Shown piece after piece: positions 1 to 64,000 of a stretch of DNA of 64,000 nucleotides. Source of the stretch: Actinostola sp. cb2023 (taxonomy: Eukaryota; Cnidaria; Anthozoa; Actiniaria; Actinostolidae); assembly GCA_033675265.1 (NCBI GenBank), contig JAUJYZ010000497.1, positions 1-64,000 on the forward strand. The letters run 5' to 3'. Each line of letters opens with the position of its first letter. The stretch's first letter is position 1. A program made the position numbers and the translations under genes. The notes below the pieces were generated by a model, which was given only the letters and a program-made list of their open reading frames with translations, did not search any database and was not told the origin of the DNA.

Positions 1-591
1 AATTAACGGAAGCGTAAAATCTCTCCAAGATTTTATCCAGCTCTTCTGGTTCGCGACTTTTTGGCCGTGTTTTCTCCGCGATATGTTGTTCACTTCATCA
101 GTTTTGAAAAACTCTTATGCCAGTTGTCGGTGTTTTTTTTTCGTATTTTCGTTTTTTTAACACTGAAATTTCGTTTTCCACTACTAAAGCAAATCTCGAC
201 GCCATTTTGTTTTGGGAGAGGAGGAAGTATCACCATGGCAACAATGAAAAAAATGATTTCACATGAAATTACAAATTACGCGAGAAATTTCGCATCAAAA
301 TTTGGGAGTAATTTGTACTTTATGGTATCTATATCAAACTATAAAAGCTTGAGAACCATAGATTCTTCTTATTGATTTATTTTCATAATAACTTATAATT
401 AAACTGTTTTTCGTTACAAAGCCAAAAAATATCACTTTTGCTTTCGAAGTTACAACTTCCGTCAAATTTAAATTCTTGTCAGTTAAAATTTATGCCGTTT
501 GAAACTCTGGAAGATGCCGGTCTTCAAAATACTGTCGGCGATTTTTGACATATTCCATTACTAGCCGCCAGTATCACGATTTGAACATGAA
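1..591. other. No gene recognised, left edge
   Basis: AT-rich unique-looking sequence. A 104-codon open frame at 61-375 has no recognisable domain, has a composition like its non-coding surroundings and shows no splice or polyadenylation context, so I do not call it. Nothing else is supported here. Confidence 0.5.
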
Positions 592-619
592 TAATATAAT
601 AATAATAATAATAATAATA

Positions 620-663
<44 letters not shown>
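592..663. repeat. (AAT)n followed by (ATT)n, palindromic trinucleotide tract
   Basis: An AAT run switches midway to an ATT run, so the two halves are reverse complements and the tract can fold into a hairpin. It abuts the left side of a tRNA-like repeat element. Confidence 0.9.
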
Positions 664-664
<1 letters not shown>

Positions 665-672
665 TACATTTG

Positions 673-866
673 CAAATGTTCGGTTAAAATCAGCGGCGTC
701 TTTGAGCTAATTTGAACTCCACGCCACTGTAGTTGCCTCGGTAGCTCAGTGGTTAGAGCACCTGTCATGAGATCGGGGTGTTGTGGGTACGAATCCCGCT
801 CGAGGCGTCTGATTTTTTCCGAACATTTGTTCTGTATATTCTCCATTAGTTTCCATTTCTATACAT
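673..866 (+). mobile_element. tRNA-like repeat element, copy 1
   Basis: Positions 735-807 fold as a 73-nt cloverleaf: a full 7-bp acceptor stem (GCCTCGG with TCGAGGC), a 4-bp D stem, a T stem GTGGG/CCCGC, an A-box-like TAGCTCAGTGG and a B-box-like GGTACGAATCC. The anticodon arm is weak, with a mismatch at its base, A instead of the invariant U33, and TGA at the anticodon position without a serine-type long variable arm. About 37 bp upstream and 58 bp downstream are shared with the copy at 23342-23536, so the repeated unit is longer than a tRNA. The left flank (673-693) is an imperfect reverse complement of the right flank (about 806-827). I read it as a dispersed element containing a tRNA-derived module rather than a working tRNA gene. 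Confidence 0.75.
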
Positions 867-885
867 ATATCACAGTTCTTATCAG

Positions 886-916
<31 letters not shown>

Positions 917-1054
917 TAATAACTTTATTTATATAGCGCTTTTACATGGACAACTTACAAAGCACTTTTTATTGGAATAGTGGAAGAATGGAAAATAGTG
1001 GAAGAATGGAAAATAGTGGAAGAATGGAAAATAGTGGAAAATGGAAGATAGTGG

Positions 1055-1090
<36 letters not shown>

Positions 1091-1091
1091 G
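886..1091. repeat. AAT microsatellites and a GTGGAAGAATGGAAAATA minisatellite
   Basis: Two AAT tracts (about 886-922 and 1055-1090) flank several copies of an 18-bp unit at about 978-1046. Between them lies a short segment ending in tttatatagcgctttt. No gene. Confidence 0.85.
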
Positions 1092-1165
1092 TTTTTTCAC
1101 TGCACATACATTCAAGTGAAAATGAGATAAACCGCATATGTGGTTGAGGCGCAATGACAGCAATT

Positions 1166-1535
1166 CTACCTACTGCATGACTAACATTTAATCGATATGA
1201 TCGAGTGTGTCGTCGTTTTCTTGTTAATTGACATGAGTACAAGCTAGACATGTACTAAGGACAGAGGTGACAGAGTACTAACAACTAACGACCAAGCTTT
1301 ATATGGTGGTCTCGCTGCAGGCGCTCTATACCTACTGGCTAGCATTTAATCGATATGATCGAGTGTGTCGTCGTTTTCTTGTTAATTGACATGAGTACAA
1401 GCTAGACATGTACTAAGGACAGAGGTGACAGAGTACTAACAACTAAGGGCCAAGCCTTATATGGTGGTCTCGCTGTAGGCACTCTATACCTACTGGCTAG
1501 CATTTAGTCGATATATGATCACGGCGAGTAGGGTT
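1166..1535. repeat. Tandem repeat, period about 158 bp
   Basis: Two nearly identical units begin around 1187 and 1346, sharing a block with gatcgagtgtgtcgtcgttt and tatggtggtctcgctg, and a third begins at about 1504 and is cut short. A diverged remainder of the unit (tggtggtctcacatacactc) reappears at about 2199-2218, to the right of the G/C-tract element at 1541-2150. This suggests that element interrupted the third unit. Confidence 0.75.
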
Positions 1536-1540
1536 TCTTT

Positions 1541-1648
1541 GTAAATTGACCTATCTTTAAAATATACTTAAAATTCGTGTTAGCCTCCCGTTCAGGAGTA
1601 GCTTGTTTTGTTATTCTAATTTCTCCTTTTGTTTTGTATCTTGCAAGC

Positions 1649-1695
<47 letters not shown>

Positions 1696-2150
1696 ACTAC
1701 CATATATACGCTATATAGGTATGTGCCCCCGAATAGGGTACGGGTTTTTGAACCTCCATGCAGATCCTTAAATTGGGTACCATATTTTGCTTTTTCACCT
1801 TAAAATAAAATATTCGATCTTTAATTTGGGTACATTTTTTTAATTTGACTAAAAAATCCGCTTAGCGTAACAGCCAGCGTATGCACTTCTGATATTAGCG
1901 ATTTCCAAAGGAATACTATTAACTTTTTCCTTAAATTGGGTCAATATTTCAGTTACAAATCCTTGCAAAGGGTATGAATTTTCCAATTTGTCATTCTTAA
2001 ATAGGGTCAGGGTTACGACATCCCGGGGGCACACCCCTATCCTAAATTTCCGGGAGTCCCCCCCCCCCCCCCCCCCCTCCCTCGCCCCCCTCCCTCCCGG
2101 GTTTGCAAGTGAGGCTAACATGAATTTCAAGTAATTTTAAGATGGGTCAA
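1541..2150. mobile_element. Inverted-repeat element with G44 and C20 homopolymers
   Basis: The left end (aattgacctatctttaaaat onward, through a ...gttagcctc block) is an imperfect reverse complement of the right end (...aagatgggtcaattgag). The interior starts and ends with facing homopolymers: G at 1651-1694 and C at 2058-2077, so the inner arms are also complementary. Open frames through the G run (polyglycine) are artefacts of the homopolymer. It looks like a non-autonomous terminal-inverted-repeat element; the family is not identified. Confidence 0.6.
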
Positions 2151-2554
2151 TTGAGATGATTACGTCAAGCTAGATACGAGGTTCCGATATGCCATGTGGT
2201 GGTCTCACATACACTCTCAACTGGAAGATAAAAACCACTTGAATTTTGGAAAAGCATACGAGTACATACATCCGTCCGTCGTAGATTTTTAATTAAGGTT
2301 TGATTCTTTATATTTTAAGATAAAATTGGGCTGCATCAAGCAGAGCAAATCTGTTTGCACGGTAGCACGGAGACATCACTTCAAAGCAAACGGTCGACGA
2401 CAGTCATCGATAAGGTATTATTTATTCAGTCTCCGATAATTGCAGTTGCGGATTTTTTTTGGCTTAATTTTGGCCAAAAGTAGACAGAATTCGAGTGATT
2501 ACATTGAAGAAACGCGCGCTCTTGGAAATTAGTTGGAAACTGTTTTAATATATT

Positions 2555-2935
2555 TCCAAGGTTTTGGACATTTCTCAAAGAATTTCCAAGGTTTAAATTG
2601 GACATTTCCATCGAATTTCCAAGGTTTTGGTCATTTCCAGAGAATTTCCAAGGTTTAATTTGGACATTTCCAAAGAATTTCCAAGGTTTTGGCCATTTCC
2701 AGAGAATTTCCAAGGTTTTGGTCATTTCCAGAAAATTTCCACTGAAGGATTAATTTGAACATTTTGGCCATTTCCAGAGAATTTCCAATGTTTTGGTCAT
2801 TTCCAGAGAATTTCCAAGGTTTTGGCCATTTCCAGAGAATTTCCAATGTTTTGGTCATTTCCAACGAATTTCCACTGAAGGATTAATTTGGCCATTTTGG
2901 CCATTTCCAGAGAATTTTCAAGGGTTGAAGAGTGT
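2555..2935. repeat. Minisatellite of TTTCCAGAGAATTTCCAAGG-type units
   Basis: About 27-bp units built from an 11-bp core (atttccaaggt / atttccagaga) alternating with ttttggtcatt. The same core occurs in the opposite orientation at 59655-60165. Open frames across it on both strands are repeat artefacts. Confidence 0.85.
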
Positions 2936-3497
2936 GTGTTTGACAAAAGGACAAACAAGTTTTTCTTTTCAAGCTGAATTTTCAACACTGAATTCCCGCA
3001 TGGATTTACCTGGGTCAGTTGATTTGAGGGTCCATTGGACTCATAACCTTATAGTTTATTTTTTAGGAGTCCCAAAAGTGAACACATCCCTCCCTCTTGC
3101 GCTAGCGAAAAATGATCCTTTAGGAAGATGGCGAACTGCGACACGGCGCGTGTTACTTCGAAAGTCGTTTTGCTTAGCCAAATTTTTTGGAATTTTAAGA
3201 TATTTAAAAGGATAAAAGTTAATGATTTAGTAGACAATTAAGAAACATCACTATCCTCGAAAGCCGGACGTAGTTCTTACTTCACCTGGCACGCAGTCGG
3301 TTCAATTATTTCTAATCCATTTTAAATATATTTGCGAATAGAACGTAAATCGCTGTTAGTGTAAGCAACAATTTCAAATTATATCTAGTCATCAATAACG
3401 TTAAAAATGTTTCATTTTTTTCACACTTAAATTAGGTTAGTCTCCCCGATTAGCAAAGCACTTGTGCCAAGCTAGAAGACTTAAGACTTTAATAATG

Positions 3498-3498
<1 letters not shown>

Positions 3499-3581
<83 letters not shown>
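3499..3581. repeat. (ATT)n microsatellite
   Basis: Uninterrupted ATT trinucleotide run that ends exactly at the left arm of the fold-back at 3582-4024. Confidence 0.95.
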
Positions 3582-3583
<2 letters not shown>

Positions 3584-4024
3584 AGTCAATGTCATTAACG
3601 TTGTCCAGCTAAAACGAGATTAACACTACAATAAATGTCACGTGTTTCATTCTATATTCGAATTGCGTGCACGAAGGAAGCAATTATTCAATTCAATTCA
3701 ATTCAATTTATTTTTTCAATACCACAGGATTTACAATAATATAATTAATTAAGAAGAACGAATAATACAAACATAGGGTATTAGCTACCTAGAAATAACC
3801 AAAAGAGCTAATCGGGCTAGAGAGCAAGACATTGAGATTATCATAAAGATAAAGAAGTTATTGTGCTCGTGGAGCTGATATAATTCAAAGAATGAAGTAT
3901 ATCGGCTCCACGTGCACAATAATTGCTCATATCGCGCGCGCAAAACGAATATAGAATGAGACACGTGACATTTATTGTAGTGTTAATCTCTTTTTAGCTG
4001 GACAACGTTAATGACATTGACTGT
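3582..4024. mobile_element. Fold-back element with ~80-bp inverted arms and a nested hairpin
   Basis: The left arm 3582-3662 (acagtcaatgtcattaacgt...) is a near-perfect reverse complement of 3946-4024. The interior has its own inverted pair (ttattgtgctcgtggagctg near 3860 against ...ggctccacgtgcacaataa near 3903) and an (ATTCA)n-like stretch. No coding capacity. It directly abuts the next element at 4025. Confidence 0.8.
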
Positions 4025-4284
4025 ATACACCTATTTAAAAAAACGTTGGCATCTGAAATCTGAATCTGAATCTGAAATCTGAGATCGAGAGGGATTGTAA
4101 TGCACAAGAACTTTATTATTATTGTGGGTATGAGTTGTGATCTATCTTGTAATTACTGGAATATGCCACGACCTTTAGGCAAAGACCTGCGTTGGCAAAT
4201 AGTGTGGCTACGAGTATTTTTAGGTCACAGATTCAGATTTCAGATTCAGATTTCAGATGCCAACGTTTTTTGAAATAGGTGTAT
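4025..4284 (+). mobile_element. TIR element with transposase N-terminal remnant, copy 1
   Basis: The terminal inverted repeats are about 55 bp (left atacacctatttaaaaaaac..., right ...aaataggtgtat) and contain reiterated CTGAAAT/CTGAAT motifs. Internally, an ATG at 4163 opens MPRPLGKDLRWQIVWLRVFL, which then runs into the right inverted repeat. A peptide starting MPR-L--DLRW resembles the helix-turn-helix start of Tc1/mariner-like transposases of cnidarians and other animals (family recall, not searched). A second copy lies at 17988-18213 in reverse orientation. I read it as a non-autonomous derivative retaining the first ~22 codons of its parent transposase. Confidence 0.7.
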
Positions 4285-4551
4285 GGTACTGATAATATAG
4301 TCTCACTTACCGGTTCGAGTCTGTAAATACCATACAGATCGGCCGCTCATATTGTATCTACTACTTAAAAAATAACCATGACCGTGACCAGTGTTTTAAA
4401 TCCGATATAGATGCGTCCTAATTTGCACACACTTTAACTTGAATTTTCTTCGCTACAATTATTAAATACCGAATATTTTTTAGAGAAAAAAGGAAATGAA
4501 GGTACGGATTTTTTTAGCTTTTGAGCTATAAGTGATATTTACTGCATGAGC

Positions 4552-4621
4552 GGCCGTGTTGTATCGGTAGATATAGATCCGAGCCGTAGGCGAGGATCTA
4601 TTTCTCCGATACAACACGGAC
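4552..4621. repeat. Short inverted repeat
   Basis: ccgtgttgtatcggtagata (4554 onward) pairs with the complementary stretch ending at 4619 (...ccgatacaacacgg), with a 13-bp loop. A related tcggccgctcatattgtatc is seen near 4340. No gene. Confidence 0.65.
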
Positions 4622-4898
4622 GCGAATGCTGTAAATGGCTTCTAAACCTCCATCCCAATTTACCTTGATTTAAAACAGCAATACACGAAATCTGAGCAAA
4701 TAACACAAGAAAATTACAGAACTTTCTTGTAAAGGTACTTTTGACGTCACTGTCATGCGCAGGATACACCTCAAGTCATCCCACATTGGAAAGAGCTTTT
4801 GTATTTGTAAATAGGAAGCCGTAATGATATTCGTAACTTGCTGTCGGTGCTATGCAAAGGTCAATGATACGAGTAAATGAGACCTTTGCATGACCTGT

Positions 4899-5036
4899 GT
4901 CAGTTCTATATCACTGATATAGAACTGATGAATAAAACATTAGTGTTGTATCAGTGATACAGCATTAATGTTTTATTCATTAGGTCTGTATCACTGATAC
5001 AGCACTGATGTTTTATTCATCAGTGTCTGTATCGGG
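4899..5036. repeat. Reiterated palindromes (GTATCACTGATAC, ATGAATAAAACAT)
   Basis: Several copies of tgtatcactgatacagc and gatgttttattcatcag-type palindromes occur in both orientations and can form alternative hairpins. No coding potential. Confidence 0.75.
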
Positions 5037-5434
5037 GTATACAGATCCATGCATGTGACCGATTCAACCAACCTGGTTGGATCAATTGCTCATGAATTAT
5101 TAATGAGGTTTAGAATCGGATATAAAACACTCCTGCTCATTTATTAAACTATACATATAAATAATAATATTCGTGCTATAAAGACTGGGGTAACTTGTTC
5201 TTAAACAAACGATTTCATATAGAACAAACTTTACGAGGAATGCAAAGAATCAGAACCACGAGAACTATCTCTCAGGTGACTTCAAGTTTATACTGTGAAA
5301 CCGACGCTAAAGGGTCTATTGTTTTGCTTTAGGCATGACCAGACAGCTCACCATTTTGCATGGCTAATGAGCTAGCTTACCAGTAGCCCAAAACAGCAGC
5401 CCTTTTCAACGCAATAGACCTCTTTAGCTTGTAT

Positions 5435-5589
5435 GCAAATTGCCCATTTCAGATCATGTGATGTAAACACTGATATTCTCTGGAGAATTGTTCCTTTATA
5501 TTTCTGAAATTTATTCGTTCATATTGAAAGGACTAATTCTCCAGAGAATATCAATGTTTACATCACATGATCTGAAATGGGCAATTTGC
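5435..5589. mobile_element. Fold-back, 55-bp arms, 45-bp loop
   Basis: The left arm 5435-5489 (gcaaattgcccatttcagat...) and right arm 5535-5589 are reverse complements over 55 bp with one or two differences. Typical small inverted-repeat element; no gene inside. Confidence 0.85.
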
Positions 5590-5700
5590 TATCAGCAATC
5601 TAAGCCTCACTCCTTTTTTTTAAATCAGGATTTTTTTTATAGAATCCCATAGCTCATATGAAACTCGCGCGCTGATTGGCTATCGAAGCGTGGGTATTCA

Positions 5701-6083
5701 GCGTGGAATGGGGAGTTTGCAGGTGTGACATTTTGTTGCGTGACATTTTACATTTTAATCCAACAAAAACAAAAATATAATATTTGAAAAGAGCACACCA
5801 AAATTAGCAAAAATTGAAAATTTGAAGTAATTTCGATGAATAGAGCGAAAGTTATGAACGACCGAAGTTGGCTTTTTTCTTAAGAAACGTATCCCACCAC
5901 CGTACGTTTCTGGAGAAAAAAGCCAACTTCGGTCGTTCATAACTTTCGCTCTATTCATCGAAATTACTTCAAATTTTCAATTTTTGCTAATTTTGGTGTG
6001 CTCTGTTCAAATATTATATTTTTGTTTTTGTTGGATTAAAATGTAAAATGTCACGCAACACCTGCAAACTCCCCATTCAACGC
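5701..6083. mobile_element. Long fold-back, arms of about 170 bp
   Basis: The left arm 5701-5880 begins gcgtggaatggggagtttgc. The right arm from about 5911 ends ctccccattcaacgc at 6083. The arms stay complementary almost throughout around a ~30-bp loop. Transcription would give a hairpin RNA of about 170 bp. The 67-codon open frame on the minus strand is an artefact of the arm. Confidence 0.85.
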
Positions 6084-6099
6084 TTTGAAAAGCTGAATT

Positions 6100-6890
6100 C
6101 AACGATATATAGGGATCCCGCGCCTTGCCGTTTATTTTCTCCTAACATTTTTCACGTTCATATTTGACCTTTCGTACAAACTTACTTCAAAAGAAAGGCA
6201 AACAAATAGACAAGGTTTCCAAAATTGAGTTCAAAAAGAAAAGAAAAGGCAAATAGGTAGTTTGACAAGTAAATAATACAAATGATTTGTTTTGAAATGC
6301 AAAGTTGAAGTACGCCGTTTCCAGTTGTGACTTCAAGTGTCTTCTCAACTGAAATCTAAGCTGAACACGAAAGCAAAGCAAATCGTTGAATCTGGCTTTA
6401 GCATCTCTAACACTAAGCACATTCGATGTAAAGAAATCTAAGCGAGATGAGAATCGATGTTTGAAAGAGAGACCACGAAGTACAACGACAACAAATCATC
6501 GCGAAAATTTTTCAGACAGGTTCAGTGAGTCACTGAGTAAGCTTATATAAAGCAACCACAATCTAATAGATTAAGCCAACAGATAAACAACAAAATCAGT
6601 TGTAATCATACAAAACTGCAAGTTTATCCCGTTGGCGTTGGCTTTGCTTGCATGTCGATCGGCTGCCTTTGACTTTGAGCCTTGTACTTGTTTGTACAAG
6701 TCATGTAGCTTCACAATATCACTGAATCAGAGCTATGATCGCCTCTGCATCTTTATCAATAAATATGGCTTTGAAAAACCTGTTTTGCCTGAGAATCTTC
6801 AGCAATCAGTAAGGTAGTTAACAAATCCATCAATGTCCTGCGAAATGTTGAAAAAATACTCGTTTCTGATTGGCTGATTGACTGTAGATT
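6100..6890. other. No gene recognised
   Basis: Unique-looking AT-rich sequence. Short open frames at 6187-6420 (-) and 6632-6817 (+) show no recognisable domain. The second contains a CxCLYKSC-like stretch but no signal peptide or splice context I could support. Confidence 0.4.
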
Positions 6891-6936
6891 TTTTCTTAAT
6901 ACCGTGCAATTAATTAATTGCACGGTATTAAGAAAA
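6891..6936. repeat. Perfect 46-bp palindrome
   Basis: The 23-bp half starting ttttcttaataccgtgcaat is followed immediately by its exact reverse complement with no loop. Confidence 0.9.
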
Positions 6937-7032
6937 TTGCACATGTGCTATTTTATTATTTGTGGTTGTGATTGTGCTACGCGCGATTTGCTACTATAAA
7001 GAAACTCATATTTTTTGTAGGTGTGTCAGTTA

Positions 7033-7197
7033 ATAGGAAATACCACTTAGTTCTCGAAGAATTAATGAAAAATACCACGCGTATTTGATGAAAGTGGCTG
7101 AATACCACTCGTGCTACGCACTCGTGGTATTCAGCCACTTTCATCAAATACGCGTGGTATTTTTCATTAATTCTTCTCGAACTGTGGTATTTCCTAT
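7033..7197. mobile_element. Fold-back element, arms of about 75 bp
   Basis: Left arm taggaaataccac...gaataccac and right arm gtggtattc...gtggtatttccta are reverse complements with a few differences, around a 15-bp loop. The overlapping open frames (NSSRTVVF etc.) read the same repeat on both strands. Confidence 0.85.
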
Positions 7198-7199
7198 AC

Positions 7200-7330
7200 A
7201 AAATTCAGGAATTTTTTTTAAATCCAGGATTTTTTTTAAATTCAGGATTTTTTTTTTAATTCAGGAATTTTTTTTAATTCAGGAATTTTTTTTATTCAGG
7301 AATTTTCTTTTAAATCCAGGAATTTATTTC
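7200..7330. repeat. 20-bp tandem repeat, TTCAGGAATTTTTTTTAAAT type
   Basis: Six to seven units of aaattcaggaatttttttta with length variation in the T run. It directly abuts the fold-back at 7033-7197. Confidence 0.85.
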
Positions 7331-7819
7331 AAGCTAAAAGGTACTTACAAAATATTTACTCCTTTAAATCTGTCAAATTCTTCTTCTGATAACGTCGAGA
7401 TGGCATTCTTGGATAGGTCTCTGTTTAGTAAAACGAAATGTTAATCATTTAACGACTATCTACATGTGTTGTGCATTATTGTATAATTTTGTACAAATTC
7501 ATTGCTTTAAATTAGGTTTTCGTAGTTTTTCATGGCCAAATGGTTACTAGCTTGCACCTTGGGCATCCCATAATTCAATATGGCCGCCGCCGTATCGGTA
7601 AAAAGGTCTATTGCAAAAGAAAAGATGGCGGCCGTATATTTTACCATAATCCTTTGCGAACCTGGTACTGAACAGCTTCATACCTATCAATTTTAATGTA
7701 TTTCTAAAATGACGGGGGAAATTAGAAAATAAATGGGACGAACTGAGGGAAAAATCCCTGACCAAAAAAAAGTGATTTAAAAATCTCCTAGTCCTCGAAT
7801 ACGTGTATTGAATACGTGC

Positions 7820-8052
7820 AAGAACTTCGTTCAATCACTCGGCACTTTTCCTATATCTGAGCCTTCGATTATGCGCTCTCGCATGCGCATTTACAACAAA
7901 GCACTTCGTTATCACTCGGAAATCTCAGTCGGCAAGTTCTCGTATATCTGAGCCTGCGATTATGCGCTCTCGCATGCGCATTTACAACAAAGCACTTCGT
8001 TATCACTCGGCAATCTCATTCGGCAAGTTCTCGTATATCTGAGCCTGCGATG
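7820..8052. repeat. 91-bp tandem repeat, about 2.5 units
   Basis: The block tatctgagcctgcgattatg... recurs at 7861, 7952 and (truncated) 8043, a period of 91 bp. It contains the palindromic gcgctctcgcatgcgc. No gene. Confidence 0.8.
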
Positions 8053-8577
8053 TATCTGAGCCACTTTCACGTTTGAAACAGCATTTTTAGAGTCGGGCCT
8101 TCCACAGGAAGCCCAACTCATTAATATCTGAAGAATGGAAATTCGCGGCATATAACATACACATTAGTCGGCATATAGAATTAAAGAAGGTGGTTGAGTA
8201 GCACTCTTGTTTTGATGACTTGTTGATGTATTGCTTTTGAAGTTTCTTGCCCACTCGGAAACTGAAATCCGCGTCTGATATCAGTTCAACGCCTTATACA
8301 AACATTAGAAATAATTGAATAAATGCCAAGAAAACTGTTATTTAGTATGGACAACAGACCGATGAAATTCAGCCACAAAGACAATATCATGTCAAATAGA
8401 AAAGAATTGATAAATACGGCAAAGTATCAGACAGTCTAGATTATTTCAAAACTCTCCTTTATTTGTCTCTTTTTCCCATTTTTGCTTTCGTTGATTTTGT
8501 CATTTAATTATATTTCATTCTTTCTTTCATTCCTTCTTCTTCTTTACGTTATTTTATTATTTATTTCTTCTTTGCAT

Positions 8578-8937
<360 letters not shown>

Positions 8938-9069
8938 ACAAGTATTTCTCATTTCATTCCTTCTTTCCTTCCTTCGTTTTCTCTATTCATCTTTCTTCTC
9001 TGCTTCCATTCTGCAGTCCTATATTTATTTCTACTGTGGTTTCTTTGTACAACGACTTTTAAATTCTAA

Positions 9070-10848
9070 TCGGTTTAACATATATAAGTCACGCTCTTTT
9101 TGTCTAATTCCACTGAATCCGTCGTCCAGACTTCCATTCCTTACATTCATCTGTACCAACAAAGAACAATATTTCATAAAATTTCCAAAGGATTTGATAT
9201 TTTGACCATCAAAATATAAACCTTTCCATTTTCAAAAGATATCTGATTATCACGGCTCAAGTACGCTTTCCGGTACTAACGAGTACCATAAAAAGACTTC
9301 TCCAAAACACAAGACAACAAACTAGCGTAGTCTTCACCGGATCAAAGCCATCTCAGATGTAGACATTTTGGCGCATAAATCTCATAAACACACATACCGC
9401 TCATTGTCAACAAAGCTGTGTATTTGTATTAGTATTTGAGTTTTATCTTCAACTTTTGGTCGGTGTTCTACTCAAACTACATGAAACGCAAATAAACCGG
9501 CTTGATTCATAGTACACAATATGCGGGCTATCGGATCGAAGTAGCTGTAGTTATAGATGAATGACATGTAATAACAGTAATCTATAAGCAGTATAAGCTA
9601 TTCAAGTTAAAAATATTGCCGAAAAAGAAAATGTTTTCCTGTATTCTTTGAATGTTTACTTTTAGTATTTCAAGGAAATGGTTTTGAATGGGCATGAAGG
9701 ATTATTGTCAAACACAGCGTGGATAATGACATTATGTTTGTACGTAGTAAAACTGTTTCTTTCTAAATATTCTCAAGTCATAGCGGGGAACGTTGAAGTT
9801 TTGTTTAATGGCTTTTGCTTGGAACAACTGAACAACTAAATATTCCTGCTCTTTGACGAACAGAAATATAGATCTGATTCAAATTGCATGACTACTGGAT
9901 TCAATATTGTAGCATAGCGCGACTAGCTTTTAACCGAATCATTACAGTTTTGAAAAATTGAAATATTTTGAAAAAGACTACTGACTCAAAAATGTTCTCA
10001 AGCGATATTTTCTTTTCCGTTTTACCTCTTTTTCGGAAATGTTTTCGTTCGTACGTTAATTCATTTCTGCGTTTATCCATTCATTCATTCATTCATTTAC
10101 TTTTGATATATCCATTCATTCATGGTAAATTTAATTATAAAGCAAATATGTTAGCAGATCGTTAGGAACTACAGAAAACAACTGAGAACAACAACAAACA
10201 AACACGAGACCTGATTTCTAATTACAACAGGATTAAAAAGTCGTTACGATTGTTTTAAATTACGCAAATTTAAAAAAGCAGAACGCCAAATTACCGAGAA
10301 ATCACACACGATGTAATCAGTAATCCCTGCCGGAAAGATTACTTAACAGGATAAAAAAGTCTTTAAATTAGAATTGATTATTAGGCAATACCGACCAACA
10401 AAAAATTAGATCGATCGGCACAGTGACGCCAAACGTCTATTTTTTTGGCTGGGAAAATGGGATTACATGAACTAGAACTGGGATTAAAACACTGGGAATG
10501 GGAAACAGAATCGGCCAAAATGGGAATGGGATTAATTTTCTCCTCTCATAGAAAAAAGCACGAAAGACAGAAAAATCATTAAAACGAAAGTCGAAAGTCC
10601 AAATAGCAAACTAAATCCGACAGTTACATTTTCAAATCAGCCTTGTTGAGCCAGATTGATTTACAATACTTTGCGATTAATACAGATGTTTCTACAACAA
10701 CGGAACTATGACCTGTCATTAAACTGTATTCAAGTCGACTGAGATCTGATATTTGGCTTGGCACCCTCGAAGAAAAAACACAATTACAAAACTGATCTCA
10801 TGTTGACCTAGTACAGTTGGATTTTATATATACAATGAAGCAACTGCA
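9070..10848. other. No gene recognised
   Basis: AT-rich sequence with no long open frame, no convincing splice-bounded exon and no repeat apart from a short (ATTC)n stretch at about 10076-10100. It could be intron of the LRR gene to its right, which is transcribed leftwards through this region. Confidence 0.5.
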
Positions 10849-10968
10849 GGTTTTGAAGAATTTACACATATATTTTAATTTGCATAGATCGACCCACGAG
10901 AATTTACGAATTTATGCCGATTCTTCGAACGATCTATGCAAAATATATGTGTAAATTCTTCAAAACCC
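10849..10968. repeat. Inverted repeat, arms ~40 bp
   Basis: ggttttgaagaatttacaca (10849 onward) pairs with the segment ending at about 10967 (tgtgtaaattcttcaaaacc). The loop also carries an imperfect inverted pair around gatctatgca / tgcatagatc. Confidence 0.8.
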
Positions 10969-11343
10969 ATTCAGAAATGTTCACAAATCAGCTGTTGTGT
11001 CATTGAAAAAGTAATTTAAAAAAATCTAAGTCAGAAAATGTTGAATAAATGGCATTTGAATACGGTAATGATAAACCCGTTAGAGTGCATATATAGATGC
11101 AAGAAAGCAGAGTAATAACACATCGTTATTTACACATTGAAAAGCTATCAAATTTCTTTGTGACACGAACTGATTCACAAGTTTGGCAAGTTGTACTTGC
11201 AAAGAGAGCAATGTGCAGTTTCAGTTCAGTTCTTTATACACTTTGCATGCACGCAATTAAAGCTCTACAGGTCTAAAAAGCTTTAAAATATATGTTAGAA
11301 AAAGTTCATTGTAGTTTAAAAGTGTTGATATGAGGTCACTTAC

Positions 11344-11540
11344 AAGTACGACGTTCCTGTGGGTACAATCTTCGGCAGGCCATTTGAAGAACAATTGACA
11401 AGTCCAATCGCACCAAGAGCAGGACTTGTGCTACATTTACACAAGATGCAAGCATCTAAAGGCTTAGAACTGCAGTAAACATACGAACTTTGGGCTAAGA
11501 ATGCAGTAAATATAACGCTGAAGGTCAGAAGACTCTCCAT
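11344..11540 (-). CDS. First coding exon of a secreted leucine-rich-repeat protein (LRRNT cap)
   Basis: The minus strand opens at ATG 11540 with a typical signal peptide (MESLLTFSVIFTAFLAQSSY followed by VYCSS). Next comes a cysteine cluster C-x2-C-x-C about ten residues further on, then VNCSSNGLPKIVPTGTSYL. That arrangement (CxxCxC, VxCSxxGLxxIP, a final T-x-L) is the N-terminal cap of extracellular leucine-rich-repeat proteins. The frame is cut after TCGTACTT by a strong donor GTAAGT (11343-11338), which is exactly where the first LRR exon would be joined. No LRR-repeat exons could be identified at lower coordinates, so the rest is either outside the window or missed as ~72-nt exons. It may be an LRR receptor or adhesion protein; exact identity unknown. 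Confidence 0.7.
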
Positions 11541-12063
11541 AATCCTTGAAGTCTTTCGTTGCTACAATGTGTTACTTATTGACACTCGTTGAAAGAGTAC
11601 TGAACATTAGTTCACTGAACCGAAACTTTTAGCTGACTTAGAAATGGCAAGTCGCGCGAGCGTTCGGCCTTCTCCGCTCAGCGTGCCTTCTTCGTCATGC
11701 TTCGGAGATGGAAGTTTTGTGATTACAATGTTTGTACAGAGCTTCTGAGTTCTTTTGTCACCGGGGAATCAGCGTCGAATGAATGATTCACTGGGGGTTT
11801 ACTGATGCAATAAATCACGATGGTAATTTATGGATGAAATTAATTTGGCGGCTCGCAAGCGGAGATATTACTTCAAATCAAACGGAAAAAGTTTCCTATA
11901 AAATAAAACTTCCGTCTGATCAAGTATGTTAAGGCCTGGGTTTTGGGCCTTCTTGAGAATTCGCGTTTTGTTCAATAACTCAGCCAACATTTGTTATGTT
12001 TAAACGAAAACTAGTGCATACATTGGATTTGGGGTCCTTAGCTTTTTAGTGCAAAGCTTTTTA

Positions 12064-12447
12064 TGATCACGTGACCTATGACGTCATTACATTGGAAAAC
12101 AGAAAAATAGCTCGTTGGTGGCGAGTTCAAGTAGGAAATTCTAACAAATACCTTAAATATATTTCTCTCCCAGTGCTTTATAGATTGTTGTTTGGTGTGG
12201 GTGGCTCTTTTTTGTTTTTAAAGAGAATTTGAATAAAAATGATTTTGATTATCTGGTCACGTGACCTGTTTTTACCCCATATCTCCTTATAAAAAGAAAT
12301 GAAAGTCACCCATTCCGAACGACAATCTATAAAGCACTTACAACGAAATAGCTTTAAGGTACTAGCTAGAATTTATCACTTGAACTCGCCACCAACGGCT
12401 TAAAATGATTGTGTGTTGCTTTTATCTCTCTAACTGGTCACGTGACC
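12064..12447. mobile_element. Fold-back with CACGTGAC-bearing flanks
   Basis: The arms 12113-12204 (cgttggtggcgagttcaagt...) and about 12308-12397 (...cttgaactcgccaccaacg) are imperfect reverse complements. Sites containing cacgtgacc occur outside the left arm (12068), in the loop (about 12258) and right of the right arm (about 12440). A comparable layout with gtcacgtgac motifs is seen in the larger fold-back at 57704-58351. Confidence 0.65.
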
Positions 12448-12699
12448 ACCCCTAATGCAAATGTTTTGAGCTAATGTTTTTTTGACTTTTCAATTTTTAA
12501 TTTTTTTGCACTCAACATTTCTAGCAGGTGTTTTAAAACTCAAGTGTTGTCATTTTTAGACAGTGATTGATTTGGTCGATGTTTTCTTGTTCTATTCAGT
12601 TTCTTTCTTCCAGTGTCAAGCCAACAAATAGTACCTTCTTTTGACATTCGATTCACTTCTTGAAGTGCCGTACGTGTTCGAGGTCGACTGTTCTTAAAA

Positions 12700-12860
12700 A
12701 TTCGGGGTGTTTCTTGGTGTTGCAATCTGCATTGTATTCTTGGTTAGGTTTCTTTGTATGCAGGGTATTGTTTTGGTTCAAGTTCATTCTTCTCATCCTC
12801 TGTGTTCATTGTCTAACGTCATCTGGTGTTCTGCAACACCAAGAAACCTCCAAAATTCGT
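12700..12860. repeat. Short inverted pair
   Basis: ggtgtttcttggtgttgcaa near 12707 is complementary to ctgcaacaccaagaaacctc near 12832. The overlapping short open frames on both strands have no recognisable content. Confidence 0.5.
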
Positions 12861-13593
12861 AAGAGCAATCGAGTGCATTGTGACGGCTCATTCACACTGA
12901 AATGTTTCGAAATGTAATACTTTTTTAATTTTAATTATTCAGTCTGTGTTTGAAACTGAGTCCTTGGACGATACTGGCAATATATGCAATATCAGAAAAC
13001 AAATGACACTCACGGAAAGGATAAAAAATATTGATTCCAATAACAAAATAATAAAAATTAAAAAGATTAAATAGCCATGACGGGAAACTGTAAATCCTGA
13101 CACCAAAATTTAATATTTTTTGGAAAACTGTAAATGTTGAACCGGCTTGAAATGGCTTCCGAACTCTTTGGTAAACAAATGGATGTGATAAACGTATACT
13201 GGTACTTGAGTTTTAGTTTCGGTTCTTGGACTAGAGTATACACTTGTGGATTATTCTGAACTGAACTGAGAGCTCTGAGAAGTTTCATTCCCGTTTCATT
13301 CAGATCTTATAGTGAATTAATAAATGAATATAAACTGCATTTTTAATAATTTTTTATAAATAATTCTTAATCAATCTTAAAAAATTATAACTTACTTTAA
13401 TACTGAATTAAATACGACTGTATTGGAATTGTAAAGCGTTGTTGAACTTTTGGTATTGACGCTATATAAAATATATATTATTTATTATTATTATATTATT
13501 ACTTAGGAAGCTATAGTTATAGCTAGGCAAGTCATAGTAAAACTGGTTTTCTCAGTATTGTAATAATACTCCAGTTTCGCGTTGTTTAGAGAT

Positions 13594-13787
13594 GACCGCT
13601 GTCCATGACAAAAGACGCATTTGTACAGGCTTAGCCTCGATTCAGAAAACAATCCGTGCAATTCAAAAATGTTTCTATTGTTTCATGTCAACATTTGTTC
13701 GTGTTCTTGTTGATATTTGTGAATAATTTACACTGACTCGAGGCTAACCCTGTACAAATGCGTCTGGTGTCAATAAGTACAGCGGTT
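13594..13787. mobile_element. Small TIR element
   Basis: accgctgtccatgacaaaag...cctcga on the left is the imperfect reverse complement of tcgaggctaac...tacagcggt on the right. The best-matched part is agacgcatttgtacaggctt. About 100 bp of non-coding interior. Confidence 0.75.
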
Positions 13788-13883
13788 TTACAGCGGGATC
13801 TGTGAACGCGAAAAGGGACTATTATGGTAACATCAGAATATATACATAACTCTTGGGTGGGTGTACTGACCTTAAGACTATTT

Positions 13884-13960
13884 CAGTGGCGGATCCAGGG
13901 GGGTCGAGAGGGGGGGGTTTCCGAACCCCCCTGTCATACCTGAGGTCAGGAACCGCCCCA
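13884..13960. mobile_element. hAT-like terminus, orphan fragment
   Basis: cagtggcggatccagggggg followed by a GA/G-rich stretch and gaaccccc resembles the terminal sequence of hAT-type elements common in animal genomes (family recall). No matching far end was found nearby. Confidence 0.4.
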
Positions 13961-14076
13961 TCTCTAGAAGAGCGTGAGTTTTTTTCCTAGCGACATCGAG
14001 TATGGAAAGTCTGAGGCTTTAAATGTTGCTCAACAAGGAATTAAAATTTGTGATGTTTACAATAAAAAAATAACAA

Positions 14077-14402
14077 TGAGGGTTTATCACGTAATTTCAA
14101 AACTTACAGGAGACATAGGACAAAAAAATGATTAGCATAGCTGGAAAGAGCTCGTTGAAATGAGTAAAAATGTGAAGTTTGGAAAAGATCGCTTCACAAC
14201 TTGCGAAGATATGAATTTTAAAAAATCGAAATTTTGTATGAAAACCTTTGTTGGTAGGCAAGAGTTGCCTACCAGCGTAAATTTCCAAAGGTTTTCATAT
14301 TTTAATATTTAAAAATATGATGAAATTAAATATGAAATTTTTACTAATTTCAACGAGCTCTTTCCAGCTATGATAATCATTTTACGTGATAAACCCTCAT
14401 TG
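14077..14402. mobile_element. Fold-back just upstream of GPCR 1
   Basis: aatgagggtttatcacgtaa at the left is the reverse complement of ttacgtgataaaccctcatt at the right end, and the complementarity continues through gctggaaagagctcgttgaa. An inner pair around aggcaactcttgcct forms a second hairpin. It ends about 40 bp before the splice acceptor of the GPCR exon. Confidence 0.8.
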
Positions 14403-14430
14403 AATAAAAATGTAAAAGTGTTACATTATT

Positions 14431-14446
14431 ATTGTTTTTGTTTCAG
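14431..14446 (+). promoter_or_regulatory. Probable splice acceptor of the GPCR 1 coding exon
   Basis: A pyrimidine-rich tract ending tttttgtttcag lies 44 bp before the GPCR ATG. It suggests that the single coding exon is joined to an upstream untranslated exon that I could not place. Confidence 0.55.
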
Positions 14447-14490
14447 CTGATACCTATTTACAGTGCACAGCAAAACCGCCCTAAGAGTTG

Positions 14491-15630
14491 ATGGATGCCA
14501 TGACAAATGGCACTAGTGCCCCACCACCTCCCGTCTCCAAGTTGGTGGTGGTGAAAAGAGTTGCCTACTTTATCATCGCCATCACAGCGATCCTTGGCAA
14601 TCTACTGGTTGCGACGTACTTCTACCAAAACCGAAAAGTACTCTTGAAGAAGACGTACTACGTAATACTATTAGCTTTATCTCTGACAGACATCATGACG
14701 GCCATATTTTTAATCGCCACGCCCGCATTCCTGTTTGACAGCGGTATGCAAGAACCGACCAATAGAATCGCACTGTTGATATACTGCAAAGTCTTATGGG
14801 GCCGTTTGCTTCTCTTCATCTTCGGTGTCGCGTCGGTTTACCTCATTCTGTTACTGACGGTCGACCGCTGGATAGCAGTCGTCAAGTATACCAAGTACAA
14901 GACTCTGATGAACAGAGGGAGAGTGATCAAAGGCATCGCATTGTCGTACTTTTTGGGGGTTCTTTTCATTCTTCCAAGTCACCCAAACGTGAAGGTATAC
15001 CCTGACAGACCATCAGGCCAGAAATGCAGCTTTGTGGGAACCCCTCATCTGAAAGTAACAGTGACGATCAACTTTTTTGGCAAAGCCGTGTTCCCCTTCC
15101 TCGCTGTGGCCGTCATGTACGCACAGATCGTCTACAAGATAAAGGTTACGTCAGGCGTAATGAACCAGCAACAGTCAAACAAGGAGCATCGCAAGCGAAT
15201 CACCCGAATCGCGTTCATTTCATCCTTTGCGATCTTATTCTGTTGGCTGCCAAACCAGATCAATCTTCTGTTGTTCGCCTACCAAATGTCATCCGTCCAG
15301 TCCTCGTTCCACGACTTCACCGTTGGGCTGGTGTTCTTGACATCGTGCATCAACCCATTCCTCTATGGTCTTACAAGCAAGAAGTTCAGAAAGGGATACG
15401 TGAACACGCTCCAAAGCTTTACCTCATGCACACAAACAGTGTCCGTGACGGCAAGCAGTTCTCAGGTTGGACCGGCTTGCGAGAGATCGGCTCCCAGAGA
15501 TGATGACGTGAAGCAGGACCAAGGATGTTCGATGACCAAATTCGCTATGAGCCCGCTCGCCTCCACTGTCCCGACCAAACCGGTCTCACCAGCTGAAAAC
15601 CCAGACAATCAAGGTTTTGATATGATTTGA
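14491..15630 (+). CDS. Class A (rhodopsin-family) G-protein-coupled receptor, 379 aa
   Basis: Complete single-exon seven-transmembrane receptor of the plasma membrane, expected to couple an extracellular ligand to heterotrimeric G proteins. Seen in order: a short N-terminus with an N-G-T glycosylation site; TM1 with the GN pair (ILGNLLV); TM2 with LSLTD carrying the conserved Asp; a Cys before TM3 (IYCKVLWG); DRW at the end of TM3 in place of DRY; a Cys in the second extracellular loop (GQKCSF); TM6 CWLP; TM7 NPFLY; then a Lys/Arg-rich helix 8. The Ser/Thr-rich tail of about 80 residues could be phosphorylated. I start at ATG 14491; the open frame reaches three bases further to a TTG, which I reject. 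TM4 lacks the usual Trp. Ligand unknown; cnidarian class A receptors commonly lack clear orthologues. AATAAA occurs at 15795-15800. Confidence 0.93.
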   Translation: MDAMTNGTSAPPPPVSKLVVVKRVAYFIIAITAILGNLLVATYFYQNRKVLLKKTYYVILLALSLTDIMTAIFLIATPAFLFDSGMQEPTNRIALLIYCKVLWGRLLLFIFGVASVYLILLLTVDRWIAVVKYTKYKTLMNRGRVIKGIALSYFLGVLFILPSHPNVKVYPDRPSGQKCSFVGTPHLKVTVTINFFGKAVFPFLAVAVMYAQIVYKIKVTSGVMNQQQSNKEHRKRITRIAFISSFAILFCWLPNQINLLLFAYQMSSVQSSFHDFTVGLVFLTSCINPFLYGLTSKKFRKGYVNTLQSFTSCTQTVSVTASSSQVGPACERSAPRDDDVKQDQGCSMTKFAMSPLASTVPTKPVSPAENPDNQGFDMI

Positions 15631-15794
15631 AATACGGCGAGAGAATTGATCAGTATATAAGCATAGCTGGAGCCACATCGCGGTCAAACGTCTGCGCATG
15701 TGCGAACTTTCTTCTGCATCAACAATAAGGAAGAATGTAAAAACCATTTTGGCTAGCCAAACGTATATACAAACTCCAATAACGATTTTTGATA

Positions 15795-15800
15795 AATAAA
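15795..15800 (+). terminator. Polyadenylation signal of GPCR 1
   Basis: AATAAA about 165 bp after the GPCR stop codon, the first such hexamer downstream. Confidence 0.5.
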
Positions 15801-16650
15801 AAAGTAAAAAGGTAAACTTGTAGTTTATAGAAAATAAGATAATCTTTAACTTGTGGAATTTTAGAGCTTAACTTTGAAGTAATTTGTTTTACTTTCGGTG
15901 TTTTCAGACATTTGACCGTGGTGTGAGCTGCAGCTGCCTTGAACTGAACTAATAGTTAATACAACTCTAAATATTGCCGCATTATTGAGTATGAAACAGA
16001 TTTTGCAAGAACATCGTAGGTAGAATCCCTTTGATATTGGACTGATTGCATGTAATCATTCTGAAGAAAACATCATATGAAAATGGAAACTAAAACACCA
16101 ATCACCGCCAACTCCATGTCCTTCACCTTTCCGCTCTAATCCTCCCTTCCCACCACCTTTCCACTACAAAAATCAGGTACTATGCCAAGAAATCCCCTAT
16201 TAAAATGTGCTGTTTGCTCGGCCAGCTTTTCTACTACCATATTTGGACATTGTACTTACCATATTTGAAATCCCTGTAAATATGTTTCGCTTAAAAGTAC
16301 GATTTCAGTATCGAAAAATCCATCCAAACTTACAGCAACTCGAGTAAATGATTGTAAACTTTGTCGGCCATTTTGTAACACGGTCAAAAAGACTGGGAAA
16401 AGCTATTAAATAGAGGGTGACCGCTAAACTCGTGCCCAGTCTCCTTAAGACGGTCCAACACAGATTTTTTGATAGACATTACTGTGCACGCTATACTACT
16501 CCGTTAATGTTACTTGAGCGTAATATTCATTCATTCTCTAAATGGTTGTCAAGCCTAAAAAAAGCCATTGTTCCACGAAAAAGGTTCGACTTGTGATCCA
16601 AACAATCCGTAGATGCTTTGCGGTTACGATTCGAACCCAGTCTTCTACTC
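15801..16650. other. No gene recognised
   Basis: Sequence 3' of GPCR 1 with no long open frame and no clear repeat. Confidence 0.5.
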
Positions 16651-16653
16651 TAT

Positions 16654-16834
16654 GTTCAATAGGCCATTTCCGAGTTCCTTTTATCTCTGTTTCAAAACGA
16701 GTCTACCGGCGAAACCTGTCATATGAAAATTAGCTTTATTTACATGAAAAAGGAACAATTATTTGCATAAGAAAGGTTTCGCACGTAGACTCGTTTTGAA
16801 ACAGAGATAAAAGGAACTCGGAAATGGACTATTA
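16654..16834. mobile_element. Fold-back element, arms of about 65 bp
   Basis: aataggccatttccgagttc...gagtctac and gtagactcg...gaactcggaaatggactatt are reverse complements with few differences. The loop contains (aaggaacaatta)-type AT sequence. No gene. Confidence 0.8.
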
Positions 16835-17299
16835 CCTGCGCGTATCACAAAGGTGCGATCGCTGAGAATCATGGGAGTTTAGATGTTGTCAAGATGACAA
16901 CGAAACGTCGTTCACTCATATCTTTAATATTCATTGTAAAATAATGTTGGACTCAGGTTTTTCTAGTTGTAGATAGCACTAACTGGCCAAACTGCAGGAG
17001 AAATCCTCTGATTATCTAATGAATTGTTTGTGCTATTTACGCTATGCATTCTTTGAACAGGTGGATCTATCAGTATAATAAATTCCTGAATTCTTGTGTC
17101 TGTTGAATATCGTTTAAAAGTGTTTAAATGGGGCTCAGAGAAGGAGAAGAGCTGAAAGCTTATCAATATGCTTTTTTACAAATAATTTTTCCCAAAAAAA
17201 GAAGAAATATGTAAACAATTCCAAAAAAGAAAACAAACAAGCAATAACAAAACAATACAAAACAAAAAAGAAAGAAAGAATGAACAAAACAAAAAAACG

Positions 17300-17425
17300 T
17301 GTCACGGCTGGGACTCGAACCCTGGACCCCCAGGTTCAAAAGAAATGAATGCCGGTAATTTATCCAAAAGAAGGCCCATACTCCCAGACGTTATGCTGAA
17401 TCACCGTATTTTACGCATAGGATGA
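17300..17425 (-). mobile_element. Degenerate tRNA-like sequence
   Basis: On the minus strand ggtccagggttcgagtccca is a good T-arm and B-box with the 3' acceptor strand ccgtgac. About 95 nt upstream, acggtgattcagcataacgt looks like a degraded 5' acceptor and D arm. The spacing is too long for a tRNA without an intron, so it is a tRNA-derived repeat or pseudogene. A second B-box-like stretch (ccgggatcgattcctcgctg) lies near 17797. Confidence 0.45.
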
Positions 17426-17485
17426 AGATTTCCCCCATCCGCGCTATCCGGGGCTAACACCAATCAGCTTAGTAGTCAAAGAAGG

Positions 17486-17606
17486 AGCAGCCTGCGTGGC
17501 GGCCCAAAGGGTACGAATCGGAGGGACTAGGGATCGGAAGGGATCGGAGGGGGAAGGATCTCTAGTCCCTCCGATCCGTTCCCTTTGGGCCGCCACGCAG
17601 GCTAAA
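17486..17606. mobile_element. Fold-back element
   Basis: agcctgcgtggcggcccaaa...ggagggactag on the left is the reverse complement of ctagtccctcc...tttgggccgccacgcaggct on the right, with a GGATCGGA-rich loop. GC-rich compared with the surroundings. Confidence 0.85.
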
Positions 17607-17987
17607 GAAGGAGGGAACAGTCGGATCCTAGGCCAACTGAATAACTGCCCCGCACCACTCTAGGCTATCGTGCACGCTTGTTGATTTGGAGAACAAAATA
17701 ACCTAGTGTATCTTGTGAATGGACTGTCTATTGTTGTGCAAATTACTATGGTCCCGTGCCTCGCACTGAAACACAGCGCTTTAGAATCACATGGGCCGGG
17801 ATCGATTCCTCGCTGCACCGAATGTTTGTTTTTTTACTGTTTGTTTTTGTAAGAACATTTTTATACTCACAAATGATTATAAATTTCTAACTTGTGATCT
17901 TGTAGATTATTGTGAATAAATATCGTAGAATTTAGCACACATGGATGACACATAGATGACAAATATCTCGTTCTGTTTTGTGTTTGC

Positions 17988-18213
17988 AAAAAACGTTGGC
18001 ATCTGAAATCTGAATCTGAAATCTGAATCTGTGACCTAAAAACACTCGTAGCCACACTATTCGCCAACGCAGGTCTTCGCCTAAAGGTCGTGGCATATTC
18101 CAGTAATTACAAGATATATAGATCACAACTCATTTTTGTGCATTACAATCCCTCTCGGTGTCAGATTTCAGATTCAGATTCAGATTTCAGATGCCAACGT
18201 TTTTTGAAATAGG
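17988..18213 (-). mobile_element. TIR element with transposase N-terminal remnant, copy 2
   Basis: Reverse-orientation copy of the element at 4025-4284. It has the same CTGAAAT-rich inverted repeats and the same interior; on the minus strand it reads CNYWNMPRPLGEDLRWRIVW followed by LRVFLGH before entering the inverted repeat. The two copies differ at several codons (K/E, Q/R). The left outer terminus is shortened relative to copy 1. Confidence 0.7.
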
Positions 18214-18320
18214 TCATAGACGCACGCGAGTGGCATGAGGCGTAGCCCTGAGTGCGACTCTAGTTTGTTAGAGAGTTCTTTATATTTTCTCGAGTGCGTC
18301 TATAACTCTATGGCACGCAC
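18214..18320. mobile_element. Possible fold-back related to the one at 22801-22990
   Basis: catagacgcacgcgagtggc and ctcgagtgcgtctataactc form an imperfect inverted pair. The internal atgaggcgtagcc...gagtgc string is shared with the element at 22801-22990. Confidence 0.45.
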
Positions 18321-18339
18321 GGACGCGTGTTGACTAATT

Positions 18340-19836
18340 ACTAAATCTAATATGGCGGCATCTTGAAACCACAATATGTTCTGCAAAGTAGAGGATTATA
18401 TGGAACCAGACGTTGTACAATAGATAGAGAGATGTTTGGCTGTGCTGAATATTGAGCCGTTCTTCAGCTTCATCAAATCTTCCTCTTCAATTGGTGGATT
18501 GTGAGTAGTGTTTTGCTTGCCTTATGTACATCATACTAACAATCTGTGCGTCGAGCTTTTGATTTGATTCTTGAAATCGAGGATCTTTAGCAATTCTCTA
18601 TTCAATGGTGATTGGCCGGCTTAGGTATTGTTCAACTCCGTGTCTAAAACTCAGCCAACAGAGTTGATTCAGCTTTAGTCTTCGCCAGTTTTGGACCTCA
18701 GTTGATTGTCGAGTTGACCGATTGCCATCTTTTTCAGGGGTGTGTTAATTTTCGTGATTTTTGGAAACTGAGATCCTTTTCTTCGCGAAAATTATCAACT
18801 AATAAATTTATATTTAAATGTTAATCCATCGTGGAAAAAAAGTTAAGATATGACGTGAGCGTACAACCCATGGGGAATTAGCTATAGTTATATTTATAAT
18901 TAGTATATTACGCGCGCTTTGATTGGTCGAGGGTCGTGTGTTATTAGAGTACAGGTCCCGGTTGCACGAATAGCATCGTCAATATTAAGCCGAAGTTCAC
19001 AACACTTTTCAGACTAGCTAAGTTTGATCTGTTCTCTCAGAAAATGATGCCCACTTGTGCTAGTTTCTTATTGAATTAGTTTTACGGACTTGGTCCCAGT
19101 CCCCTGCTCGTTTTGATAATGGCTAATGGTTAAAACATTCGGACCCAGTCTTCCAATGTTTTTTTATTTATTTTTATTTATTATTTTATTTTATTTTTTA
19201 TAATTTACTTTATTTTTATTTGACATAATATCTTAATATTACAATACAAAAATGTAAGCTATAATACTAATACAATGTATTTGCCACAGACTGGGTCGAG
19301 GAAATTAAAACATATTGTACTCTTCTTAAAACTATTAAAAATTATCGCAAGTCTGATGTCTCTACGACCTTTTGGAAAAAGTATTTTGAAATTAAAAAGA
19401 TCAAATCTTTCCATCAACTTGCAAAGAGTTCCATAATATTAAAGGAAGCCACAATGTCAAACGGAACGAGCGCCATGACGAAGCATTCCACATTAGTTTC
19501 TCTTGTTTGTACTTCCAACAACACGCTGCCAACATGGCCATTGCGTCTTTGTACTTTTATTAAAGATTTAAAAATCTCCTAGGCTTGATTGCAAACCAGC
19601 AAATATAAATATTAAAAAAACGGTAACCACCGGAAACTCAAACAGTTTTCTACTCAAACGTGTCAACCTCGTTCCCAGGCCCTCTCATAGTTTACAATTT
19701 TTTATCTATATTATTTATAAATTTTTTGATATTTTATTGATGAATTTATTATTATTACTATTATTATTATTATTTATATATTTTTACAAAGAAAACACAT
19801 ATAGGTGACTTACATAATCCACGAGTAAGATTAACA
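18340..19836. other. No gene recognised
   Basis: AT-rich stretch with T/A-rich low-complexity tracts at about 19160-19260 and 19735-19790. No supported exon. Confidence 0.5.
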
Positions 19837-20012
19837 AATTGACATCACTTTTTTATGCGTCTGTCCTCTTATTGATGATAAAATTCGTCATAACATTGTC
19901 AAAGTAGTGTGGATCCACGAGGCGATAGCCAAGTACGCATACTACTTTGACAATGTTATGACGAATTTTATCATCAATAAGAGGACAGACGCATAAAAAA
20001 GTGATGTCAATT
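19837..20012. mobile_element. Fold-back, 72-bp arms, nearly perfect
   Basis: The left arm 19837-19908 (aattgacatcacttttttat...) is an essentially exact reverse complement of 19941-20012, with a ~32-bp loop. A third partial copy of the arm (atgcgtctgtcctcttgttg) occurs at about 20127, next to gcgcgcgctggctccatgcg. Confidence 0.88.
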
Positions 20013-20417
20013 GTTTTTTTACAATAACAAAATCGTGAAAAATGAATAGATCAACACAGAAATAACTTGCAAAGGAAAACTGTTTCAAGCGCGCGCTGGC
20101 TCCATGCGCGAGCGATTCGTCATTCTATGCGTCTGTCCTCTTGTTGATGATAAAAATTAACCAATCAGCGCGCGAGATTACACAGTGTTATTGTAAAACA
20201 TAGCTTGGCAACTAAAGTTCGTTACAACAATTTCACATTAATCTACTTGATGATGTTCGATCGTGTAAGTGTTGAACTAATGAGTTATGAGTAGTAATTG
20301 AACTGAATGTATAATCACAAGTATGATTCAGTTTCAGACCAAATTTGCAAGGCCACAATGTTCATTTACTAGTTTATAATATCCATTTTGAAATCTTTTC
20401 AAACACACTCTTTATTA

Positions 20418-20476
20418 GCCTGATTTTTCAGACGGCGTATGACTTATGACACATGAGTCATCTGAAAAATCAGGCT
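20418..20476. repeat. Short inverted repeat
   Basis: agcctgatttttcagacg near 20418 is complementary to the stretch ending ctgaaaaatcaggct at 20476. Confidence 0.7.
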
Positions 20477-20497
20477 AACTCTTTATATTTATGTGGC

Positions 20498-20635
<138 letters not shown>

Positions 20636-20782
20636 TTTGATGACTGAAGCACAAATTGCAAATTGTCTTTTGTCCTGGTCTCCTTTCATTTGATTGGTTC
20701 ATTTTTTTTAAGAGTCTGCATTGTGATTGGTTAAAAAAATGATGCAATTAATAATCCAAATTAGTGAGATTAATATGCTTAA

Positions 20783-21095
20783 AGGCCTTGTTACACGGTG
20801 AAACTTTTTCGTGAAACGGTGCGAGACAGGTTTCACAAAGAGTTTCACCGTGTAACATGGTCGTTTTCAGGAAACTTTTTCGAATTTGCGTTGCGAGACA
20901 GTTTCATGAAAAGTAGAACTTCAATCTTTCTACTTTTTCGTGAAACTCGAAGCAAAAACGTTTCATAAAACCAGCCATTGCACCGTGTAACACACCTCGT
21001 GAAACTTGTTTCAGCAAACATGTTACACGGTGAAACTGTCTTGCACTGTTTCACGAAAAAGTTTCACGAAAAAGTTTCACCGTGTAACAAGGCCT
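20783..21095. mobile_element. 313-bp MITE, TIR AGGCCTTGTTACACGG, TSD TAA
   Basis: Ends AGGCCTTGTTACACGGTGAA and TTCACCGTGTAACAAGGCCT are exact inverted repeats, flanked on both sides by TAA (20780-20782 and 21096-21098). The interior reiterates gtttcacgaaaaagtttca in both orientations. A three-base T-A-A duplication with such ends is typical of PIF/Harbinger-derived MITEs. Non-coding. A relative is at 42029-42535. It sits about 100 bp outside the kinase transposon. Confidence 0.85.
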
Positions 21096-21193
21096 TAAAT
21101 CGCACCAGTTTTACCCAATCACATTGCAGAAAACACTTGCCGGATTTCGAAATGAATATGATTAAGTGTGACATCACTGCTGCTGTAGTACTA

Positions 21194-21821
21194 CGGCCGA
21201 GAGCAGTCACTCAAAGTCGAAATGCCGTTTACGCTAAAGACAAACTGACGAGTTCTTCTTTTGCGAATTTTCGCTTTATCGACTTTGACTTTGACTCACT
21301 TTTGCCTTTCGCTTTCATCGACTTTGCCTTTACTCACTTTCGTTTTATCGACTCTGCCTTTATTCACTTTCGCTTTGCTCACTTTGTCTTTGCTCACTTT
21401 CGCTTTGCTCACTTTGCCTTTACTCACTTTCGCTTTGCTCACTTTGTCTTTGCTCACTTTGTCTTTGCTCGCTTTCGCTTTGCTCACTTTGTCTTTGCTC
21501 ACTTTGTCTTTGCTCACTTTGTCTTTGCTCACTTTGTCTTTTGCTTTGCTCACTTTGTCTTTGCTCAGTTTGTCTTTGCTCACTTTCGCTTTGCTCACTT
21601 TGTCTTTGCTCACTTTGTCTTTGCTCGCTTTCGCTTTGCTCACTTTGTCTTTGCTCACTTTGTCTTTGCTCACTTTGTCTTTGCTCGCTTTCGCTTTGCT
21701 CACTTTGTCTTTGCTCACTTTGTCTTTGCTCACTTTGCCTTCACCGGCCGAGAACGGTCAATCAATCATCAATGGAATAAAATCAACAAGGCGTTACTAG
21801 TTTCACCACAGGTAACCCAAA
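21194..21821 (+). repeat. Left terminal inverted repeat of the kinase transposon
   Basis: 628 bp matching 32180-32780 in reverse complement. It has a unique outer part (about 21194-21260), a 15-bp-unit minisatellite (21261-21735; units ctttgtctttgctca, ctttcgctttgctca, ctttgcctttactca) and a unique inner part of ~85 bp (tcaccggccgagaacggtca to ggtaacccaaa). The unit order and number differ from the right end. Open frames such as FAHFVFAHF are repeat artefacts. The inner part lies 23 bp before the integrase ATG and probably carries its promoter. Confidence 0.9.
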
Positions 21822-21844
21822 TAACTATTACAGAACTTAACAAG

Positions 21845-24800
21845 ATGGCCGACTTCAACGTTATGGCCAACGAAGATGGTAAGAATAATATTACAAGTTC
21901 TTCTCTGTGATACTAAATTTGTATAACATGACATCTTTCAGGAATAAAGAACTTTGTGGAGGACCTCGTCCGTCAAAATAAATCTGTCCACGTCATCAGA
22001 GCTTATCTGAAGAAAACCATGAACCTTGTTTGGTCGTAAGATTAATCTGAATTATAAGCTTACAATTTTATTGATATGATGTTTGCATATATTTCTTTAT
22101 GATTATGATTTTATCTATTCTTAATATTAGAAATTTATTTTGTGTGGTTAGTTATAGTAGTTTGAGATTTTATTGTATATTTATATTGGGTTGGTAGGGG
22201 TGGTGATTGAATTAATTATAGATTAGGCATTTAGGGGTAATTAAGCTTCTATACTTTTTAGAATATTATTTTTTAGAATTTTTAGCACGTGCACGTTCTC
22301 ACGAGTTTTATTGTAAGCTCTTTTGTGTTCTACGTGAATAAATAAATTATTATTATTATTGTGTACATACACTTAGGCAAAGTACATTGAATAGATTTCA
22401 AAGAAAACATGGCATCACCCGCCATGACCGAAGTCTCCTTCCAAAGGATGTTATGTCTGCCATTAAGGTAGGTTTTTTCTTTGTGTATTGAGGGATCGTG
22501 TGGAAGGGTCTTTGTTTGGCACATTGCAGTACATGCACTTTTCTTTTTTTTACAAATCATAGACAGAAATGAATGGGGCTGGTAGTCAGCTGGGCTACAG
22601 AATGATGTGGACCAGACTCAGGAGACGTGGTATTCTGGCAACAAGGTAGCAATTACTTTTATACTTTATCCTGCGTAAGCCATTTAAGCCTCTGGCTTTG
22701 GCCTCACTTATGTAAATAACAGGATTCTTTTTCTAATAAATCAAATCAACTAATCAATAAAATCTATGATATTAGTAAATAGGGTGACAGGTCTCAATTG
22801 AAGAAATAGAAAACGAGGCAGCGTGCTCTATCGAGTTATAGAAGCACGCAGGAATTGGAAGAAGATGAGAGAAGTGCTAGGAGAAGCATATGAGGCGTAG
22901 CCGAGTGCTTCTCGCACTTCTCGAGTCTTCTTTCAATTCCCAAGTGCTTCTATAACTCGATAGATTACTGCTGCCAAGTTTTCTATTTCTTTTATAAAAT
23001 ACAAGTATGGGTGGTTGGTCCCAGTATGTCAATTAATAATTTATTTAATATTTTGTTTAAATATAGAGGTCAGTGGTGCAGCAGAATAGTAGCTACAGAA
23101 TAGTTCATACTCCTAATAGTTTTAGGAGTGTTACATTATTTTTAACTGTTAAAATGGTTGTGATTGCTAAAAGTATTTTATATTACTCTCTGTCAATGAA
23201 GAGATCAAGTAGCTGTGTGCATGAAAATTCTTGGGGCACAAAAACAAACTCCAACCCAGAAACGAAAACACCACCAAAATTATTTCTCCAAGGTACCGGT
23301 ATTCAATTTTACATTATTATTGTTTTTAACTATGATATATGTATAGAAATGAAAACTGATAGACAGAGTCTTTGAGCTAATTTGAACTCCACGCCACTGT
23401 AGTTGCCTCGGTTAAAGCTCAGTGGGTAGAGTACATGTCATGAAATCGGGGTGTCGTGGGTTCGAATCCTGCTCGAGGCGTCTGTTTTTTTCCGAACATT
23501 TGTTCGGTATATTCTCTATCAGTTTTCATTTCTATAGTTTTTAATGTGTGATTATTGTAAAATAAATCAACCAACATAAATTGTTCATAAATTTATTATT
23601 AAATATCAGCAGCGTGAAGGATATAATTTATGTTAATATTTTTTGAAGGGACCAAACTACACTTGGCATATAGATGGCCATGATAAATTGGCTAAGTGGG
23701 GTTTTTTACATACATGGGGCTGTGGATGGATTTAGCAGGAAAGTGCTGTGGCTGAACGTATTCGTAACTAACAAAGATCCATGGCTAACTGCAAAATATT
23801 TCATTGAAGCTGTGATAAAATATGAAGGTAAGCATATTAAGATCCCTTTTCAGAATTATTTCCGTCCAGAGTATGTTTCAAACCAAAAATACTGAAATTG
23901 TGCATATATGATGACATAATAGCCTAAAAGTAATGCAGCTCAAACTCTGATCTTCTGAAGGTTGTCCCACTAGAGTTAGATGTGATCCTGGAACAGAGAA
24001 TGGCATTATTGGTAAATCCCAAATGTTCTTGCGAAGAAATGGAGAAGACTCCTTAGCTGGTGAAAACAGCTATTATGAAGGCTCATCTGTTGTTAATCAG
24101 GTAATGCAGGAGCGTAGTATAAAAAAGTATAAAAACAACAACAATCAAAAAGAAACAAACATCTTTACCAAGAATTTAGGGGGGGGGGGGGGGCACATGC
24201 CCCACCCTCCCTACGCTAGTGAGGTATAAATATGTCATGATTGCATAACATATCTAGATATTAAAGTATACAATTTTGAACTTTGTACAGGTACATATTA
24301 CATACATGTAGCAATTTAGACTTTTCCACAGTTTGCTTCAATGACCACAAAACAATAGATCCAAGTCGAGGTTGAAGTAACCAAATACAGTAAATGTATA
24401 GAAACAGGAATGCCAACCGCAACATCAAACAATAATATTGTTAAATGACTTGTACTGAAAAATGGTATTGTATGTATTACCCATTCTAGATGTATATTTT
24501 TTTCCTTACTTGCAGCCAATTGAATCTTTCTGGAGGCATTTTAGAGAAAAGGGATTTCAGTTTTGGATAGATCAGTTTAAGGTGAAAATATAATATTAAC
24601 CAAATGAGATTATATACTTGTACATTTACAAACTTGCCAAATATTTGTTTGTGATTGAAGAATTTGGTGGAAAAAATGCAAATATATGTGACCTTGAAAT
24701 AATTTGTTCAACTGTTCACAATCAGTATAAAATTGGACATACTATTGCTGACACTCCCCCCTCCCCCTCAACGCTCAATGTTGATTGGACTGAACATCAG

Positions 24801-26226
24801 AATGTGAGTGAGTTGGGAATGAAAATTGTGAATGGATTCAAGGATTGTGAGAAACCTTGCAACATTGACTGGCAACATTGAAATGTGGGGAGGGGGATCA
24901 GGAAAATGATATTTTGGTGTACACCTACATATATTTGCATTTTTAGACTGATCAATTTGCAAAACTTTGATGATCAAAAGGTCACATACACCATTTTCCA
25001 CAAAGCTCTTCAATTGTATAACATATGTAATGAGAAGTGCGATGCCACCATACGTTAAAAATAAAACTGAGTATGGTACTAGATAGTTTCTAAAACTGAT
25101 TATTTTGGTGAGTGTTATTATATATGTTGTAGTTTAAAATGATCCAGTTCAATTTAAATTGAACCAAATATCATTTTAAACTACAACATTAAGTAGGTAA
25201 TAATAAGTAAGTTGTATCTGGTTATTTATAGTTCTCACTTCTCTAAGTGAAATAAAATGAAAATATACACTAACATTTACACTAATCATTTGCATACAAT
25301 GTAGCATTAAATCTGTCTGAAATTTTGATGTTTGTTGTCATTATAAGGGCATACAACAAAGTGGCAAATGGAATCCAGGAAATACTATACACAAGTAAGC
25401 ATTGCACCATTGGGTTAAGTTTACCAAGAGTATTGCAAAATACTAAAAAATAATTACAAAAATCATCTTTATTCAAGGTTATGTCTTCTGTATGTATACA
25501 TGCCACTACTCCAAATGGAAGCAAATGAAATGAAAGAAGACTGGAACCTACATAGGATCAGACTTCAGAGGGGCAAAGACAGACCTTGTGGAGTGCCTAA
25601 TGACTTATATGAGTTGCCAACTACAAAAGGTATTAAATAAATACTGTACTACTGTAACTATTTAATATTATATCCTCATTGAAATCATATTCATACATGT
25701 ACACGTATTATCATTCTTGAAACTCAACAAAGCATATTAATATAGTTCTCCTAGATGCAAAGTTCAAATAAAAATATTCTTCGCCCTGCAGCTGATCAGT
25801 TCATATACAGTTGATTTTGTAAACTAATATTCTATATATATACACTGTATGTTGTAGTTTATAATGATTCCTTGGTTCAATCTAAATTAAACCAGATCAA
25901 TTTAAATTGAACCAAAGATCATTTTAAACTACAACATATGTAATATTAGCTTTGTAAATATCAGTTTTAAACAGTGAATCTGTACATACATGTACAATTA
26001 AAATGTATGTATCTTTATAACAGGTGTGAAAGATCTGAAAAGGAAAGTGGTGTCATCTGATATCACCTTCATTGAGGAAAAGTTCCAGTTAAACCAGCAA
26101 TTGGTCTATCTTCCTGAATCATTTAAAAAAGAAGCTGATTCATATATGAAGAACACTGGTAGGGTGTTAGAGATGAAATCATCCACAGAAATCTACGAGG
26201 AACTAGTAATTCAGTTTAGTCAGTGA
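21845..26226 (+). CDS. Integrase-core (DDE) transposase-like gene, ~10 exons, one frameshift
   Basis: Exons with GT/AG borders and compatible phases: 21845-21878, 21942-22035, 22377-22467, 22563-22645, (unresolved near 23069), 23649-23827, 23961-24100, 24516-24581, (one unresolved), ~25478-25629, 26024-26226. The start reads MADFNVMANEDGIKNFVEDL. A helix-turn-helix-like N-terminus precedes GSQLGYRMMWTRLRRRGILA. The RNase-H-like core has all three acidic motifs: WHIDGHDKL (first Asp), RCDPGTENG (second Asp) and PIESFWRHF (Glu). The tail has EDWNLHRIR and ends ...EELVIQFSQ. This matches the animal 'integrase core domain' family by recall. Exon 23649-23827 is 179 nt where 178 are needed: one extra T in the T6 run at 23702-23707 shifts the frame between KLAKWG and FYIHGAVDG. 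The element at 23342-23536 sits in the preceding intron. AATAAA follows the stop at 26228. It would catalyse transposition of the surrounding element; this copy may be defective. Confidence 0.85.
22801..22990. mobile_element. Fold-back element in an integrase-gene intron
   Basis: aagaaatagaaaacgaggca...ttatagaagc and gcttctataactc...gttttctatttctt are reverse complements with scattered differences. The centre reads atgaggcgtagccgagtgct. Lies between integrase exons ending 22645 and starting 23649. Confidence 0.75.
23342..23536 (+). mobile_element. tRNA-like repeat element, copy 2, with perfect 21-bp terminal inverted repeats
   Basis: Starts tatagaaatgaaaactgata (23342-23362) and ends with its exact reverse complement (23516-23536). 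The interior holds the same tRNA-like module as copy 1 (23405-23480; here gttaaagctcagtgggtaga, with three extra bases in the D arm and a canonical ggttcgaatcc B box) and the shared flanks ctttgagctaatttgaactc and cgaacatttgttcggtatat. A tRNA module inside terminal inverted repeats is unlike an ordinary SINE, which has no inverted termini. It is inserted in the integrase gene. Confidence 0.75.
24178..24194. repeat. G homopolymer, about 14-16 bp
   Basis: A G run in an integrase-gene intron, followed by cacatgccccaccctcccta. Confidence 0.8.
25131..25190. mobile_element. Palindromic mini-element, copy 1
   Basis: tgttgtagtttaaaatgat...caatttaaattga...atcattttaaactacaaca: a ~60-bp near-perfect palindrome inside an integrase-gene intron. 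A closely related copy lies at 25852-25938. Confidence 0.8.
25852..25938. mobile_element. Palindromic mini-element, copy 2
   Basis: tgttgtagtttataatgatt...caatttaaattgaaccaaag...ttttaaactacaacat. Same termini as the copy at 25131 with a ~25-bp longer centre. In the last integrase-gene intron. Confidence 0.8.
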
Positions 26227-26477
26227 TAATAAAGAAGGTAATAGTTTGAATCAGCTTGCCTTAATGCTACCCAATTTATATTGAAAGTCATTTGGGAATT
26301 GACATTTTTGCATGTTTCAGATATGTTTTCTTTTCTTGAGAAAAAAGAAATTAAATAAATTAAAATGTTATATATAGGGAACGTTATTAACATTGATCTG
26401 AAATTTAGGTACATGTATAATTAGCATGCAATGGGTTTATTGTTTCATAAAGTGGTTTCCTTTTGCCCTCTTTATCT
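26227..26477. terminator. Convergent 3' region with two polyadenylation signals
   Basis: Only 251 bp separate the two convergent stop codons. AATAAA on + at 26228-26233 begins one base after the integrase stop, and AATAAA on - (TTTATT at 26436-26441) lies 37 bp after the kinase stop. Each gene therefore has its own signal in the shared spacer. Confidence 0.7.
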
Positions 26478-29400
26478 TTACCAGACAGCAAGTTGTGATT
26501 GCAATTCTAATTCTGGTAAAAGTTCTGTAAATGCAGGCCTCTGTTTTGCAGGCTGAAAGCAATCATCTATGATCTTCTGGCTTGCTTGAGGAATGTTGGG
26601 AAAGGTGGGATAGCAGCCATGTTCTATGGCTACTCTCACCTCTTTGTAGTTTTTTCCTCTCCAAGCTGGCACTCTTGCATATACTTCTCCAATGATCACG
26701 GCAAAGGAATATACGTCCACAGCTGTTGTAGGTCTTTCTCCATGAATTTGGTCTATGTGCTGATATGCAAGAGTACCAGCATTGGATCCTCCAATATTTG
26801 TTGTTATGACCAAGTCCTTTAATTTGCTTATGCCAAAGTCGCAAATGACCGGTTTGTAGGACCCTTCCTCAATCTAAAAGAAAAAAAGAAAAGAAAAAAA
26901 TATTAAACATATATTTACATACATGTAAATTCCAAGTTTGGAAAAGTTTGTAAATAAATTAAACAGAATAATTAAAATATAGTACATACGATGATGTTTG
27001 CAGGTTTGAGGTCTTGATGAATAACCCCTCTTTCATGTAAATATGCCATGCCTTGGGCAACATGGTATATTACAAAGCCATTGTATTTTTCATCAATAGG
27101 CTGAAAAATTAAGACATTATCTCTGTTTAGTTGCTTGATTAATTAAAGACATGTAATACACCAAAGTACTGTACCTGGTGTTTTTTGGATGTTGCCAGTC
27201 CAACTGCATATGAAAGATTCATCCCTTTGATGTAATTGGTAACAATATTAATGTCTGTATCAGTTATTAAACATCCAAATAACATCAAGATACTTGGATG
27301 TCTCAAGCGCCTGTTTTGTAAGAAATATAAAATCAATTACTGGTAACACATACTGGCCTGGCATTGTTTGAAAGGAAATCTGGTCATAATTGACTTCAAC
27401 TTCAACTCAAATCTTACAACTTACCTACAAATATTTACTTCACTGAGATCAGGTTCTCCATAACCTTTTGGTATTTGCTTCACGGCCACCTGTAAACCTT
27501 TCCATAGGCCTTTATAGACTGACCCATATTGGCCTTTGCCTATCATATCCTTGATTGTTAATTCCTCTTCCTCTATACATACTGTTGCAAGATCTGCAAG
27601 TTCAGTTATTTAATAATAATAATATAATTTAAAACTATCAATGTGTCTTTTTAAAATCTAGTTTACAAACTTAGGTAAACTAATTGGTGACACCTTAATC
27701 TACAGAAATTAAAATAAAATAAAATATATTAAGCAATTATTGGATGAGGCTGTCAGTATGATATGTCTGCATAATTCTTCATATCATAAGTTAGCTGAAT
27801 CCAGTAATAATTATTGTTTTATTATTCATTCAAAATATATAACATAAAAACATGATTAAACTGATTTTTCTTTATTGAATTATAACTTAAGACAGTGTTT
27901 ACAAACTTGTACAAGAGTACAGCCAAAACAATTGTATGACGATGACGTCTGGTCATGGAGAATTGACCAGGGGTCCTCAGCCAATCAGAAACGAGTATAT
28001 ATTTTGAATGAATAATACTATATAATATAATATATTATTGTTAGTTAATTTTATAAGCAGGTTTTACCACTGAAGGTGCTCCTGTTGTAAAATTTAGAAA
28101 TCAATGTGACATATATTCACAAGCCAGAGAAATCTGAATTACATGTAATACTGGTACGTATTATTACAAATTAGTATAACGCAATAAATAAATTATTATT
28201 GTTATAATTACCTTCTTTCTTAAACATAATCTCTGAATCCATGCGAACATGATCTCTTGATTTATATGCGGGTATGCTAAGTTGTGAAGCCTTATCCCAC
28301 AATGGAGTACCCAGTTGCTTGACAGATCCCCCTTTCTCCCTTGCCAAGCAGGGTAACAATGGAGTGGCTGAGCGACCACGAATTGCCATTTCAGAACACA
28401 CATGGAGAGGTTTTTTATGTACCGGTACATTGTGTGATATATGTACCATATCTTCTTTCATTCACTTCAATTTCAACACCCTTTCCCAAGCACAACTTTT
28501 TGTTCAGAGATGGTCTACTTCCTGCTAAATTCTGATGGCTGCCACTTGCAATTGAGCTCCTCTGCCACTGGTCTGAGTCTTCCTTTGACTGTTGTTTGTC
28601 TGATACATGTACCTCATCTAAAAACATGAATATAAAAATCAATAATTTTTATTATTTAATTAATCAAATTCCAAAAATCACTCTAATGGCTATATCCATA
28701 ATAACTATAGTACTGGTAATATTATCCAGACTGAGACAAAACAAAATCTCACATTTTGATGATAGTGTTGATGATTTTGACAGAACTGTTTGTTCTTTTT
28801 CAGTTGTCTCCTACATTAAGAGAAAAGTTTTTTTTATAAAATGAATACAATAATTGGACAAAACCTAATATACATGTATATATATATGATAAGATCTAGA
28901 CAAAGATGTACATGCATTTGCATGCAAGTACTTTTAATATGAATGAGCATATATATAATCAGTTCACATTATTCAGTGGCGTAGCTATAGTGCACATATT
29001 ACACAACCCTTCACAAGTAGGTTTTTCAGTGCATGTTTTCAAGTTTTTGAGTGCACGTGCCTGCAAATTTAAAAGTACTGCATGGATACGCCCCTGTTAT
29101 TAATAATGATAATAGTGTAATACCTTAGAGAAATAACCAATAGATGTAACATTATGAAGTTGTGCATCATTCTGAATTTTGTATATGAACTTTTTACGCG
29201 TATTGTCAGTTATGGAGATTTTGACAAATTCTGGTAGTTCACTGATATTGGCCTCCTCAAAGGCATTATAGCAGGCCAGTTTCACATCTGTCAGTCTTGG
29301 TACGCTTGTGATCTTCAAAAAAAAAAGTGACACAAAATATTATTGAAGATAAAACGAAAATATGAAACTGTTGAGAGTAACAAGGTGGGTGGAGAAATAA

Positions 29401-32145
29401 AAGGAATTACCACATTTGGAATATACATGAACACAATACAAATATGTACATGCAATTACATTTATATATTCATAAAATAAAACCCAGCTTGCACAAAATC
29501 AGTTTAACATTTGTACCTTCAATGGAATGTGCCCCTTCTCAATTTGAATATGTTTTTGTCTAGAGAAACACATTCTGGAAGCATGAAAAGTCTACAAATG
29601 AAAAAAATAAAATGAAGTAAATCATAATTGAGGTGCAGAATTGAGGTTTTCCTGCATGCAAAAATATGCATCACAGACTTACAGAAAACTAATTAGGGCC
29701 CTTCAACAAGGGATAAATTGTCTGAGATGGGGTATCAATACAACCCCCTCTCCCTCCCACCCCCTCTCTCTCCCTCCCTCCCTCCCCCCCCCCCCCTCTC
29801 TCCCCCCCCCCCCCTACCTCCCTCCCCCTCCAACAACACTGGTGCACATCTCTGACAACTTTGTCAACTTGATTGATTTGACCCATATAATTCCTTTAAA
29901 ATCTTGTCAATTCTTAGAATTATTGATATGTACATGTACATTGCATATGTACACACAAATTTTACCTTTGTTTTGGTGTTGAGCACATTTTGCTTTGTAG
30001 ATCCCTGTTGAAAGGAAACTCCTTTTTTCCGCCACTCTTCAGCCCTTTTCCAGTCTGTCCACAGAAAAAACATTTACTCTACAATCATTAAGTACTATTA
30101 TTTTAGTTTGTCAGTTGACAGTTTTATAATGTAATCAAAGCATCTCAACACTAGTATTTAGTCTTTTTCATCACCTTTATAAAAAGATTATTATCACATT
30201 ATTGAAATATTAAGAAAAGGTTATATTATATTATATTGAATATTAAAAAATAATATATAATTTATTGCTTTGTAATATTTTACTTGCAGTAATTATGATT
30301 ACACAGTGATTTTGAATGATTGATATATAATATATAATGAGTTGTAAGACATTATATGTTTATGTTATCATTTACTAACAGTTATAATGATTCACACACA
30401 ACTGCCTCAGACTGGCTCATGGTAAGTAAGTGTCATACTCAGTTTCATACCTCAAAATATTAATTAGCAACTCCCATATTAATACTGTATGAGTGTAAAA
30501 AATAATAAAATGAACATAACCTACACAAGAATACAATTTGTCATCTATGTTACCCTGCGAGCAGAGCTAGAGGTTCCTTTTTGTTTTTGGCTTTTACCTT
30601 GCTGCATGTTCTTGTAGTTCAAAGCCAAAACAAAAAGCAGTTAAGTAAAAGTAAAATACTCAGTGAAAGTGGAGAGACGAAAAGAAACCTCTGCTCATTT
30701 TGTAGGGTACATTGATATCTATATGTATACGTATTAATTATAAAATCATGTATATGCATAATAAAGGTTATATCAAATAAAAATCTAGAACATTTTACCA
30801 TTCTCTAAATTTCCCACATCAGTACGTAATCCTAAAATAAAGTTTAAAAAATAAGTAAGTAAATAGAAAGTACAAAATTAATATTATGATACATGTTACA
30901 TTTACTTTGCAAATTATACCCAATGTTAACATTGTCGATTTACTTTGGTTTTGTATCAATCACAGCAATGGGAGGGAGAAATTTCAGAGAGACAGCAATT
31001 TAACTGTTAATATTGCAGTTAACAATAATTTACTATTTATAGAGATCATTTTTTCATGTCAGACGACAACATCTCTATTTGCTTCCAATCTGGGTGTGGC
31101 ACATGCTCTATTTGACCCCTACATGTATGCTATTTTAAAACAGAAATGCTAAATATTTCATGCCTGATCACACCCCTAAAACAGATGAGGAGCATTTAAT
31201 TATGCCCCTTTCACATGGCCTCTGCACTGCCTGCAAGTCCCACACAACCCCCATCCTCTTAGCTTGGGCCAAGGAGATATATATACTACATTGTAATTTT
31301 ATATTTACCTCCACCAGCACCTTTTTTCATAGAGAAAAATTCTTTCTGTTTATAATCTGTATGGAAATAAAATAGAAAGAGTATTGGTTGAGAAGAACTG
31401 CAGGTCAAGGAATGTTTTTATAACAAACCACAATTACCACATCATCCTTTATATTTTTAATACTTAACTATAATGGCAGCACATTATGGGAGTCATTTAG
31501 GTGAAAGAAATTTCAGACAGACAATTTTATATTTACCTCCACCAGCACCTTTTTTAAGAGTTAAATATTCTTTCTGTTTATCTGTATAAATAAAATAGAA
31601 AGAGAATTGGTTGAAAAGAATTGCAGGTCAAGGAATGTTTTAATGCACATGTATTAATTCCTTCATTTTAATAATTATTGATGTACTGTTTTATGTCCTG
31701 TATCGATCATTTCATAAATGAGTCTCATACTAGACGTCTAGAGGTTTATTTTCAGTGTAAAACATACATGACCAGCAGAGTGACAATATTAATTTAATAA
31801 GAACTTTTTAATATAAGCTTATTACACTTCATAACTAATATTACCAAGTAACTTCAGTTTGTCTGAGTGAAATTTCACTCCTATGACGTCCAAGTCCTTG
31901 CTATCTATCAGAACAAAGTTGTTGATAGTGTTTATCTGAAAAATATAATTGATAATATTTTGATATATTTTGTGCACTCTGTTGATATATATGAACGGGA
32001 GTTAGCCACGCCCTGCCAAATTACACATTATGGAGATCACAAGCAACCTTACTTTGTTTTCTTTGAAAAGTCTTGGTATTTCTTTTTGGATAAAGTCGAA
32101 GCAAGACCAAAATTCATCCGTCAATGGAGCCAATGGCAATGCCAT
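26478..32145 (-). CDS. Transposon-borne protein kinase gene, 15 exons, 619 aa, intact frame
   Basis: Exons on the minus strand in order: 32145-32053, 31935-31845, 31581-31537, 31356-31309, 30831-30799, 30054-29966, 29591-29517, 29312-29124, 28810-28753, 28617-28447, 28367-28212, 27593-27425, 27310-27175, 27100-26990, 26873-26478. All have GT/AG borders and matching phases, and together give 1860 nt with one terminal stop. The join 28447/28367 is the least certain. Residues ~1-62 (MALPLAPLTDEFWSCFDFIQ... DLDVIGVKFHSDKLKLLG) look SAM-like by eye. A ~90-residue conserved-looking block (exons 29591-29124) is unrecognised, and a Ser/Gln-rich linker follows. The C-terminal ~265 residues are a kinase: glycine loop GKGQYGSVYKG, VAVKQI lysine, catalytic loop VIHQDLKPANI (HQD for HRD), DFG, DVYSFAVIIGE, and RPAFTELLPEL. 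This resembles tyrosine-kinase-like Ser/Thr kinases. The usual APE is replaced (GTLAYQHIDQI). Probably active; substrate unknown. Confidence 0.88.
29750..29832. repeat. CT/C-rich low-complexity tract in a kinase-gene intron
   Basis: ccctctccctccc units with two C homopolymers of about 12-14 bp. The proline-rich and glycine-rich open frames through it are artefacts. Confidence 0.9.
31309..31581 (-). repeat. Tandemly duplicated exon in the kinase gene
   Basis: The exon at 31581-31537 encodes DKQKEYLTLKKGAGG and the exon at 31356-31309 encodes DYKQKEFFSMKKGAGG. Both are phase 1-1 and both are followed by the same intron start GTAAATATAAA. Intron sequence is duplicated as well (gtattggttgagaagaactg near 31381 and gaattggttgaaaagaattg near 31602, each followed by caggtcaaggaatgttt), so the duplicated unit is ~230-240 bp. 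Confidence 0.85.
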
Positions 32146-32179
32146 TTTCCTGAAAGATTGGCGGGAATTCATTCCAGAT

Positions 32180-32780
32180 TTTGGGTTACCTGTGGTGAAA
32201 CTAGTAACGCCTGGTTGATTTTATTCCATTGATGATTGATTGACCGTTCTCGGCCGGTGAAGGCAAAGTGAGCAAAGACAAAGTGAGCAAAGACAAAGTG
32301 AGCAAAGCGAAAGTGAGTAAAGGCAAAGTGAGCAAAGACAAAGTGAGCAAAGACAAAGTGAGCAAAGCGAAAGTGAGTAAAGGCAAAGTGAGCAAAGCGA
32401 AAGTGAGCAAAGGCAAAGTGAGCAAAGCGAAAGTGAGCAAAGGCAAAGTGAGCAAAGCGAAAGTGAGTAAAGGCAAAGTGAGCAAAGCGAAAGTGAGTAA
32501 AGGCAAAGTGAGTAAAGACAAAGTGAGTAAAGACAAAGTGAGCAAAGACAAAGTGGGAAAAGCGAAAGTGAGTAAAGACAAAGTGAGCAAAGAGAAAGTG
32601 AGTAAAGGCAAAGTCGATGAAAGCGAAAGGCAAAGAGGCAAAAGTGAGTCAAAGTCAAAGTGGCTGAAGCGAAAGTGAGTCAAAGTCAAAGTCGATAAAG
32701 CGAAAATTCGCAAAAGAAGAACTCGTCAGTTTGTCTTTAGCGTGAACGGCATTTCGACTTTGAGTGACTGCTCTCGGCCG
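32180..32780 (-). repeat. Right terminal inverted repeat of the kinase transposon
   Basis: 601 bp, reverse complement of 21194-21821. Inner part 32180-32265 (tttgggttacctgtggtgaa...), minisatellite about 32262-32690 with units gcaaagacaaagtga and gcaaagcgaaagtga, outer part to 32780. The kinase ATG (32145) lies 34 bp beyond the inner edge, mirroring the 23 bp at the other end. Confidence 0.9.
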
Positions 32781-32925
32781 CCGTAGCTGCTGGGAACCAA
32801 TCAGATTGCAGTAAACACCAATGATTTCAAAAAAGGAATTATTAAATTAAACACTATACCTTGGTTAACTCGTGGACTACTTATGATAACCTCGTTGTCT
32901 TTGTCTTTGTACAGGGATTGCAAAA

Positions 32926-33245
32926 TCTCGGCATCGGAAAATATATCGGAAGACTAGAGATTTCGGAATCTCATCGGAAAATATCTCGGAAAACTAGAGA
33001 TTTCGGAATCTCATCGGAAAATATCTCGGCGTATAAGACGAGATTTCGGAATCTCATCGGAAAAGTCTCGGAAGACTATAGATTTCGGAATCTCATCGGA
33101 AAATATCTCGGAAGACTAGAGATTTCGGAATCTCATCGGAAAATATCTCGGCGTATAAGACGAGATTTCGGAATCTCATCGGAAAAGTCTCGGAAGACAA
33201 TAGATTTCGGAATCTCATCGGAAAATATCTCGGAAGACTATCTGT
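32926..33245. repeat. Tandem repeat, unit about 40 bp
   Basis: About eight units of tcggaatctcatcggaaaat plus atctcggaagactagagatt, with variants (gcgtataagacg). It lies about 145 bp outside the right end of the transposon. The 128-codon open frame through it is a repeat artefact. Confidence 0.9.
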
Positions 33246-33249
33246 GACG

Positions 33250-35686
33250 TCACTGTCAACAAGGAAAATATATATGCATATATTTTTTGAATGAACATGA
33301 TTAAATTATTTTATGTCTCGTCCGTTTCAGCGTTATAGCACGTTCATACTTGCATGTTTATCAGTATATCCGTATATCGTATTGTAATTACTTTGCTATG
33401 TGTGGTATCACTTTCATTCAAGCTGAACGCTAAAGCCAATATGATCGGTACAGATTATCATGTGCACGTATGCTAAACATCCAAACAATCATCAGCAAAC
33501 CCGCTTAACCTTCCTCGGATCGACTAGTTTTTGTCTCTAGATCGCTTGGACCTCTGGATAGCCCTGACTATATATACCGAAGCTCGGTTATACAAAGACT
33601 TTATCTTTGATTCCTACAATCCGTGATTGTGATCGGCACAACAACACTGAACGATTAAGTTTTATGTCCTCATTTATGACTCTTCAATGAACGAGACTGG
33701 CCACGTCTTTGTAGTCGGTGTAGTCTCAAGAATTTGAATCAGTTCAGTCAAGCTGGTCTTTTTGTTCACGAACTGGAATTGCCATCACTGTCGGCGTGCT
33801 TCAGTTCTCCGTCTTTCAGTTTAATTATCAGTGTATCAGTTATACCTGCAGACTGGGTACGCCAGCGAGACACTACAAGTAAAGCTTAAGGTACGTTGTT
33901 TTATATCAGTTTTAGTAGCTAGACGTGTATGTATGGATACATGTGTGTATTATTAAAAGTATCTGTGTATACTGTGAGAGGAGAATTTATTACACAAAAA
34001 TGTTTACGTTGTTTACAAGATTTCTTTCATCTCCGGCCAGTCAAGTCAGCCTACGTATTCTCGTTAATCTACAGTGAAAAGAAAGAGTTATTTCTTCATA
34101 GTATATAATTAACGTTGATCTTTTGGTTTTAATATTTCGCTCATAATCGTTGGCGAGCTGATTGATCACTTTTGTCACGTACAGAAAGAAATTATTTTTT
34201 TATTCAAAAGAACATTTATTTTAGATATTTTTAAAGCTTTGAAAACGCCTACTTCATTAATCAAATTAGTCATATTTTTTTTAATGATTTTTGCAGATTT
34301 GTGCATTTGATAAATAAAAGGAATTGTGAGTTTTTTATCCAATTGTTATAACGTCGCTTATCTGAAAACGTTAATATAGATAATTACGAGTAGCCTAAGG
34401 ATCGGATCTGCCGTCATCTCTCGTATCTCATGTCAAGTTTGATCTCGGAAGTCAATCGTATATCGTGCGGTTCATTTCGTCTCAAAATACTTTTTCTGTG
34501 AATGCAAAAAGACTACAAAGAAAAACACTACAGCTAGAGGTCAGTATATTCAACAAAATCCATCGAAACGAGTTTGTTTACAGTCTTGTTTCTCGAGCAA
34601 AACTCCAGCAAATGTATTTGCTTCAAACTCAAGTGAAAGACGAATTTTTAACAGGTTGAAACTTGTCGACATTCAGCATGGCTTTCGTTGAACCAAAACA
34701 CGTAGAAACAGTTTCGAAAAAAACCCATGCCCACTTGACTCAGAACAAATGTGGTCAAAATTGTTTAAATGAGTTACATTTTTCACATAAATGTTTGAGG
34801 GTTTGCTTGTAATTATTACTGAGTTTTTACTATTTCGGATGTAAAAGTGATTAATTACTCTTCGCCAAATGTTAATTTTTGGCACTCACTTTCATTCACA
34901 TTTGCATATCATGAATTCTGACGCTATCAGTTCGCAAAAACAGTGAGATTTAATTCTGAGATTAACAGACTGTTTTTACAAGCATGTTGATTCTGATTTC
35001 AGTCCAGCCAAGGAGCAATCTACTTGTAAACTTAGATCAACAGCTAATTGTAAACATTTGTTTTGTAGATCGGTTGGTCGATAAGTATATCATATAGGCA
35101 GATATTGTAGTTTCTGATTCATATCACTGCTAGATATGACCATACAATACTAATACTGATAAGTACTTTAATTCTGAACAACACATTTAAAATTCTCAAT
35201 GCTTTTTGCAAAATGATCCACAATGAGTACTTCTACAGCTAGTCAAAAAAGAGAGTTTTGACAATAGCTACTTTTGTAATAAATTTGCTCTACATAAAAA
35301 TATAAAATATATTTAAAAAATATATTTAAAAAATTAGCCACAAATCTTCTTTAAAAATATTGTCTTTATATTGCGAAAAAATTTACCATTATCGCAAATA
35401 TAATTAATAACTCCCTTCAAAAAAGATTGTATTATGAATACAATACTCTTGAAAATATGTTGGTTTAGCTTGGTTTTGGCTTCTAAAAAGATAATTTATC
35501 GCAACGACTTGAACTGCAATTCAGTATTCAGTATTCACAAGATAAGCTATGCAAGGAAAGAGTAGTCGACTTATCCAAGCTATAGAATTACTCTGGATTT
35601 ACAGAGATTGAAGCCATATTGATGAACTTGTCTGACTGCTTACAAAGGTGCATTACACAGCCGCAGGGATACAGTTTAACTGCATG
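33250..35686. other. No gene recognised
   Basis: AT-rich sequence with only short open frames lacking recognisable features. A stretch around 33840-33900 ending caagtaaagcttaaggtacg could be an untranslated first exon with a donor, but nothing confirms it. Confidence 0.4.
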
Positions 35687-35687
35687 A

Positions 35688-35814
35688 AGCCGCGTCTACA
35701 CGAGCAAGGTTTCCTTGACAAGTTTTCCGTGACAAGGAAAACTTGCTCGTGTAGACGACAAAAACATCGCCAATTTTTCCTTGTCAAGGAAAACCTGCTC
35801 GTGTAGATGCGGCT
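35688..35814. mobile_element. Small MITE with AGCCGCGTCTACACGAGCAA ends
   Basis: Left end AGCCGCGTCTACACGAGCAA and right end TGCTCGTGTAGATGCGGCT are inverted repeats. The interior reiterates ttccttgtcaaggaaaactt and acgacaaaaacatcgccaat. The flanks TGA (left) and TTA (right) are close to a degenerate three-base duplication. Related sequence, tandemly expanded, is at 44640-44965. Confidence 0.75.
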
Positions 35815-35836
35815 TTAGAGGTTATAGACCCTATTC

Positions 35837-36073
35837 ACGCTGGTGGGACATTTTGAAATAACTGTTTTACCTAAAAAGGAGTTTACAGTTAATTTGCCCT
35901 ATCGATATTAGTAAAATTGTGCAGTTTCGTATAGATTATCCATAATCCGGAGAAGATATGAATTTTTGAAACTTATAATTTTTACAAAGAAATGTATGTC
36001 GACGGGCAAATGATATATATTACCCTCCTTTTTAAGGCAAAACAATTATTTCCAAATGTCTCGCCAGTGTGAC
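35837..36073. mobile_element. Fold-back, imperfect ~46-bp arms
   Basis: cacgctggtgggacattttg...aaaaggag and ctcctttttaaggcaaaaca...cgccagtgtg are imperfect reverse complements. Confidence 0.7.
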
Positions 36074-36079
36074 AAGTGT

Positions 36080-37550
36080 ATATTGCCCCCATGGGTACGT
36101 TATGTTGTGGCCAAGCACGGGCACTAGTGAGGATTTAATATATTTAACATATTTCAATGATATTTTCAAAACAAAAAAGCCAGTCGTACCAACGTCCTTA
36201 GTGGGCCTCTATCGCCCACTTTTTGAAATATCCAATGTACCGTAAAACGAAAAAGATATCGATCAAATTAAACATGGTGTTTACAAAACGAAATATAGAT
36301 CCAACAACGTAGCCAGCTGAATCAACAACTCTACCAGTTTGGTTTTTGGCTTTTGACCGATTACAGTTTTGATTTCGTATCCTCTCAGTTTCTTTCCAAG
36401 TCGTTGGGAGTGAAAAGAGCGGGAACAAAACGTACCTAGTTAATCTGAACTGTTGTTATGGCAACCAGACATTAAGCAAGCTACCACTGAACTCGTATGA
36501 AAATATAAATGAAATACTGACCCCCCAATTACAACAATATTATAGACAAGGAAGCATACCTCTTATATCGCATCATCGTGTATGTCAAGAATATGTTTTT
36601 CATTGGCCTACGCGCTTTTGCCTAATTACATATAACGCTGGATGCACACACGTCTGACACATCTTAACTTTCTTACGAAATCGAATCATAAGGGTTTTTG
36701 GGTGCTGCTTTGAACAATTAGTTGGACTTTTTAAAATTGGTGTATTCATTGTTGATACGCATGCGCAGTGGAAAGCACTATGAGTGTTCGCTGTTCACCA
36801 GGCTTGTATTTGTGTAAAGACTGTGAAGGCTAGACAGTCATTTCTAGTCAGTCTAGAAGCTTACGAATTGACCGTAAGTCGGAATAGTACAAATTAGTTA
36901 TTCGTGCAAGAAGTAATTTCTTGAAAAGGAAGCAGATCTAAACGAGGTAAGAACTGTACTGCCGCGGTTGCCGGACAACGGTACAGTTTTTCCTAGTAGC
37001 TTTACAACAGTATACAAACGAAATGATTTCACCTTCTATACGCGCCAGCCAGAGTTCAAATAAAAGCGCTCAACGCATTGTCTCATCATGTTAGGTCATG
37101 AATTCGCTTGACACATGTTAGCGAATATTACTCATTGAAAAGGAATGAATTAATAGAAAGCATCACAATATATGAAAGTAACACTATAGCCTGGAGTTAA
37201 ATTTGGAAAATTATTTACCATGAAATTGACCATACATTCGAAACTAATGCATCTGAAACTCAGTGCTATATATATTTTTCAAATGTTTTTGCCAACATGC
37301 ACCCCAAACGGGGTGATCAGTGTTTACTGACCTAAGCGAAACAGCCACAGTTTCTAGTTACTGGTACTTTTATTGTAGCCTAAAGCGCTTTCAATATATT
37401 TATGTTTAAAGCTCGGAAATGCGAAATAGATCAAGGTCGTAGCCAGTTAATTGAATGGCATGGAAGGGCATGGTTAGAGACGAAGGAAAGAAGCAAACAA
37501 GCACACGAACTCGGGGGGTTTTCCTTCCTCAAAAAAACATGAACTAATAT
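36080..37550. other. No gene recognised
   Basis: A 76-codon open frame at 36198-36428 (-) has a hydrophobic C-terminal stretch but no recognisable domain; I leave it uncalled. The rest shows no exon or repeat. Confidence 0.4.
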
Positions 37551-37552
37551 GA

Positions 37553-40500
37553 GATGAGAGTTATGTGTATAGAATATAGAATGTAGTAAGAACTGAGTGT
37601 GAGAGGTGAGATGAGTGTTGGGTGTAAAGAATATAGAATGTAGTAAGAACTGAGTGTGAGAGGTGAGATGAGTGTTGGGTGTAAAGAATATAGAATGTAG
37701 TAAGAACTGAGTGTGAGAGGTGAGATGAGTGTTGGGTGTAAAGAATATAGAATGTAGTAAGAAGTGAGTGTGAGAGTCGTGTCCCCACTAGTGAGATGAG
37801 TGTTGGGTCGGTATAGAATATAGAATGTAGTAAGAAGTGAGTGTGAGAGTCGTGTCCCCACTAGTGAGATGAGTGTTGGGTGTATAGAATATAGAATGTA
37901 GTAAGAAGTGAGTGTGAGAGTCGTGTCCCCACTAGTGAGATGAGTGTTGGGTGTATAGAGTATAGAATGTAGTAAGAAGTGAGTGTGAGAGTCGTGTCCC
38001 CACTAGTGAGATGAGTGTTGGGTGTATAGAGTATAGAATGTAGTAAGAAGTGAGTGTGAGAGTCGTGTCCCCACTAGTGAGATGAGTGTTGGGTGTATAC
38101 AGTATAGAATGTAGTAAGAAGTGAGTGTGAGAGTCGTGTCCCCACTAGTGAGATGAGTGTTGGGTGTATAGAGTATAGAATGTAGTAAGAAGTGAGTGTG
38201 AGAGTCGTGTCCCCACTAGTGAGATGAGTGTTGGGTGTATAGAATATAGAATGTAGTAAGAAGTGAGTGTGAGAGTCGTGTCCCCACTAGTGAGATGAGT
38301 GTTGGGTGTATACAGTATAGAATGTAGTAAGGAATGATGCAAGAGTCGTGTCCCCACTAGTGAGATGAGTGTTGGGTGTATACAGTATAGAATGTAGTAA
38401 GGAATGATGCAAGAGTCGTGTCCCCACTAGTGAGATGAGTGTTGGGTGTATAGAATATAGAATGTAGTAAGAAGTGAGTGTGAGAGTCGTGTCCCCACTA
38501 GTGAGATGAGTGTTGGGTGTATAGAATATAGAATGTAGTAAGAAGTGAGTGTGAGAGAGTCGTGTGAGTCCACTAGTGAGAATGAGTGTTGGGTGTATAG
38601 TCGTGTCCACACTATAGACGATGTAGTAATAGAATGTAGTGAGTGAGTGTGAGAGTCGTGTCCCCACTAGTGAGATGAGTGTTGGGTGTATAGAATATAG
38701 AATGTAGTAAGAAGTGAGTGTAAGAGTCGTGTCCCAACTAGTGAGATGAGTGTTGGGTGTATAGAATATAGAATGTAGTAAGAAGTGAGTGTGAGAGTCG
38801 TGTCCCCACTAGTGAGATGAGTGTTGGGTGTATAGAATATAGAATGTAGTAAGAAGTGAGTGTGAGAGTCGTGTCTCCACTAGTGAGATGAGTGTTGGGT
38901 GTATAGAATATAGAATGTAGTAAGAAGTGAGTGTGAGAGTCGTGTCCCCACTAGTGAGATGAGTGTTGGGTGTATAGAATATAGAATGTAGTAAGAAGTG
39001 AGTGTGAGAGTCGTGTCCCCACTAGTGAGATGAGTGTTGGGTGTATAGAATATAGAATGTAGTAAGAAGTGAGTGTGAGAGTCGTGTCCCCACTAGTGAG
39101 ATGAGTGTTGGGTGTATAGAATATAGAATGTAGTAAGAAGTGAGTGTGAGAGTCGTGTCCCACTAGTAGATGAATAGAATATAGAATGTAGAAGAAGTGA
39201 GTGTGAGAGTCGTGTCCCCACTAGTGAGATGAGTGTTGGGTGTATAGAATATAGAATGTAGTAAGAAGTGAGTGTGAGAGTCGTGTCCCCACTAGTGAGA
39301 TGAGTGTTGGGTGTATAGAATATAGAATGTAGTAAGAAGTGAGTGTGAGAGTCGTGTCCCCACTAGTGAGATGAGTGTTGGGTGTATAGAATATAGAATG
39401 TAGTAAGAAGTGAGTGTGAGAGTCGTGTCCCCACTAGTGAGATGAGTGTTGGGTGTATAGAGAATGTAGTAAGAAGTGAGTTGAGGTGTCCACTAGTGAG
39501 ATGAGTGTTGGGTGTATAGAATATAGAATGTAGTAAGAAGTGAGTGTGAGAGTCGTGTCCCCACTAGTGAGATGAGTGTTGGGTGTATAGAATATAGAAT
39601 GTAGTAAGAAGTGAGTGTGAGAGTCGTGTCCCCACTAGTGAGATGAGTGTTGGGTGTATAGAATATAGAATGTAGTAGTGAGTGTGAGAGTCGTGTCCCC
39701 ACTAGTGAGTGTGATAGAATGTGTGAGAGTGGTGAGAGTCGTGTCTCCACTAGTGAGATGAGTGTTGGGTGTACAGAATATAGAATGTAGAAGAAGTGAG
39801 TGTGAGAGTCGTGTCCCCACTAGTGAGATGAGTGTTGGGTGTATAGAATATAGAATGTAGTAAGAAGTGAGTGTGAGAGTCGTGTCTCCACTAGTGAGAT
39901 GAGTGTTGGGTGTATAGAATATAGAATGTAGTAAGAAGTGAGTGTGAGAGTCGTGTCCCCACTAGTGAGATGAGTGTTGGGTGTATAGAATATAGAATGT
40001 AGTAAGAAGTGAGTGTGAGAGTCGTGTCCCCACTAGTGAGATGAGTGTTGGGTGTATAGAATATAGAATGTAGTAAGAAGTGAGTGTGAGAGTCGTGTCC
40101 CCACTAGTGAGATGAGTGTTGGGTGTATAGAATATAGAATGTAGTAAGAAGTGAGTGTGAGAGTCGTGTCCCCACTAGTGAGATGAGTGTTGGGTGTATA
40201 GAATATAGAATGTAGTAAGAAGTGAGTGTGAGAGTCGTGTCCCCACTAGTGAGATGAGTGTTGGGTGTATAGAATATAGAATGTAGTAAGAAGTGAGTGT
40301 GAGAGTCGTGTCCCCACTAGTGAGATGAGTGTTGGGTGTATAGAATATAGAATGTAGTAAGAAGTGAGTGTGAGAGTCGTGTCCCCACTAGTGAGATGAG
40401 TGTTGGGTGTATAGAATATAGAATATAGAATGTAGTAAGAAGTGTTGGGTGTATAGAATATAGAATGTAGTGAAGTGAGTGTGAGAGTCGTGTCCCCACT

Positions 40501-41345
40501 AGTGAGATGAGTGTTGAGTGTATAGAATATAGAATGTAGTAAGAAGTGAGTGTGAGAGTCGTGTCCCCACTAGTGAGATGAGTGATGAGTGTGAATATAG
40601 AATGTAGTAAGAAGTAGTGAGAGAGTCGTGTCCCCACTAGTGAGATGAGTGTTGAGTGTATAGAATATAGAATGTAGTAAGAAGTGAGTGTGAGTGTCGT
40701 GTCCCCACTAGTGAGATGAGTGTGTTGGGTGTATAGAATATAGAATGTAGTAAGAAGTGAGTGTGAGAGTCGTGTCCCCACTAGTGAGATGAGTGTTGGG
40801 TGTATAGAATATAGAATGTAGTAAGAAGTGAGTGTGAGAGTCGTGTCCCCACTAGTGAGATGAGTGTTGGGTGTATAGAATATAGAATGTAGTAAGAAGT
40901 GAGTGTGAGAGTCGTGTCCCCACTAGTGAGATGAGTGTTGGGTGTATAGAATATAGAATGTAGTAAGAAGTGAGTGTGAGAGTCGTGTCTCCACTAGTGA
41001 GATGAGTGTTGGGTGTATAGAATATAGAATGTAGTAAGAAGTGAGTGTGAGAGTCGTGTCTCCACTAGTGAGATGAGTGTTGGGTGTACAGAATATAGAA
41101 TGTAGTAAGGAATGATGCAAGAGTCGTGTCTCCACTAGTGAGATGAGTGTTGGGTGTATAGAATATAGAATGTAGTAACAAGTGAGTGTGAGAGTCGTGT
41201 CCCCACTAGTGAGATGAGTGTTGTGTGTATAGAATATAGAATATAGTAAGAAGTGAGTGTGAGAGTCGTGTCCCCACTAGTGAGATGAGTGTTGTGTGTA
41301 TAGAATATAGAATGTAGTAAGAAGTGAGTGTGAGAGTCGTGATCC
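37553..41345. repeat. Satellite array, 71-bp unit, about 3.8 kb
   Basis: Head-to-tail units containing gtgagatgagtgttgggtgt, atagaatatagaatgtagta and gagagtcgtgtccccacta, 71 bp each, over fifty copies. The first three units (37553-37760) are a 57-bp variant lacking the tcgtgtccccacta block and carry aactgagtg. Units with ggaatgatgcaagag replacing gaagtgagtgtgagag occur at about 38330, 38400 and 41110. Scattered damaged units near 38560-38650, 39160-39200, 39470-39490, 39670-39740 and 40420-40620. All open frames here are artefacts. Confidence 0.97.
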
Positions 41346-41366
41346 CATTAGCAGTACTGCAATAAA

Positions 41367-41386
41367 ATAATAATAATAATAATAAC
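41367..41386. repeat. (AAT)n tract at the end of the satellite
   Basis: Short AAT run 20 bp after the last satellite unit. Confidence 0.8.
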
Positions 41387-41968
41387 TACAAGATTAAATG
41401 AAACGATTACTGATTCTTTTGTACGTAGTCCGCGAAACTTAAAATCTACAAATACCTCAGTACAAGATTTTTGTATATGGCGTCTACATTGTCGTTATTT
41501 ATTCTTGCACCGAAAACGTGTTTTTTTCCAAACCATTTAAAATTGAACTCCTCGAGTGAAATGAAACCTTCGTTTTCAGTTACCAAATCCTCGGCGGGCT
41601 GTCTCGTTCAGTTTCAGAAAAAAAAACTAGTTCCGACACATTGTCAACTTTCGTATTTGCAATAATCGTTATCTAGTGCCGGATCTTGCACCCAAGAGGC
41701 TTCCATCCATTTAGAGACAATTCTGTTGTAATTACTCGAGCAATTTTCAATGCCAAGCGAAACTGATGTGTACGTGTCCGACGCCGCTTATTACTGTTTA
41801 TGTTTAGTTTGGAAAGACTTAATCTGATGCCAAAACAGATTGGTTTTTAAAACGTATTACGAGACGGCATCCCGCCGCTAGAATCAGACAAAGACTGAAT
41901 TTTCTATTCGCTCTTAAAACTAATAGGTTCGATGGCAATGTGGCAAGGGTTTAAACAAAGGTTTATTA
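41387..41968. other. No gene recognised
   Basis: Unique-looking sequence. A 64-codon open frame at 41471-41665 has no recognisable feature. Confidence 0.4.
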
Positions 41969-41973
41969 TCGAA

Positions 41974-43600
41974 AGTTGTTGCCCTCATGCTAGCTAAGCT
42001 AGACTGAAATAACTATCGCATTCAGTAAAGGCGCTGTTACACGTAGCATTTTGTCGTGCAACTCGTCTCGCGAAAAAAAATGTTGCAGGTTGCAGGAGAC
42101 CATGTCACACGTACAATTTTCGTTGCAACTTGGCTCGCGCAAAAACAAATTTCAAGTTGCACGCGTAATCGTGAAACCGTCATTTCCACTCTTTTCTGGG
42201 AAAATATCGTAATCTTTCGTCCTCGTCTGCTATGTTTACCGAAGATAATTGTGTTTTGGTCTGTTTTTATTATGTTGTAAGTTCTCCCTTTCTCAGTGAT
42301 CGACTCGTTCGCTCTAGTTGTGGCGCGAGACAAGTTGCATGGACCCATGTTACACGTAAATTTTTGAAAAAATTGTTGCAGAAAGTAGAAGCTAGTTCTA
42401 CTTTTCGTGGAACCAAAAAAACTAAAAAAACTAGTCGCGCGAGGGGATGTTACACGTAGAAAACGCTCTTGCAACCTGCAACAATTTTTTTCGCGAGACA
42501 AGTTGCACGAAAAAACGTTACGTGTAACAGCGCCTTAAGTCAATCAAGGTTTTTAGTCAGAATTCTTAAGCGTTTAGTGCGCATGCGTGAATTTGTTTTG
42601 AAGACCTCGAGTCTGTTGCCCTCATGCTAAGCTAGAAAATAACTATCGCACTCAGTAAGTCAATCAAGGTTTTTAGTCAGAATTCTTAGGTGTTTAGTGC
42701 GCATGCGTGAATTTGTTTTGAAGACCTCGAGTCTGTTGCCCTCATGCTAAGCTAGAAAATAACTATCGCACTCAGTAAGTCAATCAAGGTTTTTAGTCAG
42801 AATTCTTAGGTGTTTAGTGCGCATGCGTGAATTTGTTTTGAAGACCTCGAGTCTGTTGCCCTCATGCTAAGCTAGAAAATAACTATCGCACTCAGTAAGT
42901 CAATCAAGATTTTTAGTCAGAATTCTTAGGTGTTTAGTGCGCATGCGTGAATTTGTTTGAAGACCTCGAGTCTGTGCCCAGTCTGTTGCCCTCATGCTAA
43001 GCTAGAAAATAACTATCGCACTCAGTAAGTCAATCAAGGTTTTTAGTCAGAATTCTTAAGCGTTTAGTGCGCATGCGTGAATTTGTTTTGAAGACCTCGA
43101 GTCTGTTGCCCTCATGCTAAGCTAGAAAATAACTATCGCACTCAGTAAGTCAATCAAGGTTTTTAGTCAGAATTCTTAGGTGTTTAGTGCGCATGCGTGA
43201 ATTTGTTTTGAAGACCTCGAGTCTGTTGCCCTCATGCTAAGCTAGAAAATAACTATCGCACTCAGTAAGTCAATCAAGGTTTTTAGTCAGAATTCTTAGG
43301 TGTTTAGTGCGCATGCGTGAATTTGTTTTGAAGACCTCGAGTCTGTTGCCCTCATGCTAAGCTAGAAAATAACTATCGCACTCAGTAAGTCAATCAAGAT
43401 TTTTAGTCAGAATTCTTAGGTGTTTAGTGCGCATGCGTGAATTTGTTTTGAAGACCTCGAGTCTGTGCCCAGTCTGTTGCCCTCATGCTAAGCTAGAAAA
43501 TAACTATCGCACTCAGTAAGTCAATCAAGGTTTTTAGTCAGAATTCTTAGGTGTTTAATGCGCATGCGTGAATTTGTTTTGAAGACATCGAGTCTGAGCC
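41974..43600. repeat. Tandem array, unit about 120 bp, ~9 copies, split by a MITE
   Basis: Units contain gtcaatcaaggtttttagtc, gtgtttagtgcgcatgcgtg and ttgccctcatgctaagctag plus aaataactatcgcactcagtaa. Two units carry an extra tgcccagtctg block (about 42975 and 43465), implying higher-order duplication of a ~480-bp block. The first unit (41974-42028) is separated from the rest by the MITE at 42029-42535. Confidence 0.93.
42029..42535. mobile_element. 507-bp MITE, TIR AGGCGCTGTTACACG, TSD TAA
   Basis: Ends AGGCGCTGTTACACGTAGCA and ACGTTACGTGTAACAGCGCCT, flanked by TAA on both sides (42026-42028, 42536-42538). The array supplies the empty site: uninterrupted units read cagtaagtcaatc, and here the TAA is duplicated around the insert. 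The interior repeats gttgca/tgcaac motifs and tcgcgagacaagttgcacga. Same kind of element as 20783-21095 (PIF/Harbinger-like by TSD). The overlapping 154-codon open frame is not supported as a gene. Confidence 0.88.
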
Positions 43601-43609
43601 CATGATGCC

Positions 43610-44600
43610 TTGCGCCAATGTTCTGATTTGGTGTTTACATGCACCTGCTAAAACTATATAATACAGACTTATTGTGTAAGGTTGGTTCAAACTGACAACA
43701 AATCGTTCAGATTTTGTTCTGATCTGAAACCTTCAAATTTCGATTTTCGTGCGCGCAAGGCATCATGGTCTCGGACACAGTGTCTTTTATTCATGAGAAC
43801 CATTGCGCATGCGCTAGACTCCAGTCTTTCGAAACTACACGGTATAGTGATGACGACGTTGAAGAGTACGTGCTTTCAACGAATCTCACCATCAGTGAAC
43901 AAATAGAAACGAAAGTAAAAGCGTTCAGTTTCAAAAGTGCGACACTTAACTGGTCAAGCCGTTCGTAACCCGATACGGTGTAAGTACAATCATACGACTT
44001 ATTCATCTATCTCTTCAGTTTGTGAAGTGGTTCAGTTTAACGTGGATGCATCTTTTTAGTTTATTTACATGAACTCAGTGTAATCACATCTTTTCAGTTA
44101 ATCCATGGAAACTGTTTTGATAACCAAGCCTAGATTAGCAGGTCGTTGAATAGCCGTCCATAAGACGCAGAAAAGCATGATTTGTACATAGTGTTCTTGT
44201 GCTGTTGTTCATTACATGGTTTTAGATATAGATATTATTCATGCTGCTAAACTGAACTTGAACGTTAGTGATTTGAGTTTTTTTCATTTTCTGGTATAAA
44301 CACTTCAACACTTTTAGCCGTCAAACCTGTGAGCGAGATTGTAATTACAAAATTCAGAATGAAAGGAATTAATAAATAATTTATTGCCCAAAAAATGGCG
44401 CGAATAACTTAAAGTTAAGAACACTGAGTTTCTGCTTTTGTAAAAACTGACATCGTTTAGGGCTAAATTCAAGTCTACTCGAATTCAAAAAATTTTTCGC
44501 TTTTCAAGCGATTTCACTAGTCTGTGAAGTGACAAAGTAAATGTAAACAAAACATGTCGTTTGGAAGTAGCCGTGAATGTGAGTGGATAATCTATAACGG
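43610..44600. other. No gene recognised
   Basis: Overlapping short open frames at 43682-44006 on both strands show no recognisable domain. Otherwise AT-rich sequence. Confidence 0.4.
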
Positions 44601-44629
44601 AGTGGCGAAGTGGAAGGTGAAATTTCACT

Positions 44630-44962
44630 ACACGAGCAAATTTAAATTTCCTTAACAAATTTTCCTTGTCAAGGAAGACTTGCTCGTGTAGACGACAAAA
44701 ACATCGCCAATTTTTCCTTATCAAGGAAAACTTGCTCGTGTAGACGACAAAAACATCGCCAATTTTTCCTTGTCGAGGAAAACTTGCTCGTGTAGACGAC
44801 AAAAACATCGCCAATTTTTTCCTTGTCAAGGAAAACTTGCTCGTGTAGATGACAAAGAATTGTCAAGTTTTCCTTGTCAAGGAAAACTTGTCAAGGAAAA
44901 CTTGTCAAGGAAAACTTGTCAAGGAAAACTTGTCAAGGAAAACTTGTTCGTGTAGATGCGGC
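44630..44962. mobile_element. MITE-derived tandem array with TTGCTCGTGTAGACGAC units
   Basis: About four 60-bp units (ttgctcgtgtagacgacaaa + aacatcgccaatttttcctt + gtcaaggaaaac) are followed by five short 16-bp units (gtcaaggaaaacttgt), ending cgtgtagatgcggctttatt like the MITE at 35688-35814. The left end (cactacacgagcaaattta) is degraded. The open frames are artefacts. Confidence 0.85.
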
Positions 44963-44969
44963 TTTATTC

Positions 44970-46440
44970 ATTCTCATAATGCCATATTGACTCCTTCACC
45001 GACAACTTTGGATTGAAATATCCTGCAATCGTATAAACTAACTCAGTTAGCATTGTTACAAGGAATTAACATTTTTCAATAGAATCAGAGCTTTTGTTAA
45101 CATAAAACTGTTGTAGCTCATAAAATAATAATTCACTGATAACAATAGTGAAGTTAAATTTACAATTATATACCCAACAACAACGGTCTCCAGAGAGCAC
45201 TTAGTACTACAACGCTCTAATGATCAAAATCATATCCATTGTTTCACGTTAATTATTTATCTTACTTTATTTTAATTCATGGATTATGCGTAATCCACGA
45301 GTTATAGGGATGACATTGGGACAATTTTGGGATCACTCACTCACTCGGCTGTAAACTTTCATTACGTTGCCGCTGAAGTACATCGCAGGCTCACAACTTG
45401 AGGGGGTGGGGGTGGGGGAAGGCCGGGTGGAAATCCACGAGGCCTTTGATTATATACCTTGGCAAAGTTCTTGAAATACTGGGATATCTAATGTTGGCTT
45501 GGTTGCTTCAAATTTTTCATTGATAGTTTGTTTCACCTTTCAAAGTTTTTTTTTTTTTTACCTTTCAACTTTTAATTAGAACATATATGAATCGAGGGGA
45601 GCTTGGGTCCGAGAGGCGTTTAATTTCGTATGAGTGCCGGGAAATTTACGAAACGGAGTTATCAAGAGTTATGATCACGGTACGGAATCGAAGCTAGACA
45701 TCTATTCAACCAATCACAGCGCGCAAAATCGTTACTCAACCAATCAGAATGCTTGGTTGGACACGGCACGGTTACTGGTTACTCTTCTGGTAGTTTCTGG
45801 TCAATCCAAGTATTTACAAGACTTCTATAAATATTGTTAGGCACTTAGAATCATATTCACTCTACTACACAAACTCTCGTTGTTACCACAGCAGTTTGGT
45901 CTCACGCTCTGAAGTAATAGCTCGGGTCCCGAAATAGACGTCCCACGCCCCCGGCGCTTATTCAAAACTCAGCCCCGTTGACCCGGCATTTAATCGAGCC
46001 CGGCGTTAATTCAGGGCCCGGCGCCGTCTAATCGAGAAAACACGGCCATGGAGATCATTTTAATTATGATAAGTGGACGCGGACACCAAATTAAAACGAA
46101 GTTGGAACGCCGGTTATTTTTAATGTCAAAAACCGATTGGTACATTTCAGTCATGAACTGCTCTAATCCCTGTATGTTGAATTCCTTTTTACAGTGGCGA
46201 ATGGCAATTCTTTTTTTAAGTTTAATCTTTTTGTGCTATTTTTGTATTTATTTGATGAATTAACGGATAAAAAGACAACTGATATTGTTTTTTTATCTTG
46301 GACTCTGCTTCGATCAGGACGAATCTACGTAATGGGATTTATGAATAGAGATTTGAGTTGCGCACTTTGAATTCTTTAGAAACTGATATATATAGCACCT
46401 CACATTTTCGTTATCTGTAGGCGTAGAAGTTTCTCGATTT
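44970..46440. other. No gene recognised
   Basis: Contains a ggggtgggggtggggg G-rich stretch (about 45402-45418) and a T run (about 45549-45560). Short open frames at 45634-45840 and 46048-46263 are not recognisable. Confidence 0.4.
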
Positions 46441-48091
46441 CTTCTCTTCTCTTCTCTTCTCTTCTCTTCTCTTCTCTTCTCTTCTCTTCTCTTCTCTTCT
46501 CTTCTCTTCTCTTCTCTTCTCTCTCTTCTTCTCTTCTCTTCTCTTCTCTTCTCTTCTCTTCTCTTCTCTTTCTCTTCTCTTTCTTCTTCTCTTCTCTTCT
46601 CTTCTCTTCTCTTCTCTTCTCTTCTCTTCTCTTCTCTTCTCTTCTCTCTTCTCTTCTCTTCTCTTCTCTTCTCTTTCTCTCTTCTCTTCTCTTCTCTCTT
46701 CTCTTCTCTTCTCTTCTCTTCTCTTCTCTTCTCTTCTCTCTCTTCTCTTCTCTTTCTCTTTCTCTTCTCTTCTCTTCTCTTCTCTTCTCTTCTCTTCTCT
46801 TCTCTTCTCTTCTCTTCTCTTCTCTTCTCTTCTCTTCTCTTCTCTTCTCTTCTCTTCTCTTCTCTTCTCTCTCTTCTCTTCTCTTCTCTTCTCTTCTCTT
46901 CTCTTCTCTTCTCTTCTCTTCTCTTCTCTTCTCTTCTCTTCTCTTCTCTTCTCTCTCTTCTCTTCTCTTCTCTTCTCTTCTCTTCTCTTCTCTTCTCTTC
47001 TCTTCTCTTCTCTTCTCTTCTCTTCTCTTCTCTTCTCTTCTCTTCTCTTCTCTTCTCTTCTCTTCTCTTCTCTTCTCTCTCTTCTCTTCTCTTCTCTTCT
47101 CTTCTCTTCTCTCTCTCTCTTCTCTTCTCTTCTCTTCTCTTCTCTTCTCTTTCTCTTCTCTTCTCTTCTCTTCTCTTCTCTTCTCTTCTCTTCTCTTCTC
47201 TTCTCTCTTCTCTTCTCTTCTCTTCTCTTCTCTTCTCTTCTCTTCTCTTCTCTTCTCTTCTCTTCTCTTCTCTTCTCTTCTCTTCTCTTCTCTTCTCTTC
47301 TCTTCTCTTCTCTTCTCTTCTCTTCTCTTCTCTTCTCTTCTCTTCTCTTCTCTTCTCTTCTCTTCTCTTCTCTTCTCTTCTTCTCTTCTCTTCTCTTCTC
47401 TTCTCTTCTCTTCTCTTCTCTTCTCTTCTCTTCTCTTCTCTTCTCTTCTCTTCTCTTCTCTTCTCTTCTCTTCTCTTCTCTTCTCTTCTCTTCTCTCTCT
47501 TCTCTTCTCTTCTCTTCTCTTCTCTTCTCTTTCTCTTCTCTTCTCTTCTCTTCTCTTCTCTTCTCTTTCTCTTCTCTTCTCTTCTCTTCTCTTCTCTTCT
47601 CTTCTCTTCTCTTCTCTTCTCTTCTCTTCTCTTCTCTTCTCTTCTCTTCTCTTCTCTTCTCTTCTCTTCTCTTCTCTCTTCTCTTCTCTTCTCTTCTCTT
47701 CTCTTCTCTTCTCTTCTCTTCTCTTCTCTTCTCTTCTCCTTCTCTTCTCTTCTCTTCTCTTCTCTTCTCTTCTTCTCTTCTCTTCTCTTCTCTTCTCTTC
47801 TCTTCTCTTCTCTTCTCTTCTCTTCTCTTCTCTTCTCTTCTCTTCTCTTCTCTTCTCTTCTCTTCTCTCTTCTCTTCTCTTCTCTTCTTCTCTTCTCTTC
47901 TCTTCTCTTCTCTTCTCTTCTCTTCTCTTCTCTTCTCTTCTCTTCTCTTCTCTTCTCTTCTCTTCTCTTCTCTTCTTCTCTTCTCTTCTCTTCTCTTCTC
48001 TTTCTCTTCTCTTCTTCTCTTCTCTTCTCTTCTCTTCTTCTCTTCTCTTCTCTTTCTCTTCTCTTCTCTTCTCTTCTCTTCTCTTCTCTCT
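46441..48091. repeat. (TTCTC)n pentanucleotide tract, about 1.65 kb
   Basis: Almost pure TTCTC on +, i.e. GAGAA on -, with scattered TTTCTC, TTCTTC and CTCTC variants. Strict pyrimidine/purine strand asymmetry. The three ~600-codon RREEKRREEK frames on the minus strand exist because the 5-bp repeat lacks stops in all frames; they are not proteins. Confidence 0.98.
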
Positions 48092-48354
48092 TTCCAACAG
48101 TTGCCACTCATGCATTTATTTCTTCCCTGTCGACTGTGAAGTGCATTTTTCCCCCTTTTTGTCAAAGTGTGTATATGTAAGTGTTCGCAAACACAGCAAA
48201 CAAGCGTATACTTATAAAAACTGAAATTCAGTGAACCCAAAAACAAAAAAGTGTTCTATAAAAAGTGCCACTAGATATATCAGATATATGTGATCATCAT
48301 GAGATATCATCGGGCTCAAGGCACTCTTTACTGCATGTAGTCTGCCATTATTAA

Positions 48355-48812
48355 AGTGCATATCAGGGTTTTGGGTTTCTTTTGAAAATCGATTACATAT
48401 AACGTGAATAGTGGGATGGTTCAGTATTTTGTGATTTGAGCTTCGCATTTGCGAGTTATGAAGGTTTGAAATCATGATATACTAATTAGGTGACGTCAAT
48501 GCAGGCATTTGCCGTAACTTATTTTAACTTTTTCAAGTAGCACTCTTTTCTAAAATAGAAATAAAAGTTTAACATCATTTATATAAGTTGTAGAATGACT
48601 TTTTGCCAGTTTTAAAAATGTCAGTAATTTGCAAAGGGGCGCTTTTGTATAATAAATGATGCCTGCGTTGACGTCACCTAATTAACATATCACGATTTCA
48701 AACCATCATAACTCGCAAATGCGAAGCTCAAATCACAAAATACTGAACCATCCCACTATTCACTTCATATACAATCGATTTTCAAAAGAAACCCAAAACC
48801 CTGATATGCACT
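48355..48812. mobile_element. 458-bp MITE with ~145-bp inverted repeats, TSD TTAA, copy 1
   Basis: Ends AGTGCATATCAGGGTTTTGG and its reverse complement, flanked by TTAA (48351-48354 and 48813-48816). The arms include cgattacatataacgtgaat and cgcatttgcgagttatgaag. A central unique part has gtcagtaatttgcaaagggg. A TTAA duplication is characteristic of piggyBac-type transposition. Copy 2 is at 57245-57701. Confidence 0.88.
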
Positions 48813-49164
48813 TTAAGCCTAGCTATTAGTCTGAGCCTGTGGGCTTACACTTAACTTGTCTGTGCCGTCCATTAGCCGTTAGTCACATATATCGGTTTCA
48901 GTGTTATATAGAGGATACGAGCAAGATCTGCTGTCTTACGATATCTCTCTCTCATTTGCAGCGCTCTTTAAAGGTGTTGAATTATTTTGGTAAGTATGAA
49001 ACCTGGTGAAAAAGCATTTTAATGTTTAATACATCATTTATATTATTATTGTGTATTTTTATTTTTTAATTTTTTAATTTTTTGAAGAACGTTTCCTGAA
49101 AGAAAGAATAATGTAGCAATAAGGAACCCATCTGTGCATTTTCTGTTTTCTTTTTTTTTGTTTT

Positions 49165-49235
49165 GTTCTTCTCATAAGTAACGCACAGAACATTGTTTAA
49201 ATATTGTAGCAACACAGAGGTATATTTTCGTTTCT
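49165..49235 (-). repeat. Single diverged copy of the ~80-bp dispersed minisatellite
   Basis: agtaacgcacagaacattgt...tgtagcaacacagaggtata matches the unit of the arrays at 53400-53800, 60486-60810 and 61608-61890. Confidence 0.7.
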
Positions 49236-49254
49236 TTTCTGTATTCACAGAATA

Positions 49255-49610
49255 CAAAAATAAATAAATAAATAAATACAAAAATAAATACAAAAATAAA
49301 TACAAAAATAAATAAATGAATGAATGAATGAATGAATGGATGAATGAATGAATGAATGAATGAATGAATGGATGGATGGATGGATGAATGAATGAATGAA
49401 TGAATGAATGGATGGATGGATGAATGAATGAATGAATGAATGAATGAATGAATGGATGGATGGATGGATGAATGAATGAATGAATGAATGAATGAATGAA
49501 TGAATGAATGAATGAATGAATGAATGAATGAATGAATGAATGAATGAATGAATGAATGGATGAATGAATGAATGAATGAATAAATTAATTAATAAATAAA
49601 TACATTTTTT
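49255..49610. repeat. (AATA)n, (AATG)n and (GATG)n compound microsatellite
   Basis: Starts with aataaataca units, becomes aatgaatgaatg with islands of gatggatggatg, and ends in aataaata. Confidence 0.97.
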
Positions 49611-49624
49611 AATGAATGTTTAAA

Positions 49625-50005
49625 TAAATAAGCCGGAAATTTTGGACAACCTCATTATTACAGGCCTAGCCCTCTCATGCAATACACCGATTCACACGAA
49701 TCATGCAGGACTACCAATCACTACTTCCATCGATAAAACTAGAAGTATACTAGCTAGTAGTTTTTACGCGCTTGATGCATGGAACACTGTCATTGGCATT
49801 GTCTAAAGGTTTGGCGCCGCGGGAAGCGTACGTGGTCCAAAGTCCGCTTTGTGAAATCATTTTGACATCAGTTTACTCGCGCTATCATCAAATGACGATA
49901 AAATCGTTTACACAGCTATCTAGTCCAATTTACTGAGTGAAAGGCTTGAAAATGACTTTGGAAAACATATTATACAAACATTAACGGCTGACTTTATTTT
50001 GTAGT
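49625..50005. other. No gene recognised
   Basis: Unique-looking sequence without a supported exon. Confidence 0.4.
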
Positions 50006-50212
50006 CTGCGAACAGTCCCTCCTTTTCCCTCCAGACTCAGTGAAATCGACGAGTTTTTAGAAACCCGTGGACGCGAGGAGAACGGGGACGAGCGGGGAGA
50101 AGCCGCCCCCTAAACTCTCCCCAATCCTTGCGCGTCCGGGATCAGTTTTTCCCGGGATCGGGTTTTCTCTTGTTCGACTGAGTCTGGAGGGAAAAGAGGG
50201 ACTGTTCACAGT
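50006..50212. mobile_element. Fold-back with GC-rich interior
   Basis: ctgcgaacagtccctccttt...gactcagt and actgagtctgg...gggactgttcacag are reverse complements (~35 bp). The interior also pairs imperfectly (gaacggggacgagcggggag with ctccccaatccttgcgcgtc). Confidence 0.75.
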
Positions 50213-50243
50213 CAGAAACGCTTTGGACATTCGTCTTCTGCAC

Positions 50244-50313
50244 AGCCGTTTTTAGTCTCGTTCCATTCCCTCGCGGTCCTTTCCAGGGGAATGGAACGAG
50301 ACTATAAACGGCT
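50244..50313. repeat. Short hairpin
   Basis: agccgtttttagtctcgttc...attcccc and ggggaatggaacgagact...aaacggct are reverse complements around a 15-bp loop. Confidence 0.8.
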
Positions 50314-50728
50314 ACGAAAGGAGACTATTTGGACATTGGAAAAATGCTATATAATTAATAAATAAAGATATTCTTATTATTAATTTGATGGTCACTAATT
50401 ACATGGCTACTAAAAAAATCGAGTGGGATGTGAACAAAGCCCTTTCCATGAAAATTGGGAATCGGAAAAACGAATTTCCCGTCCATACTACGCCTCTTAA
50501 GCTTCGCATGGTCTTCACCTGTCAATTTTCGCAGAACTCCGTTTTCTCCTTTTTTTGGAATCGCTTCCAAATAAAAACATATAAGTTTGAACGTTAGGAA
50601 TAAAAAGATGAAGAAGCCAAAAGGAAAATTTCGATATCAGTTTGTCATTAATACAACATTGAATTTATACCATATATTGATAATAATATACAAACATATA
50701 CCATATATGAATGCAAATTCTTAAATGA

Positions 50729-50904
50729 ATTACCTTTTCGCCTATAACGAGTGTAATTACTCAAACTGTAACTTAGCTACCCATTAATAATAATAATAAT
50801 AATAATAATTATAGTTATAATTATAATAATAATTATTATTGTTATTAATGGGGTAGCTAAGTTACAGTTTGAGTAATTACACTCGTTATAGGCGAAAAGG
50901 TAAT
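50729..50904. mobile_element. Fold-back, ~58-bp arms with an AT-rich palindromic centre
   Basis: attaccttttcgcctataac...gctaccc and gggtagctaagtt...ggcgaaaaggtaat are nearly perfect reverse complements. The centre is (AAT)n then (ATT)n, itself self-complementary. Confidence 0.85.
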
Positions 50905-51338
50905 TAATTCCTACTTGAAAGAGTTATTTTACTTTAAATTTGTGAGAACATCACTAAGACTTTTTCTTTGCAAAGCAAAACAAAATCCCATCATTCAAGC
51001 TGTCAAATCCTGGATGTGATCATTGTTTGATCTTCAAGTACTTTTTATCAGCTTTAAGCGTAACGCTTCCATATGGCACGAACACGTACATAATTCGAAT
51101 ACAGAATCATCCGTTTTGTCAGATAATCACACCTTGCATGGTCTAGGGGATATTCTTTATTCAAATCTGCATGCTTGATTTGTTTTACTTCACGGGATTC
51201 TCTATAAAGAAAGCAAGCAAAGTTTTAAAGGAAAATAATCAAACGAGGAAACATAAAAACACCAACGCAACAGAAAGTGATTAAATTAAGAAAAATGAAA
51301 TGAAAAAAGGACATATATATATCTAACAGATAAAAGAG

Positions 51339-51700
51339 GAAAGGAAAGGAAAGGAAAGGAAAGGAAAGGAAAGGAAAGGAAAGGAAAGGAAAGGAAAGGA
51401 AAGGAAAGGAAAGGAAAGGAAAGGAAAGGAAAGGAAAGGAAAGGAAAGGAAAGGAAAGTAATTTAAATGAAAGGAAAGGAAAGGAAAGGAAAGGAAAGGA
51501 AAGGAAAGGAAAGGAAAGGAAAGGAAAGGAAAGGAAAGGAAAGGAAAGGAAAGGAAAGGAAAGGAAAGGAAAGGAAAAGGAAAGGAAAGGAAAGGAAAGG
51601 AAAGGAAAGGAAAGGAAAGGAAAGGAAAGGGAAAGGAAAGGAAAGGAAAGGAAAGGAAAGGAAAGGAAAGGAAAGGAAAGGAAAAAGGAAAGAAAGGAAC
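51339..51700. repeat. (GGAAA)n pentanucleotide tract
   Basis: Purine-only tract of ggaaa units with one interruption (gtaatttaaatga at about 51458-51470) and two length slips. The reading frames are artefacts. Confidence 0.98.
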
Positions 51701-51719
51701 AAAATGTGGAGTAAGTCAA

Positions 51720-53390
51720 AGTAGTGAGAAGACGCAAATAAATTAAACAACTGACTGGCTCAAAAAAGAAAGAACCCTCCCAAAAAAATAGAAAACATGG
51801 AATAAAAATGAAATGAAAGTAGAAAGAGAGAGTGGCAGCTGCAAAGAAACCCTTGTATTTTTCTACAAAAGAGAACACTCACTAAAATGACATTATCACC
51901 AAAGTCGTACTATAGAAATACTCTCCCAGTTGGACACTGTCAACAAAGTCGAATAACTTGTCGCTTTTACAATTGTTCAATTTTCATTGCATAACGTAAT
52001 GTTTATCATTTAGAGTATTCATTTGTCAATGTTTATCAGCTTTATAGTCAGAGATCTGAACTATTGTGTAAACACCAGTACATGCTAGACTGAGAGGCGA
52101 AGCATATTGATTTGAAATGGGTTCTCTTTGTTATTTTAATAGATAAATAATTTATAGCTAATTTAATAAAGTTAATTTTAAAATGTTCATTTAACTTGCG
52201 CAGGAAAACACCAGTCGCCACTTTGGCGCGAATTTTTAATCCAGAAATCCTTGATGAATACATGTAATTTCAAACGAGACAGCTAAACAAATATTGCAGT
52301 TATTGTAAAACATTATTTATCAATTGATTGTGAGAGTAGTTTTCTGATCTATGAGATACGAAAGTTAAAATACTGAAAATTACATTCAAATTGGACAAGA
52401 TTTCAAGTCACGTGACAAGTCGTCAGTGTGCAGGCCGCACGCGCGTTCGTTTTGGCGGGAGTTTGGCTAAACGTACGTGTCAGACACCAGTAGCTCGCTT
52501 ATCTAGAATTATATCGGTGTTGTTGTGAACATAAGGTACTGTGAAATGACAAGTTGATATTTAACTTATAGGTTCATTGTTTTTTTGCTATTTCAGGTGT
52601 GTCTTTTAAACGTACTATAGAATTGAATTAATATTCGGTTAGAGATGTATTTAGAAACAGTGCAGCCAGACAAAAATAGTAATTCAATAGTTGATTCACA
52701 TTTTTAGTACACATTTAATAGACAATACAGTTCAGTTCACATCTCATAGCGACTTTTAACACAATTGCTTCCTATAAAACTGAATGAGAACCTTATGAGT
52801 AATACAGACAAGTACAAGCGAACAATATTTCTATCTGAGCTGTGCTCCGTGGTCAGACATGGGTCGTATGGTGGCAGCATAGCCGGTGCGCCTTTATATG
52901 CCTTCCACTCGACCACGTTGAGCTGCGTCCTTCGTAATTCAGCTACCGGCTGCAAGGAAGGATGATTATTATTATTATCTCAATTCAAGTGACCGACTGT
53001 AGCCTTTTGGTCGGACACAACATAGTAGTATTTCACTGAGATTGGAGGGCCTGCAAAAAATAACGTCACATATATCCAGCCGATGTGTTTTTGTTTTCTG
53101 AACTGAATATCTGCCGAATAAACTTTTAAAATTGTCACAGAAAATTGATGACTCTTTTCTTCTTGACATTCAGTAGTACTCTACATTTACCAATGATATA
53201 TACACTTTAGAAGGCGTCAATCATTTTGTTATTGCTAAAGTTATACAATAGATTGAGTAATTCCAGTCTCAATCACCTGTCCCAACATAAGTTATTTTTC
53301 TTTAAACTTTAAATAGTGTTTGCATTTATTTTATAGTCGCACTGTTCGTACAATAGACGACGTGTTAGGAGCAGGGAATTTTGAGGTAAG
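51720..53390. other. No gene recognised
   Basis: Overlapping open frames at 52737-52965 on both strands are not recognisable. A 33-bp stretch at 52432-52464 is GC-rich (gcaggccgcacgcgcgttcg). No exon can be supported. Confidence 0.4.
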
Positions 53391-53394
53391 TTAT

Positions 53395-53810
53395 CTATAG
53401 ACTCCTCTGTGTTGAAATAACATTCAAACAATGTTCTGTGAGTTACTTTTTATTCAGTGGAAGGTTACTTTATAAAACGAAACCGCACAGATCGGCTCTT
53501 TAGTATTGCTACAGTATTCACACGATCTTCTGTGGGTTATTTTTCTGGAAAAGCTCGATCTTCAAACATAAACGCACAGATACCTCTGTGTTGCTACAGT
53601 ATTCAAACGATCTTCTATGCGTTACTTTTCTGGAAAAGCTCTTCAAACATAAACTCACACAGATACCTCTGTGTTGCTACAGTATTCAAACGATCTTCTA
53701 TGCGTTACTTTTCTGGAAAAGCTCTTCAAACACGGCAAATCCACAGATATACCTCTGCGTACGTTGCTAGAATTTTAAAAAGATCTTCCATGCGTTACTT
53801 TATTGAAAGA
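53395..53810 (+). repeat. Dispersed ~80-bp minisatellite, array 1
   Basis: Four to five units of acagatacctctgtgttgct, acagtattcaaacgatcttc, tatgcgttacttttctggaa and aagctcttcaaacataaac, read in the opposite orientation to arrays at 60486 and 61608. The 128-codon open frame is an artefact. Confidence 0.9.
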
Positions 53811-53959
53811 GTATATTTTATCGGCATAGATCGATTGTTGTAGTAATCATACCTTTGATTCAGTGGCAGTGTTCAGTTATTTATAAAATAAACACAAGTG
53901 AGTTTATTTAAACACGACAAACTGGATTTCTAATCGTAAATGTCAAGCAATTTTCATTT

Positions 53960-54830
53960 CAATTTGTGGTTATGTGGCGCAGTGTTCTTCGCGGTGATGC
54001 GACATTTAAATTTCTTCTTCCTCTTCTGGTAATTCTGCATTCTTCTTCTGTATTTTGCTGTAGCATGAAGCTAGCGGCGAAAACTCAAGCGATGACTTTT
54101 TGTTTCCGGTTAATCCCGTTTAAAGTCGACAAAAAGAGATTGAAAACAGCTTCATTTTGCTTTATCTCACATTGAAAGATACTCATGTGATTTTAAAAAA
54201 ATCATAAAAAATTTATAACAATCAGCATGCTTTTCTGTGCGTTTCTTGTTTGTTTCTTTATTTGACTGGAAAAACGTGAATTATTACTGAATCGAAGTTG
54301 GAGTGTAGTAGTATAGTACCCCTACAAAAGCCAGTAACGAAGGGAAGCGGAATATGGGCGCGCGGGCAATATTGGAGTAACGGTCCTTACCCAAGAAAGA
54401 CTTAGAAGATGGTCGCAAAAACAAGAGAAAATTGCATAATTAATAAAGTCAGTCAATATTGCCCAAGTAAATGGCGTCTGTTGTCGGGCATACGATCACT
54501 CTCAAAGCGATTGTGAAAGTGGGGGTCTCTATATATATATATACAAACTCTCCAGTCAAAGAAACCCTGCCACGATGTAGTCGATAGGGATCAAAACTGA
54601 TTGCATTATCTTCGATCTACGAGGTCTGGTGAATGCTTGGGATGAGACAAATGCATTTTGAATGAGTGCGCATCGTTTCTTTGATTAGTGCTTGTAAACT
54701 ATAGCTTATTCAGACGTGTGAAATGTTCCATTAAATATCCCGTGTAGAGTTTCTTTTGCATACTGGAGAGTATATTTCTACAGAGAATAAATATGTGTTT
54801 TTTTCCTATTAATTTGGATAGAAAACAGAC
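53960..54830. other. No gene recognised
   Basis: A 69-codon open frame at 53966-54175 starts MVMWRSVLRGDATFKFLLPL and continues LVILHSSSVFC, which could pass for a signal peptide. Nothing else supports a gene. Confidence 0.35.
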
Positions 54831-54834
54831 AATA

Positions 54835-54839
54835 ATAAA

Positions 54840-54907
<68 letters not shown>
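54835..54907. repeat. (AAT)n microsatellite
   Basis: Uninterrupted AAT run, followed by ataactttatttctcaaa. Confidence 0.95.
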
Positions 54908-54910
<3 letters not shown>

Positions 54911-55311
54911 GTAATAATGATAATAACTTTATTTCTCAAAACAAATTACAAATAAGAGATTTAAAAAAAATGTCATTTCACTAGTCAATGAGAACGTGTT
55001 ATATATAGCATAAATATGCACTCGAAAGAACCATAGTTAATAGAAGGGACTATTACTTATGAGTGAAGACTGAATGGTGGCGTTCTGAAGGTAAATACAC
55101 TAGATTGACTACTATATTCTGGTCTAAAAAGCACAACATGTACAGTAAACAACACTTAAAAGCCCAAGGAATCTATCTACAATCTAATCTTCGGTGGCTG
55201 TTGGATATCTGATTCCAAATATGTAAAAAAAAAATCGCACAAATGGAAAAAAGCTTTTGAACACCTGATGGGAACCAAATGTTCCAAACTTTAGAATACC
55301 TCGCCACAGAA

Positions 55312-55575
55312 GGGCCGTACACAGCACAGGAGCACAGGTGCATGCAGGGGGAAGTTGTCCCCCCCCCCCCCCCCCCCCTAGCAAGTCGAAAAAGATACCA
55401 AAAAGTACTGAGAACTGTACTATATTTATTTATTATTTTTGCTGTTAAATTTTTAAATACGTACTGCACCACCCCCCCCCCCCCCCCCCCCTGCATCCCC
55501 CTTCCTGCACCCCCCCCCCCCCCCCCCCCCCCCCCTCTCCCGCGCCCCCTTGAAGTTTGGATTATGTACGGCCCT
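55312..55575. mobile_element. GGGCCGTAC-ended element with C homopolymers, copy 1
   Basis: Starts gggccgtacacagcacagga and ends ggattatgtacggccct. Inside are three C runs (about 55360-55378, 55470-55490, 55509-55535) and a shared core aaaagataccaaaaagtact + gagaactgtact + gctgttaaat + acgtactgc. Copy 2 at 56962-57126 has the same ends and core. Open frames with poly-Pro/poly-Gly are artefacts. Confidence 0.75.
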
Positions 55576-55579
55576 GATA

Positions 55580-56203
55580 CATGTATACATAACAATATAG
55601 ACCCTATTTTACGTCGTTTACAAAGAGTGCCGCTAAATATAGAGCTTGATATAGTAGCTGGGTTGGTATTCTAAAGTTGCTCCAATTCGACAAACACTTC
55701 TGACACTACCAAACATGTTACTGAACTAGCTATCTCTGGTCGAATGTGCGCGTGCATTGCGCTGAAGACCATGACATACATAGCTGATGAGTAACGCCAC
55801 CGAGATAACGTGCGATAGCAGCGATACCGTGGTTCAGTTCCTGGATTTTTAAAAGCACAAAAAGCCTGCGGTGGACTTCCCACTGGTGCAGTGAGGAGGA
55901 ATTCCAAGTGAGAACACATCAACTCTCAACTTCCGATCCTGCAAGTGACATTATAGAATCTGTCGACGATAAGTGACCGCGTGAAATCGTTAGGCACAAT
56001 TTTTCTGCTTCTGTACAGTACTGTAATGACGAGAAAAGCGTGGGAGAGAGAGAACTTTTAAAGGTGTCTTGAATTAAGATTCCCAGTCTAGACCTTTTCA
56101 AACACTTAGGAACAGCTCTAAACATTGTATTTGCTATACAAAAATACCATGTCTCCGAAAAGGAAAAAAAAAGATTTACTTTTAATCAGAAATACTTTTT
56201 CCG

Positions 56204-56234
<31 letters not shown>

Positions 56235-56555
56235 CCTTCGTGAATTTACGATTGGATGTTCAATTATAGAACAAGAAATGATGTCTTTTACTATGAGATT
56301 GCAGCCACGAAAATGTTACACAATATTTGTGGAAGTTTACTAGCCATTTCCCTTGAATCGCCACCGGTGAATTTGCCAATTCGCGCCGACGGACAAATTA
56401 CTTATAAACTTATGCTCTCTTGGTTTCTGTCAATCAAATTAAATTTGACGGAGTAATCTACTGTCGCTTTGCGCTGTAATGAAAAGAGAAGAAATTTCTC
56501 ATATCGACCCAAAAAACTATTGACCGCTTTTAAATTGTGTTATATATAAAACAGC
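55580..56555. other. No gene recognised
   Basis: Short open frames on both strands without recognisable features, and an A run at about 56205-56224. Confidence 0.4.
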
Positions 56556-56556
56556 T

Positions 56557-56638
56557 AGACTCCTCCGCAGATCGTGTTCTTTCCATCCGTCTTTCCGATC
56601 CGATGGAAAGAACACCTAAAAAGATCTGCGGCGAGGCT
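56557..56638. repeat. Short fold-back
   Basis: agactcctccgcagatcgtg...ctttccatccg pairs imperfectly with cgatggaaagaacacc...agatctgcggcgaggct. Confidence 0.7.
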
Positions 56639-56961
56639 GTAAAACTGACGTCTGAGTTCGAATAATACTGAGAATCGCATGCAGTAACCAGGTCCCTATT
56701 GTCGTGGAAGCCAGATTGACGGGTTTGTTTCATGGAAGTATTGTGGTTTGGCAATGGCTATCGAATAGACAGAGAGGAAGTTCAAAGAATACTTGGAACT
56801 TCTTGTCTGTGCTTGAGAGCATTCTCATTCCCTTCAGAAAGGAAGAGCAAGCTTATTCAATATTTGCATTTGGTGTCTAGTAAACCTAATATTCCCCTTA
56901 AGAGTCGCTTTCGGCCATGGACATCGATCCGACAAAAAGGAAATTAAAACTAATTTTCAGT

Positions 56962-57126
56962 GGGCCGTACACAGCACAGGACTGGGGGGGGGGGGGGGGG
57001 GGGGGGGGAGGGGGGGAGGCAGTAAGGAGAAAAAGATACCAAAAAGTACTGAGAACTGTACTTTTTTTTTTTGCTGTTAAATACGTACTGCCCCCTCCCC
57101 TTGAATTTTGGGTTATGTACGGCCAT
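56962..57126. mobile_element. GGGCCGTAC-ended element with G homopolymer, copy 2
   Basis: Starts gggccgtacacagcacagga, followed by a ~24-bp G run (about 56985-57008), then the core gataccaaaaagtactgaga and the end gggttatgtacggcc. Shorter than copy 1. The homopolymer is G here and C in copy 1 on the same element strand. Confidence 0.75.
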
Positions 57127-57244
57127 GTTTCGGAGACTCTTCTTCTTCTTCCTTTTACAAAGAAGTATTATATGTAATATATATATAAATAATAAATGGA
57201 CACGGTTATACTTTTGACTCTAGTTTAACACTCAAGCCTGTTAA

Positions 57245-57701
57245 AGTGCTTATGAAGCTTATTTTTTTATTTTGAAAATCGATTACATATGAAGTGAATA
57301 GTGGGATATTTCAGTATTTTGTGATTTGAGCTTCGCATTTGCGAGTTATAATGGTTTGAAATCGTGATATGCTAATTTGGTGACGTCAAAGAAGGCTTTT
57401 GCTGTAACTTATTTATATTTTTTCAAGTATTGCTCTTTTCTGAAATAGAAAAAAAAGTTCAACATCTTTTATATAAGTTGTAGAATAACTTTTTGCCAGT
57501 TTAAAAATGTCAGTCATTTGCAAAGGGGCGCTTTTGTATAATAAATGATGCCTCCTTTGACGTCACTGAATTACCATATCACGATTTCAAACCTTTATAA
57601 CTCGCAAATGCGAAGCTCAAATCACAAAACACTGAAACATCCCACTATTCACTTCATATGTAATCGATTTTCAAAATAAAAAAATAAGCTTCATAAGCAC
57701 T
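57245..57701. mobile_element. 457-bp MITE, TSD TTAA, copy 2
   Basis: Same structure and length as 48355-48812, with ends AGTGCTTATGAAGCTTATTT and its reverse complement, flanked by TTAA (57241-57244, 57702-57705). The arms and centre are clearly homologous, but the terminal ~25 bp inside the AGTGC differ between the copies. Confidence 0.88.
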
Positions 57702-57703
57702 TT

Positions 57704-58351
57704 AAGGCTTGGCTTTTTCAGATTCATGGAAAATCACATTTTTCGACATATCTCCATGCAGTTTAAAACTATGAAATAGAATTTATGCCGTAAGTCACAC
57801 TTAGGTTCCTTAATATTTTAAGCGGGACAATGTTGACTTCCGGTGGTCACGTGACATTTAGGGGAGAAAATTAGAAATTTGCAAATGGGCTGATGGGTGT
57901 CTTTTATTTCAAAGTTCTTTTGGTGTTAAATTGTTACGTTGAATGTGCTTAATAACAATCTGTCCGGTATATGGTTGACTTTAGTGTCGTGCTGATGAGA
58001 TAATCGGCAAAATGGGTCACGTGACCATGTCATGAATTTCAATATTGTCATTTTTCTCATTAACACAAAACTAAAGTCAACCATACCGGACAGATTGTTA
58101 TTAAGCTCATCGAACTTAACAATTTCACATCAAAAGAACTTTGAAATAAAAGACACCCATCAGCCCATTTCCAAATTCCTGTTTTTCGCGCCTTAATGTC
58201 ACGTGACCACCGGAAGTCAACTTTATCCCGCTTAAGATATTAAGGAGCCTAAGTGTGACTTATGGCATAAATTTCTATTTCATAGTTTTAAACACCATGG
58301 AGATATTTCGGAAAATGTGATTTTCCATGAATCTGAAAAAAACCAAGCCTT
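57704..58351. mobile_element. ~650-bp fold-back abutting the TTAA MITE
   Basis: The left end aaggcttggctttttcagat and right end atctgaaaaaaaccaagcctt are inverted, and complementarity continues through atttatgccgtaagtcacac, tgacttccggtggtcacgtg, gggctgatgggtgtctttta and taacaatctgtccggtatat. That makes arms of about 300 bp. Both arms carry gtcacgtgac, as does the loop. It begins inside the right TTAA of the preceding MITE. Confidence 0.82.
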
Positions 58352-59116
<765 letters not shown>

Positions 59117-59284
59117 TAGATAAATATTATTATTATTATTATTATATTGAAAGAACGTTCACATAATAAACACCAACTTTTACTAATTTTAGCATGCTCT
59201 TTCAAGTTATGGTATTTTCGTTTGTCTTCGGTGAAATATTAAAAAGTCACGTGACAAGTGACAAGCCCATTCATGTGACAAATG

Positions 59285-59420
59285 CGGCATTTGCTGAAAA
59301 GCTGTCGTGAAAGCTTTTTCATGACAAGGAAAACCTGTCAAGTGTCAAATAGTGAAGGACAACTTCATCCGCTAGTAATTTGCTCGTGTACACGATTTGA
59401 CACAGGAACTTGTCTAAGGT
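59285..59420. repeat. Degraded relative of the CTCGTGTAGACG MITE family
   Basis: Contains gacaaggaaaacctgtcaag and tttgctcgtgtacacgattt, in the same arrangement as parts of the element at 35688-35814, without intact ends. Confidence 0.45.
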
Positions 59421-59654
59421 TTAGTTCCCAGGCCTTCATTCATGAGCGTTTCCAAGTGCGACGAAATTGTAGAAATACTAAGAATTAAGAGGAAATGACG
59501 GAAGTTGATGCAGCGAAGGGTAATTGTGAATAAAAAGTACCGGCTCTTAGGGTGACTTGTCAAATAAAATTTGCTCGACCGAATTTGCATGGTCAATCAT
59601 TTATCAGAGACTTCAGTTACAGTTGAAACTGATTTAATTTTTAATGAATTTTCA

Positions 59655-60165
59655 AACCTTGGAAATTCTTTGGACTGAAATGTCCAAAACCATGGGAATT
59701 CATTGGAAATTCATTGGAATTCATTGGAAATTCAGTTGGAATTCGTTGGAAATTCGTTGGAAATTCGTTGGAAATTCGTTGGAAATTCGTTGGAAATTCA
59801 TTGGAAATTCGTTGGAAATTCGTTGGAAATTCGTTGGAAATTCGTTGGAAATTCGTTGGAAATTCGTTGGAAATTCGTTGGAAATTCGTTGGAAATTCAT
59901 TGGAAATTCGTTGGAAATTCATTGGAAATTCGTTGGAAATCCATTGGAAATTCGTTGGAAATTCATTTGAAATTCATTGGAAATCCATTGGAAATTCGTT
60001 GGAAATTCGTTGGAAATTCGTTGGAAATTCATTGGAAATGTCCAAATCCTTGGAAAATCCTTGGAAATTCGTTGGAAATTCCTTGGAAATGACCAAAACC
60101 TTGGAAAATCATTGGAAATTCCTTGGGAATTCTTTGGAAATGTCCGAAACCTTGGAAATTGAAAG
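59655..60165. repeat. GGAAATTCGTT minisatellite, about 510 bp
   Basis: An 11-bp unit (ggaaattcgtt / ggaaattcatt) dominates the middle. Both edges have gaaatgtccaaaaccttgga, the longer unit seen in reverse orientation at 2555-2935. The four overlapping open frames are artefacts. Confidence 0.92.
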
Positions 60166-60485
60166 TTTCCAGCTAATCAGTTTCACTGCAGTTTCCCCAG
60201 AGCTATCTATCTACATATTATATAGATCTCTGACGCGCGCGTGCAAGTGCAAGTGAACCCGGTGGTCGGCCCGCTTGTTCTCATTAGTATATTCAAGGAG
60301 TTCAAGAACATATCTTTTCTTACTGAGCATACCGGTAATAATCAACATTAGATTAGCGAGCGGGCTTTGGAGGATTTAAAATATCAGATGAACAGCACGA
60401 TGGCTGTGTTAAATGTCTTTTAAAATGACATATTTGTAAATAGGTAAAAAGGAAGAGGAGAATTCGATCTAACGAAGTATAAATT

Positions 60486-60816
60486 ATAAAAGTAACGCAT
60501 AGAAGATCGTTTGAATACTGTAGCAACACAGAGGTATCTGTGCGTTTATGTTTGAAGCCTCTTTTCCAGAAAAGTAACGCATAGAAGATCTTTTGAATAC
60601 TGTAGTAACACAGACTGTGCGTTTATATTTGAAGAGCTTTTCCAGAAACTTAACGCATAGAAATGAGATCGTTTGAATACTGTAGCAACACAGAGGTATC
60701 TGTGCGTTTATGTTTGAAAGCAATGCATAGAAGATCGTTTGAATACGGTAGCAACACAGAGGTATCTGTGTGTTTATGTTTGAAGAGCTCAGTTTTCCAG
60801 AAAAGTAACGCATAGA
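60486..60816 (-). repeat. Dispersed ~80-bp minisatellite, array 2
   Basis: Units of agtaacgcatagaagatcgt + ttgaatactgtagcaacaca + gaggtatctgtgcgtttatg + tttgaagagcttttccagaaa. Interrupted at 60817 by an inserted element and continued at 61608. Confidence 0.9.
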
Positions 60817-61607
60817 CAGGGGCGTAGCGTGCGTTTTTTCAAATGTACGCACATAGCTAGCAACGAACGCCGAATGCGTGAGTTTCTAGGGGGGTGAGGG
60901 GGCATGCCCCCCCCTGAAAATTTAGAAATCTAGAGCCTTGGAAATACCACTTTCTTCGTTTTCCAGCGGACTTTCTCGCTACATAAATACATAGTAAAAT
61001 GCATTTATCACTCAGTTTTTTGGGGGGATTTATGTAAAGGTTATATAAAGGATTAGTATGTAACTGAGTTGTGTAAATGATTTATGTATAGGTTATATAA
61101 AGGATTTATGTAAAGGATGTGTAAAGGATTTATGTAAAGGTTATGTAAAGGATTTATGCAAACGGGTTATATACCGCTACCGTTATATATATCGCTAATA
61201 GCGATATAACAACCCGAGGCGAAGCCAGTTTTTTGGTATTTATTTTGTTTGAGACTGTACTAACTACTATTATTATTATACTTGCCTACAATGACTGACT
61301 GCAAGGGGACACAATCACGCTCATGCCTTATTGGGGACACAATCTGACGAGCGGTGAAGGCGCGAGCTCGTAGGGGGATGCGGGGGCATGCTCCCCGAAA
61401 ATTTTTGAAGTATATAGGGTCTCCAAAATCGCATTTTCCTGCCTTCTGTGAGTAGTTTCCTGGAAGTTTAACTAATTCAGCTGTTAAGATTTTGTCTTAG
61501 ATTTCTTTTTTTTTTAATATTTTTATGTTTCTTTTATAATATTTATATTTTAAGTATTTTAAATTGTACGCACGTGCGTAGGTGCGTATATGCACGCTAC
61601 GCCCCTG
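60817..61607. mobile_element. 791-bp TIR element inserted in the minisatellite, TSD ATAGA
   Basis: Ends CAGGGGCGTAGCGTGCG and CGCACGCTACGCCCCTG are inverted (the right side reads gcacgctacgcccctg). The host unit gcatagaagatcg is split so that ATAGA is present on both sides (60812-60816 and 61608-61612). The interior has gtacgcac near both ends, two diverged copies of gggggcatgc...ccctgaaaattt (about 60897 and 61380), and a tandem ttatgtaaaggttatgtaaa array at about 61030-61160. CAGGGGC ends resemble hAT-type termini, but hAT elements make 8-bp duplications, so the family is open. Confidence 0.82.
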
Positions 61608-61890
61608 ATAGAAGATCGTTTGAATACGGTAGCAACACAGACTAGGTATCTGTGCGTTTATGTTTGAAGAGCTTTTCCAGAAAAGTAACGCAGAAAAGAT
61701 CGTTTGAATACGGTAGCAACACAGAGGTATCTGTGTGTTTATGTTTGAAGAGCTTTTCCAGAAAAGTAACGCATAGAAGATCGTTTGAATACTGTAGCAA
61801 CACAGACTGTGCGTTTATGTTTGAAGAGCTTTTCCAGAAAAGTAACGCATAGAAGATCTTTTGAATACTGTAGCAACACAGAGGCATCTG
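61608..61890 (-). repeat. Dispersed ~80-bp minisatellite, array 2 continued
   Basis: Resumes the unit exactly where 60816 stopped (atagaagatcgtttgaatac) and continues for three to four units. Confidence 0.9.
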
Positions 61891-61899
61891 TTCGTTTCT

Positions 61900-62780
61900 T
61901 CTGTTCGGTAGAATAACGAGAGGGCGCTATTTAAAATTTAAAAAAATACACAACAAATTAATGGCACTTGATGTAATCTTGTTGGTCGATTCAAACAATG
62001 CAAAAATTAAAAGTTCAAAACAATCGCGGAGATTTGCAGTAAAGATACTTCTTAATCTAGAACACTAGTCAGATTAAATCTATGAATTTATTGTATATTT
62101 GTGTAAAATGCTACATCATATTCTGAACAATAAATATTTAAAAAAAGAAAAGAAAAAAAGAAAGAAAAAAAAAAGGAATCCCCCCCCCCAAAAATAAATA
62201 AATAATAATAATAAAATAATCTTTGAATAACGTCGCTGTGCGCTTCTTAATTGTGGGTATCCCTCAAGGATCTATATTGGGATCTCTAGATAGTATTATT
62301 ATTGTTGTGATATTCGCTTAGCGGAATCAACATTCAGTTAGACAGATCAAGCTGGTGCTTCTTCTTCTGTTTTCATCCTATCAAATTTCAGCGTTACTAA
62401 CCAATTATACTTTATGGGCGATGTATGGTTGAATATGCGGTTGTTCTAAGACACGGACGAGTCGTGTTTCTGATGTGACTCTTACGAAGATTAAAGATTA
62501 TTGATCACAAATGACATAAGCGGGAAATTAGGGAGAGACTTCGTGAATGTGGCTTTTGATGCGGTTCTGGAGCGTCTGATGTTTCTCTAATTAATGCATC
62601 AAAATGTAGTTCAAAATTCGGAATCTAGTTTGTTCTGACCCTGGCTTTGTTCTGACCCTGGCTCTGCGGTTGTGACCCTGGCTCTGGAGAAGCAATGGGA
62701 AATGGCGTGCTGGTTACGCGGGGGCAGAACGATGTGGTTATAGGATTTTCTGAGATTCGCACAAAGAACAACGGAACGGA

Positions 62781-62816
<36 letters not shown>

Positions 62817-63100
62817 TCATCTGGATAGTTGATCTATAATGGCATTGTTTTCAAAGTCGCTGCATGTGAAGTGTTCTTTATACCACATATTCATGATCAA
62901 ATGTTCTGACACCTGTTCGGACAAACACGTTGACATAATGTACTTGTTTTTACATACGCTCATCAATACCTTGAATTTAGCTGAAAGTGTTTCTCGAATT
63001 AATGACTGTTTTAATGGTTTCCAAGAATCAATCCGTTCGAGTCAATAACAGTGTGCCATACTAGTAGCATCCTGACCTGTTCCTTTCATTAATTCGTTGC
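61900..63100. other. No gene recognised; A-rich tracts
   Basis: A-rich low complexity at about 62140-62180 with a C9 run, and an A28-type run at about 62779-62806. Tandem gaccctggctctg-type repeats at about 62636-62684. No supported exon. Confidence 0.45.
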
Positions 63101-63674
63101 AGGACGCAAGCTGTATAGCCTGATATCACATAGAGAACCTCTCCGGTGCTGAACTACGTTTCCAAGTTATCCAAGTAAAGACAGGTAGTGATGCTCAAGT
63201 GTCTTGTACTTTGATCGTCTGATTATATCCAACTGACGAAGTCACCGCAAAAGAGCCGAAAACTATACCAGCAAGTAGCAGCCGGATATTACAAGAGACT
63301 AGAGCGTAAACAAGTAAGTTTTAAATGGGCAGCGCTTTATAAAAGCGGTCTAGCATTTGGTATTAGTTGGTTGGTGGTCCATTCATGAAAAAACCTGAGT
63401 AGTTTTATTGACACGTTCAAAACACTAGAATGACAAACTAAACGGCAAGCGTCTTTAATCTATTGCAGTCATAGAAGGAGAACGGAACTAGTCCTGATGG
63501 GCGGCGGAATTATAGTGAAATAGAAGATCACTTAGCAGTGAAAAGACGAGCAAAACAAATTTAAAAGTCGCCGCGTTATTGGATGTTCTCCTGATTAGAA
63601 AACGTCATCTCGGTTTAGGAGTGAAGTGGGGGAAAAACACATCAAGCTTCAGTCAGCGGGATTTGGTCACAAAG
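63101..63674 (+). promoter_or_regulatory. Probable 5' untranslated exon region of GPCR 2
   Basis: agcgtaaacaagtaagtttt at about 63304-63323 contains a strong donor (GTAAGT), and tctttaatctattgcag (ending about 63469) is a good acceptor. Together they suggest a spliced leader exon joined to an exon carrying the ATG at 63675. No start codon in the receptor frame occurs upstream in the terminal exon that I could find. Confidence 0.4.
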
Positions 63675-64000
63675 ATGGAGAACAACAGCACGGCCGCGAG
63701 TGGACCTTCACGAGCCATCAACGTTGGCTTGATCGACATGTTTCTTATACCTGCATACGCGTTGATCATCTTTGTCGGCTTTGGTGGAAATGCTCTTGTT
63801 CTTGTGGTCGTGAAAAAGAAGCGCTCAATGCACACGACGACCAATTATCTGTTAGCAAACTTAGCGGTTGCCGACCTGTTGACTTTACTGTGGTGTATAC
63901 CGGGCTTAGTGATGAGCTTTGTGGTACACCCTCGTGGCACCCTCGGGGATTTTCTGTGTAAATTCGTTACAGTTCACCATGTAGCCGGCATAACGCAACT
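63675..64000 (+). CDS. Class A GPCR, N-terminal part, runs off the window
   Basis: ATG at 63675 (context caaagATGg) opens a frame uninterrupted to the window end, 108 codons. The N-terminus MENNSTAASGPSRAINVGLI has an N-x-S/T glycosylation site. TM1 carries GFGGNALVLVVV with the conserved Asn; a basic intracellular loop KKKRSMHTTTNYL follows; TM2 is NYLLANLAVADLLTLLWCIP with the conserved LAVAD aspartate. The first extracellular loop and FLCKFV give the conserved Cys at the top of TM3. This pattern (TNYLLANLAVADLL, GDFLCKF) is that of peptide/amine-type rhodopsin-family receptors; ligand unknown. A 111-codon open frame at 63626-63961 in another frame is a shadow. Confidence 0.9.
   Translation, partial: MENNSTAASGPSRAINVGLIDMFLIPAYALIIFVGFGGNALVLVVVKKKRSMHTTTNYLLANLAVADLLTLLWCIPGLVMSFVVHPRGTLGDFLCKFVTVHHVAGITQ

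Follow-up and report, generated by a model that had tools for sequence, protein, structure and literature searches.

Overall structure of the element

The 64,000-nucleotide stretch of DNA from the vent anemone Actinostola sp. cb2023 analyzed in this study (hereafter the window) is contig C1343 in the genome-wide searches, in which C-numbers denote contigs of the Actinostola sp. cb2023 assembly (424,152,321 bases in 1594 contigs). An element at approximately 21186-32785 consists of terminal inverted repeats (TIRs) of about 0.6 kb, an integrase gene on the plus strand and a convergent kinase gene on the minus strand. The 3' ends of the two genes are approximately 250 bp apart, and their first coding exons sit just inside the respective TIRs. 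Six-frame Pfam scans of positions 21000-32900 showed no third gene at E <=0.1.

The left TIR (21192..21822, plus strand) begins with the outer motif TACGGCCGAGAGCAGTCACTC, which is followed by an array of a 15-bp minisatellite and by the inner motif GGCCGAGAACGGTCAATC at 21746. The right TIR (32177..32785, minus strand) is composed of TACGGCGGCCGAGAGCAGTCACTC, the minisatellite array and an inner motif ending at 32255. The order is therefore the same in both TIRs: outer motif, variable minisatellite, an inner motif similar to the first (compare GGCCGAGAGCAGTCACTC with GGCCGAGAACGGTCAATC) and then a unique stretch. The arms at 21538-21821 and 32180-32463 are 94% complementary over 284 nt, and much of the remainder is the minisatellite array. 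The outer 30-mer GGCCGAGAGCAGTCACTCAAAGTCGAAATG was found exactly at 21195 (plus) and 32779 (minus), with no third site in the window at up to 3 mismatches; the count in 100 shuffles was 0. A candidate target-site duplication (TSD), GCTGCTG, lies at 21179..21185, 6 nt outside the TACGG terminus, and at 32786..32792.

A preliminary description of this DNA had reported two inverted repeats of about 600 bp that enclose two convergent multi-exon genes. The repeats are real, as shown by the complementary arms and the paired 30-mer, and so are the genes, which match PF24764 (integrase) and Pkinase/PK_Tyr_Ser-Thr (kinase). The limits given there were 21194..32780; the ends are located slightly outside, at 21186/21192 and 32785.

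Two small features adjoin the element. The stretch just to its left (20770-21105) is palindromic and MITE-like, with GTTACACGGTGAAAC on both sides by eye, and short repeats spaced 40/82 bp lie beside its right end (32939-33240).

The integrase gene

The integrase (transposase) gene (21845..26226, plus strand) was modelled in 11 exons under the guidance of the metagenomic protein P0120: 21845-21878, 21942-22035, 22377-22467, 22563-22645, 23202-23292, 23649-23827, 23961-24100, 24516-24581, 25348-25394, 25478-25629 and 26024-26226. All introns are GT-AG. The protein matched PF24764 (8.8e-38) and, among the NCBIfam profiles, IS3 (9.2e-11) and IS481 (4.9e-9), each below its own cut-off. The D, D and E columns, which we take to be the catalytic residues, are invariant in alignment A1, and these residues lie within WHIDG, CDPGTEN and NQPIES in the frames of the window. 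In the copies on C424 and C89 (see below) the frame of 392 amino acids has no internal stop. The gene claimed in the preliminary description is thus real, but its frame in the window is shifted by 1 nt in a T run, a change absent from C424 and C89.

The ends of the element were compared among 12 paired elements of the genome. The left end starts with TAC in all 12 (TACAG in C294), and the right end is closed by CCGTA in 11, the exception being C520, the right end of which is damaged. An IS3/IS481-like DDE transposase and TA..TA termini (TAYGG..CCRTA), by which IS3EU elements are recognized, were both found here. On the basis of the PF24764 match, the affinity to IS3/IS481 and the TACGG..CCGTA ends, the element is probably an IS3EU transposon. 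A tRNA-like stretch, possibly a SINE, was noticed by eye within an integrase intron (window ~23390-23480).

The kinase gene

The kinase gene (26478..32145, minus strand) was modelled in 12 exons, all introns of which are GT-AG. The four kinase-domain exons (27593-27425, 27310-27175, 27100-26990 and 26873-26478; 26478..27593, minus strand) match PF00069/PF07714 and contain the kinase motifs GKGQYGSVYKG (glycine loop), VAVK (Lys), HQDLKPAN (HQD) and DFG. The eight upstream exons (32145-32053, 31935-31845, 31581-31537, 30831-30799, 30054-29966, 29312-29124, 28810-28753 and 28617-28212) were modelled from splice sites and phase and are less certain; matches to a second family (see below) back the model at residues 8-65 and 102-180. 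The first 253 residues showed no Pfam match at E <=1.

The protein closest to the window kinase is P0001, which is annotated in Actinostola sp. cb2023. It matched PF00069 (1.9e-36), and no match to the alpha-kinase profile PF02816 was found at E <=1. The nearest solved sequences are the CTR1, Src/Abl-like, RAF and RIPK1 kinases. No animal other than Actinostola was named at >40% identity among the matches listed (119 in one search and the best 120 of 293 in another); P0002, P0003, P0076 and P0092, which exceed 40%, are metagenome proteins or generic kinase entries.

The preliminary description had called this kinase gene complete. In the window copy, however, a short patch that lies upstream of the domain exons breaks the frame. 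The four kinase-domain exons themselves have no interruption and do not differ between the window, C424 and C89. C424 and C89 are free of the patch, and the breaks in their kinase frames are single-T differences in T runs. The frame is accordingly uninterrupted over all 12 modelled exons in none of the three full-length copies. The single-T breaks of C424 and C89 could be assembly errors; the assembly was made from PacBio and Illumina reads and polished (PMC10803348). In the window at 31295-31644, a kinase exon (DKQKEYLTLKKGAGG / DYKQKEFFSMKKGAGG) and its intron flank are tandemly duplicated in compatible phase.

Other copies in the genome

A search with the 107-bp outer repeat gave 35 matches genome-wide. 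The complete unit of TIR, integrase, kinase and TIR was found on three contigs, namely the window, C424 and C89. These copies are 99.73-99.82% identical outside gaps, and their flanks differ. Between C424 and C89, no substitution was observed in 3048 bases of coding exons (preliminary boundaries), as against 8 in 7306 other internal bases and 13 in the repeats; their three single-base length differences are in T runs of kinase exons. A fourth copy, at C587, is 99.8% identical over 8.0 kb and has neither outer end. The protein P0001 belongs with this copy, and its origin from the window contig was rejected.

Exact direct repeats adjacent to the ends were found in 4 of the 12 paired elements: GAGAAAG (C89), CGTGTCT (C1416) and CATTCAC (C1092), all 7 bp, and GCTGAT (C870), 6 bp. 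For C1092 the outermost left end and the right end were compared; two further left ends with the same flank are located between them. In C424 and the window, the repeats are 7 bp long and stand 3-6 nt away from the ends. In the remaining six elements the TSD is weak or absent: C294 and C681 have partial repeats of 5 bp and C875 one of 4 bp, and none was found in C1540a, C1540b and C520. The flanks of C1540a and C1540b are inverted duplicates of each other.

In most of the shorter pairs with the ends of this family (~1 to 3.8 kb), no more than short terminal fragments of the genes are present. C294, with 15.5 kb between matching ends, was rejected as a paired copy of the two genes, as only short end pieces of both were matched in it. 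The long unrelated open reading frames at C294:33611-49144, helicase-like and reverse-transcriptase-like by eye, are probably nested insertions.

One might suppose that a host kinase lies beside an integrase by coincidence, bracketed by two independent short repeat elements. Short elements that share these ends are indeed numerous in this genome. The complete unit is nevertheless present on two further contigs, 99.7-99.8% identical and in different flanks, and the diverged family at C814 (see below) has the same design together with a 6-bp TSD. Chance bracketing by solo repeats was rejected on account of the C424 and C89 copies, and we consider this explanation hardly conceivable. The proposal of the preliminary description that the locus is a DNA transposon carrying an integrase and a kinase is borne out by these two copies and by the TSD-like repeats; it had named solo repeats without any spanning copy as the contrary case, and spanning copies were found, though many short same-ended elements exist. 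We concluded that the element, with its two genes, has been mobile recently. Its mechanism of movement would be that of the IS3EU family: the DDE integrase would bind the long TIRs, move the unit and make a target duplication of 6-7 bp.

A second family and purifying selection

A kinase search of the Actinostola genome gave 154 matches. A diverged family (family B, as distinct from family A of the window) was found at C814, C999 and C332, in which the segments of kinase and integrase likewise converge. C814 and C999 are probably one insertion, since they have flanks in common; C332 is a separate, partial locus. C814 has TACGGTGGCCGAGAGC at both ends (TACGG) and a 6-bp repeat, GGTCTG. The proteins of families A and B are ~50% identical (29-66% in the matched stretches, 49-66% in the domain exons), and blastn between the elements gave one 44-bp match in all. 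The middle of the family B integrase showed no match to the window integrase.

For the kinase, 275 codons compared between A and B, with some exon-edge residues counted twice, gave a pS of 0.81 (saturated) and a dN of 0.35. For the integrase, 122 codons in the C-terminal exons gave a pS of 0.73 and a dN of 0.45. Since dN is low against pS in both cases, the exons of both genes are under purifying selection.

Recurrence of the kinase-integrase pairing

The genome appears to contain a large IS3EU-like population, with 864 first-look candidates for PF24764. In an integrase search, 105 of 903 candidates were scored as matches; most are genes in a single frame, with identities of 33-43%. Seven of 129 typed kinase matches are located within 2.5 kb of one of these 105, and all seven are convergent (C217, C1234, C242, C673, C778, C973 and C735); for pairs of whatever orientation up to 5 kb apart, the expected number was 0.32. 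The seven pairs are not independent events, because they comprise only two kinase families, C and D. C217 has an integrase of 401 amino acids and a kinase frame of 721, and C242 an integrase piece of 318 and a kinase frame of 277. At C803 and C1053, the match to kinase C covered only its non-catalytic N-terminal portion, which by eye is convergent with an integrase match and within 2 kb of it. Intronless families thus also hold a convergent kinase opposite the integrase. A candidate convergent pair 3.7 kb apart was noticed by eye at C318, among the best 150 of the 864 PF24764 candidates.

The preliminary description had asked whether kinase and integrase are always paired. In the Actinostola genome they are paired in 7 of the 105 listed integrase matches, with two more next to an N-terminal part only, and 96 of the 105 have no nearby kinase-gene match among the matches listed. 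In a kinase tree of 99 sequences, built without anemone host kinases, A, B and P0002 group together with a support of 0.999 and C and D with 1.0; the support for the union of the two groups is 0.755.

Outside this genome, no kinase was significantly matched in the 3-4 kb covered on three Cycloclasticus-MAG contigs with PF24764-like integrases, and scans of viral contigs found no locus. These symbiont MAG contigs are probably sponge host DNA.

It is worth noting that the kinase could be a passenger, namely a host kinase that entered an IS3EU element on one occasion and now simply travels with it, without any role in the element. Its kinase domain is ordinary, being related to CTR1, Src/Abl-like, RAF and RIPK1, its introns are like those of a host gene, and short elements that lack the kinase domain also show TSDs. 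A neutral passenger, however, should decay. In two families that have diverged by ~50%, the kinase is retained with a dN of 0.35 while silent sites are saturated, and a convergent kinase has also been retained in intronless families. This interpretation is therefore disfavored and, in the Actinostola genome, largely contradicted; we regard it as improbable. Since diverged families show the pairing again and purifying selection is observed, the kinase is very probably a selected gene of the element, and probably a long-term one, rather than an accidental pick-up. Of the two possibilities left by the preliminary description, captured cargo and the element's own kinase, the latter is favored.

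Comparison with known IS3EU elements

The preliminary description had considered protein kinases foreign to such elements. This is not quite right, as fungal IS3EU elements that carry an alpha-kinase have been reported (PMC12730594). In the TET+ fungal elements described there, the transposase and the alpha-kinase are oppositely oriented with a TET/JBP gene between them, and the rust elements have TAYGG..CCRTA ends and a 6-bp TSD. The window element resembles them in its ends (those of the rust elements), its IS3EU transposase and its opposite kinase gene. In contrast, its kinase is a canonical protein kinase (PF00069/PF07714), and no TET/JBP gene was found between the genes by six-frame Pfam scans at E <=0.1, which could miss a gene split over short exons; the intergenic gap is only ~250 bp.

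IS3EU/GingerRoot elements are described as having a transposase related to IS3/IS481, TA..TA termini and a TSD of usually 6 bp (PMC10045372). The first two features are shared by the window element, whereas the TSD in Actinostola is 7 bp in three elements (C89, C1416 and C1092) and 6 bp in two (C870 and C814). In that article, IS3EU is mentioned 22 times and a kinase never. The fungal 'Intons' are IS3EU-derived and encode 5-6 conserved proteins (Kapitonov, meeting report PMC3520738). They are comparable to the window element in IS3EU ancestry and extra conserved proteins, but they are fungal, their conserved proteins number 5-6 and the extra ones are not named in the passage on them. According to the same report, DNA transposons from several superfamilies carry proteins of host origin that are believed to control transposition. 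In the literature searched, which leaves out most subscription journals, no animal IS3EU element was described as carrying a canonical protein kinase.

Alpha-kinases also occur in Actinostola, the genome of which gave 47 matches to PF02816. At one of four loci examined, C1415, an alpha-kinase frame of 446 amino acids (5.1e-35) is convergent with an IS3EU-like integrase, as in the fungal elements (PMC12730594). The first frame of this integrase is 294 amino acids long, scores 20.8 bits with PF24764 (below the cut-off) and is 31% identical to the window integrase over 240 amino acids (E 1e-28). The two genes are flanked by 217-bp inverted repeats, 93% identical. TATGGTGGCCGATAGC, located outside the left repeat, resembles the outer motif found in the other families; the shuffle value, 0.09, is a guide only, as the pattern was set after most of the stretch had been seen. 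The right end, which showed no outer motif, is probably damaged in this copy. No TSD was identified. At the other loci, no integrase was detected in 4.5 kb on the convergent side (C1019 and C298) or in 7 kb, 2.4 kb of it on the convergent side (C483). The alpha-kinases of C483 and C1415 have, by eye, an N-terminal stretch in common (GPREFVPF... DILAGE.GPSCK...).

Possible role of the kinase

Eukaryotic cut-and-paste transposons are usually viewed as one transposase and passive DNA. We consider it likely that the window element is instead a recently mobile IS3EU cut-and-paste transposon with a long-held, selected kinase, which most likely tunes transposition. Its second gene, which is read from the other TIR towards the integrase gene, would encode the element's own selected protein kinase. 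This kinase would most likely phosphorylate the transposase or host proteins of the nucleus, DNA repair or silencing, and the phosphorylation might tune when or whether transposition succeeds. That the kinase regulates transposition is what we infer.

A different function for a selected kinase can be envisaged. The kinase might act on host signalling, for instance in innate immunity or cell death, so that the element is tolerated or benefits the host, with no direct effect on transposition. Its relatives are found among signalling kinases (RIPK/RAF-like), and the long N-terminal part of the type C kinase is partly Ig-like by eye. The N-terminal parts of types A and C, on the other hand, which had been suspected by eye to be alike, showed no significant similarity. 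We regard this possibility as rather unlikely.

A broader form of the preferred interpretation, in which the kinase tunes transposition, would make the kinase the core second component of an animal IS3EU branch, in a slot that takes either a canonical kinase or an alpha-kinase unrelated to it; the kinase activity itself would then be needed, for self-control of transposition. This form is put forward tentatively, as possible rather than probable. If one slot holds both protein kinases and an alpha-kinase, the usefulness of a kinase could be told apart from chance gene capture. With a lineage in which a signalling enzyme is repeatedly retained next to the transposase, it becomes possible to test whether transposons can sense or determine the state of the cell in which they jump.

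Elsewhere in the window, a tandem repeat of ~3.8 kb with strong G skew occupies 37550-41350, and a pyrimidine-rich tract with a GC skew of -0.78 and an AT skew of -0.80 lies at 46001-48000.
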